Both the position numbers and the translations under genes were made by a program. DNA of 57,885 nt from Verrucomicrobiota bacterium (GTDB lineage: Bacteria > Verrucomicrobiota > Verrucomicrobiia > Chthoniobacterales > UBA6821), in NCBI GenBank assembly GCA_021413925.1, contig JAIOPL010000005.1, positions 1 through 57,885 of the forward strand, in the 5' to 3' direction. The first letter of the stretch is position 1. Every line of letters begins with the position of its first letter. The notes under the pieces are model-generated. The model was given only the letters and a program-made list of their open reading frames with translations, made no database searches and had not been told where the DNA came from. Below, piece after piece: positions 1-57,885 of this stretch.

Positions 1-151
1 TTTCCACCCATGCACGCAAACGCACCCTCAAAATCGCACTCTCACCAAAAAAACGCCCTTGGCTCGATGGTCTCTTTTCAAAAGCTGACTCTCTCGCCCC
101 TCCGTTTACCCAGTTTTGCAGCCCCTAATGCAAAATTTGGGTTGAATCTGT

Positions 152-178
152 TAGTTGGCACCTCCTAGTTGGCAATTG
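152..178. repeat. Left direct-repeat doublet at the mobile island edge
   Basis: TAGTTGGCA at 152-160 is repeated 14 bp later as TAGTTGGCAATTG at 166-178. The same doublet occurs at 7020-7045, beyond the last island gene. The 12-mer AGTTGGCAATTG (167-178 and 7034-7045) is identical at both ends. The copies bracket the integrase, the Rep-like gene and the AT-rich DNA, so they are candidate attachment or recombinase-binding sites. The first 150 bases hold no recognisable gene. Confidence 0.5.
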
Positions 179-184
179 GTACTT

Positions 185-1308
185 TCAAGCAGCTAGATCT
201 TCGGGTTCTAGTGCTGGCTTTGGCATCAGATTGATTGTCAAAACCTCCACAGATTGAACCGTTGGTAGGAACTGGGCGTAATGCCGTTCAGTCGTTTTAA
301 CGCTGTCTCCCAAGTACTGAGCAATGAACCCGATGGCTGTATTCTTCATCGCTAAATTGGTGGCGAATGAATGTCTCAGCGTATGGCTTCCAAAATCCTT
401 GTTTGGAGAAACCTTCTTCACGAAGGCTTCATACTTGGCACGATAATCGTAGGGTAACGGTGTTTACCCTTACGACTGTCGGGGGCTATGCAGTAGTGAT
501 TTTTTGAAGAAACGAAGTTCTTGATCCATGAATGAACCGAAGGACTGATGGGAACGCGACGCTCCTTGGATTTGACCTTGAACGGGTCTAGCGCAAATTT
601 TTCTGCGCTTGTCTTGTCAAGATTCTGGATGAAACAGACTGGAGTACTGGCATTAAATTCAAACCAGCTTTTGCGAGAGTTGATAATTTCATCCTTTCTC
701 ATACCCAAGAATGCTCCACAGACGAGGATGTAGGTAATTTCATCGTCTGTACTTCCGTCGATGACTGCTTGAATCTCATCAAGTGACAAGTATGTGTGCT
801 TCGCCTGAATCGTGTATTTGAAGCTCTTTAATGCCTTCCTGCTGTCTACGAGGAATAGTTTTTTTACATCGATGCACCATGACAAAAAACCTTGGATTGT
901 TGCCTTGTAACCAGCCTTTGTGGACTCAGCGCAATCACCCTTCACAGTGAAAAACTTACTGATGTGTGATGGCGATAATGTGCCGATTGGGATGGTCATC
1001 CCAACGATTTTAGCAAAGTCCATCAGAATTCCATTTTTCCCAATCAGACTGTTCGCTGAATATCTGTTCTTCTGTTTCTTGTATGCGATGAATTCATTGA
1101 TGGCGGCTTCCAAACTCCCCTTGTAGGAGAAGCTCTGCTGATTTTTCAGCATCTCGCAGGCCTTCATGACAGCCTCACCATAGTCCCTTGTCTGGAGGTT
1201 AAAGCTGACTCTCTTTCCATTGATCATTGGGCGAAAATAGTGAGAACCATTCTTGATCGTGATCGCCAGTTTCTTGGGCTTGTTCCTTTTTTTGCACTTC
1301 ATCGTCAT
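185..1308 (-). pseudogene. int: Tyrosine recombinase/integrase, broken by a frameshift
   Basis: This is a site-specific tyrosine integrase in two frames. The upstream part (1308 to about 455) has an N-terminal SAM-like arm/core-binding region and then the catalytic domain with the first arginine in 'GAFLGMRKDEI' and the lysine region 'VKSKERRVPIS'. The downstream part (421-185) has the H-x-x-R box 'HTLRHSFAT' and the nucleophile region 'TTERHYAQF'. One base is out of register near 450-459: reading through in the other frame gives a smooth 'YDYRAKYEAFVKKVSPN' join. The start ATG at 1308 follows a GGGAGG ribosome site and lies 7 bp after the upstream gene. The usual second histidine (LGH) is LGD here. 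Either the gene is inactivated or the base is a sequencing error. Confidence 0.85.
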
Positions 1309-1315
1309 GTCCTCC

Positions 1316-1720
1316 CTATGCTGCGATGTTGAACTCGAACTGGATGCACTTCTCCTCCACTTGCTTGGAGCAGTAGATATTGCACTTGTGCTCTTCACGA
1401 ACAGGTTGGAGGTGGTACTCCTCCACCAAGATCCTAAAGACCTTCTCATGCCCAAGGTAAGAGATGACCTCCTTCTGGTTCATGTAACGAGGAAATGGCT
1501 TCAATGAGACTGACTCATGGCGACGAATCGCTGTTTGTAGTCTGTCTACGTGTTCCTTCAGAAGTTGTTCATAACCCTGAACCATCCACTGATCGTGGAA
1601 GGATCCAAGATCGCTACTAACTCCTGATACAGTGTAACTAACTGTCGCATCAGGATTATTCTTACTATTGTTCTGGAGCGCATAACCGCCCCCTTGTTTC
1701 GCCACAGTTATCGTTTGCAT
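1316..1720 (-). CDS. Small excisionase-like DNA-binding protein
   Basis: A 134-residue protein encoded directly upstream of, and co-oriented with, the integrase (8-bp gap). The C-terminal half, from about residue 77 ('RYMNQKEVISYLGHEKVFRILVEEY' region), has the pattern of a MerR/excisionase-type helix-turn-helix, in which a recognition helix is followed by a basic hairpin. The N-terminal half resembles nothing I know. Position and size suggest a recombination directionality factor or a regulator of integration. The start ATG lies just below a pair of dyads at 1730-1772 that probably control this operon. The family assignment is inference from pattern and context. Confidence 0.5.
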   Translation of the reverse strand: MQTITVAKQGGGYALQNNSKNNPDATVSYTVSGVSSDLGSFHDQWMVQGYEQLLKEHVDRLQTAIRRHESVSLKPFPRYMNQKEVISYLGHEKVFRILVEEYHLQPVREEHKCNIYCSKQVEEKCIQFEFNIAA

Positions 1721-1729
1721 ACACGCAAT

Positions 1730-1772
1730 ATATCAGATATTTATCCCGCTGTAAAGGAATATATCGGATATA
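1730..1772. promoter_or_regulatory. Twin palindromic operator upstream of the xis-int operon
   Basis: Two perfect odd-centred dyads, ATATC-A-GATAT (1730-1740) and TATATC-G-GATATA (1760-1772), have centres 31 bp apart, about three helical turns. A weaker copy (GTATCAGATT) lies at 1784-1793. They sit immediately upstream of the ATG of the excisionase-like gene at 1720, between it and the end of the next minus-strand gene. The arrangement fits cooperative binding of a dimeric repressor. The XRE protein at 6642 or the excisionase-like protein are candidate binders. Confidence 0.5.
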
Positions 1773-1786
1773 CCGCTAAATATGTA

Positions 1787-2227
1787 TCAGATTCTACTGA
1801 TTCTCCAAACTCTTCCCTTGTTGTTTCCCAATTTTTGTAAAAAAGTAGGGTTTTGAGCCGCGAATGCCTTGAACGCTGCAAAACTGATCCCAAGCCTTTC
1901 TAAAATGGTGCGAGTTGGGGCATTCCCATCTCCAAGGAAGTCGTGTAGGGATTCTTTGATTTGATCATGCGTTAAATGTTGGTACTTCCTTCTACGATCA
2001 GACTTTTGATCTAAAAATGGGATTTCCTGATCTGAAACACCCAGTTTCCTAAGAAGAACAAGGTTGTCCGCGAGTTCCGTATCTTTCCATCCAACAAGAT
2101 CTGACGCATCCTTCTCAAATTTATCTACCACCCAGTGCCGTTGCGCTATCAGTTTTTGGATCTCATCCCGAATCGACTCCAATGAGATAGTCGAAGTGGG
2201 TCTCTTAGAGAGAGGGTCAGTAGGCAC
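1787..2227 (-). CDS. Hypothetical island protein
   Basis: A 146-residue soluble protein with no family I recognise. It starts at GTG 2227. The middle is charged and basic ('DQKSDRRRKYQHLTHDQIKE'), and the C-terminal 45 residues ('TRTILERLGISFAAFKAFA' onward, ending 'NKGRVWRISRI') look like a winged-helix or helix-turn-helix fold, so DNA binding is plausible. It lies upstream of the xis-int pair on the same strand and may belong to the same transcription unit, although the operator-like dyads at 1730-1772 separate them. Gene reality is supported by its length in AT-rich DNA with no overlapping competitor. The function is unknown. Confidence 0.6.
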   Translation of the reverse strand: MPTDPLSKRPTSTISLESIRDEIQKLIAQRHWVVDKFEKDASDLVGWKDTELADNLVLLRKLGVSDQEIPFLDQKSDRRRKYQHLTHDQIKESLHDFLGDGNAPTRTILERLGISFAAFKAFAAQNPTFLQKLGNNKGRVWRISRI

Positions 2228-2353
2228 AGAGGATAAATATATTTGATATCTTATTCAAAGTCTATTCAAAAACATTATAAATGTAATGTGCGGTTATATA
2301 ATTTATATATTTATACTTATAATCTATATTATATATTAATAACATCTACTTCC

Positions 2354-3280
2354 GTGTACAGCTTTCCAAAACAGATCATTGATTCAACGCTGCCAACTGA
2401 TGCCCGCAGGATTCTTATTAACCTGCTAAATGATACAGGAGAGGCAAAGGACACTCTTTATCTCCTTGAGAATATAGAGGCTGAAATGAACCGATATGCC
2501 TCAAACCATCCTTTATCAAACAATCAGCTTGATAGACCTTTCCAATATGAATCTCGATGCTTAGAGTTTGAGGGATTTATAAGAGAAGTTTTGGGGCTTT
2601 TGGGAAATCGTGTGAACCTCAAGGGATTTAAGCCGATTCCGCTTCAAGATCCTACTATCCATGCCAATTTGGCCCAAGCTTGCGTGGACGCCGGTTTTTT
2701 TGCCGACCACGGGTACTGTGACGCTGTTTATGTGGACACCTTTGGTAGAGCTACCGCACATAAGTCCCATGTTATTAGGCTATCACTTGATGATATCTAC
2801 GCCGACATCCGAGAGTCAGAGACACAGTTTCACGTGTTAAGATTTATTGCTCTTAACCCCAAAATGACCTCTGGCTACAAGATGAGAGTTTTTGCTCGTA
2901 TGGTAAAGATTCTCTTACGCACAGCATTTCGAGTAACCGGCAAACCCGCAACCTCAAACGATGGTTGCGTACTCATGGACAGTTCCGGTGATTGGCGCTT
3001 TATAGAGGAGCCAAGCCCATATGGAGAGATCACACGTTTGGAGCGTTTCTGGTTACGTGCTGGAGGAATCCCAGAAAGACTTTTCATTCCGAACAGTTCT
3101 TATGTGGTCTTCTTAAGGGATGCTAATGCTCTTGAAGTGGCGAGGGAATGGCGGCGCCAGAGGCCAAACGAGCCGAGTCCATACAGCCTTGTTTCTCGTT
3201 TCTCCCACTTTGCCCCTGCATCACTAGAGAAACTCGTTTTTGAGCCGCCTAAAGCCTCTTGTTACCCCATAGAGAAGTAG
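2354..3280 (+). CDS. Hypothetical island protein of about 308 residues
   Basis: The frame is open from TTG 2243, but the first 37 codons encode a Tyr/Ile-rich stretch in extremely AT-rich DNA. The start proposed here is GTG 2354 ('VYSFPKQIIDSTLP'), and the true start is uncertain. The remaining protein is soluble and mixed alpha/beta, with no motif I can name. A notable segment is 'HGYCDAVYVDTFGRATAHKSH' in the middle. It lies directly upstream of the HUH replication gene on the same strand, separated by a 345-bp palindrome-rich spacer, and may serve replication or maintenance of the element. That role is inferred from position only. Confidence 0.6.
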   Translation: MYSFPKQIIDSTLPTDARRILINLLNDTGEAKDTLYLLENIEAEMNRYASNHPLSNNQLDRPFQYESRCLEFEGFIREVLGLLGNRVNLKGFKPIPLQDPTIHANLAQACVDAGFFADHGYCDAVYVDTFGRATAHKSHVIRLSLDDIYADIRESETQFHVLRFIALNPKMTSGYKMRVFARMVKILLRTAFRVTGKPATSNDGCVLMDSSGDWRFIEEPSPYGEITRLERFWLRAGGIPERLFIPNSSYVVFLRDANALEVAREWRRQRPNEPSPYSLVSRFSHFAPASLEKLVFEPPKASCYPIEK

Positions 3281-3625
3281 TGGACTGTAGTATTTTAATT
3301 CTATTATAATTCTGAGTTTTTATCGGAAAGTATCCCCTCTATCTTTATGAAAGAATTGGCCGACTCTGTAAAAATCTGTGGCATAGGGTATCCGACTTAT
3401 ATATTCCAAAAAAAACACCTGTAAAAATATTATAATAGATGAATCAGACAAAATTAATTATTATATTAAAATGAATATGCCGGCTTGGTGGATTAGTGCT
3501 TGTATGCGTAGTTTAAAAGCCGGCTTTAGAAAAAAGGGGGAGACTGAAAGGGCCTTCCTTGTTAACAAGGCTGCCTAAATTTTTTATGAAAAAAAAAACT
3601 AAATATTAGTGAAAAAGGACTTTTA
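3281..3625 (+). other. AT-rich spacer with palindromes, candidate replication origin
   Basis: No gene is visible here. The spacer is very AT-rich and holds GCCGGCTT (3479-3486) facing AAGCCGGC (3517-3524). The right arm is itself the 12-bp palindrome AAAGCCGGCTTT (3516-3527). A perfect 14-bp palindrome CCTTGTTAACAAGG follows at 3557-3570. These hairpins lie 60-150 bp before the start of the HUH endonuclease gene, where rolling-circle replicons often carry the nick site. An AAGGA ribosome site precedes that ATG. The origin role is inference. Confidence 0.45.
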
Positions 3626-4141
3626 ATGCATAAAGGTTTTGAAGTTGATTCTATCTTTTATAGTCTAAAAGATGTGAGTTGGCAGGTTTTTCTATCACTG
3701 CACTTTAAAGATAAGGGTGAGGACGAAAAAATTCAGAAAGACTTTACCTCCGATAGCAGAGCGGCAGGAAAAAACAGGCGTGATGTAGTTCGTAATATGG
3801 TTTGGGGAGCTAGAAGGACTCTTGGTCTTGCACAAAACGACTTAATTCACGTCTCCAACAGTGAAAAACAGGGGCACGATCGGTGTCACATTCATGCACT
3901 TATCGCGACAAAAGAAAAAGCAGGGATAGAATCTAATAGTTTACTTAATGCCATAAAGGCCAATGCTCCTTGGAACATTTTATATTTGCCATTTGCAACA
4001 TCTGAGGAAAAATCTTTTATGACGCTAGATGGTTGTATTGATGCCGTCGCTTATTATTGTAAACGAAACAAAAACGATTTCAAGGAACGCTCTGAGACTG
4101 AAGATATTTCCCGACTAGCAATATGCTTTATTAAGCAATAA
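3626..4141 (+). CDS. Small HUH endonuclease, rolling-circle Rep-like
   Basis: A 171-residue protein with the three ordered motifs of rolling-circle replication initiators: motif 1-like 'WQVFLSLHFKDK' (about residues 19-30), the metal-binding HUH box 'CHIHALIAT' (H88 and H90), and a motif 3-like 'AYYCKRN' with Tyr143/Tyr144 and Lys146. Such proteins nick one strand at an origin and attach through the tyrosine. At 171 residues it is close to the minimal nuclease core, with no helicase or large C-terminal domain. ATG 3626 follows an AAGGA box. Alternatives are an inovirus-like Rep, a plasmid Rep or a single-strand transposase. A Y1 transposase usually has an 'NHVH' box and sits inside a small IS, which I do not see. 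Confidence 0.6.
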   Translation: MHKGFEVDSIFYSLKDVSWQVFLSLHFKDKGEDEKIQKDFTSDSRAAGKNRRDVVRNMVWGARRTLGLAQNDLIHVSNSEKQGHDRCHIHALIATKEKAGIESNSLLNAIKANAPWNILYLPFATSEEKSFMTLDGCIDAVAYYCKRNKNDFKERSETEDISRLAICFIKQ

Positions 4142-4191
4142 TAAAAGGTGAAGATGATTTGTTAAAGATCTTTGACTCGCTTTTTACGTCT

Positions 4192-5079
4192 TCATTTAAT
4201 AGAACAATGAATAATATCAAGTTTGCTGTGCTCTTCAGCGTCTTTAAAATCTAAAACTAAGTCTCCCGCATGAGGATTTTTAAATTCGTCAGGTGGTACT
4301 TTAATTCTCGAATGGTAATACCATCGGGACATAGGTTCAAGTCCGGCACGTGTGCCTCTACCACATATAGCAGCAATGCCCGGATGTGCATCATCTTGTG
4401 ACATTTCACTATGCGAATCTGGATTTCCAATCATCTCTTTAATTTGATCTTTGTTACTCTCTTTAAGAATTAGTTCCCAATCACTTAGAGAAAGCTTATC
4501 TCCAGATTTTGCAGTTTGTTTAAGAAGAGATATATGATTATTATATTCATCGAGCTTAGCCTTTATAATATCTTCTTTTTTCTGCGCATCTTTTTTGGAT
4601 TGTTCTGCGAGTAGGAATATCGAGTCGTGCTGCTTCTCACGTTTGATAGTAGATACCGCCACGGAGGAAACCCCTTCACTATGAATAAATCTAATTGAAG
4701 GATCATGTAAATCGGTAGTTATGCTTTTAACAGTTACATTTGAATAGACATTTCCATCGATGGTTGTTAAAGTGGTAATATTAATTGGTAGTTCTATAGG
4801 GGAAACAACGGCAGTATTTAGAGGCCCATTATTTTCTACAAAATTGTTTAATTTTGGACAATGAAGTCTTTTTTTGTCTTCCGCAGATAGATCACCCCAA
4901 TAAATATAATAAGTTCCTCCGTCATGTTGGATTTGTACCTTTTCTTGGTCGGTTGAAATCACGGTTACATTTGTATAAGAATTATTCTTTAATGTAGTAA
5001 TCTTTGAAATTATCGGATAATTAGTTTCTGCATTTGCAACAAAAGCCGATAATATTGTGAAAATGGTGTATCTAATCAT
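4192..5079 (-). CDS. Secreted protein with two TLxxxxYxNVTV repeats
   Basis: A 295-residue protein with an N-terminal signal peptide (roughly residues 1-17, cleavage near 'VANA-ETN'). Two related beta-rich repeats follow: 'ITTLKNNSYTNVTVISTD' (about residues 26-43) and 'ITTLTTIDGNVYSNVTVKS' (about 102-120). Each ends in a segment that places a histidine before 'GG' or 'EG'. This module is frequent in secreted proteins of Verrucomicrobiota and relatives and has no assigned function. A charged helix with Lys/Glu runs and a C-terminal region with several His and Cys residues follow. It is the last gene of a minus-strand run of secreted or membrane proteins ending at 4192. The function is unknown. 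Confidence 0.7.
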   Translation of the reverse strand: MIRYTIFTILSAFVANAETNYPIISKITTLKNNSYTNVTVISTDQEKVQIQHDGGTYYIYWGDLSAEDKKRLHCPKLNNFVENNGPLNTAVVSPIELPINITTLTTIDGNVYSNVTVKSITTDLHDPSIRFIHSEGVSSVAVSTIKREKQHDSIFLLAEQSKKDAQKKEDIIKAKLDEYNNHISLLKQTAKSGDKLSLSDWELILKESNKDQIKEMIGNPDSHSEMSQDDAHPGIAAICGRGTRAGLEPMSRWYYHSRIKVPPDEFKNPHAGDLVLDFKDAEEHSKLDIIHCSIK

Positions 5080-5097
5080 TATAATAATATGCAGTGT

Positions 5098-5343
5098 TTA
5101 GTTACTGACCATCGCCTTTAGTATACAAATCCACATATTGGGAGCCGTCTTTTTGGTATCAATACTGACTACTGAGCTGATGCCTCCATGCGGTGACGCT
5201 TGAGATCTTGCATCCTGTTCAGCGGAATCACGCGAATTGCCGGTTCCTATGAATGTTTCTTGGTGGTTTGCTGCGATCAAAGCACTTGAGGAAACTAGCG
5301 TGAGTAATATTATGCCGATTATCTTTTTCATTTGTTTTTTCAC
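5098..5343 (-). CDS. Small secreted protein
   Basis: An 81-residue protein. GTG 5343 is chosen as start because an AGGGG ribosome site lies just upstream and it overlaps the stop of the preceding gene (5340-5342), a sign of translational coupling. ATG 5331 is the alternative. A strong signal peptide covers about residues 1-25 ('IIGIILLTLVSSSALIAA'). The mature part is about 55 residues with 'GTGNSRDSAEQDARSQA', resembling the start of small periplasmic domains that re-order Ala/Asp-rich helices, but I cannot name a family. It lies between the GYF_2 gene and the NVTV-repeat gene of the same operon. Confidence 0.6.
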   Translation of the reverse strand: MKKQMKKIIGIILLTLVSSSALIAANHQETFIGTGNSRDSAEQDARSQASPHGGISSVVSIDTKKTAPNMWICILKAMVSN

Positions 5344-5684
5344 CAGAGACCCCTAGCAATGAGTTTTAGGATGATGCCTAAAGCCAAAAGTCCTAGACCA
5401 ATTCTAAACCATTTGAACTGATAATTGGCTTTTTTTTGCTCTTTAACCATTTTCTCTAACAGAAATCTGTTAGCAATACTTTGCTGAGGAATTGATGATA
5501 TTGGAAGTAACGAGATATGTTCGACAAAAAGCTCCTCTAATTGTCGCCAATCACTCATACCCTCATGCCAATATGGGACAACAGCTGTAAGTGAACCGGC
5601 ATTCCACATCTTTTCAACCTGATCAAAGGTAAAAGGCCCCCTCTGTTGATTATCTTGTAACAGATAGATGTGTGTTGATTTCAT
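5340..5684 (-). CDS. GYF_2-domain protein with a C-terminal membrane anchor
   Basis: A 114-residue protein from ATG 5684. A TTG at 5714 is a weaker alternative. The first 50 residues form a GYF_2 (DUF4339) domain: 'YLLQDNQQRGPFTFDQVEKM' followed by 'VPYWHEGMSDWRQLEEL', which keeps the GPF and W-x-x-G-M-x-x-W signature. The C-terminus carries one hydrophobic helix ('IGLGLLALGIILKLIA'), so the domain is tethered to the membrane by its tail. GYF_2 domains are thought to act as peptide-binding or sensing modules next to membrane segments. It follows the second GYF_2 gene by 10 bp and overlaps the next gene, forming an operon. Confidence 0.75.
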   Translation of the reverse strand: MKSTHIYLLQDNQQRGPFTFDQVEKMWNAGSLTAVVPYWHEGMSDWRQLEELFVEHISLLPISSIPQQSIANRFLLEKMVKEQKKANYQFKWFRIGLGLLALGIILKLIARGLW

Positions 5685-5694
5685 AAAAAACCAA

Positions 5695-6531
5695 CTATTT
5701 GCGATAGTGATCAAAGGCTTTTTTTGCCAAGGAGAAATCGGTTTGAGCAGTTGTAAAACACAAGGATATTAACTCTGAGCTTTCCTTTGAATAATTTATT
5801 CCAACTACACCTGTTGTTGTTGAAGATTTTAACTTTTGGAAATCATTTTCTCCAAGCATTTTTTCAAGTTGTATTCGAGCTGATGATAACACTGGAAGCC
5901 ACTCGCTTTGATTCTCTTTGGTACAGGATCCATCTTGGAAGTTAAATCTTTTAACATCAAACCATGCGAGGGCGCATTCCCACGCTTGAATACCTGCCTC
6001 TACCTTAGTATTGATCTCTTCAATTTTAGGAGAATTACCATTCTCTTTATTCATCAACTCTGTCCACTTATAAGTAATATCCCCCACAGCATCGTAAAGT
6101 TCGCTTTTATTTACTCCTCGTCCTGTTGCCAGAATTACTTTATTAGCGTCGGAAAAGAATGTCTCAGCTAAACTAACCCATTGGTTTCGATCATGGGTTG
6201 TTTTAATATTATTATATAGAATAAGGCTTGCTATTACTGCGGCTATTACTCCAAGTCCTATCCAACCGCTTAGACTTTTTTTAGTTTCTGTTTTTTGCGA
6301 TTTCAACTCTTCGTTAGGATTTGATTTTTCCGGTCTTGGAAGTGTTGAGCGGGTCTCCGTTGGATTTAATCCTAGATTGGGTAAATCTTTCACCATTATC
6401 CATTCAGATAATCCCTTATACCACACCAGAGCGTACGGTTTTAGTGATTTTTCGCTAATGAACGTGGTGATTTGCTCTAACGAAAACGGTCCCTCTTGTT
6501 CTTTTCCAACACGAATGATGTAGATGTCCAT
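5695..6531 (-). CDS. GYF_2-domain single-pass membrane protein
   Basis: A 278-residue protein and the first gene of the minus-strand run ending at 4192. Residues 1-52 are a GYF_2 domain ('EGPFSLEQI' and 'VWYKGLSEWIMVKDLP'). A low-complexity Lys/Glu/Asn linker follows, then one membrane helix near residues 88-108 ('WIGLGVIAAVIASLILY') and an extracytoplasmic region of about 165 residues with no known fold. That region contains one tryptophan-rich patch and paired cysteines. With its neighbours it suggests a small envelope module carried as cargo by the element. It is divergent from the XRE gene at 6642, with an operator-like dyad in between. Confidence 0.75.
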   Translation of the reverse strand: MDIYIIRVGKEQEGPFSLEQITTFISEKSLKPYALVWYKGLSEWIMVKDLPNLGLNPTETRSTLPRPEKSNPNEELKSQKTETKKSLSGWIGLGVIAAVIASLILYNNIKTTHDRNQWVSLAETFFSDANKVILATGRGVNKSELYDAVGDITYKWTELMNKENGNSPKIEEINTKVEAGIQAWECALAWFDVKRFNFQDGSCTKENQSEWLPVLSSARIQLEKMLGENDFQKLKSSTTTGVVGINYSKESSELISLCFTTAQTDFSLAKKAFDHYRK

Positions 6532-6587
6532 ATGCGTTAGGAAAATATTGTTTCACGATGTATCCTTATTCTATGCTTCTTGCGAGT

Positions 6588-6612
6588 AAAATATTCCGAT
6601 GAAGAATATTTT
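6588..6612. promoter_or_regulatory. Inverted repeat between divergent GYF_2 and XRE genes
   Basis: AAAATATTC (6588-6596) and GAATATTTT (6604-6612) form a perfect 9-bp dyad with a 7-bp centre. It lies in the 110-bp divergent region, 30 bp before the XRE start and 57 bp before the GYF_2 operon start. That is where a repressor could shut both promoters. Binding by the adjacent XRE protein is inference. Confidence 0.45.
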
Positions 6613-6641
6613 TCAGGCCTTCGTGCCCTACAAGGGGTTTA

Positions 6642-6905
6642 GTGAAGAGAACGCGGCAGGCCAAACATAAGAACCTAGTAGGTGATCGTGTTAGACAGGC
6701 CCGACTTGCACTTCACCCGCGAGTTTCGCAGGATGACTTATCGGGCAGGCTGGCGAGTCTAGGAATCCAGATTACCCAAACCGGAATTTCCAAGCTGGAG
6801 AGCCGAAGCCGATACGTGATGGATTATGAAGTCGTGGCACTAGCCAAAGCCTTGAAGGTCTCCGTGGTCAGTCTGTATGGATTGGAGAAGTCGCCACTAA
6901 GATAG
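6642..6905 (+). CDS. XRE-family helix-turn-helix regulator
   Basis: An 87-residue DNA-binding protein made almost entirely of a Cro/C1-type HTH. 'LVGDRVRQARLALHPRVSQDDLSGRL' gives helices 1-2, 'ITQTGISKLESRSRYVMDYEV' gives the recognition helix and turn, and 'ALAKALKVSVVSLYGLE' closes the fold. The start is GTG 6642 behind an AAGGGG ribosome site at 6632-6637. No effector or peptidase domain is fused. It is transcribed away from the GYF_2 gene cluster across a 9-bp dyad and probably represses its own gene and that cluster, or acts as the element's master regulator. Confidence 0.85.
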   Translation: MKRTRQAKHKNLVGDRVRQARLALHPRVSQDDLSGRLASLGIQITQTGISKLESRSRYVMDYEVVALAKALKVSVVSLYGLEKSPLR

Positions 6906-7019
6906 CTCTTGGGATGCTGGGCTAGAATCCAACGGCTAAAAGATTTTTTGATTGGTTCTAAAATCATTCGCCCCGTGCCGGCGACCCTTGGGAGTCGGTG
7001 CGGGCTTGAGAGAGATATC

Positions 7020-7045
7020 TAGTTGGCAATGGCAGTTGGCAATTG
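7020..7045. repeat. Right direct-repeat doublet at the island edge
   Basis: TAGTTGGCAAT (7020-7030) and CAGTTGGCAATTG (7033-7045) repeat with a 13-bp period and match the doublet at 152-178. The rest of 6906-7156 has no gene. The copy lies 112 bp short of the 3' end of the tRNA-Val gene, so the tRNA itself is not part of the repeated core. Confidence 0.5.
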
Positions 7046-7156
7046 AGATTTCTATAGAGAAACATAGGCCCTCAAACACTGATTATAAGAGCTGAAAATC
7101 TCATCTCTGAAGAACAGAAAAAACCTCTGCAGGCCCTTAAAATCAGGCTTGAAAGG

Positions 7157-7231
7157 TGGTGCGCGGTGGCAGGTTTGAACTGCCGACCCCTACAGTGTCA
7201 GTGTAGTGCTCTACCGCTGAGCTAACCGCGC
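7157..7231 (-). tRNA. tRNA-Val (anticodon GAC)
   Basis: The reverse complement folds into a standard cloverleaf: a 7-bp acceptor GCGCGGT/ACCGCGC, a D arm GCTC-AGCGGTA-GAGC, an anticodon arm CTACA-CTGACAC-TGTAG with anticodon GAC, a 5-nt variable loop and a T arm GGCAG-TTCAAAC-CTGCC. CCA is encoded (7157-7159). It reads Val GUC/GUU codons. tRNA genes are common integration sites, and the mobile island ends just beyond its 3' side. Confidence 0.95.
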
Positions 7232-7343
7232 AAATCTTGGCGAAAGGACGCCATGAGTGGGTGGAAGAGGTTAATTCCTTGGGCGCCGGAGGCAACTCTT
7301 TTTCGTCGTTTAACCTTTGGTCCGAATCCCTTATCTCTCGGTC

Positions 7344-8096
7344 ATGTCGACGCATCGTTTTTATCTCCCGCCAGCACGTTGGGCAGAGGAGGTCCCTGAG
7401 CTGGATCCTGCCGACTCTCATCACTGCGCCGATGTCCTGAGGTCTGAAACCGGCGATACGGTGGTGGTCTTCGATGGTCTGGGAAGGGTCGCCGAGGCGG
7501 AACTGCTCGCGGTGCATCGCAAACATTGCTTACTGCGGATAGGGCAGTCTCATACCAGCTCTCCGCTCCGGTGCACGATCACACTGGTCCAAGCCATCCC
7601 CAAGGGTAAAAACATGGATCTCGTCATCCAGAAGGCCGTGGAGTTGGGTGCGGCGTCCGTGATCCCGCTCCTTTCAGAGAGAACGGTGGTACGTCTGGAG
7701 GATGCTGCTGATGCCGCACGTAAGCAGGAGCGCTGGCAGTCGATCGCGGTCGAGGCCTGCAAGCAGTGTGGTCAGAACCGGATGCCCCGGATCGGTCTGC
7801 CCGTGACGAGCAAAGAGTTCTTCGCGGATCTTCCTCCTGCAGATCTTCTACTTATCGCCTCGCTGGAACCGGATGCCCGTCCCGTGAAGGAGGTGCTCGC
7901 CGCCTATTCGGCTGCCAAGGGATCTCCACCATCAAGCATCCTGGTCATGGTGGGTCCAGAAGGGGACTTCACGCCTGGCGAGTTAGCTTTGGCAAAGGCT
8001 GCGGGGGCGGCTCCGATCACTCTTGGCCCGATAATCCTGCGCACGGAGACTGCCGCCCTCTATTGCCTGAGCGTGCTTGGGCATGAGCTATTCTAG
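7344..8096 (+). CDS. rsmE: 16S rRNA m3U1498 methyltransferase
   Basis: A 250-residue SPOUT-family enzyme that methylates N3 of U1498 in 16S rRNA, in the cytoplasm on the 30S subunit. The N-terminal PUA-like domain begins 'MSTHRFYLPPARW'. The C-terminal trefoil-knot SAM site shows 'VMVGPEGDFTPGELALAKA' and 'ITLGPIILRTETAALYCLS', both diagnostic for RsmE. ATG 7344 is preferred to an upstream in-frame start at 7317 because family proteins begin with this motif. No Shine-Dalgarno sequence is seen. It is the first core gene after the tRNA. Confidence 0.95.
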   Translation: MSTHRFYLPPARWAEEVPELDPADSHHCADVLRSETGDTVVVFDGLGRVAEAELLAVHRKHCLLRIGQSHTSSPLRCTITLVQAIPKGKNMDLVIQKAVELGAASVIPLLSERTVVRLEDAADAARKQERWQSIAVEACKQCGQNRMPRIGLPVTSKEFFADLPPADLLLIASLEPDARPVKEVLAAYSAAKGSPPSSILVMVGPEGDFTPGELALAKAAGAAPITLGPIILRTETAALYCLSVLGHELF

Positions 8097-8169
8097 GAGT
8101 TTAGGCTGTAGTGGTTTGAAGCCCTCGACTCTCGACCTTCGTCGCTCGACGGATTAGACTTTTACGCCC

Positions 8170-8982
8170 ATGTCCGATGCACACCTTTCCGACACGCAGA
8201 ATCTGCCCGATGACCGGCAGATCCCGATCGACCGAGTAGGGGTCAAAGACCTGCGCTATCCGATCCGGGTCCGTGACAAGAGCCACACGGAGCAGGGGAC
8301 AATCGCCACGGTCCAGCTGACAGTCGATCTGCCCCATCATTTCAAGGGGACTCACATGAGCCGTTTCGTGGAGGCATTGAATTCTCACGGACCGGTTCTC
8401 CATGTCCGCAATATCCGTGATATTCTGGTGCAACTCTCAGAGCGTTTGGAGAGCGATCAGGCCCATGTTGCCTTCGAGTTCCCTTATTTCATCGAGAAGC
8501 CGGCCCCAGTCACGGGTGCGGTCGGCTTGATCGATTACACGGTTCGATTCAGCGCGACGCTTGTGGGGGGGCCCAAGGGGAAGGTCGATTTTGTGGTCAC
8601 GGTGGTCGTGCCAGTCACCACGCTTTGTCCGTGCTCGAAGGCGATCAGTGATTCCGGAGCCCATAATCAGCGCGGCCATGTGACCTACTCCGTCCGCTGT
8701 GCCAAGCCGATGTGGATCGAGGAGATGATCCGTCTGGTCGAGGACTCTGCCAGTTCCGAGCTCTACAGCCTGCTGAAGCGTCCCGATGAGAAGTTCGTCA
8801 CGGAACGGGCCTACGCGAATCCCGTCTTCGTCGAGGATCTGGTGCGCAATGTTGCCGGTCGCTCGGAGCAGGATCCCAATATCCTCTGGTACCGGGTGGA
8901 GGCGGAGAATTTCGAGTCGATTCACAATCACAACGCCTATGCGCTGGTCGAGCGCAAGAGCTCCCGCGATGGGTTAAGCTAG
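8170..8982 (+). CDS. folE2: GTP cyclohydrolase IB
   Basis: A 270-residue FolE2-type (COG1469) enzyme, the alternative GTP cyclohydrolase I that converts GTP to dihydroneopterin triphosphate for folate or deazapurine (queuosine) synthesis. Diagnostic segments are 'IPIDRVGVKDLRYPI' near the N-terminus, the metal-binding cysteine in 'TLCPCSKAIS' followed by 'HNQRGHVTY', and the C-terminal 'AENFESIHNHNAYA'. The length is typical. ATG 8170 has no Shine-Dalgarno sequence. FolE2 can use metals other than zinc and is often kept by bacteria facing zinc limitation. It sits alone between rsmE and the haem genes. Confidence 0.95.
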   Translation: MSDAHLSDTQNLPDDRQIPIDRVGVKDLRYPIRVRDKSHTEQGTIATVQLTVDLPHHFKGTHMSRFVEALNSHGPVLHVRNIRDILVQLSERLESDQAHVAFEFPYFIEKPAPVTGAVGLIDYTVRFSATLVGGPKGKVDFVVTVVVPVTTLCPCSKAISDSGAHNQRGHVTYSVRCAKPMWIEEMIRLVEDSASSELYSLLKRPDEKFVTERAYANPVFVEDLVRNVAGRSEQDPNILWYRVEAENFESIHNHNAYALVERKSSRDGLS

Positions 8983-9009
8983 AGCGAAACAAAATAATTT
9001 CCCTAGCTT

Positions 9010-9792
9010 ATGGAACGCATCGCCCTGCTTACCTCAACACTCTTCTACCTCTTCAGCTTTGGCCACACGCTCTATGCGCTTGGGGCCGGGCGCTTCCAGC
9101 CGGGAAGGTTTAATTTCATCGCCATGGCGCTGGGGGCGTTGACTCAGGGATGGTATCTCTCCCTACGCGGTGCTGCGGAGCATGCCTGCCCGATCGGGAA
9201 CCTCTCAGAGACATTGATCTTCCTCTCTTGGTCGATCTCCCTGATCTATTTGGTGATTGGAGCGACCTATAGGCTTTCCCTGATGGGGGCGTTCACCGCC
9301 CCGCTTGTTCTGCTTCTCCAGATTGTGGCGCTCCTGCTTCCGAACGAGGTTCATGTCGGTTTCTTCCGTCCCAACCCGTGGGTGGAAACCCATGCCGCCC
9401 TTTCGCTCGTCGCCTTCGGGGCCTTTGGCCTGGCTGCTGTCGCGGGACTGATGTTCCTAGTGCAGGAGGGACAGCTAAAGTCCCGCCGCCCCGAGCCGAT
9501 CTTCCATCATCTTCCCCCCATCAATATTCTCTCCGAGGCGACGCTTCGCCTGCTCTGGGTTGGTTTCCTGCTTCTCTCCCTGAGTTTTGCCTCGGGTCTC
9601 TTGGCTCATCTTGCAGTCGCGGGCGGGAAGTTCTTTTTTTCGATCTTCATCTGGCTTTTCTACGCCGCCATCCTGTTCGGTGCTAACTCCGGCGTTCTCT
9701 CCGGAAGGCGCTTTGCATGGGCCTCCTCTGTGGCATTCCTTTTGGCCCTCATTCTGCTTCCCGTGATCGAGCATCTCTCTAGTCGTTCTTAG
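9010..9792 (+). CDS. CcsA/HemX-like cytochrome c assembly membrane protein
   Basis: A 260-residue integral membrane protein with about eight hydrophobic helices, of the cytochrome c assembly (CcmC/CcsA/HemX) family. Conserved features are the 'HACPIGNLSETLIFLSW' segment (about residues 58-74), where the family has a haem-related signature, and a histidine in 'PWVETHAALSLVAFG'. In several phyla this gene stands directly upstream of hemA (the hemX position) and affects GluTR level or haem handling. Here the stop is 18 bp before hemA. Whether it exports haem or modulates HemA cannot be told from sequence. Confidence 0.8.
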   Translation: MERIALLTSTLFYLFSFGHTLYALGAGRFQPGRFNFIAMALGALTQGWYLSLRGAAEHACPIGNLSETLIFLSWSISLIYLVIGATYRLSLMGAFTAPLVLLLQIVALLLPNEVHVGFFRPNPWVETHAALSLVAFGAFGLAAVAGLMFLVQEGQLKSRRPEPIFHHLPPINILSEATLRLLWVGFLLLSLSFASGLLAHLAVAGGKFFFSIFIWLFYAAILFGANSGVLSGRRFAWASSVAFLLALILLPVIEHLSSRS

Positions 9793-9810
9793 GTTCCAAG
9801 AAAGCTCCGC

Positions 9811-10851
9811 ATGAATATCCTCTGCGCAGGCCTCAACCACCGCACCGCGCATCTCGACGTGCGGGAGCGGTTTGCCGTGCGCGAGTCGGAGATGGAAGAA
9901 ATGCTCGGCAGATTGCGCGACATCGATGGCGTCTCCGGCGCCGTCATGCTCTCCACCTGCAACCGGGTCGAGCTCTATGCTTCAAGCCTCTGTCCCATGA
10001 GGGCCCTGGAGGGATTCCGATCCATCCTTGCCGAGCGCGCGGGTTTGGAAGCCCCCCTCTATTATCACGCCACGCCCCAAGCGGTGAGGCATCTCTTCCG
10101 GGTGGCTAGCGGTCTCGACTCGATGGTAATCGGCGAGACGGAGATCCTCGGTCAGGTCAAGAAGGCCTACTCTGTGGCTGCGGATGCCGGAGCGGCGACA
10201 CGTCCCCTTCACAAACTCTTCCAGCACGCCTTCCGTGTCGCCAAGTCGGTCCGGACTGAGACCCAGATCACCAGCGGTCCGACCTCGATTGGGTCCGTGG
10301 CGGTGGAGCTTGCAGGCAAGATTTTCGGATCTCTGGAGGACCGCCGCGTTATGATCCTGGGAGCCGGTGAGATCAGCGAGCGTACGGCCCGAAGCCTTCA
10401 GTCCCGCGGAGTGCGCAGCGTCATCGTCTCCAACCGCACCTACGAGCGTGCAGCTCAGCTTGCGGCTGAGATCGGTGGCATGGCGCTGCATTTCGACCAT
10501 TGGGAAAAATCCTTCGCCGATATCGACATCCTGATCAGTTCCACCAATGCCCCCCATGCAATCCTGACCCCGGAAAAGCTCGCGCCCCTAATGAAGCTGC
10601 GCCGCGGTGCACCGCTCTTCGTGATCGATCTGGCCGTGCCGCGCGACGCCGATCCCGCAATCAACGAGATGGAAGGGGTTTTTCTCTACGACATCGACAG
10701 CTTGGAGCAGATCGCCGCCCAGTCTCTCGACATTCGCCGCCAGGAAGTCGTCCGATGCGAATCACTCATCGAGCAGCATGTCGGAGGCTTTATCAGCTGG
10801 ATGAGGAGCATCCATGCACCTGAGTCCCATGCTTTCAGCAGGGCGGTGTGA
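9811..10851 (+). CDS. hemA: Glutamyl-tRNA reductase, short form
   Basis: Converts glutamyl-tRNA(Glu) to glutamate-1-semialdehyde with NADPH, the first committed step of C5 tetrapyrrole synthesis. The catalytic domain starts 'MNILCAGLNHRTAHLDVRER' and has the nucleophile Cys50 in 'STCNRVELYA'. The NADPH domain has 'VMILGAGEISERTARSL'. The protein is 346 residues against about 420 in E. coli. It ends at 'FISWMRSIHAPESHAFSRAV', just where the spinal helix would lead into the C-terminal dimerisation domain, and hemC follows after 4 bp, so the missing part is not encoded out of frame. It heads the hemA-hemC-cobA/hemD operon. Confidence 0.93.
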   Translation: MNILCAGLNHRTAHLDVRERFAVRESEMEEMLGRLRDIDGVSGAVMLSTCNRVELYASSLCPMRALEGFRSILAERAGLEAPLYYHATPQAVRHLFRVASGLDSMVIGETEILGQVKKAYSVAADAGAATRPLHKLFQHAFRVAKSVRTETQITSGPTSIGSVAVELAGKIFGSLEDRRVMILGAGEISERTARSLQSRGVRSVIVSNRTYERAAQLAAEIGGMALHFDHWEKSFADIDILISSTNAPHAILTPEKLAPLMKLRRGAPLFVIDLAVPRDADPAINEMEGVFLYDIDSLEQIAAQSLDIRRQEVVRCESLIEQHVGGFISWMRSIHAPESHAFSRAV

Positions 10852-10855
10852 CGGT

Positions 10856-11800
10856 ATGAATCCCCCATCAGAATCAGACTTGAAGCCCCTGATCCTCGGA
10901 ACACGGGGAAGCGATCTGGCTTTAGCCCAGAGCAGGTTGGTTCGTGCAGCTCTAGAAAAAGCCCATCCGGGTCTTTCCGTTCAGCTCAAGACTATCACCA
11001 CCACCGGCGATGCTCGGACTGCAATGCCTCTCCACGAGCCGACCGCCGAGGGTGCGGGACTCTTCACTAAGCAACTCGAGGAGGCGTTGCTCCGTGGGGA
11101 GATCGATCTTGCCGTCCACAGTCTGAAGGATCTTCCGGTCCAGACGCCTGCCGGACTGACGCTTGCCGCCATTCTGCCCCGGGCCCCCGTTGATGATCTG
11201 CTGGTGTCCCGTCATCCTGGTGGTCTTGCGGGACTTCCCCCGGGATCAACAGTCGGCTCAAGCAGTCCCCGCCGGGCCTTGCTCCTGAAGGCACGTCGTC
11301 CTGATCTCAATCTCATTCCGATCCGTGGCAATGTCCCCACCCGTCTGGCTAAGGTGGCTGCCGGGTCTCCCTTCGATGCCACCATCCTGGCCGCGGCCGG
11401 ACTTGGCCGTCTCGGGCACGATCTCTCCCTTGGTATTCTGGAGATCGAGGGGTTGACGTTGTGGCTGGAGTCCCTGGAATGGATGCTCCCGGCCCCAGGC
11501 CAGGGGGCTATCGCTGTGGAGTGCAGGGTTGGTGATGCTGCGGAAGCTTTGCTTTCGGTGCTGAATCATGGGCCCACGTCCCGGTGCGTCGAGGCTGAGC
11601 GCCTTGTGCTCAGGCATCTCGGGGGAGGATGTCATCTGGCGCTTGGGGCTCTCGCGACGGAGACTGCGGAGGGCATCGCCTTGAATGCGGTCTTTATCCC
11701 GCATCCCAATTCCGACGCTGCCCCTCTCACAGCCAGCGCTATAGCCCCAAGTCCCGCCGACGTTGCAAGAATTGTCGCCGATCAACTTCTCTCATCATGA
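10856..11800 (+). CDS. hemC: Porphobilinogen deaminase (hydroxymethylbilane synthase)
   Basis: Polymerises four porphobilinogens into hydroxymethylbilane. The protein has 314 residues and begins 'MNPPSESDLKPLILGTRGSD'. ATG 10856 is preferred over upstream in-frame starts inside hemA. Visible family motifs are 'LGTRGSDLALAQ', 'HSLKDLP', 'GSSSPRRALLL', 'PIRGNVPTRL' and the dipyrromethane-cofactor cysteine in 'LGGGCHLALGALA'. It lies 4 bp after hemA and overlaps the next gene by an ATGA, so the three genes are translationally linked. Soluble cytoplasmic enzyme. Confidence 0.96.
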   Translation: MNPPSESDLKPLILGTRGSDLALAQSRLVRAALEKAHPGLSVQLKTITTTGDARTAMPLHEPTAEGAGLFTKQLEEALLRGEIDLAVHSLKDLPVQTPAGLTLAAILPRAPVDDLLVSRHPGGLAGLPPGSTVGSSSPRRALLLKARRPDLNLIPIRGNVPTRLAKVAAGSPFDATILAAAGLGRLGHDLSLGILEIEGLTLWLESLEWMLPAPGQGAIAVECRVGDAAEALLSVLNHGPTSRCVEAERLVLRHLGGGCHLALGALATETAEGIALNAVFIPHPNSDAAPLTASAIAPSPADVARIVADQLLSS

Positions 11801-13359
11801 AAACACCTTCTGAAAAATCCTCCAAGAAACCCTCCGCGGCCGCAGAACCTATCGAGGGAATCTGCCATCTGGTTGGTGCCGGCCCCGGCGATCCGGGACT
11901 GCTGACACTACGAGGACGCGAGTGCCTGGAGCGTGCCGACGTGGTGATCTACGACTACCTGAGCAATGCGGAGTTTCTCCGTTTTGCCCCCGCCTCCGCC
12001 GAAAAGATCTATGCAGGCAAGACAGCCGGACAACATGCGCTGAAGCAGGAGGAGACCAATGCGCTGCTGGTTAAGTTCACCCGTGAGGGAAAGCGGGTGG
12101 TGCGCCTCAAGGGCGGTGATCCCTTTCTCTTTGGCCGTGGAGGAGAGGAGGCTGCAGAACTCGCCGCAGCCGGACTTCGCTTCGAGATCGTTCCAGGGGT
12201 CACCTCCGCAATCGGGGGTTTGGCCTATGCCGGCATTCCCGTCACCCACCGCGCCAGCAATGCCGTGCTCACGATCTTCACCGGCCATGAGGAGCCGGAC
12301 AAAAAGACCTCCGGTATCGACTACAAGGCGATCGCTTCGGCGCCCGGCACGAAGGTGATGCTGATGGGTGTGGAGCGCCTGGCCGCCATCACAGGGCAGC
12401 TTACGCAGGCGGGAATGTCCACGGAGACCCCTGTGGCTCTTGTACGCTGGGCGACGACAGGCCGTCATCAGACCTTAGTCGGGACACTGGGCACAATCGC
12501 CGGACTGGCTGAGGAGAAACAGTTCAAAGCCCCCGCCGTGGCGGTTTTCGGCGATGTCGTGAATCTCCGGGAGACGCTGAACTGGTTCGAGACACGCCCT
12601 CTCTTTGGTCGACGCATCGCAGTGACGCGCACGCGTCAGCAGGCGGGTGACTTGCTTGCCTCACTCCGGGAACTCGGCGCCGATGCCTATGAGCTTCCGA
12701 CCATCCGGATCGAGCCTCCCGCCGACAAGACCGCCTTCATCGAAGCGATGCTCGATGTTCGCACCTACGACTGGATCGTCTTTACAAGCCCGAACGGGGT
12801 GGAGGCATTTTTCACGGCCTTCTTCGCCGCCCATGAGGATGCCCGCGACCTCGGCGGGGCGCGCATCGCCGTGATCGGCAACGGCACCGCCAAAAAAGTG
12901 CGCGAGTACCACTATGCGGTGGATCTGATCCCGGAGGAATTTGTGGCCGAGTCGTTGCTGAAATCCTTCAAGGAGCTCAACGTCGAAAACCTCAAGATGC
13001 TGCTCCCTCGTGCCGCCGGAGCCCGTGAGATGCTGGCAATCCAGCTTGAGGAGCTCGGAGCCATCGTGGATGACGTGCCCGTTTACCAGACCGTTCCCGA
13101 AACGGAGGATGTCTCCGGAGGGATCCGCCGCTTCCGGGAGGAGGGGGCGGATATGATCACCTTCACCAGTGCTTCAACGGCAGATCACTTCATGGCACTC
13201 GGACTTTCTCTGCCCGTGGGACTCAAGACCGCCAGCATCGGGCCTGTCACGTCGTCGGAAATGAAAAAACTCGGACTTCCGATCGATTTGGAAGCAACCC
13301 AGCACGATATTCCCGGGTTGGTGGCTGCAATCCGGGGTTTTTATAACCCAAGCCTCTGA
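11797..13359 (+). CDS. cobA-hemD: Fused uroporphyrinogen-III methyltransferase and uroporphyrinogen-III synthase
   Basis: A 520-residue bifunctional protein. Residues about 22-265 are a SUMT domain: 'HLVGAGPGDPGLLTLRG', 'VVRLKGGDPFLFGRGGEEA', 'EIVPGVTSAIGGLAYAGIPV' and 'TGHEEP'. Residues about 268-518 are HemD: 'RRIAVTRTRQQAGDL' and 'DWIVFTSPNGVEAFF', with a C-terminal 'ADMITFTSASTADHF'. HemD closes the linear tetrapyrrole to uroporphyrinogen III, and SUMT diverts it to precorrin-2 for sirohaem or cobalamin. The fusion is known in several phyla. The true start is the ATG overlapping the hemC stop. The first 20 residues are a Lys/Ser-rich tail. Confidence 0.95.
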   Translation: MKTPSEKSSKKPSAAAEPIEGICHLVGAGPGDPGLLTLRGRECLERADVVIYDYLSNAEFLRFAPASAEKIYAGKTAGQHALKQEETNALLVKFTREGKRVVRLKGGDPFLFGRGGEEAAELAAAGLRFEIVPGVTSAIGGLAYAGIPVTHRASNAVLTIFTGHEEPDKKTSGIDYKAIASAPGTKVMLMGVERLAAITGQLTQAGMSTETPVALVRWATTGRHQTLVGTLGTIAGLAEEKQFKAPAVAVFGDVVNLRETLNWFETRPLFGRRIAVTRTRQQAGDLLASLRELGADAYELPTIRIEPPADKTAFIEAMLDVRTYDWIVFTSPNGVEAFFTAFFAAHEDARDLGGARIAVIGNGTAKKVREYHYAVDLIPEEFVAESLLKSFKELNVENLKMLLPRAAGAREMLAIQLEELGAIVDDVPVYQTVPETEDVSGGIRRFREEGADMITFTSASTADHFMALGLSLPVGLKTASIGPVTSSEMKKLGLPIDLEATQHDIPGLVAAIRGFYNPSL

Positions 13360-13439
13360 TCGCCCGAATTCGACCTCTTCAGCATTTTGGTGGCGTGATG
13401 CCCGATCCGGCCTTAAAAGAGACATAGAGACACAAACCC

Positions 13440-13796
13440 ATGCAAATCCACATCAGTCCACGCCATATCCAACTCACTGCAGCCATCCATGCCCATGTGG
13501 CCGCGAAGGTTGCTCATCTTGAGGAATACACCGACAGCATCCTTGCCACGCACGTGGTGCTTCTTTTCGACGAGCACCGCTCCAAGAAAAAAGATTTCTT
13601 GGTCAAGATCCATGTGGCTCTCCCCGGTCCCGACCTTCATGCAGAGGATGCCGAGGATGATCTTTATTCTGCGATCGATCTGACTGTCAAAAAGCTTGTC
13701 CAGCAGCTGCGCAAGAGGAAGACCAAGGTGAAGGAGAAGGCAAAGCACAAGGTCAAAGTCGCCAAGGAGATCGAGCGCCACGGCTACCGCCGCTAG
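13440..13796 (+). CDS. hpf: Ribosome hibernation promoting factor, short form
   Basis: A 118-residue HPF/RaiA-family protein that binds the 30S decoding channel and inactivates or dimerises ribosomes in starvation. The N-terminus 'MQIHISPRHIQLTAAIHAHV' and the middle 'EDAEDDLYSAIDLTVKKLVQQLRKRKTK' match the family. It lacks the C-terminal dimerisation domain of long HPF, and its tail is a Lys-rich stretch. It stands 15 bp before scpA, so it may be co-transcribed with the condensin genes, but there is no overlap. Confidence 0.9.
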   Translation: MQIHISPRHIQLTAAIHAHVAAKVAHLEEYTDSILATHVVLLFDEHRSKKKDFLVKIHVALPGPDLHAEDAEDDLYSAIDLTVKKLVQQLRKRKTKVKEKAKHKVKVAKEIERHGYRR

Positions 13797-13810
13797 CGTC
13801 CGCCTCGGTG

Positions 13811-14599
13811 ATGGAGTCGGAATACAAAGTCCAGCTGGAGGCCTTCGAGGGCCCCCTCGACCTGCTGCTCTACCTCGTCAAGAAGGACGAGGTGGACATT
13901 TATGATATTTCGATCGAGCGGATTACGACCCAGTATCTGGAGTATCTCGAGACGTTCGAGGTTCTGCATATCGAGGTGGCCGGCGAGTTCTTGGTCATGG
14001 CGGCTAACCTGCTTTACATCAAGAGTCGGACTTTGCTTCCCAAGGATCAGCAGCTCCCCGAAGAGGAGGCCGAAGAGGATGATCCGCGCTGGGAGCTCAT
14101 CCGCCAACTCATTGAATACCGGAAGTTCAAGGAAGCGGCGGCCCATCTCCGTGACCAAGAAGATCTTCAGGCGGCTCTATTTCCCCGCGCGGTCTCGCTC
14201 GATCCTGCCCATGCCCCCCTTCTCGATGACAATCTGCTGATCGGCGATATCGGCATCTTCGACCTCATCAATGCTTTCCAGCGGGCGCTCAAACGCCTTC
14301 CTGTTGAGGAAAAGCAGGGAGAGATCTACGAGGAAACTTTCACGGTCACGGATCGGATCAACCACCTGATGGGCCTTGTCGATCGCGGCGTCTCGATGCG
14401 CTTTGAGGAGCTTTTTGGGCAAGCCTCCACGCGTTCCGAACTGGTCGTTACATTCCTTGCCATCCTTGAACTGATCCGGATGAAACAATTCCGCGTGCGT
14501 CAGGAGGAACAATTCGGTGAAATCTGGCTGGATCGCACCCTCTCGGACGAGGAGGAGATCATCCCTGCAGAACCTCTGATCGAACATTCCCATGAGTAA
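13811..14599 (+). CDS. scpA: Segregation and condensation protein A (kleisin)
   Basis: A 262-residue kleisin that bridges the heads of the SMC dimer with ScpB in chromosome compaction. The N-terminus 'YKVQLEAFEGPLDLLLYLVKKDEVDIYDISIERIT' region and 'EFLVMAANLLYIKSRTLLP' are classic ScpA. The C-terminal winged helix contains 'FLAILELIRMKQFRVRQEEQFGEIWL'. ATG 13811 is chosen; a GTG lies one codon upstream. It overlaps scpB by 8 bp. No smc gene lies in the window. Confidence 0.95.
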   Translation: MESEYKVQLEAFEGPLDLLLYLVKKDEVDIYDISIERITTQYLEYLETFEVLHIEVAGEFLVMAANLLYIKSRTLLPKDQQLPEEEAEEDDPRWELIRQLIEYRKFKEAAAHLRDQEDLQAALFPRAVSLDPAHAPLLDDNLLIGDIGIFDLINAFQRALKRLPVEEKQGEIYEETFTVTDRINHLMGLVDRGVSMRFEELFGQASTRSELVVTFLAILELIRMKQFRVRQEEQFGEIWLDRTLSDEEEIIPAEPLIEHSHE

Positions 14600-15653
14600 G
14601 AAATCATCCAAGAATAAGCCAACCGGAGAGCATGCTTCAGATACCCTCTCCTCCGAGGAAGTGCCCCTGGAATCCCGGGAGGGAGATGTCGCTGTGGAAA
14701 TTGAGGAAACTATGTCTAGCGAGGCTGAGAATGCGTCTCTTCCCGACGCTGTGACTGAAGAATTGCTTGGTGCCGAGGCCCCCGTGGGTGAGGTTCCCCC
14801 GCTTTCCCATGTGCTGGAGGCGATTCTGTTTGCTTCCCAGAAAGCTATCTTGCCTAAGGAACTGATGGCCCATCTCAAGAGCGCGGCCGTTGCCGAGCCG
14901 ACTTCGGTGGCCTCGGCATTTGCGCGTATCAAGGAAGGGGATGTTCGTGATGCCCTGGTCGACCTGCAGGCAGAAGTAGCCGCCTCGGGTCGCGCCTACC
15001 AGGTGCGTGAAACGGCGACCGGGTGGCTACTCTCCAGTGCGCCTGGTTTTGCGCCTTGGCTGCGCGCTCTCTATCCCGAGGCAAAGCCGACCCGTCTAAG
15101 CGCCTCCGCCCTCGAAACCCTCGCCATCATCGCCTACCGCCAACCGATCGCCCGGGCCGATATGGAAGCCGTCCGCGGCGTCTCCGTTGACGGGGTGATG
15201 CAGACGCTTCTGGATCGAGGCCTTGTGAAGATAGCTGGTCGCGCAGAGGCGGCAGGTCGTCCCCTTCTCTACGCAACCACACAGTTTTTCCTGGATCACT
15301 TCGGTCTTCGCACCCTCGATGAGCTTCCTAATGCCGCCGAGTTGCGCCACATACCACTACCAAAAGCGACTCCTGAACCCGGAAGCGCTCCGGTTGATGA
15401 GAGCGGTACTGCCGAACTGCCAGGAGTACTTTCCGTTCCTGAAGAGGTGACAAGCGGTGTCTTGGAGAGTGTGCAAGAAGGCGAAGAAGGCGAACAAGCC
15501 AAAGAAGCCGAGGAAGCCGCCGTGCTGGACGAGGTTGAGGTGACCGAGATTCTTGAACTCCGTGAGTCGGTGGTCTTCGAGGAGGTTTCTTTCGACGCGG
15601 AGGTCGAGAAGGAAGAATCCGGAGAATCTCGGGACGGCCACCCGGAACGCTGA
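14592..15653 (+). CDS. scpB: Segregation and condensation protein B with acidic extensions
   Basis: A 353-residue partner of ScpA. The conserved tandem winged-helix core spans about residues 70-255: 'LSHVLEAILFASQKAILPKE', 'AYQVRETATGWLLSSAPGFA' and 'LSASALETLAIIAYRQPIARADMEAVRGVSVDGVMQ' region. The family is usually about 180-220 residues. Here a 65-residue acidic Ser/Glu-rich N-terminal tail and a C-terminal tail of about 95 residues rich in Glu/Val are added, both probably disordered. The start overlaps scpA, which supports coupled synthesis. Confidence 0.93.
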   Translation: MSKKSSKNKPTGEHASDTLSSEEVPLESREGDVAVEIEETMSSEAENASLPDAVTEELLGAEAPVGEVPPLSHVLEAILFASQKAILPKELMAHLKSAAVAEPTSVASAFARIKEGDVRDALVDLQAEVAASGRAYQVRETATGWLLSSAPGFAPWLRALYPEAKPTRLSASALETLAIIAYRQPIARADMEAVRGVSVDGVMQTLLDRGLVKIAGRAEAAGRPLLYATTQFFLDHFGLRTLDELPNAAELRHIPLPKATPEPGSAPVDESGTAELPGVLSVPEEVTSGVLESVQEGEEGEQAKEAEEAAVLDEVEVTEILELRESVVFEEVSFDAEVEKEESGESRDGHPER

Positions 15654-15671
15654 ACAGAAAACCTTCTCCCC

Positions 15672-16484
15672 ATGGAAGATCTCACCAAACTGCGCGAGGC
15701 GATCGATGCCATCGATGGAAGATTGCTCGATCTTCTGAACGAGCGCGCACGATTTGCCCAGGAGATCGGTCGGATCAAGGAACGTAATGGCGCTCCCGTC
15801 TATGCCGCAGGGCGTGCCGAGCAGCTGATGCGTCGACTAGTCGAGCGGAGTGCCGGACCCTTGGAGGAACAGGCGATTCGTGCGATCTACCGCGAAATCA
15901 TGTCGGCCTCACTTGCTCTCGAGAAGGACACCGTCATCGCCTGCGAGGGATGTGTCGCCGGGCGCACTCATTTTGCCGCCAAGCAGCAGTTCGGCGCCTC
16001 CGTCCGCTACACCTTCCATGACAATCCTGCCGATCTCTTCGCAGCGGTCACCTCGGGAAAAGCCGATTGCGCAGTCCTTCCCTCCGGCGAGGAAGGGCCT
16101 GACACAACGGTTCTGGAACTGCTGATGACAAGCGAGGCCCAGCTCGCTTCCCAAATAGTGCTCGGAGGGGAAGAGGGATCCCGCCGTGCCCGCTACTTCG
16201 TGCTGGGGAAAGCCCTGAACGCACGCTCCGGTGACGACCAGACAGCCCTGCTTTTCCATCTCACCGATCATCCGGGGGCCCTAGCTTCTGCGCTCGAACC
16301 ATTCCGGGGAGCCGGCGTCAATGTCATCTCGATCCACAGCCGTCCCGCTGCAGGAAGTGGTCTACATCTTTTCCTAGAAGTGGAGGGCCACGCCGGGGAC
16401 GAATCACTTCTTCGCGCCGTGAACCTGCTCGGCGAGAAGGGCTTCTCTCCCAAAGTCTGTGGAAGCTATCCTCGAATGCGCTGA
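15672..16484 (+). CDS. pheA: Chorismate mutase-ACT protein with a collapsed prephenate dehydratase domain
   Basis: A 270-residue P-protein-like polypeptide. Residues 1-86 are an AroQ chorismate mutase ('LREAIDAIDGRLLDLLNERARFAQEIG', with Arg8, Arg25 and Lys36 at expected catalytic positions). Residues about 197-268 are an ACT domain ('LTDHPGALASALEPFRGAGVNVISIHSRPA'). Between them only about 100 residues remain where prephenate dehydratase normally has about 180. The first lobe is recognisable ('THFAAKQQFG', 'ADLFAAVTSGKADCAVLPSGE'), the second lobe is gone, and the catalytic T-R-F motif reads 'RRARYFVLG'. Dehydratase activity is therefore doubtful. Chorismate mutase with phenylalanine sensing is the safer prediction. 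Confidence 0.85.
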   Translation: MEDLTKLREAIDAIDGRLLDLLNERARFAQEIGRIKERNGAPVYAAGRAEQLMRRLVERSAGPLEEQAIRAIYREIMSASLALEKDTVIACEGCVAGRTHFAAKQQFGASVRYTFHDNPADLFAAVTSGKADCAVLPSGEEGPDTTVLELLMTSEAQLASQIVLGGEEGSRRARYFVLGKALNARSGDDQTALLFHLTDHPGALASALEPFRGAGVNVISIHSRPAAGSGLHLFLEVEGHAGDESLLRAVNLLGEKGFSPKVCGSYPRMR

Positions 16485-16510
16485 GGGCCATTTCACCGAT
16501 CTTTGCAACA

Positions 16511-17020
16511 ATGACCACACCCGCAACTGTCAGCGCAGGATGCTTTGACCAAGAAGTCTGGATCAGGATCGAGGGACGCGGCAATTTCCAGAGCAGCGGA
16601 TCAATCCGAAAATTCGTCCAGGCCATGATCCAGCGTGGTCGACGCGAATTCGTGGTCGACCTGGCCTCCTGCGATCACATGGATTCGACCTTCATGGGAA
16701 CCCTGACCGGCATTTCCCAGAGACTCCGCGAACTCGGACAGGGCTCTCTGCTTGTGATCAATGTCACTCCCCGGAATGTCGATCTCATGGAAAATCTCGG
16801 GCTCAACTTTCTCTTCGGGATCGAGCCGGCTGGCGCGACCATGAGGGCTCCCGCCGAGGCAGGGGGAAACCTTATGCAGCTTCCGGTCGATACAATCATG
16901 GAGAAGGATATCATTCTTTCCGCGCACGAGGCCCTGATCGCCGCAAACCCCGCGAATGCCGACCGGTTTCACGATGTGCTCGAGTATCTCAAGCACGGTC
17001 ACGGCAGTGCCGGTCATTGA
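16511..17020 (+). CDS. STAS-domain anti-sigma factor antagonist
   Basis: A 169-residue protein. Residues about 10-110 form a STAS domain with 'VWIRIEGRGNFQSSGSIRKF' and the phospho-site region 'ASCDHMDSTFMGTLTG' (Ser in D-S-T). In partner-switch systems an RsbW-type kinase phosphorylates this serine and a PP2C phosphatase removes the phosphate. The C-terminal 60 residues are helical and extend beyond the usual SpoIIAA length. A SpoIIE-type phosphatase gene lies 330 bp downstream on the same strand, a likely partner. No kinase or sigma factor gene lies nearby. Confidence 0.88.
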   Translation: MTTPATVSAGCFDQEVWIRIEGRGNFQSSGSIRKFVQAMIQRGRREFVVDLASCDHMDSTFMGTLTGISQRLRELGQGSLLVINVTPRNVDLMENLGLNFLFGIEPAGATMRAPAEAGGNLMQLPVDTIMEKDIILSAHEALIAANPANADRFHDVLEYLKHGHGSAGH

Positions 17021-17350
17021 CGTTTGAAGGAGTGACTTGAGCTCGTTGGATATGACGGATCATCCCTAGAGCATCTTGCGTTTAATCTGTCGTTCTTTGG
17101 GCGATCATCTGGACCGTCGATAAATACAAGGACTCGCGCAGAGGCGCAGAGACGCAGAGGAAAAGACAAAGGATTGATTGCGGAGAAAATAGTCATCGGC
17201 ACTCCCCTCAAATCAGAGAATCACTTGATTGCGTTTTGGCGCGAGATTTCTTCCCATGTACATGCGTCAAATAAAACCGAAACCGCTCCAGGGATGGGAT
17301 GATGCCGGCGTGCTGGTCTTTGTCGTGATTTCGATCCATGATAACCGGCC
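17021..17350. other. Intergenic region with a GCAGAG microrepeat
   Basis: No gene is seen in these 330 bases. A short-period repeat runs from 17133 to 17160 (CGCGCAGAGGCGCAGAGACG core, about 8-9 bp per unit) and belongs to the family also present at 33031, 33147, 34520 and 34658. The remainder shows no clear terminator or promoter. Confidence 0.6.
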
Positions 17351-18799
17351 ATGATTCTTCAGAGCATCGAGCCTGTCGTCATTGTCGCCCTCCTAGTGGC
17401 TATGGCTGTGCTTGGACTTATCGTCTTTGGATCGCGACGCAGGGTTGGAGAATTGAAACGCTCGACGGCTGAGATCCACCAGGAGGAGCGAAGCGTCTTT
17501 GACTTTCTGCACGGATTGGGAGCTGCCTTTTCCGAGGGGGTGCCTGCTGGTGAGCTGCACCGCCTTCTTGTCGAGGGGGCCCAACTCATTCTCAAAGCCG
17601 ACGGAGGCGCCCTCTACCTTGCCGACCGCTCCGGCCAACAGCTGCTTCCCGCATTCCTCTCCAAAGGGTGCCCGCCACTCGTTTCCCTTCCCGTACATCT
17701 CTGCGGGGAAGTTGCCGATGGAGAGAACACTCATTCACAGGCCATTGAGAGTTTTGTGCGTCTGCAATCCGTCCGTGTCGGCATGGGGCTTCTTGGCGAG
17801 GCTTGTGATTGGAGCGAACCCCGTTTTCTAAGGCGACGTGGGGATATTCCGGAGGATCTCATGGAGCAGGGACTAGGCTCCGTCGTCATGGGGCCCCTCG
17901 TGTACCGTCACAAGCTGCTTGGAGTGCTTGCCCTGGCAAGGAAGCCGGGTAGTGATGCCTTCAGCGATACCAAGATCGATCTCTTCAAGGCCATCGTGGA
18001 GCAGGCTGCCTTTGCATTGTTCAACCAGGCCATTCATCTGGCCGCCGGGGAGAAGCACGCGCTGGACCATGACATCCAGATCGCCGGGGAAATTCAGAAG
18101 ATCCTGCTTCCCTCCGATGCCCCGGATGTAGAGGGATTTGAGATCAGCGGGCTGAATCTTCCGGCCCGCACGCTGAGCGGCGACTATTTTGATTACCTCG
18201 CAGTCGACGAGGATCACGTCGGTATCGTTATTGCCGATGTCTCGGGCAAGGGCGTTCCCGCGGCGCTCATCATGGCGATGTGTCGGAGCGCCCTCCGCAG
18301 TCAGGCTCCAGGAAAGCTCTCTCCCGCCGAAGTCCTGCGGGGGGTGAACAGGCAGCTCTATCCCGACATGAAGGAGGATATGTTTATCAGTATGGCCTAT
18401 GTCGTGCTGAACCGCCGCACTGGGAATGCCTTGCTTGCACGTGCCGGTCATGATGCTCCGCTCCTTTTCCGCAGGGAAAGCACGACGATCGAATGTCTCA
18501 ACCCCAAGGGAATGGCAGTCGGCATTGACAGTGGGGGGGTCTTCGACCGGTTCTGCACCGACTTTCCCTTCCGTTTGGAGAATGGCGACCTGCTTCTTCT
18601 CTACACGGACGGATTGACGGAAGCCCTGAATGCATCGGGAGACGAGTTCGGGGTTCAACGGCTTAACGACGAGCTTCTGGCGAATGCCGGGGATGGCGCT
18701 GCCGCGATGCTCCACAGGCTTTCACGGTCTGTGATCGCCTTTGCCGGGAATGAGTCGCAGCATGACGACATCACTCTGATTGCGCTTCGCAAGCTCTGA
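17351..18799 (+). CDS. Membrane-anchored PP2C-type (SpoIIE/RsbU) phosphatase with GAF-like sensor
   Basis: A 482-residue protein. One N-terminal membrane helix (about residues 5-28, 'PVVIVALLVAMAVLGLIVFG') is followed by a helical linker and a GAF-like domain (about 60-230, 'RLLVEGAQLILKADGGALYLAD' and 'LVYRHKLLGVLALARKPG'). A SpoIIE-family Ser/Thr phosphatase domain (about 245-480) carries the metal-binding motifs 'LSGDYFDYLAVDEDHVGIVIADVSGKGVPAAL' region, 'LLYTDGLTEALN' and 'HDDITLIALRK'. It probably dephosphorylates a STAS antagonist such as the gene upstream in response to a small-molecule or redox cue. The 17-kb core neighbourhood has no matching anti-sigma kinase. Confidence 0.9.
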   Translation: MILQSIEPVVIVALLVAMAVLGLIVFGSRRRVGELKRSTAEIHQEERSVFDFLHGLGAAFSEGVPAGELHRLLVEGAQLILKADGGALYLADRSGQQLLPAFLSKGCPPLVSLPVHLCGEVADGENTHSQAIESFVRLQSVRVGMGLLGEACDWSEPRFLRRRGDIPEDLMEQGLGSVVMGPLVYRHKLLGVLALARKPGSDAFSDTKIDLFKAIVEQAAFALFNQAIHLAAGEKHALDHDIQIAGEIQKILLPSDAPDVEGFEISGLNLPARTLSGDYFDYLAVDEDHVGIVIADVSGKGVPAALIMAMCRSALRSQAPGKLSPAEVLRGVNRQLYPDMKEDMFISMAYVVLNRRTGNALLARAGHDAPLLFRRESTTIECLNPKGMAVGIDSGGVFDRFCTDFPFRLENGDLLLLYTDGLTEALNASGDEFGVQRLNDELLANAGDGAAAMLHRLSRSVIAFAGNESQHDDITLIALRKL

Positions 18800-18819
18800 C
18801 GCTTTAATAATCAACCATC

Positions 18820-19377
18820 GTGAAAAAGAATCCGACACCCGATCCCACAAGCAAACAAGAGGCCCCCTCACAGGAAGAGATCCCTGTAGAAAACACCGTG
18901 CCCTCGGTGGATTCCGCTCCGATCGCTCCGGAGCCGAATCTTCAGGCAGAGGTCGAGCGCTATCGCGACCAGGCTCTCCGTGCCGCGGCGGATCTGGAGA
19001 ACTATCGCAAACGGATGATCCGTGAGAAAGAGGAGGCTATCCGTTTTGCGAATGCGGGTCTGCTCGAGAAGCTCCTGCCAATCCTTGATAATTTCGAACT
19101 TGGACTCACGGCCGCCAGTGGTGATACGGCCGCCAAGGGCATCGTTGACGGCTTCGCGATGGTGCACCGCCAGCTCGGTGACTTTTTGGTATCCAGCGGG
19201 CTTCAGCCCATTGATGCCGTGGGCCAGCCATTTGATCCGAAGCTCCACGAGGCGCTTGGCCACGAGACCGATGCAGCCCAAGCCGATGGAGTTGTCCTCC
19301 GTCAGCTCCGCCGCGGATACAGGCTCGCCGACAGGTTGATCCGTCCCTCCAGCGTCATCGTCAACAAGCTCGCCTGA
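18820..19377 (+). CDS. grpE: Nucleotide exchange factor GrpE
   Basis: A 185-residue co-chaperone that releases ADP from DnaK. After a 40-residue Pro/Glu-rich tail comes the long helix '[20 protein letters not shown]', then '[16 protein letters not shown]', '[26 protein letters not shown]' region and the beta-wing end '[18 protein letters not shown]'. The start is GTG 18820, with no Shine-Dalgarno sequence. dnaJ follows after 23 bp, but dnaK is not in the window, so this is a grpE-dnaJ pair split from dnaK. Confidence 0.95.
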
Positions 19378-19400
19378 TTTCCCGCAGGGGTTCCTTCGCT

Positions 19401-20537
19401 ATGGCAAAGAGGTGTTACTACGAGGTATTGCAAGTCACCCGAACCATCGAGTTCGAGGATATCAAGAAGTCGTACCGCAAACTCGCGGTCAAGCATCACC
19501 CGGATAAGAATCCCGGCGATTCGACTGCCGAGGAGCGTTTTCGTGAGATCGCTGAAGCCTACGATATCCTGAGCGATTCGGAGAAACGCGCTGCCTATGA
19601 CCGATATGGTCACGCTGCCTTCCAAGGCGGCATGGGTGGGGGAGGGGGAGGCGGAGGTGGCATGCACGATCCCTTTGACCTCTTCCGTGAGATGTTTGGA
19701 GCTTCGGGAGGCGGAGGCGGGGTTTTCGACCATTTCTTCGGCGGTGGTGGCGGCGCTCAGGAAGGTCGTGGCTCGGATCTGCGCTATGACCTCAGGATCA
19801 CGCTCGAAGAGGCTTTCAGCGGCTGCGAGAAGGAGATCGAACTCCGCAAACTCGATGCCTGCGGCGACTGCAGCGGCTCTGGTGCTGCAAAGGGTGCCAA
19901 GGTCACTACCTGTTCCCTCTGCCGGGGACGCGGCCAGGTGGTCGCCTCCAGGGGTTTCTTTCAAGTCGCCCAGCCATGTCCCCAGTGCCATGGGGCAGGA
20001 CAGACAATCGACAAGCCTTGCAAAAGTTGCCGGGGTGATGGGCGTGCCGAGAAAACCTCGCGCATCAAACTCACTATTCCTGCTGGTATTGACGAGGGAT
20101 CACGCCTGCGTTCCTCCGGCGGCGGCGAGGCCGGCAGCCGTGGCGGCGGCACGGGTGACCTCTATGTCGTGATTCATCTGAAGGAGCATTCCATCTTCTC
20201 GCGCGACGGCTCCGATCTTCACTGCCGTATGCCCATCCCCTTCGTGACCGCTGCGCTGGGTGGAGAGATCGAGGTGCCGACCCTCGCGGGAACCGTGACC
20301 ATGAAGATCCCCGCAGGAACGCAGGGGGGGAGTGATTTCCGGGTCAAGGGACACGGCATGCCCCGTCTCCAGAGCCATGCCAAGGGGGATCTTCACGTGA
20401 AGCTCGAAGTCGAGGTGCCGACCAAGCTGGATGATGCTCAGAGGAAGTCGCTTGAGGCCTTCGCCGAACTCTGCGGCGATCATAACACCCCGCTCCATCG
20501 CAGCTTTACAGAGCGTCTGAAGGGACTTTTTTCTTAA
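19401..20537 (+). CDS. dnaJ: Chaperone DnaJ
   Basis: A 378-residue type I Hsp40. The J domain (residues 1-70) keeps the HPD loop in '[10 protein letters not shown]'. A Gly-rich stretch (about 75-118) includes long Gly runs. The zinc centre has all four repeats: 'CGDCSGSG', 'CSLCRGRG', 'CPQCHGAG' and 'CKSCRGDG'. The C-terminal substrate-binding domains include '[16 protein letters not shown]' and '[23 protein letters not shown]'. It stimulates DnaK ATPase and delivers clients. The stop codon lies inside a perfect 24-bp palindrome. Confidence 0.96.
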
Positions 20538-20556
20538 GGAACCGCGGTTCCTTAAG
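20533..20556. repeat. Perfect 24-bp palindrome across the dnaJ stop codon
   Basis: CTTAAGGAACCG (20533-20544) is followed directly by its reverse complement (20545-20556). The TAA stop of dnaJ is at 20535-20537. There is no U-tract on the plus-strand exit side; the T-run lies before the stem. It is therefore not a classical intrinsic terminator. It could be a cruciform, a protein site or an mRNA 3'-end stabiliser. Confidence 0.75.
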
Positions 20557-20560
20557 ACTT

Positions 20561-20685
20561 GGGTATGGGAAATTGGTGATAGGTAATAGGGGATGACGGG
20601 AAGATCTCCGAATTTTTAGCGGAGCAGATTTTACCAGTTTCCTAGAGCCGATGCCCTAGATCCCATTCCCTATTTCCTATCCCCC
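20561..20685. repeat. Facing GGGAAATTGGTGATAGG-type repeats
   Basis: A purine-rich microrepeat at 20561-20594 (GGTATGGGAAATTGGTGATA then AGGTAATAGGGG) faces a pyrimidine-rich partial complement at 20661-20685 (TCCCATTCCCTATTTCCTAT). The second copy overlaps the end of the amidase gene. A related copy lies at 28250-28269. Function unknown. Confidence 0.5.
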
Positions 20686-21342
20686 ACTGGTCGCCACCGG
20701 CGCCCGGCCGCCGTGGCCACGGGAGATGCCGGTAGCGATTTTCTCGGCAAGACGCTGACGGACGGAAGGATTCTGGAGGAGATTGTTCTCCTGCGCGTTG
20801 GAGACAAACCCCAGCTCGAGCAGCGTGGCCGGCCGCTGGTTGTGATGGAGCACGTAGTAGCGGGCGAATTTTGTCCCGCGACTGTGGGAGCCATAGCAGG
20901 TGGCGATCTCGTTGAGGATGTTTCGGGCAAGTGGTGCCGAGCGTGGATTGTAGTAATAGGTCTCGACGCCATTCGCCGCACGACGGGAGGCAGAGTTGAA
21001 GTGGATGCTCACGAAAGCCGCGTCGCTGCGGGAGTTTGAAATAGCGGTCCTGGTTCCGAGCGGGATGAAGACATCGGTGGTGCGCGTCATGACCACATGA
21101 TAGCCGCGGGCTTCGAGAAGGGGTTTCACGCGTCGGGCCACATCGAGCGTCAGCATCTTTTCACTCAGTCCCCGGACAGCCTTTGCCCCGTTGTCATAGC
21201 CTCCGTGACCCGGATCCAGAACCACTGTGTGGAAATTGGAAAGGCTCGCCCCTTCTTCAAAAAGGGCACATCCAGGCAGCAGCAAAAGGGCCAAAAGAGG
21301 CAGGCATCGCAGGGCGCAGATCATGAAGGAACGTTGGGTCAT
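20677..21342 (-). CDS. N-acetylmuramoyl-L-alanine amidase, lipoprotein
   Basis: A 221-residue Amidase_3 (AmiC-type) zinc enzyme that cleaves the amide between MurNAc and the stem peptide in cell separation or wall turnover. The N-terminus has a lipoprotein signal with lipobox 'LLPGC', so the enzyme is predicted to be membrane-tethered on the outer side of the cytoplasmic membrane or in the outer membrane. Zinc ligands and catalytic residues are seen in 'VVLDPGHGGYDNGA', 'AFVSIHFNS' and the final glutamate in 'LLELGFVSNAQENN'. It converges on dnaJ. The 240 bp upstream (21343-21584) holds only imperfect inverted repeats and a 'TTCATACTTCATAATTCATA' microrepeat. Confidence 0.93.
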   Translation of the reverse strand: MTQRSFMICALRCLPLLALLLLPGCALFEEGASLSNFHTVVLDPGHGGYDNGAKAVRGLSEKMLTLDVARRVKPLLEARGYHVVMTRTTDVFIPLGTRTAISNSRSDAAFVSIHFNSASRRAANGVETYYYNPRSAPLARNILNEIATCYGSHSRGTKFARYYVLHHNQRPATLLELGFVSNAQENNLLQNPSVRQRLAEKIATGISRGHGGRAPVATSGG

Positions 21343-21584
21343 GATGAAGAGACGAATTTAAGCCACCGATGCCCTCACGCAACTTTTTAAGACTCTAAAA
21401 GTTCCTTTCCCTTTTGTCGGCTGCCTCCCCGCAAGCGGTGTCGCCTATGCGGGCTCCCTGCGGTCGTCCACCGCACCGCTCCCCAGCGGCTTGCTTGTCC
21501 ATATCAAACTTCCTGCGTCCAAACACTTGATGACAGCACCTTTTCATACTTCATAATTCATACTTCAGCCTTTAGGCTCTCCCG

Positions 21585-22349
21585 ATGCTCGGCAAACGCA
21601 TCATACCCTGCCTCGACGTCGACGGTGGTCGTGTTGTCAAGGGAACCAAGTTCGAGAATATCCGTGACGCTGGGGATCCGGTCGAGTGTGCGCGTGCTTA
21701 CGATGCTCAGGGTGCCGACGAGTTAGTCTTTCTCGACATTACTGCTTCCCACGAAGGGCGCGCCACCATGCGCGAAGTCGTCGAGAAGACGGCGGATGCC
21801 TGCTTCATGCCGCTTACCGTCGGAGGAGGGATCCGTAAGGTGGAGGATGTGCGTGCCATGCTCCTGGCTGGAGCCGACAAGGTGAGCATGAACACCGCCG
21901 CCCTTGATGATCCGAATCTTGTGAACGCCTCGGCCGAGGGGTTTGGCTCCCAGTGCGTCGTGGTCGCCATTGACGCACGCAGGGATGGGCAGGGTGGATG
22001 GATCGTCCACACCCACGGTGGTCGCAGGCCGACCACCTGGCAGGCCGTTGACTGGGCTAAGGAAGTCGCGAAGCGCGGCGCCGGGGAGATTCTCCTCACC
22101 AGCATGGACTCCGACGGGACCAAGAAGGGATACGACCTCGAACTCACTGCCGCCGTCAGCGATGCGATCGGCATTCCCGTGATCGCTAGCGGAGGTGCGG
22201 GCGATATCGGTCACATGGCCGAAGTCCTAACAGTCGGCAAGGCCGATGCAGTGCTGGCCGCCAGCATCTTTCACTTCGGAACGTACACCGTCGGAGACGT
22301 GAAACGTGAACTAGCCACATACGGTATCCCTGTCAGGAAGGCCGTCTAA
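21585..22349 (+). CDS. hisF: Imidazole glycerol phosphate synthase cyclase subunit
   Basis: A 254-residue TIM-barrel enzyme. With HisH it forms imidazole glycerol phosphate and AICAR from PRFAR in histidine synthesis. Catalytic Asp11 is in '[15 protein letters not shown]' and the second aspartate is in '[11 protein letters not shown]'. Phosphate-binding loops are '[13 protein letters not shown]' and '[12 protein letters not shown]'. The length is standard. hisH and other his genes are not adjacent, so the pathway is dispersed in this genome. Confidence 0.97.
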
Positions 22350-22436
22350 GATTCTCTCCCGCGGGAGATACTTTATATATACTCTTTAAGTATTATTTCC
22401 GTTTGCGCTAACGGCAAATCCCGTGCATGGTGAATC

Positions 22437-22700
22437 GTGACCTTTGAGTTCGATCCGGCAAAAAGCGCCAGCAACAAGATCAAGCACGGGCTAGATTTTG
22501 TAGAGGTGCAGCGGCTCTGGAACTCAGACCGGGTCGAGATTGCCGTGCGTACTGTCTCCGATGAACCCCGTTTCGCAGTAATCGGCATTATCGGCGGTCG
22601 CCACTTCACGGTGATAATTACCTATCGCGGATCAGTCGTGCGTCTTATCAGCGCCCGGTCGAGCCGCCCCAACGAAAGAAAACTCTATGAAAACTGCTAA
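22437..22700 (+). CDS. brnT: BrnT-family ribonuclease toxin
   Basis: An 87-residue type II toxin of the BrnT (COG2929) family, a RelE-like RNase that blocks translation. Typical segments are 'FEFDPAKSASNKIKHGLDF' at the start, 'DEPRFAVIGIIGGRHFTVIITYRG' in the middle and 'LISARSSRPNERKLY' at the end. The start is GTG 22437. It overlaps the antitoxin gene by 14 bp, the usual toxin-first order of BrnTA loci, which the antitoxin represses. Confidence 0.92.
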   Translation: MTFEFDPAKSASNKIKHGLDFVEVQRLWNSDRVEIAVRTVSDEPRFAVIGIIGGRHFTVIITYRGSVVRLISARSSRPNERKLYENC

Positions 22701-22962
22701 AAAGAATACCCCTCGCAGCCTTAGCGCCGCCGAATTCGACAAGCTTGCCGACTCTGGCGGAGACATTACCAAGTATCTCGATCTTTCCACCGCCAAGCGG
22801 CTTGCTCCCGGTGAAGAGCGACTCGATATCACTCCCACCAAGGTGAATATCGACTTTCCCCGCTGGATGGTCCAGTCCCTCGACCACGCCTCGGATCGGG
22901 TCGGCGTTCCCCGCCAGAGCCTGATCAAGATGTGGCTCGCCGAACGACTGCAGAAAGCTTGA
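22687..22962 (+). CDS. brnA: BrnA-family antitoxin
   Basis: A 91-residue CopG/BrnA-type antitoxin. The N-terminus is the toxin-neutralising tail, and the C-terminus 'TPTKVNIDFPRWMVQSLDHASDRVGVPRQSLIKMW' region is the ribbon-helix-helix DNA-binding part. It starts inside brnT (ATG 22687). It should bind BrnT and repress the operon promoter upstream of 22437. Confidence 0.9.
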   Translation: MKTAKKNTPRSLSAAEFDKLADSGGDITKYLDLSTAKRLAPGEERLDITPTKVNIDFPRWMVQSLDHASDRVGVPRQSLIKMWLAERLQKA

Positions 22963-22984
22963 GGCTCTCGCTTCCGCGAGTAGC

Positions 22985-23006
22985 GCCCCATTTTAGGAAA
23001 TGGGGC
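22985..23006 (+). terminator. Strong hairpin after brnA
   Basis: GCCCCATTT (22985-22993) and AAATGGGGC (22998-23006) form a perfect 9-bp stem with a TAGG loop, 23 bp after the brnA stop. There is no U-run behind it, so it could be a transcript-end stabiliser or a dispersed hairpin repeat rather than an intrinsic terminator. Confidence 0.4.
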
Positions 23007-23076
23007 TACGATTCGCGTAGTCTATCCCGGCCGTTCCCACGGCCCGGTATTTCGCGTATAGCGGCGTTGGTCTGCT

Positions 23077-23298
23077 CTAGCCTTGGGGACTTTTACCGGC
23101 TTTCTGTTGACGACTGCGCTGTTGCTGGGCCACTTGCCCCATCGCCTCGGAGAGATCCCTGCCGATCATGGACCAGTCGGACTGCATGGAGCGGGTATCA
23201 GCTTCGGCGGGTGTCGCCGAAGCGTTGAATTCGTAAAAATTGCCACTCAGGCCCACGGCGCTTCCCATGCCTGTAAGGAATCCTGCGTCAGCAGACAA
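23077..23298 (-). CDS. Small hypothetical protein
   Basis: A 73-residue ORF. The composition is protein-like: 'MGSAVGLSGNFYEFNASATP' is followed by a basic, Gln-rich helix 'MIGRDLSEAMGQVAQQQRSR'. No signal peptide or known domain is seen. It is the only plausible gene between brnA and the next minus-strand gene; the plus-strand frames here look like shadows. The start could also be the internal ATG eleven codons downstream. Confidence 0.4.
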   Translation of the reverse strand: MSADAGFLTGMGSAVGLSGNFYEFNASATPAEADTRSMQSDWSMIGRDLSEAMGQVAQQQRSRQQKAGKSPQG

Positions 23299-23378
23299 AA
23301 AGTGGTGCTGAGTGTCCCCATGGGGTGTCTGGCTACATCTTCCAGCTATTCAGGTTGTCAGAGGTGTTCAACGAAATT

Positions 23379-23795
23379 TCATTCCTCCTCGCAGGGTGGA
23401 TACTGCACGGGAGGGTTGCCTTGTCGGGAAAGTACCCTGCGGTGGCGTCGGGTGGCCTCTTCCTCGCCAATGTCGATGCAGGTGACGGGAAATTCCCAGT
23501 CATCCCCGTAGTCGAAGTGGAAGAGCATCGTGCGCCCCTTGGTGAAGACCTCGGAGATCAGCGTCTTTTTCACTCCCGGATCGTCGTCGGCCTCCCCGAT
23601 ATCGGCGAAGAGGGTGTAGTGTTCCTTGCTGTCGTAGGGATTGTTCAGATTATCGCAGAATTGGAAGCAGTGATCGAAATCGAATTCCAGCGCCTTGATA
23701 AGCGTCTCAGCCAGATCATAGAGCGTGTATTCTCCGAGGAAGCCAACCGTGGCGCGGAACTTCTCGTATCTAATCTCGAAGATGTAGGTCTTCAT
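23379..23795 (-). CDS. pRiA4b ORF3-like domain protein
   Basis: A 138-residue protein from ATG 23795 ('MKTYIFEIRYEKFRATVGF'). It resembles the plasmid pRiA4b ORF-3-like family, whose members carry 'LYDLAETLIKALEFDFDHCFQF' and 'MLFHFDYGDDWEFPVTCIDI', both present here. The family is often found on plasmids, in genomic islands and next to DUF6155-type genes, and its biochemical role is unclear. It stands in an accessory stretch with microrepeats and a toxin-antitoxin pair. Confidence 0.75.
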   Translation of the reverse strand: MKTYIFEIRYEKFRATVGFLGEYTLYDLAETLIKALEFDFDHCFQFCDNLNNPYDSKEHYTLFADIGEADDDPGVKKTLISEVFTKGRTMLFHFDYGDDWEFPVTCIDIGEEEATRRHRRVLSRQGNPPVQYPPCEEE

Positions 23796-23854
23796 TGGGG
23801 GATCTTTAAGAGCGATCATCGCCGAAATGTTATGTGAAAAGAGAGGAAAGAAGA

Positions 23855-23884
23855 ACCACGAACATCACGAAAGACACGAAAAGA
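23855..23884. repeat. CACGAAA microrepeat
   Basis: Three units of about 9 bp (CCACGAACA, TCACGAAAG, ACACGAAAA) lie between the pRiA4b-like gene and its neighbour. The same family recurs at 24549-24572 and 28324-28354. Confidence 0.6.
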
Positions 23885-23927
23885 GAACTGAGATTTCAGA
23901 AGTAATCAGCACTTTGGACGAAGGGAA

Positions 23928-24503
23928 TTATCCATTGAGATCCTTCTCAAGCTGATAGACCACATCGGCGATATAGTCATGAAACCCCCATCCGACGCCA
24001 TCCGATATTTGCTCCAGCTTCGAAAAGCGCGCGCTGAACTTAGGATAGTGTTCTCGCGCCTCGGATCGAAATAGTTTGGCCAGTTCCTCGAGAACAGACT
24101 CCACGCTGTCATAGAAGTCCTCATCAATGTCCCCGTATTCGCGGGTGAAGAGAGCACCGTTCTCCACGAAGGTCATCATGAGCTCTGCTGTGCCGGGAAT
24201 GCTGCCCGTCGCCCTGCGGTAATCGCGGATATTCTTTTGTGCCTCCGCCAGATTCAGCTTGGCTTCTCCAGCCTTGGGGAAGAACTGCTTTGTGATTTTC
24301 TGTCGATAGGCTTCCAGAATCTCAGCGCCACCCTCCTCTCCTTCTTTCCCAGCATTGCATCGGGCCTGAATGAACTGACGATTCTCCGCGTCGGTCTCAT
24401 AGAGAGCCTTGATGAGAGATGTGAGTTGGGCAGCATCCCAGCCCTGGATCTCCTGCAACAAGGTTGTCCAGCCGTCGTGTTTATTGGGTTTAGGTTGTTT
24501 CAT
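23928..24503 (-). CDS. DUF6155-like hypothetical protein
   Basis: A 191-residue soluble, helix-rich protein starting at ATG 24503 ('MKQPKPNKHDGWTTLLQEI'). An earlier in-frame GTG at 24554 is less likely. The pattern 'YRQKITKQFFPKAGEAKLNL', 'LMMTFVENGALFTREYGDID' and 'FYDSVESVLEELAKLF' matches what I remember of DUF6155, a family without an assigned function. I cannot confirm this by search. It lies between two other accessory genes of unknown role on the same strand. Confidence 0.65.
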   Translation of the reverse strand: MKQPKPNKHDGWTTLLQEIQGWDAAQLTSLIKALYETDAENRQFIQARCNAGKEGEEGGAEILEAYRQKITKQFFPKAGEAKLNLAEAQKNIRDYRRATGSIPGTAELMMTFVENGALFTREYGDIDEDFYDSVESVLEELAKLFRSEAREHYPKFSARFSKLEQISDGVGWGFHDYIADVVYQLEKDLNG

Positions 24504-24830
24504 GCTACAATGGTTTGCTGTGCGGCGAGAGGTGGGGTGGGGATGATTAACCACGAATAGCAGGCACGAAAGGGAGTGTGGAAGGATTCCTGTGGGGACT
24601 CGCTCTCTACCGAGAGGCTTGCCCGTTGACTCGGGGGCGCCTGCGGCACTTCTAACTCCTTCCGCCAGTCGGAGGTTTCAAGCTTGAGAGCCTTTTCAGA
24701 AGTTTCTTTGACGAATGGGGCACAATGTGGTCTAGTAGGAATTGTAGACAAGCGCAGGGTTTGTAGAGGTCACTGGTAACAGTGGCAGCCCGCAAGGGTG
24801 GGATCCTCGAACCTGGGGTCTACACCACTT
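24504..24830. other. Intergenic region with repeats, no gene
   Basis: This region contains a degenerate CACGAAA repeat (24549-24572) and GC-rich imperfect repeats. TGTAGAC (24743-24749) pairs perfectly with GTCTACA (24818-24824), but no tRNA arms lie between them. No coding region is convincing. Confidence 0.5.
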
Positions 24831-25622
24831 TTAGAGTTCGCCAAAACCCGCCAAGTGCGGGTTTTGCGATTTCAGGTCCTGAAGATCTCCAGGCCAGAGT
24901 TTCAGGCCATATCCGAGAAGGGCACCACGATGCCTATACATGGTCGGGGCTATCAGCTTCAGATACTTGTCCTCCGTGTCGCCGTATCGGTTGGGATTGC
25001 AGGCGGCAAAGAGGCTTGAAGCCACGGCGTCGGCAACCTGCAGACCGGCCAGTTGGGAATGCTCCACAGGTCGCATCATGTCGGCATCAATCACTGACCA
25101 ATCGATGGTGACACTCATCGGGTCAGACTCTGTTTTGAGCCCGTGGATATAGTCCCTGAGATCGTCATAGGACATCTGCCCTCTGTTCGAGAAGATGATC
25201 TCAGCCTTCCCATTGCCTACCCCTTCCTTGCGGTGATCACGGCAAAGCCAAGAGACCCTCTCCAGCAGCATTCTTGTCGCATAACGGTAGAGAAGATGCC
25301 TCTGCGACTGAAATTTCTCGGGTTCGATGATCGAGGGCTTGTGGATCAGCACGGAAACTGTGCGAAGAGGGGCCTGGCCGATTTGACGGACCCAAGGGAT
25401 GCGCTGGGCATGCCCCATCTTGACGAAATGAAGGGCATCCTTATGGCCTCTCCCGATCTGAGCCCTGACTGTTCGCATCAACTCAACCACCGCCAGATCC
25501 TTTTCCGCCCTCGTCACGACGGCAGAGAGAATGAGCCAGCGGGAACTCCCGGAGAAATCGTCCCGGAAAACAAATCCCTCTTCGCCGGACTCATCCACAT
25601 AGACTCGGAAGGATGCCTTCAT
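24831..25622 (-). CDS. DUF3800-domain protein of the restriction locus
   Basis: A 263-residue protein of the DUF3800 family. The hallmark is the N-terminal acidic strand 'RVYVDESGEEGF', which resembles an RNase H-like metal site, with 'IIFSNRGQMSYDDLRDYI' and 'IDADMMRPVEHSQLAGLQVADAVASS' as later conserved parts. DUF3800 genes are frequent in defence islands and beside type I restriction systems, but their activity is unproven. It starts 17 bp after the restored stop of hsdMS, so it is the last gene of that operon. Its final codons run through a 9-bp hairpin (24843-24865). Confidence 0.8.
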   Translation of the reverse strand: MKASFRVYVDESGEEGFVFRDDFSGSSRWLILSAVVTRAEKDLAVVELMRTVRAQIGRGHKDALHFVKMGHAQRIPWVRQIGQAPLRTVSVLIHKPSIIEPEKFQSQRHLLYRYATRMLLERVSWLCRDHRKEGVGNGKAEIIFSNRGQMSYDDLRDYIHGLKTESDPMSVTIDWSVIDADMMRPVEHSQLAGLQVADAVASSLFAACNPNRYGDTEDKYLKLIAPTMYRHRGALLGYGLKLWPGDLQDLKSQNPHLAGFGEL

Positions 25623-25639
25623 GATGGCCCCAAGATAAC

Positions 25640-28164
25640 CTAAGAAATCGAAGATTCATCTCCCCAGATGCGGGAGAGGGTGGTTTGGATTTTGGCTTCG
25701 AAGCGGGTGATGAGTTCGCGGTTGGCGTTGACGAGCGCTTGTTCGGCCTCGATTTCGGCGACGATGGTCTGCTGTTCGGCGAGTGGTGGGAGGGGATCGA
25801 AAATGTCTGGAGTACCTTGGCGTTAATATTGGATTGGTTGATTCCATCCGTTTTGACCCTTGAGCAAAAATCCTTGGCCTCTTTGGTGTTTAGGCAGCAA
25901 TTCAAGTAAGGACCCAAAACTTTGTCCTTCTGGTAATTGATTCGAATAAGGTAGCCAGCGAAAACAGCAGGTCTACCTCCTCGGTAGATGCCGGTTTTTC
26001 CTACGTGTATCGGGCTATTGGTCCTGTTGAATAAAACGTCATTGGGTGACAGAAGGTATTTATCGAGGTCTTCGTCTTTGGGGGCGAATTTAAGATCAGA
26101 CCAATCGATCTCTCCGTTTTGAATATTGCCCATTCGAAGGCAGACGACATCCCCGCTATCCAGAGATTTAAGGGAGCTTCCATATTGGAAGCTGTCACTG
26201 ATCTCACCCAGCTCCACCATCGGCCAGGCGGGGTTGATGGGGATGTGGGGGCGGTAGTTGTCGAGGACGGCGCGGGCGCCGTTGATGACTTTCTGGTAGC
26301 CTTCGATTTCGGCGACGATCTCGCACTGGATGTCCAGCGGCGGCAGGGGGATTTGAAGATTTCCTAGCGTTGATAAGTTGAGGTTTGAGATGTTTGTCGT
26401 GGTGTTGGCGTTCTTGATGAAAAAGTCGAATGCGTACTCAGTTCTTAAGCAATGAATGAGATAACCATCGAGAATCTTGTCGCTGGGCCTGATAACGGAC
26501 ATGAATGCCCCAAATGACATTGGCTTCCGTACGCTTTGAACATGGGTTGTTCTGCCAAGCAGATTTAGACTGTTTGCTGTCGAAATAAGAATGTCTCCAG
26601 GCCTCAGTAGCTTGGAATCGTCTTTCACCAAGTTTCTATGAATGTGATACAAATCCTCTTTAACAATTCCGCTCTGTTGAGCCGCTTTTGTTGTAGCAAC
26701 TAAAATGGAGTTCTCTGTCGCATGCTCCAACTGATCTGCTTTTCCAAAAGTTATTCCTCGGATTAACTCTGCAACTTCCCCTAAGGCAACCATTGGAAAT
26801 GAAGAGTTCCCATTTACCCCCTCACGATAGCGTTCGCCACTGAGGTTGTAGTCGCCGTTGGCGCCGATTTTTTCTTTGGGGACGATGAGGGCGGTCGTGA
26901 GCGTGAGGTCGCTCGGATCTTTTCGCTCGCGGAGGGTGGCGAGGTAGCTCTCGAGTTCTTCCTGAACCTTCGGGAGGTCGTTTTTCTGGATTGGTCTGCG
27001 CTGGGCGCCGAGGTCGTAGCCGTCGTTCTCGACTTTGAAGAAGGCGATGGTTTGCGACTTACGGGCGAGGCTTTTGTCGAGGAGAAGGATAGAGGTCTTC
27101 ACTCCGGAGTAGGGATTGAAGCATCCGGCTGGGAGGGAGATGACGGCGACGAGGGAGTTCTCGACGAGCATCTTGCGGAGATCCTTATAGGCGTTCTGGC
27201 TCTGGAAGATGATGCCCTCTGGGACGATGATGCCGGCGCGGCCGTTCGGGGTGAGGTGCTCGGCGATGTAATCGACGAAGAGGACTTCGCTCCGCTTGGC
27301 CTGGATGGAGAAGCGGTTGTGTGGGCGGATGCCGCCCTTCGGCGACATGAAGGGGGGATTGGCCAAGATGACGTCGGTGAATTCGTTCCACCGGGCAACA
27401 TCGGTGAGGGTGTCGTACTCGAAGATGTGGGGATCGGTGAAGCCGTGTAGGTAGAGGTTCACCAGCGAGAGCCGGACCATGTCGGGGGAGATGTCGTAGC
27501 CCTTGAAGTTCTTGGCCATCTCGCCGCGCTGCTGGGGAGTGAGGGTGTTGTGACCCTTGGCATCCGTATTGGAGCGGAGGATATGCTTGTAGGCGGAGAT
27601 GAGGAATCCAGCGGTGCCGCAGGAGGGGTCGAGGAGGACTTCTTCCTTCCGTGGGGCGAGGATCTCGACGATGAAGTCGATGATGTGCCTCGGGGTGCGG
27701 AACTGGCCCGCATCTCCCTGCGAGCCGAGCACGGAGAGGAGATACTCGAAGGCATCGCCGAGGCGCTCGCTGTGGTCGTAGGAGAACTCGTTGATGACCT
27801 TCAGGAAGCTCTTGAGGGTCTCGGGATCGCGGTAGGGGAGGTAGGCGTTTTTGAAGATGTCGCGGAAGAGGGCGGGGATGCCGGGGTTCTCAGGCATCTT
27901 GGCGATGCCGTCGGCGTATAGGGCGAGGAGCTCGTGGCCGCCGATGCCGGGCTGCATTAGCTTGGCCCAGCCGAACTTCCCATACTCGCCGCTGAAGAAC
28001 TTTCGCTTGCCGCCCAACTCCTCGGCCTCGGCGTCCATGTCGTCCATGAACTTGTAGATGAGGGCGATGGTGATCTGCTCGACCTGGGACTTCGGGTCGG
28101 GGACCTTCCCCACGAGGAGGTCGCGGGCGGTGTCGATGCGGCGCTTGGTATCGGTGTCGAGCAT
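25640..28164 (-). CDS. hsdMS: Type I restriction HsdM-HsdS fusion with a frameshift near the 3' end
   Basis: Residues 1 to about 450 are the N6-adenine methyltransferase HsdM, with SAM motif 'LLDPSCGTAGFL' (about 175) and catalytic 'ILANPPF' (about 266). The rest is an HsdS specificity part with two target-recognition domains, beginning 'FPMVALGEVAELIRG' and 'WPMVELGEISDSFQYG', each followed by a spacer helix. One base appears missing from a C-run on the coding strand (GGGG at 25791-25794 on the plus strand). The given frame turns into 'PSHHSPNSRP', while the other frame restores 'PLPPLAEQQTIVAEIEAEQ' and a proper stop at 25640. The protein marks and recognises the system's target sites. Confidence 0.88.
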
Positions 28165-28249
28165 GGGGAAGGGAGAAGGGGAGGGTTAAAAAGGTTGAAG
28201 CGTTAGAACGTGAAAGAGGGGGAGAGGCTTACTGAAGGGCTCGGGGATC

Positions 28250-28354
28250 GGGAAATTGGTGATGGGGGGCTGAAAGGCTGAAGGCTGAAGGGGGGAAAAG
28301 TGAAATGAATGGGATCAGGGGATAAACACGAAAGTCACGAAAATCACGAAAAGG
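28250..28354. repeat. Microrepeats upstream of hsdMS
   Basis: Three families stand in a row. GGGAAATTGGTGATGGGGGG (28250-28269) is related to 20561. A GGCTGAA repeat (GCTGAAAGGCTGAAGGCTGA) occupies about 28269-28290. CACGAAA units (28324-28354; ACACGAAAGTCACGAAAATC core) complete the row. Confidence 0.5.
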
Positions 28355-28373
28355 TTAAAAGTGAGGCAGATGC

Positions 28374-28510
28374 GGTCACGATCTGTGACCGCATACTCCT
28401 TTTATGCTGATTATCAATTGTTTCTGATGAACTGGTCACAGTTTGCGACCGGTATATTGGAAAAATCTGGTTTATAGAGGGTTATGGTTTTGCGGTCGCA
28501 GTTTGCGACT
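28374..28510. promoter_or_regulatory. Three 17-bp dyads at exact 60-bp spacing
   Basis: Sites at 28374-28390 (GGTCACGATCTGTGACC), 28434-28450 (GGTCACAGTTTGCGACC) and 28494-28510 (GGTCGCAGTTTGCGACT) share the form GGTCRC-N5-GYGACC. Their starts are 60 bp apart both times, and the two 43-bp spacers are unrelated. The first is part of a perfect 10-bp inverted repeat (28370-28394). They occupy the gap between the KilA-N gene and hsdMS, where the hsdMS promoter should be, so an operator array is the simplest reading. Confidence 0.6.
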
Positions 28511-28529
28511 TCAAAAGAGGGCGGCGGAA

Positions 28530-29354
28530 CTACTTCAGGCGTTTGACGGTGTTGGAGGCCAGAAGGGTGGTCATCTGGGAGATCGCGATCTCGTTGAGCC
28601 TCTGGAGGCGGTCGGACTGGGAGAGGCCCTGACGGATCAGGACAGAGTTCAGGCTTTCGAGATTGGTCAGAACGACGAGATGCTCAATGGAAGCCTGATC
28701 CCGGATGTTTCCCTCGGCCTTGGGGTTGGCATCGCGCCATTCCTTGGCCGTCTTTCCGAAGAGGGCAACGTTCAGGAGATCGGCCTCGGAAGCGTATTTC
28801 AGGACGGTGTGCTTCTTGGAAAGGGTAGGAGGGATGAGGATGTCCCGGATCGCATCGGTATGGATGCGGTAGTTGATCTTGGCCAGAGTCCGCTGGAGGT
28901 TCCATCCAAGCTTAAGGCGGTCATTCTCCTCGTCCTTGAGGCGCTGGAACTCCTTGATGAGGTAGAGTTTGAACTCGGGGCTGAGCCAGGAGCCGAACTC
29001 GAAGGCGATGTCCTTGTGGGCGTAGGTGCCGCCGTATCTACCGGCGCTGGCGATCAGGCCGGTGGCTTGGGTCAGATCGATCCATTTCTTGGCAGAGAGG
29101 TAAAAACTGTTCCTGCCCGCCTCGTTTCTAATTCCCTCGAATTCGAGGGAATTAAAACCGGGGTTGTTGATCTGCTCCCAGACTCCCAGAAAGAGGACTG
29201 TGTCCTTGTTTTTGAGCCATTGTTCGATCAGGGCGCTTCCCCCGTCGAAGTTACGAACCATGTCAGTCAGGGAAATATAGTCTCCGTTCTCCTTTGAGAG
29301 AACGTTGATGCTAGAGCCTTGGACTTGAAGAATGGCTTTTGTCGATTTGGTCAT
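28530..29354 (-). CDS. KilA-N domain protein within the restriction locus
   Basis: A 274-residue protein with an N-terminal KilA-N DNA-binding domain (about residues 20-130): 'DYISLTDMVRNFDGGSALIEQWLKNKDTV' region, 'FYLSAKKWIDLTQATGLIASAGRYGGTYAHKDIAFEFGSWLSPEFKLYLIKEF' region. The C-terminal half is helical, with 'LNVALFGKTAKEWRDANP' as in many bacterial KilA-N proteins. Such genes occur in phages and between the subunit genes of type I systems. It stands 14 bp after hsdR. It may be a regulator or an accessory defence factor, and the three dyads just downstream are possible binding sites. Confidence 0.85.
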   Translation of the reverse strand: MTKSTKAILQVQGSSINVLSKENGDYISLTDMVRNFDGGSALIEQWLKNKDTVLFLGVWEQINNPGFNSLEFEGIRNEAGRNSFYLSAKKWIDLTQATGLIASAGRYGGTYAHKDIAFEFGSWLSPEFKLYLIKEFQRLKDEENDRLKLGWNLQRTLAKINYRIHTDAIRDILIPPTLSKKHTVLKYASEADLLNVALFGKTAKEWRDANPKAEGNIRDQASIEHLVVLTNLESLNSVLIRQGLSQSDRLQRLNEIAISQMTTLLASNTVKRLK

Positions 29355-29368
29355 GGGAGTGGGACAGG

Positions 29369-31897
29369 CTATCCGGCGAACTGATTCAGAGGGACATAAT
29401 CCTTGATGTAGTCGGGAATGATGGTGCGGTATTTCTCAGGAACCGCCCTGTAGTCGCGGGTGGAGAAGACGGGGTTGGTCGCCAGATCCGTGAGGTGGCC
29501 CGTATCGATGATGTGTCGGACATGGTCGCTGGTAGCGTAGGCCTTGAAGTAGGTCTTCAGCGCGGGGATCGCCTCGCTCTCCTTAGGCTTGTAGTCGGAG
29601 ACGAACTTGGAAAACTCCTCCTCGAGTAGCTCGTCCATGGATTTGAAGCGTGGGATGAGACCGAAGATCTTCTCGAGGATTTCGCGGAGTGTGACGCGGC
29701 GGTCGACAGAGGCGGCCTTGCGGAGCTTCTCCAGCGAGTAGTGCTGCTCAGGATTCTGGAAGAATTCCTTGTTCACATAGTCGATGACGCGATCCCATTG
29801 GCCGGCCTCGACACTGGCGGCGATGAAGTCGTTCTCCCTGATGATCTCCTCAAACTGCTGGAAGAACATCCGATCGATCTTCATGCCCTCGAGGCCGACA
29901 GGTTCCTCCTTGATGGTGGAGAGGATGTCCCCTCCGGTGTAGGTGTGTAAGGAGGGCTCTCCGATGCCTCCACCGCCACCCTCGCCGCCCGGAGCTTTCA
30001 GCTTGGGGAGCTTCAAGACCTCGTCGTAGTCGAACTCTTCCTCGAAGTATTGGCAGTTCGCAAAGAAGTCGAAGAGTTTGAAGGCGCTCTTTCTCGACTC
30101 CTTGATGCTTTCCTTAAGTTCCTGGTCGAAGAGTTGCTCGCGGAAGTCGTGTTTCCGAGTGCCGCGTCCCTTGATCTGAATGAAGTCGGTGGGTGAGAAG
30201 ATGGGACGGAAGAGGCCGAGGTTTAGGATATCAGGGCAGTCGTATCCGGTGGTCATCATGCCGACTGTGACGCAGACGCGGGCCTTGCTGGTTTTGTAGG
30301 AGGGGAGCAAATTGGCAGAACCAAGGAGGTTGTTGTTCGTGAAGTTGATGGTGTGCTGCTGGGCTCCATCGACCTGTGAGGTGACCTGAACGGCGAAGTC
30401 GGACTGGTATTTGCCCGGGAACATCCGGTCGGCGATGAGGTTGAGAATCTGCGCAAGCTTGGCCGCGTGGCTCTGGCTGACAGCGAAGACGATCGACTTG
30501 CCTATCTCACCGCTGATGGGGTCGCGGAGGGCATTCTCTAGGAAGGTCTTGCAGAAGAGCTGGTTGGTCGCCTCGGAGAAGAAGCGCTTCTCGAATTCGC
30601 GCTGGGTGAAGCTCTCTTCGGAGGAGTTTCCCTCCTCGTCCTGGATCTCGGAGACATAGCCCTCATCGGAGAGCAGTTGTGTCGTGATATCACTCCGGGC
30701 ATCGACGACGATAGGATTGATCAGAAAGCCCTCCTTAACGCCGTCGAGCAGTGAATAGCGGTAGGTGGGTTGGCCATCGTTGCACCCAAAGGTGCGGTAG
30801 GTGTCGAGCATGAGGCGGCGCTCGTACTCCCTCGGATCTTTGGCGCGGGCCTCCTGATGCTCAACCTTCTTAAGGTAATCACGGGGGGTGGCCGTCAATC
30901 CGAGTTTGTAGCCGACAAAGTAGTCGAACACGGCCCGGGCATTCCCCCCGATGGAACGGTGAGCCTCATCCGAGATGACGAGATCGAAGTCGGTCGGGGA
31001 GAAGAGGCGCTGGTACTTGTTGTTGAAGAGAAGCGACTGGACGGTGGTGACAACAATCTCAGCACTACGCCAGTCGTCGCGGTTCTCCTTATAGATGACG
31101 GTTTTGTAGTCGTTCCTGAGAATCTTGTTAAATTGCTTTTCTGCCTGTATCTCAAGCTCGAGGCGATCCACAAGGAAGAGGATCCGGCTCGCATTCCCTG
31201 TCCGAACGAAGAGCTTGATGATGGCGGCGGAAACCAGGGTCTTGCCGGTGCCGGTCGCCATCTCAAGCAGGAAGCGGTCGTTATTCTTGGAGACCGACTG
31301 CTGAACGGCGTGGACGGCTTTCTTCTGATACGGGCGTAAGAAGCGGAGGTCGTTGGTCTCGATGAAGGTAGGGCGCTCGGATTCATTCTTCCATCCCGCC
31401 TCAGCGGCGTAACCTGGGCGTTGAGTCAGTGCGACGTAATCGTCATCAACCACTTCTTTGACGAGTTTCTGTGGATCTGGCGTGACTCTCTGGAAGCCGA
31501 TGACCGAGGAGGGAGTTGGAAATGCCGTGATGATGGAGGGGTTTCCCCGCTCCAGATCCCAGAAGTAATGAATGTCCCCGTTGGAAAGGATGACGAAGCG
31601 GCAGTCGAGTGACCGAGCGTAGCGGCGGGCCTGTTCCTTGCCGACTAAGGGATCCTTGTTCTCGGCCTTCGCCTCCAGAACGATGAGGGGGAAACCCTTC
31701 TCGTTCAGCATGAGGAAATCAACGAAGCCCTTGGAGGACTTCTCGAAGTTTTCGCCTATCTCATCAAAGGCCTGCTCTGTGAGGGCAACGCTCGGCTCGA
31801 GGCGGATATTTGCAGGGCCCTGCTCGTTCCCGAAAAAGCGCCAACCGGCTGCTTCGAGCAGCTTGTTGATCTTAATGCGAGCGGAGGCTTCTTTCAT
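29369..31897 (-). CDS. hsdR: Type I restriction endonuclease subunit R
   Basis: An 842-residue motor-nuclease. The N-terminal nuclease shows the PD-(D/E)xK pattern with Asp60 in 'FVDFLML' and Glu75/Lys77 in 'IVLEAKA'. The SF2 translocase has Walker A 'MATGTGKT', the DEAH-type 'SDEAHRS', 'LTATPRDY', and motif VI near 'QIKGRGTRKHDF'. The C-terminal region holds an HsdM-binding helical part. ATG 31897 ('MKEASARIKINKLLEAAGW') is chosen because family members start there; the frame is open upstream to GTG 31951. It cleaves unmodified DNA with HsdMS. First gene of the minus-strand R-M locus. Confidence 0.92.
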   Translation of the reverse strand: MKEASARIKINKLLEAAGWRFFGNEQGPANIRLEPSVALTEQAFDEIGENFEKSSKGFVDFLMLNEKGFPLIVLEAKAENKDPLVGKEQARRYARSLDCRFVILSNGDIHYFWDLERGNPSIITAFPTPSSVIGFQRVTPDPQKLVKEVVDDDYVALTQRPGYAAEAGWKNESERPTFIETNDLRFLRPYQKKAVHAVQQSVSKNNDRFLLEMATGTGKTLVSAAIIKLFVRTGNASRILFLVDRLELEIQAEKQFNKILRNDYKTVIYKENRDDWRSAEIVVTTVQSLLFNNKYQRLFSPTDFDLVISDEAHRSIGGNARAVFDYFVGYKLGLTATPRDYLKKVEHQEARAKDPREYERRLMLDTYRTFGCNDGQPTYRYSLLDGVKEGFLINPIVVDARSDITTQLLSDEGYVSEIQDEEGNSSEESFTQREFEKRFFSEATNQLFCKTFLENALRDPISGEIGKSIVFAVSQSHAAKLAQILNLIADRMFPGKYQSDFAVQVTSQVDGAQQHTINFTNNNLLGSANLLPSYKTSKARVCVTVGMMTTGYDCPDILNLGLFRPIFSPTDFIQIKGRGTRKHDFREQLFDQELKESIKESRKSAFKLFDFFANCQYFEEEFDYDEVLKLPKLKAPGGEGGGGGIGEPSLHTYTGGDILSTIKEEPVGLEGMKIDRMFFQQFEEIIRENDFIAASVEAGQWDRVIDYVNKEFFQNPEQHYSLEKLRKAASVDRRVTLREILEKIFGLIPRFKSMDELLEEEFSKFVSDYKPKESEAIPALKTYFKAYATSDHVRHIIDTGHLTDLATNPVFSTRDYRAVPEKYRTIIPDYIKDYVPLNQFAG

Positions 31898-32136
31898 GAG
31901 ATTCAGAAACGGATGTATGACTTGTAGCGTGTCAAACGGTGTCACCGCCACGGGATTCTGTTCTGTTAGAGCAGTTTTTCACCTATCCAGGATAATGCCC
32001 CAAGCAGACACCAAGCGTCCCACCCCTTATTTTTCCCCTCAGGGCGACGGTAATTTGAGGTTAGGGTCAGGCGGTCGGGGTCAGCTGTATGTCTTATGCT
32101 GCAACCGCAGACCAACGCCACTCTGGCCCGAAATCC

Positions 32137-32958
32137 CTAGCTCTTTTCATCGAAGCAGTAGGGGCAGCTCACCTCACAAACATACCGAGGATCCTTGAGC
32201 TCTTCCTCGGTGAGAGGCTCGGTGCAGGCGAAGCAGAGCTGACTATTGGTTTCCTGTAGTGCGGGATCGACACCCACGCGCTTGTCGAAGACGAAACACT
32301 CGCCCTGCCAGTGGGCTCCACCGCATTCCTCGAAGTACTTCAGGATGCCTCCCTCAAGCTGGTAGACCTCTCGGAAGCCTTCACGCTCCAGGAGTGGTGC
32401 GGCCTTCTCGCAGCGAATCCCTCCGGTGCAGAAGCTGACAACGGGAACCTCTTTCATCTCCTCGGGGAGCTGCTTCACTGCCTCGGGAAATTTCCGGAAG
32501 TGGCGGATCGGGAGCGTGACGGCTCCGGCGAAGGTGCCGAGCTTCACTTCGTAGGTGTTGCGGGTATCGAGCAGGGTGAACTCCCGTCCCTCATCCAGCC
32601 ATTGCTTGAGTTTTTTGGCAGAAATCTTCGGTGCGGTGTGACGGGCTGGATTGATCCCCTCGACACCGAAGGCGATGATTTCTTCCTTCAACTTCACGAG
32701 CATCCGATTGAAGGGTTGCGCGTCGCTCTCGCTGCGCTTGACCTCAAGCGTCTCGAGACCAGGAATTGAGCGGAGTGTCTCAAGTAATGACTCCACGGCG
32801 GCCGATTCCCCAGCGATGAAGAGATTGATCCCCTCGGGGCTGAGCAGGATGCTCCCTTTGAGTTCCAACGAGTGGCATTCGGCTTTTAACCGCGCGCGCA
32901 GATCTGGAAGCTCGGTCAGCTCCGCAAACTTGTAGGCGGCAATGTTGAGGACTGACAT
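32137..32958 (-). CDS. trhO: tRNA uridine(34) hydroxylase, rhodanese-like
   Basis: A 273-residue TrhO/YceA-family protein that hydroxylates U34 of certain tRNAs using oxygen. The N-terminal ferredoxin-like part contains '[16 protein letters not shown]'. The rhodanese domain contains '[21 protein letters not shown]' and the catalytic cysteine in '[16 protein letters not shown]'. The C-terminus has a zinc-like cysteine set ('LCFACTEPL', 'CEVSCPYCF'). The 239 bp before it (31898-32136) holds no gene. Confidence 0.92.
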
Positions 32959-32994
32959 GGGGAAAGGCTGTTAGGTCAGAGAAGAGATTACTCG

Positions 32995-33027
32995 CGCAGC
33001 CGTAACGGATGCGAAGCAACGGCCGGG
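32995..33027. repeat. Left arm of a perfect 33-bp inverted repeat
   Basis: These 33 bases are the exact reverse complement of 34687-34719. The core reads CGTAACGGATGCGAAGCAAC. A GCAGAG microrepeat follows immediately at 33031. The two arms enclose a small hypothetical gene, the nitroreductase and the CDGSH gene. Confidence 0.8.
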
Positions 33028-33030
33028 CAA

Positions 33031-33176
33031 GCAAACGCAGAGGCGCAGAGGAAAGAATATATCGGCGTTATGGGAAATAATCAGAATTATGACTATCTCA
33101 ATTTCTAATTCCTAACCTGTTCCATAGATTTCCAAATTCCAATCAATCTCTGCGCCTCCGCGCCTCTGCGGGAAAG
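33031..33176. repeat. Facing pair of GCAGAG microrepeats
   Basis: AACGCAGAGGCGCAGAGG at 33034-33051 faces its complement-type copy CTCTGCGCCTCCGCGCCTCT at 33149-33168, with an AT-rich centre. The pair lies between trhO and the next minus-strand gene and could fold into a long imperfect hairpin. Confidence 0.6.
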
Positions 33177-33193
33177 TTTCGGTATGCTCCTAC

Positions 33194-33430
33194 TCAATAG
33201 GTGAAGAGATCGGCAACAACATAGGTTCCTCCGGTTGCCGTATTGAGGGCGCGGAGGAGCTTGCCTTGTACGTTTTTAGTCAGGCGGCGACCCTTGCAGC
33301 CCCGCTGAACCATCTTATGGGTGATCTGTTCGGTGGAGGCGGCGACCAGATCATGCGACTTTAGCCCCTTCTCCGCCATCAGGCGGTTCAGGGGCTGTTC
33401 GCCGAGATCCCGTTCTAGTTCGTTCTCCAA
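33194..33430 (-). CDS. Small conserved-looking hypothetical protein
   Basis: A 78-residue basic protein with helix-turn-helix-like spacing: 'LNRLMAEKGLKSHDLVAASTEQITHKMVQRGCKGRRL' region followed by 'VQGKLLRALNTATGGTYVVADLFTY', which resembles the end of a Cro-like domain. I recall similar short proteins in verrucomicrobial genomes but cannot name a family. It lies 2 bp after the nitroreductase stop on the same strand, so it is translationally linked. It may regulate that gene or act elsewhere on DNA. Confidence 0.7.
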   Translation of the reverse strand: MENELERDLGEQPLNRLMAEKGLKSHDLVAASTEQITHKMVQRGCKGRRLTKNVQGKLLRALNTATGGTYVVADLFTY

Positions 33431-33432
33431 GA

Positions 33433-34086
33433 TCAGATTGTCTTGATAAGATCTGCCGCCGGGAAACGCACCTTGGTTGCAGAGGCGTATTTGTCCTCTG
33501 CGCTACGGTAACCGAGCGCACAGCAGACGACGGAGGCATATCCCTGTTCCTTGAGGCCAAGGATGGAATCATATTCCGCCGGGGCGAATCCCTCGATCGC
33601 GCAGGTGTCCACGCCGAGCAGGGCTGCCGAAGTCATGAGATTGCCTAAGGCGATATAGGCCTGGAGCGCTGCCCAATGGGGGATGCGGGCCTCGGCTCCC
33701 GGCGAGAGCAGGCTTCCGTACATCATGCCGCGGTATCCCTCGAGCGATTCGCGCGGGATGCCGCGTAACTCGACGACGCGGTCCAGGAAACGGTCGACTT
33801 CGACTTCCGTCATCGCGGTGCGTCCGGCCATGACGACATAATGGGAGGCATCGACCACCTGGGTCTGGTTCCAGGAATGGGGCTTGAGCTGGGCGCGCAC
33901 GGCGGGATCCTTCACCACGAAAAAGCGGTAGGGCTGGAGGCCGAAGGAGGAGGGTGAAAGAACCAAGGACTCTTCCAGAGTTTTCCAGGTGGACTCGGAG
34001 ATCTTCTTCGAGGCGTCAAAGGACTTGGTGGCGTAGCGCCAGTTGAGAGCGTCGAGGAGTTGGGATTCGGGAATGGTGTGGCTCAT
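33433..34086 (-). CDS. NAD(P)H-dependent nitroreductase family protein
   Basis: A 217-residue FMN-dependent oxidoreductase of the NfsB/NfnB type. The N-terminus 'LLDALNWRYATKSFDASKKI' with the arginine-rich FMN phosphate site, the 'SPSSFGLQPYRFFVV' loop and the C-terminal 'SVVCCALGYRSAEDKYASATKVRF' are typical. Such enzymes reduce nitroaromatics, quinones or enones, and the natural substrate cannot be told. Encoded opposite to the CDGSH gene, inside the 33-bp inverted repeat pair. Confidence 0.9.
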   Translation of the reverse strand: MSHTIPESQLLDALNWRYATKSFDASKKISESTWKTLEESLVLSPSSFGLQPYRFFVVKDPAVRAQLKPHSWNQTQVVDASHYVVMAGRTAMTEVEVDRFLDRVVELRGIPRESLEGYRGMMYGSLLSPGAEARIPHWAALQAYIALGNLMTSAALLGVDTCAIEGFAPAEYDSILGLKEQGYASVVCCALGYRSAEDKYASATKVRFPAADLIKTI

Positions 34087-34200
34087 GGGATTGAAGAAGT
34101 GAATGTGATGACGGGACGAAAAAGAAGTTGTTCTTTCAAGTAAGCGTAACTAGAAAATTAATGTCGTTAAGTAATTATTCCAATCCTAAATCACTCTCTT

Positions 34201-34440
34201 ATGTCCGAACCCGTTATCGCTCAAAAATCCCCTATCCCCGTGACTGTCGAGGCAGGCAAGACCTACTACTGGTGCTCCTGTGGCAAAAGCGCCACGCAGC
34301 CCTTCTGCGACGGCTCCCACAAGGGAAGTGGCTTCTCTCCCACACCCTACACTGCAGAGAAAGATGGCCCCGTTTACTTCTGCGGCTGCAAGCACAGCAG
34401 CAACGGCCCCCTCTGCGACGGCTCTCACAAGAGCCTCTAA
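34201..34440 (+). CDS. Double CDGSH iron-sulfur protein
   Basis: A 79-residue protein with two CDGSH (mitoNEET-type) motifs, 'CSCGKSATQPFCDGSHKG' and 'CGCKHSSNGPLCDGSHK'. Each binds a [2Fe-2S] cluster through three Cys and one His. Bacterial double-CDGSH proteins are small soluble redox or cluster-transfer proteins. There is no membrane segment. It is divergent from the nitroreductase with a 114-bp gap, and a redox link is possible but unproven. A bidirectional terminator follows at 34543-34588. Confidence 0.93.
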   Translation: MSEPVIAQKSPIPVTVEAGKTYYWCSCGKSATQPFCDGSHKGSGFSPTPYTAEKDGPVYFCGCKHSSNGPLCDGSHKSL

Positions 34441-34519
34441 GGAACAAGGCGCTCGGAAGAGCGCAGGGGTTTGGACTATTAGGCTGTTAGACTGTTAGGT
34501 CAGCAGCCATGACGAAGGT

Positions 34520-34680
34520 CTCGCGCAGAGGCGCAGAGAATAAAGAAAAAGGACCGCATGGCCAAAAAGCTTTGCGGTCCTTTTTCTTATCAGTAGTATC
34601 TTCAAGCTCCATGGCTCCAATCCTCTTGATCCCATGCATCCTAGAGAAAATCATTCTATCAATCTCTGCGTCTCTGCGAT
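34520..34680. repeat. Facing pair of GCAGAG microrepeats around a terminator
   Basis: CTCGCGCAGAGGCGCAGAG begins at 34520 and the opposite-sense AATCTCTGCGTCTCTGCG is at 34661-34678. They flank the terminator hairpin. A CTGTTAG repeat (34473-34500) lies just before. The whole intergenic stretch 34441-34727 holds no gene. Confidence 0.6.
34543..34588. terminator. Bidirectional intrinsic terminator
   Basis: A perfect 16-bp stem (AAGAAAAAGGACCGCA at 34543-34558, TGCGGTCCTTTTTCTT at 34573-34588) with a 14-nt loop has U-rich tails on both strands. It separates the plus-strand CDGSH gene from the minus-strand dxs. Confidence 0.88.
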
Positions 34681-34686
34681 TGCTAG

Positions 34687-34719
34687 CCCGGCCGTTGCTT
34701 CGCATCCGTTACGGCTGCG
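34687..34719. repeat. Right arm of the 33-bp inverted repeat
   Basis: Exact reverse complement of 32995-33027. It ends 8 bp before the dxs stop codon region and is preceded by a GCAGAG microrepeat, the mirror image of the left end. Confidence 0.8.
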
Positions 34720-34727
34720 GGAGAATC

Positions 34728-36644
34728 TTATCTTGTTTCCCTGAGTTCCAGATTAATTTCTTTTCCCTTATTAAGTGCCTGAATGATCCTCGCGGCGGCA
34801 GCCTTCGCCGTCATGCCGTACTTCTCACGGAGGATGGATACGGAGCCGTGTTCGATGAACTGATCTGGCCATCCGACGCGGACAAGCGGTGTGGTGATAC
34901 CGGCATCTGAGAGGTGTTCCGCGACAGCGGAACCGAAGCCTCCCGTGACGGCGTGGTCCTCCAGGGTGCAAAGAACTTTCGAACCTCGGGCAAAGAACTC
35001 GAGCGTTCCCGTATCAAGCGGCTTAATCCAGCGGGGGTTGATGACAGCCGCCTTGATCCCTTGCTTCTCGAGGAGATCGGCCGTCTCTAGTGCCACCTCG
35101 CAGAAGTTTCCCAATCCGAAGAGCGCGACATCCATTCCATGGCGCAGTACCTCGGCCTTACCGATTTCGAGCAGCTTCGGCGTGGTCTTAGGAATGGCGC
35201 CCGTGCCTGCTCCCCTGGGATAGCGGATCGCGATGGGCCCCTCGTGGTGGTTGGCCATCGTCCAGAGCATGTCGACGAATTCTTCCTCGTCCTTTGCTTG
35301 CATCGCGATCACTCCCGGGATGCTCCTCAGGTAGGCAATATCGAAGAGGCCGTGGTGCGTCGGCCCGTCATCGCCGGAGAGACCGGCACGGTCCATGCAG
35401 AGCGCCACGTTGAGGTTCTGCAGAGCGATGTCGTGGACGATCATGTCGAACGCCCGCTGCATGAAGGTCGAGTAGATCGTTAGGAAGGGCTTCATCCCCC
35501 GGGTCGCCATGCCCGCTGCGAAGAGGGCCGCGTGCTCCTCGGCGATGCCGACATCGTAGAAACGATCCGGATGGCGCGCCGCAAACTGGGAGAGCCCTGT
35601 GCCGGTGGGCATGGCGGCGGTGATGGCGACGAGCTTGCGGTTGTGATCGGCAAAGTCTGAGAGGGTCTTCCCGAAGATTTCCGAATAGGTCGGGGAGACA
35701 CCCGCCGTCGTCTCTCCTGTCTCCTGCTGATACTTGCCGAGTCCGTGGAACTTGTCGGGCATGGCTAGCGCGGGGGCGTATCCTTTACCCTTCTTGGTCA
35801 GGATATGCAGGATGACCGGTTCGTTCTGGGTCTTGAGAAATTCGAAGGTCCGGATCAGCAGGGGGATGTCATGGCCGTCGATCGGACCGAAGTAGCGCAG
35901 GCCCAGATCCTCGAAGATGACTCCAGGGAGCAAGATCTGCTTCACGCCCGCCTCGATTTTATGGGCGAGATGGCGCGCTGTCTTTCCCCCGATCCATTCC
36001 ACGAACTTGGCCGTCTGGTCATGGAGATGGGCGTAGGCCGGGCTGGTGGCGATGCGGTTGAGATGCTCGGCGATGGCGCCGGTGTTCTTGGAGATCGACC
36101 ACTCGTTGTCGTTAAGAATGACGATGAAGCGTTTGGTGGTCTCCGCGACGTTATTAAGAGCCTCGTAGCTGATCCCGCAGGTGAAGGCGGCGTCACCGGC
36201 AACGGCCACCACATGATCCTGGCCTCCATTCATGTCGCGCGCAGCCGCCATGCCAAGCGCCGCGGAAAGCGCTGTTCCAGCATGACCCGCTCCGTAGCAG
36301 TCATGCTCGCTCTCGGTGCGTAGCAGGAATCCGTTGAGGCCCCCATGCTGGCGCATGGTCGCCAGGCGGTTCCGGCGACCTGTCAGCATCTTGTGGATGT
36401 AACCCTGATGGCTGACATCGAAGAGGATCTTGTCGGCCGGTGTCTCGAAGACACGATGCAGCGCGATCGAGAGCTCAACCACCCCGAGGTTTGGCCCAAG
36501 GTGGCCTCCTGTTTCGGACAGGGATTCGATCAATTCCTCCCGGATCTCCTGGGCAAGTGCGGGCAGGGCACTCTCCGGTAGTTTTTTCAGGTCGGCCGGG
36601 GAATCAATACTCTCCAGCAAGTGCCGCGGGTGCTCCGAATTCAC
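34728..36644 (-). CDS. dxs: 1-deoxy-D-xylulose-5-phosphate synthase
   Basis: A 638-residue thiamine-diphosphate enzyme joining pyruvate and glyceraldehyde-3-phosphate, the first step of the MEP isoprenoid pathway. Key segments are 'LFDVSHQGYIHKMLTG', the ThDP/Mg motif 'VAGDAAFTCGISYEALNN' with 'ILNDNEWSISKN', 'YFGPIDGHDI', the catalytic 'GIAEEHAALFAAGMA' and 'CMDRAGLSGDDGPTHHGLFD'. The motif is GDA where many Dxs have GDG. The GTG start overlaps the xseB stop, so the two are coupled. Confidence 0.94.
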   Translation of the reverse strand: MNSEHPRHLLESIDSPADLKKLPESALPALAQEIREELIESLSETGGHLGPNLGVVELSIALHRVFETPADKILFDVSHQGYIHKMLTGRRNRLATMRQHGGLNGFLLRTESEHDCYGAGHAGTALSAALGMAAARDMNGGQDHVVAVAGDAAFTCGISYEALNNVAETTKRFIVILNDNEWSISKNTGAIAEHLNRIATSPAYAHLHDQTAKFVEWIGGKTARHLAHKIEAGVKQILLPGVIFEDLGLRYFGPIDGHDIPLLIRTFEFLKTQNEPVILHILTKKGKGYAPALAMPDKFHGLGKYQQETGETTAGVSPTYSEIFGKTLSDFADHNRKLVAITAAMPTGTGLSQFAARHPDRFYDVGIAEEHAALFAAGMATRGMKPFLTIYSTFMQRAFDMIVHDIALQNLNVALCMDRAGLSGDDGPTHHGLFDIAYLRSIPGVIAMQAKDEEEFVDMLWTMANHHEGPIAIRYPRGAGTGAIPKTTPKLLEIGKAEVLRHGMDVALFGLGNFCEVALETADLLEKQGIKAAVINPRWIKPLDTGTLEFFARGSKVLCTLEDHAVTGGFGSAVAEHLSDAGITTPLVRVGWPDQFIEHGSVSILREKYGMTAKAAAARIIQALNKGKEINLELRETR

Positions 36645-36880
36645 GATTCCTCGAACGGCTTGAGCGCCGCTTCACCGCGACTGTTGCGCGTGATGATTTC
36701 TATCCGCTTCTCGGCCGCGTCGAGTTTCTCCCGGCAGATCTGGAGTAACTTCATCCCCTCTTCATAGCGCTCGATGAGCGTCTCCAGGGGAGGAGGAGTC
36801 TGCTCGATCTCTTCCACGATGCTCTCAAGGCGACCAAGCGAGCCTTCGATGGATGTTTCGACAGCAGTATTGTCTTTCAC
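36641..36880 (-). CDS. xseB: Exodeoxyribonuclease VII small subunit
   Basis: A 79-residue coiled-coil protein with the family pattern 'SLGRLESIVEEIEQTPPPLETLIERYEEGMKLLQICREKLDAAEKRIE' region. It binds XseA to form ExoVII, which degrades single-stranded DNA. The start is GTG 36880. xseA is not in the window. It is encoded directly before dxs, an arrangement also seen in other bacteria. Confidence 0.93.
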   Translation of the reverse strand: MKDNTAVETSIEGSLGRLESIVEEIEQTPPPLETLIERYEEGMKLLQICREKLDAAEKRIEIITRNSRGEAALKPFEES

Positions 36881-36914
36881 GGATGGGGCAGAGTTGAGGG
36901 TCTTCTGTGAAGCC

Positions 36915-38624
36915 TTAGTGGGACGACTTGCGTGCCCAACGCTCGGTGTCTGCGTACAGGATGCATTCGCCGTTAATCGGCAGCGGAGTGAAGCTCTTCA
37001 GCAGGAAATCATTAATATTCACGGTCCGCATGATGACGGGACCCCAGTCTTTGTAAGAACCCTTGAGGAGATCGATAAAGGACTCGCCTGCAGAGATTGG
37101 AGTTAGATAGAGGCCGACGATCGGCGTGCCAAGGCTTCCGAAATCCGAGATCTCGTTGAACTGCCTGACTGTTTCTGGAATCAGCAGGCACTTCCTGTTG
37201 GCGTACCAGGCAACTGCCCAAGGCATGTCCGAGGAGAGGAGCTCTTGGGGCTTGAACCAGTTTTGAAGGACCGAAATGAAGGGCGGCACATAAGGGGGCC
37301 ACTGGATGCGTGCCTGCTGTCCGGTTAGCAGGGTGAGGATCATCGGAATTCCGGAAATCAGGAAAATTGCGGTCAGGAAGGCGATGCGGAGGGCCTTCAG
37401 GCTGATGTTAAGCCTGTTCCAAAGCACCAGGATGAATGCCGTTCCGAAGAGGATGAAAATGGGGATAAAAATCACGTGCAGCTGGTTGCCCGACACTGCT
37501 CCCTTCACACCGAAGAGTGCCATGCCCAGTGTGAGACCAATCCACATGATCAGAATCACCCATCGCCAGACCGCAGCGGCTGGATTCTTGAACGGATGAA
37601 GAAGCGAGATAAAGAAGGCGACGACGGTGATGTTCAGTCCGAGGTACTCCCAGAGATGCGATGCCTGATCGAGAAGGCCAGACCTGATCTTGCTTGCCAT
37701 GCCTCCGCCCAGGGTCAGGCCGGTATTCACTCCACGCATGACAGACTGCTCCGTAACGCCCGCTCCCGCCAATGCCATGTAGATGGAAAGGCCGAAGGGG
37801 TTGCCGCAGACAGAATAGTTGCGAAGCAGCCAGGGAAGCACTGTCAGCAGATAGATGAGAAAGGGGACGAGAAAGGTCACGACCCGCGACCGGAATGCAA
37901 AAAGGCAGAAAGCCAAAAACCCCGGAACCAAGAAGAAGGTGACTCCATGGGTCAGGGACATCAGGCCGAGACCGAAGGCACCGCCTCCGAGCCAGGCATA
38001 GACTGTGAGGTGGTTCTCTTCTTCCTCCGCATTCAGGGCCTTCAGGGCACAGAGACAGACCAAACCGAACAGCACGATCAGGAAAAGCTGGGGCAGTCCT
38101 GCCAGGGCGTACTGCCAGAGGAGGTCGGTCACGAGAAGGAGTCCGGCTCCTATCAGGGCTAGTGTCCTATCGAAGAGCAGGGTTCCCACAAAATACCAGA
38201 CCAGAACACCCAGCAGGAGGAGAACGATGCCGAGTGCCGCGATGGCCCGGTCACCCATGCTGAGTGTGTCCGTCGGCTCCATCGCGATTCTTTTCTTTAC
38301 CGGAAAGAGAGCTGCCGCCTCTGCTAGCGGGTAAAGAGGGGCATTGTAGAAATCGGGGAAATTGCCGGAGGGAACCTTGCGAGCCGTGTCGGTAAGTTGA
38401 CGGATGGCCAGCGGACGGATGTAGCGGGTCGTGAATCCTTCGCCGGAGATGAGCGACCGGGCAATCTGGGCCTGATCCATCGCCTGCTCGGTACCGAGTC
38501 CCTTGAAATGCATCAGGAGATAAACGATGCAGAGCCCTATGACGACGACAGCAATCATGCCGATCTTGAGCACCTTGGCTATGAAGCCGGAGTCGATGTC
38601 ACGTACTGTTTCCTGGAGTGCCAT
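36915..38624 (-). CDS. GT39-like glycosyltransferase-type membrane protein
   Basis: A 569-residue integral membrane protein with about eleven or twelve hydrophobic helices. A first large loop near residues 35-110 contains 'MDQAQIARSLISGEGFTTRYIRPL', the kind of periplasmic loop (with an acidic residue after the first helix) found in GT-C or dolichyl-phosphate mannosyltransferase-like proteins (PMT/GT39). A C-terminal soluble segment of about 90 residues follows. It probably transfers a sugar from a polyprenyl carrier onto an envelope acceptor, with the substrate unknown. It lies 18 bp after the NtrC-type gene in the same direction. Confidence 0.65.
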   Translation of the reverse strand: MALQETVRDIDSGFIAKVLKIGMIAVVVIGLCIVYLLMHFKGLGTEQAMDQAQIARSLISGEGFTTRYIRPLAIRQLTDTARKVPSGNFPDFYNAPLYPLAEAAALFPVKKRIAMEPTDTLSMGDRAIAALGIVLLLLGVLVWYFVGTLLFDRTLALIGAGLLLVTDLLWQYALAGLPQLFLIVLFGLVCLCALKALNAEEEENHLTVYAWLGGGAFGLGLMSLTHGVTFFLVPGFLAFCLFAFRSRVVTFLVPFLIYLLTVLPWLLRNYSVCGNPFGLSIYMALAGAGVTEQSVMRGVNTGLTLGGGMASKIRSGLLDQASHLWEYLGLNITVVAFFISLLHPFKNPAAAVWRWVILIMWIGLTLGMALFGVKGAVSGNQLHVIFIPIFILFGTAFILVLWNRLNISLKALRIAFLTAIFLISGIPMILTLLTGQQARIQWPPYVPPFISVLQNWFKPQELLSSDMPWAVAWYANRKCLLIPETVRQFNEISDFGSLGTPIVGLYLTPISAGESFIDLLKGSYKDWGPVIMRTVNINDFLLKSFTPLPINGECILYADTERWARKSSH

Positions 38625-38641
38625 GGGTTGAAAGCGATGGG

Positions 38642-39991
38642 TTATTTCAGGGATTTAGTGATGCCAAATTGAGCGAGATGACGATGGAGGGTGCGACGGC
38701 TGATGCCGAGCTTTTTTGCCGCCATTGTGCGATTACCGGCGCACTCTTCCAGGGCTTTGTGAATCGTTGTGGCCTCAATTCTGGCAAGGTTCATTTCATT
38801 CTCCCCGGGAGCAGATCCTGCGAGAATGCGTAGAGATGACGGGAGATCTCCCAGTTTGAGTTCACTGCCGTTTCCTAACACCACGGCATGCTCCACAGCG
38901 GCGCGAAGTTCGCGGATATTACCGGGCCAGGTATGGGTCTCCAGTGCCGCTATGGCCTCGGGGGTGAAGAGCCTCTCGGGCTTGTCATGCTCCTTGGCCA
39001 TTTCCTTGAGAAAGGCACTCGTGAGCAGGGGAATATCTTCCGGGTGACTCCGTAGCGGGGGCATCATGAGAGGCACCACATTCAGCCGGAAGAACAGGTC
39101 TTCACGGAATGTCCCGTCGCTCACCATGGCCGCCAGATCCTTGTTGGTTGCGGCAATCAGTCGCACGTCGGAGTTCAGGGTCTGGTTGCCCCCGACTCTC
39201 TCGAAACTCTTCTCACCAAGCACTCGCAGAATCTTGACCTGGACGGTGGGGTCGATTTCGCCGATCTCATCAAGGAAAAGAGTGCCGCCGGCAGCCTGTT
39301 CGAAGCGCCCGATCCTGCGCTCCCCCGCGCCGGTGAAGGCACCCTTCTCATGGCCGAAGAGCTCGCTCTCCAGAAGCTGAGGGGAAAGTGAGGCGCAATG
39401 GACGGCAACAAACGGCTTCTCGGCCCGGTTACTCAGGGCATGGATCGCCTGAGCAGCAACTTCCTTACCCGTTCCGCTCTCCCCTTGGATGAGAACGGTG
39501 GCCTTGCTGGGTGCCACCTGCCTGATGGTCTCGAAGACCCTTTCCATTACCGGGGAGCGGCCGATCATTCTGTCGGGTGTCCGCGTTTTGCGCACTTCCT
39601 GACGGAGTTCTAGATTCTCCGCTTGCATCGTTCGTTCGCGTAGGGCGCGCCGGATCAGCATTTCCAAACGGTCGATATTCACCGGCTTGGTCACGAAATC
39701 ATAGGCCCCCTGCTTCATGGCTTCCACGGCGGTATCCACCGATCCGTAAGCCGTCATCATGATGCAGATCGGCGGATCGGAGCGCTTCAGAATCTTCTTC
39801 ATCAGATCCATGCCGTTGTCGGCGCCGATCTTCAGATCGGTGAGGACCAGATCGGGAGGGTCTGCCTCCATCAAGGCCAAAGCTCCTGCTTCATCAGCCG
39901 CCAGCGAGACATCAAAGCGCTCTTCCAGCACGGCTCTCAACCCATCGCGAGTGTTCTTTTCGTCGTCGACGATCAGGATAGTCTGCTTCAT
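38642..39991 (-). CDS. NtrC-family sigma-54 response regulator
   Basis: A 449-residue activator with three domains. The receiver (1-120) has 'TILIVDDEKNTRDGL' and the phospho-aspartate in 'PDLVLTDLKIG'. The AAA+ sigma-54 domain has Walker A 'GESGTGKE', the contact loop 'ESELFGHEKGAFTGA' and Walker B 'GGTLFLDEIGE'. The Fis-type HTH is 'NRTMAAKKLGISRRTLHRHL'. ATG 39991 is preferred to an upstream in-frame start. No histidine kinase gene is adjacent, so it is an orphan regulator here. The canonical sigma-54 promoter before amt (50082) is one possible target, but this is speculation. Confidence 0.93.
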   Translation of the reverse strand: MKQTILIVDDEKNTRDGLRAVLEERFDVSLAADEAGALALMEADPPDLVLTDLKIGADNGMDLMKKILKRSDPPICIMMTAYGSVDTAVEAMKQGAYDFVTKPVNIDRLEMLIRRALRERTMQAENLELRQEVRKTRTPDRMIGRSPVMERVFETIRQVAPSKATVLIQGESGTGKEVAAQAIHALSNRAEKPFVAVHCASLSPQLLESELFGHEKGAFTGAGERRIGRFEQAAGGTLFLDEIGEIDPTVQVKILRVLGEKSFERVGGNQTLNSDVRLIAATNKDLAAMVSDGTFREDLFFRLNVVPLMMPPLRSHPEDIPLLTSAFLKEMAKEHDKPERLFTPEAIAALETHTWPGNIRELRAAVEHAVVLGNGSELKLGDLPSSLRILAGSAPGENEMNLARIEATTIHKALEECAGNRTMAAKKLGISRRTLHRHLAQFGITKSLK

Positions 39992-40041
39992 GGAGGGCGA
40001 GACAGATTGTCGCAACAATCCCGGTTTTGCAATCTTTACTC

Positions 40042-40905
40042 TTAAGATCCCGTCGAATAATCAGTTAGCAACTGGGGCAAAGCGTCCCGATAGCTGGGAA
40101 ATTGAGGAATCCATCCGGTGGAACAAAGCTTAGCATTGCTGATCCGCTTGGAGGTCCAGCCCCGCTTTCGGTTGAGATCAGCCGCTCCCTCCGGGGGTAG
40201 CGATTGGCGCTGGGTCTCTGCTATCCATCCATAGACCTCGCGTTGGGTGGCCGGTGTATCATCGGTCACGTTGTACACCTCCGGAGTAACCGAGGAGTCT
40301 CCCAATCGTGCCAAGGCGAGGGCGGCATCATCCCGATGAATCTGGTTGATCCAGCGGTGCCCCCCATCCTCCAACAGGGCCTCACCTGCCAGAAACTTCC
40401 TGAGCAGTACGGAGCGGCCCGGTCCATAGATCCCCGAAAGACGAGCAACACTCCCTCCTGATGCCAGGGCGATCTGTTCAGCTTCCAACAGAATGCGCCC
40501 AGTGTCGCGATCGGGGGCGGCTTCTGATTCCTCGGAGACCCAGGCTCCATCGGTTTGTCCGTAGACCGAGGTGCTGCTGACAAAAATCATCCTACCCGGA
40601 TTCCAACTCTCCAGCACACGGCGGAGACCATCGCGGTAGACCGCAGCGTAGGCCTCGGCTCCACCTCGGCCAGAGCTGACACAGTAGATGGCCAGGGGAA
40701 CATTTTGAACCAGAGGGGTCAGGGCTTCGACCGAGGCAGGCTCGGTGACATCGCAGGCAGCAGATCGGAAAGACCTGTTTGATAGCGCGTCGAGTGAGTC
40801 GGCGCTCCGGACCAGGCCTAGAACATTCATGCCCCTGGCCGAAAAAAGATCGGCTGCGGCCTCCCCTAGGAAGCCGCAGCCGATGATAAGAACTTCAGGA
40901 TTCAC
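40042..40905 (-). CDS. NAD-dependent epimerase/dehydratase family protein
   Basis: A 287-residue extended SDR. The N-terminal Rossmann motif is 'VLIIGCGFLGEAAADLF', followed by 'VSSTSVYGQTDGAWVSEE' with a tyrosine-lysine-like pair less clear than usual, and 'RLSGIYGPGRSVLLR'. It resembles YeeZ-like proteins, whose substrate is not known. It lies 28 bp before rpsU on the same strand and 50 bp after the NtrC-type gene's start, so it sits within one long minus-strand run. Confidence 0.8.
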   Translation of the reverse strand: MNPEVLIIGCGFLGEAAADLFSARGMNVLGLVRSADSLDALSNRSFRSAACDVTEPASVEALTPLVQNVPLAIYCVSSGRGGAEAYAAVYRDGLRRVLESWNPGRMIFVSSTSVYGQTDGAWVSEESEAAPDRDTGRILLEAEQIALASGGSVARLSGIYGPGRSVLLRKFLAGEALLEDGGHRWINQIHRDDAALALARLGDSSVTPEVYNVTDDTPATQREVYGWIAETQRQSLPPEGAADLNRKRGWTSKRISNAKLCSTGWIPQFPSYRDALPQLLTDYSTGS

Positions 40906-40933
40906 TCCGTGGGAGTGGAAAGCAGTTCGGGGA

Positions 40934-41131
40934 TCAGCTCAGGACAAAGCGGATCTTGGCCTTGGCACGCTTGGCGCTGGCCTTGGCTTTGCGCTTTGTG
41001 CGCTGAGTCGGGGTCTCGAAGGCGCGCAGACGGCGCACCTCGTCGAGGACACCCTCGGTCTCGAGTTTGGTCTTGAGGCGCTTGAGAGCGCGATCGATTG
41101 GTTCGCCCTTACGGACAATAACTTCCGGCAT
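40934..41131 (-). CDS. rpsU: 30S ribosomal protein S21
   Basis: A 65-residue basic protein with the S21 pattern 'EVIVRKGEPIDRALKRLKTKLETEGVLDEVRR' region and an Arg/Lys/Ala-rich tail. It sits at the platform of the 30S subunit and helps start-site recognition. S21 loss is linked to poor Shine-Dalgarno use in some phyla; here the gene is present although most core starts lack such a site. The gene begins at ATG 41131. Confidence 0.92.
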   Translation of the reverse strand: MPEVIVRKGEPIDRALKRLKTKLETEGVLDEVRRLRAFETPTQRTKRKAKASAKRAKAKIRFVLS

Positions 41132-41267
41132 AATTAATTCACCTGCTTTCCTTTGTGGGGTGTGGATCCTCCTTCATCAGGGCGGCGCGGTCAAGCTCCT
41201 CTTTTCATTAAGAGATTATCGAAAAAGGGGGGTGTTTCTCCTTTCAATCACCACGGCTGTGAGAGGC

Positions 41268-44200
41268 TTAGGTGCGGGTCTCGCGGATCTGACGTCTCAG
41301 GATAAAGAAAAGGACCACGAAGATCGCCCAGCTGGAGAGGATCATGACGGCGGAGTTGAACCAGAGCAGGGGGATGGAGACGCCGAAGTATTGCTTCATC
41401 GGCCCAAAAAAGACATTCGGGTGGCGGCTGTCACGGTAGTCCGCCTGTTCCATCTCCGCCTTGGAGACCAGATCGAGTACCTTCTGGTTGGTGTAGAGCT
41501 GTTCGGCGGTGACGCCCCCTTCATTCCCTACGATTTCCTCGCGCTTCAACGTGGCGCCTCCGATCACCCTGTCGATACGGGTCATTCTCTTGGCGAGTTC
41601 ATCCGGATTCGATGCCTGCAGGCCGCTCATGATCGCCAGAAGGTCCTTGAGGTCGTCGAGCCGATCTTCCTGGGCGTCGGTCGGCTTCTTGATCGCCGCG
41701 AGTTGGTAGATCTGACGCTGGATACGCGCTTGCCGGATGGCCAGGGGATTCAGCTTTGCCTGGGCGAAGACAATCCCCTCATAAGACCAGCGCATCGGCA
41801 TGAATTCACAAATCATCGGCACCTGCAGATCGCTTCTTGGTTCCATGGCCGTTTCGGGGTGGCGATTGAACCACTCATGGATCGAATGGATGAAATCCAG
41901 GTTGCGGTTCATCTCCTCATACTTGATCAGGGCGCCCCCAAGGATGATCTGAGGGATCAGGACGACGGGAATGATGTTGACGGCCGTCTTCCCCTCCCGG
42001 GCTAGTGAGGAGATCAGCAGGCCGAGGGCGATACCACTGAATGCCGTGAGGAACATCGCGACGAACTCGACCCAGTAAAAGCCGCGAAGGGAGACCATCC
42101 GGTCGCCGATCAGGGTAAAGAGGGCGCATTGAGCCAAGGCGAAGAGGCCGAGCGTAATCGCCTTAGCCAACAGGTAGTAGCCGATGCGGACATTCAGATT
42201 CCGTTCCCGGAGAAGAACGGGCCGGTCGCGCAGGATGTCATCGACGCTATTGGTGAGTCCGAGGAACATCGCCACCACGAGGGAAAGGAACAGGTAGGTC
42301 GGGATGTGGAAGGCCGAGGCGAAGTCGTAATGTTTGCTCTCCGAGTAGCGGAGGACCGATCCGATCAGGAAGGCGAGCATCGGCGCCTCCACCAGCGTGG
42401 TGAGAAGATTGGCTCGGTTACGCAGCTTGCTGATGAAAGAGCGCTGGAGCAGCACAAGGAACTGTCCCAGTTCGTCGCGCCAGCGAAAACCCTCCCATCC
42501 GGAAGGTCGCTGTGTAAGGCTACTCTTTGACTCAGGACCTGCTGGGACGGGAGTTCGCGAGGAGGCCGGTTGCTGGACCTCCTTCATCAGGCGATAGGCC
42601 TCGAACTTGTCACGCCAGTATTCCGGAGAGAAGCGACGGGCGGGGACAAGCTGTCCTCGGTTGTTCTCCTCGTAGATGAGCTCGCCTCCTAAGTCACGCA
42701 GAGGTGTCTCCAGCACGTCGAAGACAAACTCCGGACGGGTTGTGCCGCAGGCCTGGCATCCTCCGAGCTCCGTTCCGAAGAGTTGCTCGTGCTCCGCCTC
42801 GGCGAAGTAGGCAAGCATCTCCGTGGGTGTGCCGAAGAAGACCAGCTTGCCTCCTTTGTCCAGCAGCAGGGCCTTCTGGAACATCTGGAAGACCTTCGAG
42901 GTCGGCTGGTGGATCGTAACCAAGACGATCTTGTTATGGGCCATGCCGCGAATGATCTCGATGACATGCTCGGAATCCTTGGAGGAGAGGCCGCTGGTCG
43001 GTTCGTCGAAGAGATAGACATCTGCCGTGCTGACCATATCGAGGCCGATATTCAGGCGCTTGCGTTCGCCTCCGCTCAGGATCTTCTTGCTGGTTCCTCC
43101 CACGACCTCCTTGCGGCGCTCGTTCAATCCTAGCTCGGCAAGTTTGCTGTCGATGCGGCGCTGACGTTCGCGACGCGAGAGATGGGGGGCGCGGATGGCC
43201 GCCGCGAAGCGGAGGTTTTCCTCGATCGTCAGCTGCTCATCGAATGCGTCGTACTGGGGGATGTAGGTGATGTACTGAAGCAGCGCATCGAGATTCCTGT
43301 AGAGTGAACGCTGGTTGAGCTGCACCTCTCCGGCCACCGGCGGGAACTGGCCAGCCAGAGCGCGGAGCAGCGTGCTCTTGCCGCAGCCGCTTGCTCCCAT
43401 GACGCAGACCATCTCGCCGCGATCCATCGAGAAATTGAGGTTATCGAGGGCCGTGTCACCGCTCCGGAAGCGGCAGACAAGATCGCGCACGTCCAGCGTG
43501 CGGATGATGTTGCGTTCCTCCTCGATAATCCTGTCGGTGAAGTTACAGCGCAGCACCTGGCCCGCATCGATCCGAATGGTGTCCCCATCGATGAGATCCA
43601 TGGCTCCGCGCACGGGAAGCCCCCTCACGACGATTGGCCTGTCGGCTTGAAGCACCTCCACGCGACCCTTTTTTTCCTGGTAATCACAGGTAATCCGCAG
43701 CGTCACCTCACCGCCGATTCCGGGAGAAATCAGAATGTCGTCATCGTCCAGTCGGCTCGGGTTATTCGAAGCGATGTACTCGGTCTTGGAGCCCTTCAGC
43801 TCGAAACGGCCTCCGAAAGACCCGACGCGCCGCTTCAGATCCTCGAGGTCGAGCTCCCCACCGTCGCGGAAGAAGATCTTGTCTGAGAGTTGGGCTGCGA
43901 CCGTCGTCCCCTTGCGTAGCGGCGCGCCCCGCAGGGTGGCCCGAAGATCCTGAAGGGCAGTGACATTCACTTTCAGGCCGAAGGCGATCTCTAGGTCGCT
44001 GTCCCGGCTGCGCGATTTCTCAAGCCGGACCTCTTCGTTGTTGATCGCCACAAAGATGTGGGGAAGCGTCACGTTGCGCTTCGCGTTGAAGTAAAAGATC
44101 AGATCCTGGCTGGTGATCACCTGCTCGCCCACCAGCACGCGCTGACCCGGATAGATTCGGCAGAACTCACCGGGCTTCAGCAGACGGCCTTGGACGATCA

Positions 44201-44939
44201 GGCTCTTGCCAGAGAGGTTTTTGAGAATGATCAGGTCGTGGTGGCAGTAGGCCAGAAGCTTTTCGTCCCCCTTGAAGTCCCTTAGCTCCACATCGCATGT
44301 TGCCGGATCGCCGAAGGAGAGAGCCTCGAGCGGCGAGGTGCCGTCGTGGAAGAATTCCGCGTCGGCCTGCTCGTTGGCATTGAGCTGGTAGACGATATCG
44401 ATGGCCTGCGCCGCCATGCCGAGACGCCCCATGAAGTCATGGTAGGCCGCCACCTGCTCCGCCTTCATTCCCGAACGGGTGATCAGATCGTAGAGCTGCA
44501 CGCCGAGCAGGATCTTGCTGTCATCGCTCAGCTCCGTGGAGAGCTTCGTCGCCATGGCTCCCAGATCCTGCTGTTGCTCGAGGGCCTGGCGGAAGAGCTT
44601 GCGGAGTTCGGAGTAGACCGCCTCGGGATAGTCATAGCGCAGGAAGCCGAGGCTCGAATCGATTTCCTCCTCCAGCATCTCCCCATCGACCCGGGTGAAA
44701 GCAGCAAGGACCTGGATCAGCGTGGGAAGAAGATTGGCGCTCTCGGCGATGGTCTGTGGACGTCGCTGCAGGCGCCGCCAGCGCTTGGCCACCGAGCGCT
44801 GCAGGCGGGAAGCTCCCCTCAGGATGCTATCGATCGCGAGCACTCCTCGTCGCGGAGGCGCAGAACCAACTTGCCCGTCAGGATACGGATCCGATCCGGG
44901 CGTTTCTGCTCCTCCTGATATCTGTGGATTAGGATCCAT
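41268..44939 (-). CDS. Giant ABCG-type transporter with N-terminal TerB-like domain
   Basis: A 1223-residue protein. A basic Pro/Arg-rich tail is followed by a TerB-like helical domain (about residues 69-180, 'LLPTLIQVLAAFTRVDGEML'). Then comes a beta-rich region of about 300 residues, perhaps FHA-like ('VELRDFKGDEKLLAYCHHD'; 'YPGQRVLVGEQVITSQDL'). The ATPase has Walker A 'GASGCGKST' (about 514), signature 'LSGGERKRLNIG' (about 620), Walker B 'VYLFDEPTSGLSS' and 'TIHQPTS'. An ABC2-type membrane half follows (about 826 onward, with a last helix near 1195-1217). ABCG proteins dimerise and export lipids or toxins. The substrate is unknown, and the domain combination is unusual. Confidence 0.85.
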   Translation of the reverse strand: MDPNPQISGGAETPGSDPYPDGQVGSAPPRRGVLAIDSILRGASRLQRSVAKRWRRLQRRPQTIAESANLLPTLIQVLAAFTRVDGEMLEEEIDSSLGFLRYDYPEAVYSELRKLFRQALEQQQDLGAMATKLSTELSDDSKILLGVQLYDLITRSGMKAEQVAAYHDFMGRLGMAAQAIDIVYQLNANEQADAEFFHDGTSPLEALSFGDPATCDVELRDFKGDEKLLAYCHHDLIILKNLSGKSLIVQGRLLKPGEFCRIYPGQRVLVGEQVITSQDLIFYFNAKRNVTLPHIFVAINNEEVRLEKSRSRDSDLEIAFGLKVNVTALQDLRATLRGAPLRKGTTVAAQLSDKIFFRDGGELDLEDLKRRVGSFGGRFELKGSKTEYIASNNPSRLDDDDILISPGIGGEVTLRITCDYQEKKGRVEVLQADRPIVVRGLPVRGAMDLIDGDTIRIDAGQVLRCNFTDRIIEEERNIIRTLDVRDLVCRFRSGDTALDNLNFSMDRGEMVCVMGASGCGKSTLLRALAGQFPPVAGEVQLNQRSLYRNLDALLQYITYIPQYDAFDEQLTIEENLRFAAAIRAPHLSRRERQRRIDSKLAELGLNERRKEVVGGTSKKILSGGERKRLNIGLDMVSTADVYLFDEPTSGLSSKDSEHVIEIIRGMAHNKIVLVTIHQPTSKVFQMFQKALLLDKGGKLVFFGTPTEMLAYFAEAEHEQLFGTELGGCQACGTTRPEFVFDVLETPLRDLGGELIYEENNRGQLVPARRFSPEYWRDKFEAYRLMKEVQQPASSRTPVPAGPESKSSLTQRPSGWEGFRWRDELGQFLVLLQRSFISKLRNRANLLTTLVEAPMLAFLIGSVLRYSESKHYDFASAFHIPTYLFLSLVVAMFLGLTNSVDDILRDRPVLLRERNLNVRIGYYLLAKAITLGLFALAQCALFTLIGDRMVSLRGFYWVEFVAMFLTAFSGIALGLLISSLAREGKTAVNIIPVVLIPQIILGGALIKYEEMNRNLDFIHSIHEWFNRHPETAMEPRSDLQVPMICEFMPMRWSYEGIVFAQAKLNPLAIRQARIQRQIYQLAAIKKPTDAQEDRLDDLKDLLAIMSGLQASNPDELAKRMTRIDRVIGGATLKREEIVGNEGGVTAEQLYTNQKVLDLVSKAEMEQADYRDSRHPNVFFGPMKQYFGVSIPLLWFNSAVMILSSWAIFVVLFFILRRQIRETRT

Positions 44940-45013
44940 CTGGCCGGAGCGTAATCAGCCCCGGCACAAAGATGGAGCCAATTATTGGGTGAACGATGAC
45001 CTCAGCAACGTAT

Positions 45014-46117
45014 TTATCGCAAAGTTTTGTCTGCAAGCGGAGCTTCCGTTGGAAACCAATCTTTTGTCGCATTGCAGGCACTACAGACGGAAAGCATCAC
45101 TGGAACCTCTACAAGGACACCGACCACCGTGGCGAGTGCGGCTCCGGAGGAGGGGCCGAAGAGAGTGATGGCCACCGCTACCGCCAGCTCGAAGAAGTTG
45201 CTTGCGCCGATAAGGGCTCCGGGAGCCGCCACATTGTGGGGGACTTTCAGCCAGCGCATCAGCATATAGGTCAGGCTGGAGTTGAAATAGACTTGGATGA
45301 TGATCGGAACGGCGATCAACAGCACGGCAAGCCACCGATGGGTCAGATTCTCCGCCTGAAAGGCGAAAATGAGTATCAGGGTCAGCAAGAGCGCCGCCAT
45401 GGTCACTGGCTGGAACTTTGGGAGGAAGGATTTCTCAAGCCACTCGTTACCGTGTGTCTTGAGAAGCATTGTTCGTGTGAGCCATCCGGCTGTTAGGGGA
45501 ATAACGATGAAGACTAGGACTGAGGTAATCAGGACGGCAGATGGAACCACCACTCCTGACACCCCGCAGAGAAACATTACGATGGGGGCAAAAGCCACGA
45601 GCATGATGAGATCGTTCACCGCTACCTGAACCAGCGTGTAGGCGGGATCGCCGTCCGTCAGATAGGACCAGACAAAGACCATCGCGGTGCAGGGGGCGGC
45701 AGCAAGAATGATCAGGCCCGCCGTGTAGTTCTTGGCGGTCTCGACATCAATCCACTTGGCAAAGAGGTGCTGCATGAATACCCAGGCCAGGAAGGCCATA
45801 CTGAAGGGCTTCACGATCCAATTCACGAATAGGGTCACCAGCAGCCCCTTCGGCTTCCGGGCAACACCCCCGATGGAGCTGAAGTCGATCTTCAGCATCA
45901 TCGGATAGATCATGAGCCAGATGAGAATGGCGATCGGGACATTCACATGAGAGTCATGTCCGAACTCCATGCCGCTGAGGGAGGCAACGGCCTTCGGGGC
46001 CGCTGTGCCCAGAATCACCCCTGCAACCATGCAGAGAAGAACCCAGAGGGTCAGATTGCGCTCGAAGAAGGCGAGTCTCTTTACGGTCTTCGCAGGAGTA
46101 GTAGGAGATGTATCCAT
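45014..46117 (-). CDS. acr3: Arsenite efflux transporter Acr3
   Basis: A 367-residue, ten-helix carrier of the ACR3 class of the BART superfamily. It expels arsenite, and sometimes antimonite, using the proton gradient. The hallmark cysteine is in 'LAAAPCTAMVFVWSYLTDGD', and the glutamate helix is 'GASNFFELAVAVAITLFG'. It is the last gene of arsR-DUF6428-arsC-acr3 (arsC ends 21 bp upstream), so it is made only when arsenic releases ArsR. A C-terminal soluble tail of about 20 residues follows the last helix. Confidence 0.95.
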   Translation of the reverse strand: MDTSPTTPAKTVKRLAFFERNLTLWVLLCMVAGVILGTAAPKAVASLSGMEFGHDSHVNVPIAILIWLMIYPMMLKIDFSSIGGVARKPKGLLVTLFVNWIVKPFSMAFLAWVFMQHLFAKWIDVETAKNYTAGLIILAAAPCTAMVFVWSYLTDGDPAYTLVQVAVNDLIMLVAFAPIVMFLCGVSGVVVPSAVLITSVLVFIVIPLTAGWLTRTMLLKTHGNEWLEKSFLPKFQPVTMAALLLTLILIFAFQAENLTHRWLAVLLIAVPIIIQVYFNSSLTYMLMRWLKVPHNVAAPGALIGASNFFELAVAVAITLFGPSSGAALATVVGVLVEVPVMLSVCSACNATKDWFPTEAPLADKTLR

Positions 46118-46137
46118 GGAATGAAACGAGGTTCTGG

Positions 46138-46572
46138 TTAAAGGGACTTCCCGCGCTTGAGACCTGCTGCGTAGGCATCGAACACGAGCTTGATCTGGTC
46201 GCGGACTCGGCGGAATTCGTTGAGAATCTCCTCCTCGCTACCCGTTGCATGGGCAGGATCCTCGAAGCCCCAATGGAAGCGGTTCACCTGACCTGGGAAC
46301 ATCGGGCAGGCCTGGTCGGCATTCCCGCAGACTGTGATCACTGTATCGACGGAACGATTCAGAAACTCATCAAGGTGTTTGGAGGTGTGTCCGGAGATAT
46401 CAATGCCGATCTCCTTCATCACTTCGATGGACTTCGGGTGGACGTAGCCGGCAGGTTTGGAGCCCGCGCTGGCGACTTCGATGAGATCACCAGCGGCGGC
46501 ACGGAGGATGCCTTCGGCAAGGTGACTGCGGCAGGAATTGCCGGTGCAGAGGATAAGGACGAGAGGTTTCAT
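46138..46572 (-). CDS. arsC: Arsenate reductase, thioredoxin-type
   Basis: A 144-residue low-molecular-weight phosphatase-fold ArsC. The active-site loop is '[18 protein letters not shown]', with Cys10 attacking arsenate. The relay cysteines lie in '[16 protein letters not shown]', matching Cys82 and Cys89 of the S. aureus type. Thioredoxin should recycle it. The product arsenite is pumped out by Acr3 encoded next. ATG 46572 is chosen; the open frame upstream is not protein-like and overlaps the preceding gene. Confidence 0.95.
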
Positions 46573-46609
46573 GGGAAAAAGTGAAAGCGTTAAATCGGGA
46601 AGAAGTGAA

Positions 46610-47074
46610 TCAGCAGCAGCCGGTGCCACTGCAGCACGACGAGCCTTCGTCATCCTTGGGCGGCGGAAGGCAGATCTCCTTTGCGAGGCAGTCGGTGTGT
46701 TTGGTGCCGAGCGTAAAGACGAGTAAATCACCCTGCTGTTTTGCTGACTCAACCGGGAGCTGGGTAATGAATCCGTCTTCGTATTCGATTTCCACATCGA
46801 GATCGTCATTTCCGAGAATGGGGGCAGCGCGATCGATGATGTCCGCTAGTGTTTCGGCAGGGAGTCGATGATCAGTATCATCAGCAACCCAAGACTGGAG
46901 AGAGAGGTAGGAGATTTTGCGAATCGTGGCACCGCAATCCAAGAAAGTCTTATCAACACGGCCAACCTCTGTGATGTGCGCGTGAATCGGAATGGATTTG
47001 CCACTAGGCAGAATAAACGCGAGATGACATTCCGGATGATTGCGGAGGATTATTTTGAGGTCTGATGTTTTCAT
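46610..47074 (-). CDS. DUF6428-type protein of the ars operon, Cys-rich tail
   Basis: A 154-residue protein from ATG 47074 ('[20 protein letters not shown]'). The core ('[21 protein letters not shown]', '[20 protein letters not shown]') matches what I recall as DUF6428, often found in arsenic operons between arsR and arsC. The C-terminus ends '[11 protein letters not shown]', giving five cysteines in ten residues, a likely soft-metal ligand tail. It may be an arsenite chaperone or sensor that feeds Acr3. The operon position supports this and the activity is unproven. Confidence 0.8.
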
Positions 47075-47097
47075 TCTTTTAGTGGGTTTGGTGACGA

Positions 47098-47424
47098 TTA
47101 ACAGGCGCACCGAAGCCTGCGGTTATTGGAGCTGGAGATGAGGTCGATGCAGCGGAAGAACTCCGTGAAGCAGGGGCAGGCGATCTGGTAAAAGACCTGC
47201 AGGCCACGCTTCTCGCAGATAAGGAGTCCGGCCTTTTTCATCACTGCCAGGTGCTTGGAAAGAGTCGTCACGTCGCAACCTGCCATCTCCGTGAGATCGT
47301 TCACGCAATGCTCACCCTGCATCAGGGCCTCCATGATCAGGAGGCGCGAGGGATGGGCCATCGCCTTCACGATGGAGGCGCGGACCGTCGCATTGGATTT
47401 GAGCTTCTGAAGTTTTGAAGGCAT
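47098..47424 (-). CDS. arsR: ArsR-family arsenic-responsive repressor
   Basis: A 108-residue SmtB/ArsR winged-helix repressor. The HTH is 'VNDLTEMAGCDVTTLSKHLAVMKKAGLL'. Inducer ligands are probably Cys40 and Cys50 ('GEHCVNDL', 'MAGCDV') and the C-terminal cysteines 'CPCFTEFFRC' and 'RRLRCAC', which differ from the plain ELCVCDL pair of many ArsR. It should leave the operator at 47425-47448 when arsenite binds. First gene of the arsenic operon. Confidence 0.94.
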   Translation of the reverse strand: MPSKLQKLKSNATVRASIVKAMAHPSRLLIMEALMQGEHCVNDLTEMAGCDVTTLSKHLAVMKKAGLLICEKRGLQVFYQIACPCFTEFFRCIDLISSSNNRRLRCAC

Positions 47425-47448
47425 CTATTTGGTAAATATGCCAAATAG
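47425..47448. promoter_or_regulatory. ArsR operator
   Basis: CTATTTGG (47425-47432) and CCAAATAG (47441-47448) are perfect inverted arms with an 8-bp AT-rich centre. The site touches the arsR start codon (47422-47424), so binding would block initiation at the arsR promoter. The size and symmetry suit an ArsR dimer. Confidence 0.75.
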
Positions 47449-47493
47449 TATCATCAAGTCAACGTCCGAGTAATTGACTTGGCCTTATGGGGA

Positions 47494-49296
47494 TTAAATT
47501 TCCTCCGCGTTCTCCGCCACTTCAACGGCTCCGCGCGAGATGTCTATTCTGCTCTCCCCGAAGACCCCGTGATGGGCTTCGGCTTCCTTGCAGAGGGAGG
47601 CATAGAGTCCGCCTGCGGCAAGGAGTGTCTCGTGATTGCCCCTCTCGACGATGCGTCCCCTCTCCAGCACCAGGATCTGGTCGGCATGGCGGACGGTTGA
47701 GAGTCGGTGGGCGATCACGAAGCTGGTACGACCCTCCAGCAAGTGGGCTAGTGCCTCTTGGATCAGACGTTCCGTCGTGTTGTCCACGCTGGCAGTCGCC
47801 TCGTCGAGGACAAGGATCGGCGGGTTCTTCAGCAGGGCGCGCGCGATGGAGAGACGCTGTTTCTCACCGACGCTCAGCTTGACGCCGCGTTCGCCGAGTT
47901 GCGTGTGGAGCCCCTTAGGAAGACGGCGTATGAAGGCTTCTGCATTCGCGGCGGCTAGCGCTGCCCACATCTCCTCCTCAGTGGCATCGGGTTTTGCAAT
48001 GAGTAGATTGTCGGCAGTGGTGCCGTTGAAGAGGAAGCTCTCCTGCGTCACCATGGCGACGGAGCGGCGGAGTTCGCTCAGGGGGATCTCACAGATCGGG
48101 CGCCCATCCAGCAGGATCTCTCCGGAGCTGAGCTCGTAGAATCTGCTGAGCAGGTGGACAAGCGAGGTCTTTCCTGCACCGGTGGGTCCCACCAGCGCGA
48201 TCATCTCGCCTGGCTTGGCATGAAGAGAGATGTCATGGAGGACAGCGGTCCCGGCCTGATACTCGAACCCCACGGACTCGTAACGGACATCACCCTTCAG
48301 GGAGATAACCTCAGAATTCGAAGAAGGATTCCTCCAGCCCTCTTCCAATGGGGCATCCAGAATCGAGAAGACCCGTTCGCTCGCAGCACGTCCCGCCTGA
48401 AGCAACTGGTTGAGGGAATGGAGGCGTCCGACTGGTTCGTAGAGATAGCGTGCCAGCAGGAGGAAGGCGACCAGGACACTCAGCTCCATCGTTCCATGGA
48501 GAACCTGCAGACCTCCCACGGCAAGGATGAGGATCATTCCCGCGTTCCCTAGGAAGTTCATTGTCGGGCTGTAGATTGCCCAATAGCGCATCACGATGAG
48601 AGAGGCTTTCTTGAGAGCTTCGCTTGATGCATTGAATCGTGCGTGTTCCCTCTCCTCGGTGGCGTAGGTCTTGATCTGGCGGATCCCGTCGAGGTTATCG
48701 TGAAGAAGGGAGTTCAGGGCCGAGGTAGCCTTGCGTGTGGCACGGTAGCGCTTTCCGGCAGTCAGCGTGTAGAAGAGTGCCCCGAGAGCCAGGAAGGGAA
48801 CGGGCGTCAAGGCAGCCAGCATCAGGACCATGCTGTAATGGGCCATGAGAACCAGGACGATGGCGATCTGGAGCAGGGCCACCGTACCTTGCTCGATGCC
48901 GTCGATCAGGACCCGCTCCACGTTGGTCACATCCTCCACGAGCCGGGTCATGATGTCGCCCGTCGCTCTGTTGTCGAACCATGGGAGGGGCAGCATCTGG
49001 ATCCGGGCATAGAGATCGCTCCGGAGGTCAAAGATCACCCGCTGCTCGAAGTGATTGTTCAGCAGGATACGGAGGCAGTTCAGAAGATCCTGGGCGAAGA
49101 ATGCCGCGAGACCCATTGCGATCAGAGGAATCAGCTTTTCCGGGTGATGCTGTTTGAGAACGACTTCGATGACCTGCTGGGTGACGGCAGGAAAGACCGC
49201 CACCATCAGCGTGCCGACGATCGCGCAGAACATCGTAGCCGCCGCCATCCAAGGATAGCGCGCCGTGTAACCGAAAACTCGTAGCAAAATTCGCAT
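47494..49296 (-). CDS. ABC exporter, MsbA-like half-transporter
   Basis: A 600-residue type IV ABC exporter. A six-helix membrane domain (about residues 15-315) is followed by an ATPase with Walker A 'GPTGAGKTS', Q-loop 'MVTQESFLFNGT', signature 'LSVGEKQRLS', Walker B 'ILVLDEATASVD' and H-loop 'VIAHRLS', all intact. It likely works as a homodimer exporting a lipid or drug-like substrate, which the sequence does not reveal. The last 25 residues are polar and beyond the ATPase. It is convergent to nothing nearby and stands alone after the ars operon. Confidence 0.9.
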   Translation of the reverse strand: MRILLRVFGYTARYPWMAAATMFCAIVGTLMVAVFPAVTQQVIEVVLKQHHPEKLIPLIAMGLAAFFAQDLLNCLRILLNNHFEQRVIFDLRSDLYARIQMLPLPWFDNRATGDIMTRLVEDVTNVERVLIDGIEQGTVALLQIAIVLVLMAHYSMVLMLAALTPVPFLALGALFYTLTAGKRYRATRKATSALNSLLHDNLDGIRQIKTYATEEREHARFNASSEALKKASLIVMRYWAIYSPTMNFLGNAGMILILAVGGLQVLHGTMELSVLVAFLLLARYLYEPVGRLHSLNQLLQAGRAASERVFSILDAPLEEGWRNPSSNSEVISLKGDVRYESVGFEYQAGTAVLHDISLHAKPGEMIALVGPTGAGKTSLVHLLSRFYELSSGEILLDGRPICEIPLSELRRSVAMVTQESFLFNGTTADNLLIAKPDATEEEMWAALAAANAEAFIRRLPKGLHTQLGERGVKLSVGEKQRLSIARALLKNPPILVLDEATASVDNTTERLIQEALAHLLEGRTSFVIAHRLSTVRHADQILVLERGRIVERGNHETLLAAGGLYASLCKEAEAHHGVFGESRIDISRGAVEVAENAEEI

Positions 49297-49685
49297 GGGT
49301 GTTTATAGCAGGCAGCGCAAGGGAAGCACCCCCGCATTGCTGAATCATGAAGTAGCAGGGTGAGTGACGATTGTTGTTGCCGCGAATATTTTACGAGATA
49401 CACATAGCAACTTCTAAGAATACAATAGTTTACTTAATTGGCTCACCTACAGAGACGACAATGAGGAAATCCATGAAGGAGCCCTCTAAGCATTTAGGAA
49501 CGGAAGAGGTCTGAAGCTTGTCATGCTTATGAAGAATATGGAGGGCTGCGTGCCGGGGGGTGTGCAGCCCGACAGAAATGCCGGGCGGGAAAGCGGTTCG
49601 CCCGCTCTTCCCGCCCGGCAAATCTCATCATCCCAAGCATAGTCGCCAGAAACCAAGCCTTTCGTGAACTCTTCCTTTCCCTACC
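49297..49685. other. Intergenic region with strong RNA hairpins
   Basis: No gene is seen in this region. From 49543 two stems follow in series: GGGCTGC/GCAGCCC (49543-49549 with 49564-49570), then TGCCGGGCGGGA/TCCCGCCCGGCA (49579-49590 with 49609-49620), whose inner AGCGG/CCGCT (49592-49596 with 49602-49606) extends the stem around a short loop. There is no U-tract behind it, so it is not a simple terminator. It may be a structured RNA or leader before the tiny ORF at 49686. Confidence 0.5.
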
Positions 49686-49835
49686 ATGTTTGAAATCCTC
49701 AAAAACATCCTCGCCAGCTTGGGGCTCTGGTTCCTGACTTCCGTCGTCTTATGCTGTCTTTTTGTCGGGCTCTCGTTCCAATACCGCAGGAATCTTAGGA
49801 AGCCCAAAGAAGACTCCACTCGGTTCCCCAAGTAG
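49686..49835 (+). CDS. Tiny single-pass membrane protein
   Basis: A 49-residue ORF ('MFEILKNILASLGLWFLTS' onward) with one hydrophobic helix (about residues 11-31) followed by a basic, Arg/Lys-rich tail ending 'RFPK'. The positive-inside rule places the tail in the cytoplasm. No Shine-Dalgarno sequence is seen, which is usual in this genome. It lies between the structured region at 49543-49620 and the amt promoter. It is short enough to be chance, but the membrane-helix-plus-basic-tail layout argues for a real small protein. The 245 bp after it (49836-50080) hold no gene. Confidence 0.4.
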   Translation: MFEILKNILASLGLWFLTSVVLCCLFVGLSFQYRRNLRKPKEDSTRFPK

Positions 49836-50081
49836 CCGTTCCTCGAGTCGGCTTCACTTGTATTCGGTAAAAAACTCTGTGCCGTTGAATGGTGCGGAGT
49901 GGATAAAAACCGCCAAATACCCTCTCTTGACTCTTAAGAGGGCAAAAATCGCCAAGAGACCCTTTCACGCCAAAGGCTCTGATTGGGATGGGGAGCAAGG
50001 CGCGCGAGGGCAGCTGTATTGAAACCTACGGCAAGTGAAGAGCAACGCAGCTACACGCCATAATCAGGGCCTTTGGAAAGT

Positions 50082-50097
50082 TGGCACGGAGGTTGCT
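50082..50097 (+). promoter_or_regulatory. Sigma-54 promoter of the amt-glnB operon
   Basis: TGGCACGGAGGTTGCT matches the -24/-12 consensus TGGCACR-N4-TTGCW exactly, with the GG and GC dinucleotides 12 bp apart. Transcription should start about 12 bp after the GC, near 50108, leaving a leader of about 40 nt before the amt ATG (50147). It predicts nitrogen-limitation control by an NtrC-type activator. Confidence 0.85.
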
Positions 50098-50146
50098 TTC
50101 ATGTCTTAACCGCCCCTCACCGGGCGCCACAACCAACACCAACCCT

Positions 50147-52020
<1,874 letters not shown>

Positions 52021-52043
52021 GATTCTTTAGATCGTTACCAAGG

Positions 52044-52074
52044 AAAGGCGGAGGCTTCGGTCTCCGCCTTTTTT
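52044..52074 (+). terminator. Intrinsic terminator after the first glnB
   Basis: AAAGGCGGAG (52044-52053) pairs with CTCCGCCTTT (52062-52071), and the T-run continues to 52074. It ends the amt-glnB transcript and separates it from the second glnB. Confidence 0.85.
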
Positions 52075-52107
52075 GTGCTCCGAAAGTGAAGGTATTGACG
52101 ATGGTGA

Positions 52108-52509
<402 letters not shown>

Positions 52510-52513
52510 TCCT

Positions 52514-52552
52514 CCTGAGGGACGACCAGCCTGAGAGACGAGCAGCCTGAGG
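52514..52552. repeat. Tandem 16-bp repeat after the second glnB
   Basis: CCTGAGGGACGACCAG and CCTGAGAGACGAGCAG follow each other, then a third partial CCTGAGG. 2.4 units of 16 bp. It has no terminator form, and its function is unknown. Confidence 0.6.
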
Positions 52553-52616
52553 TGCTTGATGAGGACTGGATGACGGCAGGGCGCCTCCTATCGTTTGGAA
52601 GAGGGTCCAGATAGTT

Positions 52617-52650
52617 GTTTGAGAATATCAAACGCTATGTTTGATATAAT
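52617..52650. promoter_or_regulatory. Three phased half-sites with TATAAT before the export operon
   Basis: GTTTGA (52617-52622), TCAAAC (52628-52633) and GTTTGA (52639-52644) start exactly 11 bp apart, one helical turn each. The last two form the perfect dyad ATATCAAAC-GCTAT-GTTTGATAT (52625-52647). TATAAT at 52645-52650 overlaps its end, so a bound regulator would cover the -10 region of the ABC/HlyD operon. Confidence 0.6.
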
Positions 52651-52695
52651 CTAATAGATAGAATGGGTATCAACTCGTAAGATACACGATCTCAC

Positions 52696-54321
52696 ATGAT
52701 TCACTCGCGCCATCATCCCGAACAAGGCCCGTGGACGCGCCTTAAAAGCGCACTGGATCTTGATCCCCGTGACGTGGGGATGATCCTCGTTTTTGCCCTT
52801 TGCGTGGGACTGCTCTCCATCGCGGCCCCTGTCGCGATCGAGACCCTGGTGAATACTGTCGCGTTTGGCGTCCTGCTCTGGCCAGTGATTGCCCTGGCCC
52901 TGGTGATGTTGACGCTGCTCCTCATCTCGGCCTCGCTCAAGGCGCTCCAGTTCCTTGTCGCGGAGTATCTCCAACGGCGCCTCTTTGTCCGTTACGCCGA
53001 GAAGTTCTCCGCACATTTCTCGCGCGCCGAGATCTCAAGCTTTGAGGGCCGCAATGCGGGCGAGCTTGCGGATCGTTTCTTCGAGGTCTCCTCGGTTCAG
53101 AAGGCCTTGTCGGGACTCCTTGTCGACGGTGTTGGCATCGTGATGATCACGATCGTCGGCCTTATCCTTCTCTCCTGCTATCACCCCTATCTGCTGAGTT
53201 TCGCCCTGATCCTTGTGGTTGCGGTGGTTGTGGTGACCATTGTTTTTGGGAGGGGTGGTGTCTCCTCCAGTATTGAGGAGAGTTATGCAAAATTCGATCT
53301 CGCTGGATGGATCGGCGAAATCGCCCGCTCTCCCTCCCTCTTCCGTGCAGGTGCAATGCAGGATGTGGCCCTCAACCGAGCCCGCGCTCATACGGCCGAC
53401 TACATCGCAGCCAGAAAGCAGCACTTCCGTGTGGTCTGGCGGCAGACACTCTTCGTGATTTTCTTGGAAGCCATCGCAAGCACCCTTTTGCTCGGGCTTG
53501 GCGGATGGTTGGTGATTAATCGCCAACTCACGCTCGGTCAGTTGGTCGCTTCGGAGCTGATCGTGACTCTGGTGCTGGCTTCACTGGCCAAGACCGGAAA
53601 ACATCTCGAGTCCTTCTATGACCTTGAGGCATCGCTTGATAAGCTCGGGGTCATCGACAGCTTCACCCTGGAGCCCAAGGGAGGGGAAATCTTGCTCACA
53701 TCCGGAAAGCCACTCTCCGTTAAGGCAAATTGCCCCGGCCCCTCAGGAGAAATCTTCTTGGATGCCCCTTCCGGTTCTAAGATCGCCCTGCTTGGTGCTC
53801 CTGGAAGCGGCAAGTCACAGTTCATGGAAACCCTCTCCCTCCTGCGCGCTCCGGAGGGGGCGCGGGTCACCTTTGACGGGATCAGTTCTCAGGCCTTGGA
53901 TCGGGCCGCAGCCCGCAGACTGATTGCCAACGCCGGACGCGGGGAGGTGTTTTCCGGGACGATCGTTGAGAACCTCCGTGCCGGCAACGCGGAGATCGGC
54001 GTCGAGGAGATCCGTGAAGCCCTCAAGGATGCGGGTCTATCCGCCCGTATTGCCTCGCTCCCTTTGGGGATGGCCACACCTCTCTCCTCCACGGGATGGC
54101 CGCTCTCCACCTCCGAGTCAGTCCTGCTCGGTATCGCACGAGCCATCTTGGCCAAACCCCGCCTCTTGCTGCTTGACGGAACCCTCGATCTCCTCGATCC
54201 CGCTCTGCATTCCGAGCTGATCGCAAAACTCTCCTCTCCCGACGCACCCTGGACCCTGATCGTGGCCACGACCAGGCGCGATGTCGCCGAGCGCATCGGC
54301 ACCACCGTCACGTTACCATGA
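52696..54321 (+). CDS. ABC exporter subunit with degenerate ATPase
   Basis: A 541-residue half-transporter like those of type I secretion. A membrane domain with about six helices (residues about 25-310) is followed by an ABC domain. Walker A is intact ('GAPGSGKS', about 366), but the Q-loop glutamine is lost ('NAGRGEVFSG'), the signature is 'LSTSES' instead of LSGGQ, the Walker B glutamate is glycine ('LLLLDGTLD', about 490), and the H-loop histidine is threonine ('VATTRRD'). ATP could bind but hydrolysis is unlikely. The HlyD-like gene overlaps its stop codon. Confidence 0.85.
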   Translation: MIHSRHHPEQGPWTRLKSALDLDPRDVGMILVFALCVGLLSIAAPVAIETLVNTVAFGVLLWPVIALALVMLTLLLISASLKALQFLVAEYLQRRLFVRYAEKFSAHFSRAEISSFEGRNAGELADRFFEVSSVQKALSGLLVDGVGIVMITIVGLILLSCYHPYLLSFALILVVAVVVVTIVFGRGGVSSSIEESYAKFDLAGWIGEIARSPSLFRAGAMQDVALNRARAHTADYIAARKQHFRVVWRQTLFVIFLEAIASTLLLGLGGWLVINRQLTLGQLVASELIVTLVLASLAKTGKHLESFYDLEASLDKLGVIDSFTLEPKGGEILLTSGKPLSVKANCPGPSGEIFLDAPSGSKIALLGAPGSGKSQFMETLSLLRAPEGARVTFDGISSQALDRAAARRLIANAGRGEVFSGTIVENLRAGNAEIGVEEIREALKDAGLSARIASLPLGMATPLSSTGWPLSTSESVLLGIARAILAKPRLLLLDGTLDLLDPALHSELIAKLSSPDAPWTLIVATTRRDVAERIGTTVTLP

Positions 54322-55748
54322 GCAGCAGCCAACCGCATGACGAGGGCTGCAAGCCGGCTGATCCAGTAACACGGGAGGATCTCACGCGCGCGACGGAGAC
54401 TCCTCCGATTGTTCTTCGTATTTCCAAGATCGTGCTCTGGTGCATGGCTGCCTCCCCCTTTGTGCTGGCATTTGTCCCTTGGCAGCAAACTGTGCAGGGT
54501 CGCGGCACCGTGATCGCCTATTCGCCTGTCGAGCGCTCCCAAGTGCTGACGGCCCGGATTCCAGGCCAAGTGCGCAAGTGGCACGTCGTCGAGGGATCCA
54601 TCGTCAAGAAAGGCGATCCCGTGGTCGACCTTGAGGACAATGATCCGGATCTCGGCACCAGGCTGACTGCTCAGTTGGAGTTTCTCAGAGGACGTCTCTT
54701 GGCCGGTAAACAGGAAGTGGCTGAACTAAGTGGCGCCGCTACAGCCACGGAGGCTGCCCGTGAATCAGCTGTTAATGCCGCCAAAGCCAATCTTGAATCA
54801 ACCCGCAAGGCGATCGAGGTGGCTGATCATGTCCTCTCCAACGCCCAGTACTCCAAGACCTTCGAGCAGACCCGTTTTGACATGATCGATAAGCTCCATT
54901 CCAGCGGAACGCTGGGGGCGATCGAGAGCAAGCTCTCACGCGAGGAGGCCAAGCTGCGCATTGACCGCGCCTCCATCGACGTGAGACGAGCAGCCGCAGA
55001 GTTAGATCGCTCGAAGGCCGCCTACCTCACTCAAGAGGCACAAGTCCTTCAGACGGATGCCGCGGGAATCTCTTCGATCGCGGTTGCAAGAAGCAATTTC
55101 CGGAAGGGAGAGCAGGCGCTTTTCACCACGGAACGTGAGGTGCAGGACATCGAGAACCGGGTGGAGCGCTTCAAGTCGCGGCACGTGGTGGCTCCCTGCG
55201 ATGGAGTCGTCTTCCGAGTTCACGCCAATGTGGGCGGTGGTGGACAGTACCTCAAGGAAGGGGACGAACTCTGCACGATCATTCCCGACACAAAGGACCG
55301 GGTCGTCGAGCTTACGCTCGACGGACGCGATGCTCCTCTGGTCCTCGCTTACGCTCATCGTAAGGGATCTCTGCCACAGGCACGCCTTCAGTTTGAGGGG
55401 TGGCCGGCCATCCTCTTCTCCGGATTCCCCGATGTATCGATCGGTACCTTCGGAGGAAAAGTCCGGCAGATTGATCAGGCGAGTGGCGCGACCGGTGGAT
55501 TCCGAATCCTAATCGAACCAGAGCACCATGTTCCGGGTGATGACTGGCCCGACTCTAATTTCTTACGACAAGGAAATCAGGTGGTGGGTTGGGTCTTTCT
55601 CAATCGGGTGCCGCTCGGATACGAGATTTGGCGTCGTCTGAACGGCTTTCCGCCAGTCCTCCCTCCCACTTCCAAGGAGAAGAAATCCGGCTCTCCGGAC
55701 AACAAGGAAGAGGAGAAAGCGAAAGCGCCTAAGATCAAGGTTGGCTGA
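54318..55748 (+). CDS. HlyD-family periplasmic adaptor
   Basis: A 476-residue membrane-fusion protein. One N-terminal membrane helix (about residues 36-53, 'IVLWCMAASPFVLAFVPW') is followed by a lipoyl-like half-motif ('ARIPGQVRKWHVVEGSIVKKGDPV'), a long coiled-coil hairpin (about 115-285) and the second lipoyl half ('VVAPCDGVVFRVHANVGGGGQYLKEGDEL'). A beta-barrel and a C-terminal Lys/Glu-rich tail follow. It starts in an ATGA overlap with the ABC gene. It should link the inner-membrane exporter to an outer-membrane channel. No TolC homologue gene lies in the window. Confidence 0.9.
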   Translation: MSSSQPHDEGCKPADPVTREDLTRATETPPIVLRISKIVLWCMAASPFVLAFVPWQQTVQGRGTVIAYSPVERSQVLTARIPGQVRKWHVVEGSIVKKGDPVVDLEDNDPDLGTRLTAQLEFLRGRLLAGKQEVAELSGAATATEAARESAVNAAKANLESTRKAIEVADHVLSNAQYSKTFEQTRFDMIDKLHSSGTLGAIESKLSREEAKLRIDRASIDVRRAAAELDRSKAAYLTQEAQVLQTDAAGISSIAVARSNFRKGEQALFTTEREVQDIENRVERFKSRHVVAPCDGVVFRVHANVGGGGQYLKEGDELCTIIPDTKDRVVELTLDGRDAPLVLAYAHRKGSLPQARLQFEGWPAILFSGFPDVSIGTFGGKVRQIDQASGATGGFRILIEPEHHVPGDDWPDSNFLRQGNQVVGWVFLNRVPLGYEIWRRLNGFPPVLPPTSKEKKSGSPDNKEEEKAKAPKIKVG

Positions 55749-55853
55749 GCCCAGACAGGGGATCAGGGACGAAGCCTGAACGTCTCCTCAAGTCCCCGAG
55801 CGCCTCGAGATTCCATTCCGCCGCGCCGGCATCCTCCGAAGTCGTCGCCTCGG

Positions 55854-56732
55854 TCATAACTCTTCTCCGGGCAGCAGTTCACGCGCCGAGATGGAGACCT
55901 CGTGCGCGAGGCAGAGACCGGCTTCCCCGCAGTAGGATCCCTCCACCGGCGGGATCTCGCCCGCGGCGAGGGAGATCGCGACAGCGACATGGTGACCGTC
56001 GGCCAGAATCCCATTGGTGGGATCAAATCCGCGCCATCCGGCCCCGGGCAGATAGAGCTCGCACCATCCGTGCGTGTGGGCATCTCCACCCGTTCCATCC
56101 GGTGAGGAACAGAGGTAGCCGCTCACGTAGCGTGCGGCGATCCCCAGTGAACGGGCGGCCTCGATGAAAAGATGGGCAAAATCGCGGCAGGTCCCCTCGC
56201 CAAGCCTGATGGTCTGCTTGCAGGTCCGGATCCCCTCTTCATGGCGCACCGTGTAACGGAAGAGAGAGGGAATTGCGCGGCAAAGCGAGGTAAGGGTTCC
56301 AAGCGTGGAGGGCACCGCGGAGACGCCGTTCAGAAAGGGGCGGAGCCAGTCCTTCAATTCAGCGCTCGAAGACTCATCAGCTTGCACAAGATAGGGGGCA
56401 AGGTGGGTAAGGTCCCGCTCCGAGTAGGAGATCGGGAGATGAAGCGCCCGCTCATCGAGAAGGAAATCAAACGGGTTAGTGATCTTCTGCTCCAGAAGGA
56501 GGTCGCTCGTGATCAGCAGGCGATCCGTCATGTCCAGGAAGGTGGCCTTTCCTAGGATCGCTCCCTCTGCGTCGAGGTTCCATCGGACGCCTCCCTTGGA
56601 GGAGAGAGTGACATCGGATCTCAGCACAAGAAGCCCTGGCGAGGAGCGGGGCACAAGCCTGAGCCAATGGGGAGTGAGTTCGACGGGTTGACGGTACCGG
56701 TACTCGGTGGTGTGGTTGATTCGGAGAAACAT
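55854..56732 (-). CDS. Transglutaminase-like protein
   Basis: A 292-residue protein with an N-terminal beta-rich domain typical of bacterial transglutaminase-like proteins ('LRINHTTEYRYRQPVELTPHWLRL') and a papain-like core. The catalytic cysteine is in 'LGEGTCRDFAHLFIEAARSLGIAARYVSGYL', histidine in 'GDAHTHGWCELYLPGAGWRGFDPTNG', and aspartate in that same 'FDPTNG'. It could be a cysteine protease or crosslinker, and many such proteins are linked to tetratricopeptide or DUF403 genes, but none is visible here. No signal peptide is evident. Confidence 0.9.
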   Translation of the reverse strand: MFLRINHTTEYRYRQPVELTPHWLRLVPRSSPGLLVLRSDVTLSSKGGVRWNLDAEGAILGKATFLDMTDRLLITSDLLLEQKITNPFDFLLDERALHLPISYSERDLTHLAPYLVQADESSSAELKDWLRPFLNGVSAVPSTLGTLTSLCRAIPSLFRYTVRHEEGIRTCKQTIRLGEGTCRDFAHLFIEAARSLGIAARYVSGYLCSSPDGTGGDAHTHGWCELYLPGAGWRGFDPTNGILADGHHVAVAISLAAGEIPPVEGSYCGEAGLCLAHEVSISARELLPGEEL

Positions 56733-56973
56733 CTGGTGGAGAGGCGAGTGAGGAGGGAGGAGAACCTGTTCAGCGGAAAAGACAACCCAGCAGCATGCTC
56801 AACCGCGGTCTCGAGGGGAGGAAGAGAAGGGCGGCCTGTGCACAGTGGAACGTTTCTACACAGAGTGTGTTTGAAGGGATAGTCGACATCTTCATCAATT
56901 TAAGCAAACGCCATACCATGAATGACGCGTCATAAATGTTTTACCTGAGACCCGGAGCATTTACTCTACTTCC

Positions 56974-57885
56974 ATGAAAACCATCCTAGTCACCGGAGGA
57001 GCAGGATACATCGGCAGCATCTGTGTCGAAGAACTCCTGAATGAAGGCTACACCGTGGCCGTTTTTGACAACCTGAGCGAGGGTCATAAGCTTGCCATCG
57101 ATTCCCGCGCTCATTTCTTCCAAGGTGATCTTGCTGACATCGAGTCGATCAAGCTGGCTCTCCGCGAATCCAAGGCCGAGGCCGTCATGCATTTCGCTGC
57201 CAACGCTCTGGTCGGCGAATCGATGACCAACCCCGGCAAGTATTTCCGGAATAATGTCGCGAACGGCGTGAACCTTCTGGAAGCCATGGTTGCCGAAGGG
57301 GTGAAGCGCTTCGTCTTCTCCTCCACCTGCGCCACCTTTGGCATCCCTGAATCGATGCCGATCGACGAGACGCTTCCTCAGAAGCCAATCAACCCGTACG
57401 GCGAGTCGAAGCTGATGTTCGAGAAGGTCCTCCGCTGGTACGGCGAACTGCACGGCATCACCTTTGTGGCGCTGCGTTACTTCAATGCAGCCGGAGCCAC
57501 CGAGCAATTCGGCGAGGATCATCGCATTGAGACCCATCTTATTCCGAACGTGCTTAAGGTTGCGCTCGGTCAGAAGGAGTCCGTCGACATCTATGGAACG
57601 GACTACCCGACGACCGACGGCACCTGCGTCCGCGACTACATCCACATCGTGGATCTGGCGCAGGCCCACCTCCTTGCGTTAACAGCGAAGGAGAGTGCCT
57701 TCTACAACCTGGGGACAGGCGGCGGCACTTCCGTCAAGGAAGTCATCGACTGCTGCCGTGCCATCACCGGCAAGGAGATCAAGGCTATCGAAAAACCACG
57801 CCGCGCCGGTGATCCGCCCCACCTCATTGCTGGCTCCGATAAGGTCCGCCGCGAACTCGGCTGGCAGCCGAAATACCAGGACATC
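56974..57885 (+). CDS. galE: UDP-glucose 4-epimerase (partial, 3' end missing)
   Basis: Starts at ATG 56974 and runs open to the window end, 304 residues of the usual 325-340. The Rossmann motif is 'ILVTGGAGYIGSICVEEL', the catalytic Ser/Thr region is 'FSSTCATFGIPESMPIDET', and the Y-x-x-x-K pair is in 'NPYGESKLMFEKVL'. Later markers are 'RYFNAAGA', 'YGTDYPTTDGTCVRDYIHIVDLA' and 'YNLGTGGGTSVKEV'. It converts UDP-glucose to UDP-galactose for envelope polysaccharide. The 241 bp before it hold no gene. Confidence 0.94.
   Translation, partial: MKTILVTGGAGYIGSICVEELLNEGYTVAVFDNLSEGHKLAIDSRAHFFQGDLADIESIKLALRESKAEAVMHFAANALVGESMTNPGKYFRNNVANGVNLLEAMVAEGVKRFVFSSTCATFGIPESMPIDETLPQKPINPYGESKLMFEKVLRWYGELHGITFVALRYFNAAGATEQFGEDHRIETHLIPNVLKVALGQKESVDIYGTDYPTTDGTCVRDYIHIVDLAQAHLLALTAKESAFYNLGTGGGTSVKEVIDCCRAITGKEIKAIEKPRRAGDPPHLIAGSDKVRRELGWQPKYQDI

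Follow-up and report, generated by a model that had tools for sequence, protein, structure and literature searches.

ATP hydrolysis defines ABC exporters. The described systems that bear on the locus reported here include the HlyB-type type I secretion system (T1SS; HlyB/HlyD/TolC) and exporters with one degenerate ATP site, namely the heterodimers TM287/288, TAP1/2, and MsRv1273c/72c and the single-chain Pdr5. In the latter group an NBD lacks the catalytic Glu/His, and one canonical site is retained through the partner NBD or half; the degenerate site consists of the Walker/H side of one NBD and the signature of the other (PMC7756269). Two ABC proteins, RtxB and RtxE, are required by the MARTX system (PMC3034196). 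A SecA2-linked type-I-like locus in Planctomycetes and others encodes a secondary SecA_DEAD protein along with membrane proteins that are M50-like, and contains no ABC homologue (PMC4452313). In Blastomonas fulva, the "ABC-type tripartite pump" HlyBD2-OMP2 was called an ordinary HlyB efflux pump from its sequence only, with the best match reported in N. aromaticivorans (PMC9505733). In the literature that we searched, no ABC-HlyD-TolC family with a dead ATPase is described.

The gene pair and its nucleotide-binding domain

The locus is located in a 57,885-nucleotide stretch (the window) of contig JAIOPL010000005.1, from a 2.4 Mb genome (G000) of the Spartobacteria/Chthoniobacterales. On the plus strand, a gene for a putative pseudo-ABC exporter subunit (52696..54321, 541 aa; ORF call, Pfam, motif alignment, and AF2 model) is joined by an ATGA overlap to a gene for an HlyD-family periplasmic adaptor (54318..55748, 476 aa; Pfam and family alignment), and both reading frames are intact. 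The first-pass annotation had described an intact ABC gene coupled to a full HlyD adaptor. The intact gene was confirmed, the overlap agrees with the coupling, and the length of the adaptor agrees with its description as full; however, the adaptor, which matches Pfam HlyD_3, reached only 46.4 bits against the curated type I model TIGR01843, whose cut-off is 208.7 bits. In the family alignment, the adaptor carries a family-specific C-terminal motif, FEGWP...GTFGG...FLRQG...WVFLNRVPLGYEIWRRLNGFPP.

The ABC protein has the ABCB-type architecture of a membrane domain (TMD) followed by an NBD. Pfam ABC_membrane matches residues 28-295 and ABC_tran residues 355-494 (44.9 and 44.0 bits, both above the cut-off), and the layout comprises a TMD at about residues 24-321 and a degenerate NBD at about residues 340-541. 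The AF2 model (mean pLDDT 82.6) has a normal ABCB fold; its top fold match is HlyB (8dck_A, TM-score 0.90 over the query), and the fold matches PCAT1 as well. The protein nonetheless fell short of the cut-offs of the T1SS ABC models (TIGR03375, 104 vs. 693 bits; TIGR01846, 106 vs. 726; TIGR01842, 85 vs. 510), and scores against the NHLM/NHLP bacteriocin exporter models were likewise far below the cut-offs (TIGR03796, 152 vs. 853 bits; TIGR03797, 135 vs. 709; TIGR03794, 35 vs. 156).

Motifs were called from an alignment of the window protein with 25 canonical exporters. Walker A is kept (LLGAPGSGKS, residues 365-374, 53788..53817, with GAPGSGKS starting at G367). The Q-loop region, IANAGRGEVFSGTI (residues 410-423, 53923..53964), contains no Gln: the corresponding column is occupied by R415, and one residue beside R415 is deleted relative to the canonical sequences. 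The signature LSGGQ is replaced by LSTSE (residues 470-474, 54103..54117). Walker B ends in DG (residues 494-495, 54175..54180), in which the Asp, D494, is retained and the position of the catalytic Glu is G495, and the H-loop His is replaced by T526 (54271..54273); all of these positions are on the plus strand. The protein thus lacks all four features by which an active ABC exporter was judged (Q-loop Gln, LSGGQ, Walker B Glu, and H-loop His), exactly as the first-pass annotation had read them. Two further motifs are affected, through deletion of the A-loop segment and replacement of the X-loop GER. The signature variants LSVGE and LSVGQ occur among the controls; all 25, however, retain the Walker A Lys, the Q-loop Gln, the second signature Gly, the Glu, and the His, and the losses in the window protein are therefore not due to chance.

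Extent of the family and conservation of the losses

A collection search with the window protein returned 32 loci, and homologues were found in Verrucomicrobiota, Planctomycetota, Acidobacteriota, Pseudomonadota, and Bacteroidota. Family members scored at least 167 bits against the window protein, whereas the sampled canonical exporters scored at most 119. The family was present in 8 of 387 sampled genomes of Verrucomicrobiota, 29 of 294 of Planctomycetota, 8 of 199 of Acidobacteriota, and, by profile and with a single above-cut-off match counted for each genome, 11 of 398 of Pseudomonadota; plasmid records contributed sphingomonad and Bacteroidota members. The family forms a single clade separate from the 25 canonical exporters (SH-aLRT 100) in a tree whose outgroup consists of exporters from verrucomicrobial relatives only, which does not fix the closest active relative. 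Two members that appeared to consist of a TMD only (L101 and L104) are truncated at contig ends.

An N-terminal domain of some 120-190 aa, missing from the window copy, is present in many relatives (e.g., L047:837-2849 and L044:7485-9674), and in several of them a His/Gly-rich linker follows it. Pfam and PDB sequence searches with this domain gave no match. In Foldseek, the relatives that possess it align over their full length to HlyB and PCAT1, which supports, without proving, a C39-like domain. The longer relatives would share this feature with HlyB-type systems.

Within the genus, the pair is carried by 6 of 16 genomes and missing from the other 10, and is therefore accessory. The patchy presence and the number of catalytic motifs lost could indicate a pseudogene in progress or the remnant of a type I exporter. 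We rejected this explanation, which is highly improbable given the dN/dS values and the conservation of the losses. The ABC reading frame is intact in all six genus copies, and each has the same motif losses, which recur in several phyla with the operon retained. The dN/dS values within the genus are 0.07-0.14 for the ABC gene, 0.07-0.13 for the NBD, and 0.06-0.09 for the HlyD gene; the TMD and NBD are both under strong purifying selection (mostly 0.04-0.14, around 0.1 in both domains). Since the NBD is under such selection, it has some role in the genus. The first-pass annotation had proposed that canonical ATPases in relatives would mark this copy as decaying; the relatives instead share the substitutions, throughout the genus and, for the Q-loop Gln, in nearly all members of the multi-phylum clade.

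Across the 71 aligned members, only one has the full set of Walker A Lys, Q-loop Gln, second signature Gly, Glu, and His, and in 36 the Lys is the only one of the five that is left. An early-branching acidobacterial group (L108-L112) has the Lys, Asp, Glu, and His and an LSRGQ signature; because only the Q-loop Gln is lost, proteins of this type could still be weak ATPases. Other acidobacterial members retain the Glu, and both Glu and His are lost in most planctomycete members as well as in the window. Walker A and Walker B are both gone in sphingomonads and other Pseudomonadota (L206-L215, L218, and L219), despite which the ABC-HlyD-TolC operon is kept. Pfam ABC_tran is no longer detected in L215, L218, and L220, of which two are sphingomonads and one belongs to Bacteroidota. 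The loss of the ATPase motifs looks stepwise.

The Walker A Lys is retained in 60 of the 71 members and the Walker B Asp in 66, which, together with the selection on the NBD in the genus, would fit a divergent yet active ATPase in which the roles of the Q-loop, Glu, and His have passed to other residues, or a complex gated by ATP binding alone. We regard either as rather unlikely. The A-loop and X-loop are gone from the window NBD too, and the tree places the loss of Walker A at several points (well-supported branches force at least six label changes, an approximate count because of alignment gaps), with the loss complete in the sphingomonads and the operon retained. Since this protein and most members retain Walker A and the Walker B Asp, ATP binding may have a role, and hydrolysis could still proceed slowly. 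An ATP-binding gate is conceivable in the window lineage because Walker A is kept there; it cannot be general, since the sphingomonads have lost the motif.

The distribution of conservation along the protein also departs from that of canonical exporters. Pairwise identity in the family is 51% for the TMD and 38% for the NBD, with the TMD higher in 99.1% of 2415 pairs; in canonical exporters the values are 38% and 55%, and the TMD is higher in 4.3% of 300 pairs. These pairs are not independent, though the contrast between the two groups is large. The TMD was also the more similar domain in 120 of 120 pairs of an additional member set. As judged from these alignments, TMD and NBD conservation is inverted relative to canonical exporters. 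Near-invariant, family-specific polar residues of the TMD are R99, Q135, K136, S196, K199, H243, Q250, E287, Y308, and D/E309. Of these, E287 lies in TM6 (53554..53556, plus strand); the column is Glu in 84 of 86 members and Leu, Arg, or Phe in most canonical exporters.

The operon and the proposed complex

An HlyD gene of the same family adjoins the ABC gene in 31 of 33 loci, in 20 of 20 further genomes, and in 13 of 13 Pseudomonadota and Bacteroidota genomes or records. In 23 of the 33 loci and 19 of the 20 further genomes, an OEP/TolC gene adjoins the pair. The make-up of the operon is constant: the dead ABC gene, the HlyD adaptor, and usually a TolC-type channel. No TolC-type/OEP gene is adjacent in the genus of the window or in its nearest outside relative (L043). 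Away from the pair, G000 encodes four OEP proteins of a generic kind, and a search of G000 for a dedicated TolC with the family OEP profile gave a single weak, partial hit.

The gene order, ABC-HlyD-(OEP), and the fold are those of HlyB-type systems. In contrast to these systems, the family lacks the catalytic NBD motifs and conserves its TMD more than its NBD, and the window copy has neither the C39-like domain nor a conserved substrate gene nearby. The three-gene order and the gene sizes of our sphingomonad loci resemble those of HlyBD2-OMP2 (PMC9505733), and we consider it likely, from the published layout, that HlyBD2-OMP2 belongs to this family. The locus of PMC4452313 is likewise found in PVC bacteria and has HlyD and OEP proteins but no functional ABC ATPase; it differs in possessing SecA_DEAD. 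We rejected a SecA-type motor next door for our family, as a motif scan of the 33 loci found no SecA-like ORF.

Degenerate-site exporters offer another explanation: the pseudo-ABC could pair with a canonical ABC exporter whose gene lies elsewhere and which would carry out the hydrolysis, as in TM287/288, TAP, or RtxB/RtxE. Such heterodimers are well known (PMC7756269), MARTX offers a precedent for two ABC proteins in one system (PMC3034196), and G000 has four other PF00664 exporters. However, no gene other than those of the operon itself, and no ABC gene in particular, is conserved beside it in 53 neighborhoods (33 + 20); the operon therefore appears to encode no substrate and no ABC partner. 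Congeners with the pair have 2-4 other PF00664 exporters and those without it 2-5, which reveals no dedicated partner. Known heterodimers share with our family an NBD without catalytic Glu/His; here, however, the signature is degenerate too, and with both sides of the NBD affected no canonical composite site would form. The constant association with one HlyD family also argues for a self-contained system. For want of a linked ABC gene and of extra exporters, and with both composite-site halves degenerate, we consider a heterodimer unlikely.

It is probable, in our assessment, that the pair supplies the inner-membrane and periplasmic components of a tripartite complex resembling type I secretion, and that its ABC subunit is a pseudo-ATPase. 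This subunit probably forms a homodimer whose TMDs make up a pore, to which the HlyD adaptor would be docked. The outer-membrane channel in the genus of the window may be one of the general TolC-type (OEP) proteins of the genome, most relatives encoding a channel of their own. The NBDs may have been kept as a folded cytoplasmic base or dimerization module, or perhaps as an ATP sensor in the window lineage, where Walker A is kept. If, as we infer from the residues lost, these NBDs do not hydrolyze ATP, export or gating would rest on the conserved TMD and on a source other than the hydrolysis of the subunit itself. Among the three readings offered by the first-pass annotation (a non-hydrolyzing scaffold, a heterodimer partner, and a subunit driven by another energy source), the evidence favors a non-hydrolyzing subunit and another energy source and disfavors the heterodimer.

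A doubtful extension of the pseudo-ATPase reading is that these systems represent a separate energization class of tripartite envelope exporters, whose ABC-fold TMD works without ATP, for example through coupling to the proton motive force via E287, K199, H243, Y308, and D309; such coupling of a pseudo-ABC is speculation. The lineage is of interest in that it spans several phyla and has kept the exporter fold, the adaptor, and usually the outer-membrane channel, while the ATPase motifs were lost repeatedly. If the pseudo-ATPase reading is correct, it provides a natural experiment on the function of the NBD and on the ways in which a type I conduit can be energized or gated, and the present annotation of many members as ABC or HlyB pumps wrongly marks them as ATP-driven.

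Genomic setting

In the window, the pair is flanked by glnK on one side and a divergent transglutaminase-like gene on the other. In G009 (L125), glnK directly adjoins the transglutaminase gene, without the pair. At L039:7023-11963 the pair is flanked by galE and tatD in place of glnK and the transglutaminase gene, and the pair therefore moves as a unit. About 3.4 kb upstream of the pair, the window encodes an MsbA-like ABC exporter that is canonical, its motifs being intact (47494-49296, minus strand); exporters of this kind occur in congeners whether or not they carry the pair.

A single amtB in the window is followed by two tandem P-II (glnK) genes that are nearly identical (51682-52020 and 52108-52509). 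A close relative (L038) has two amtB-glnK pairs, which suggests that a second amtB was lost in the window lineage. A 569-aa ORF without a Pfam match (36915-38624, minus strand) adjoins a sigma-54 response regulator (38642-40018). One contig labelled Proteobacteria (L040, RFPR01000127.1) carries the Spartobacteria locus, 81% identical and with the amtB-glnK synteny preserved, and this record is probably mislabelled.
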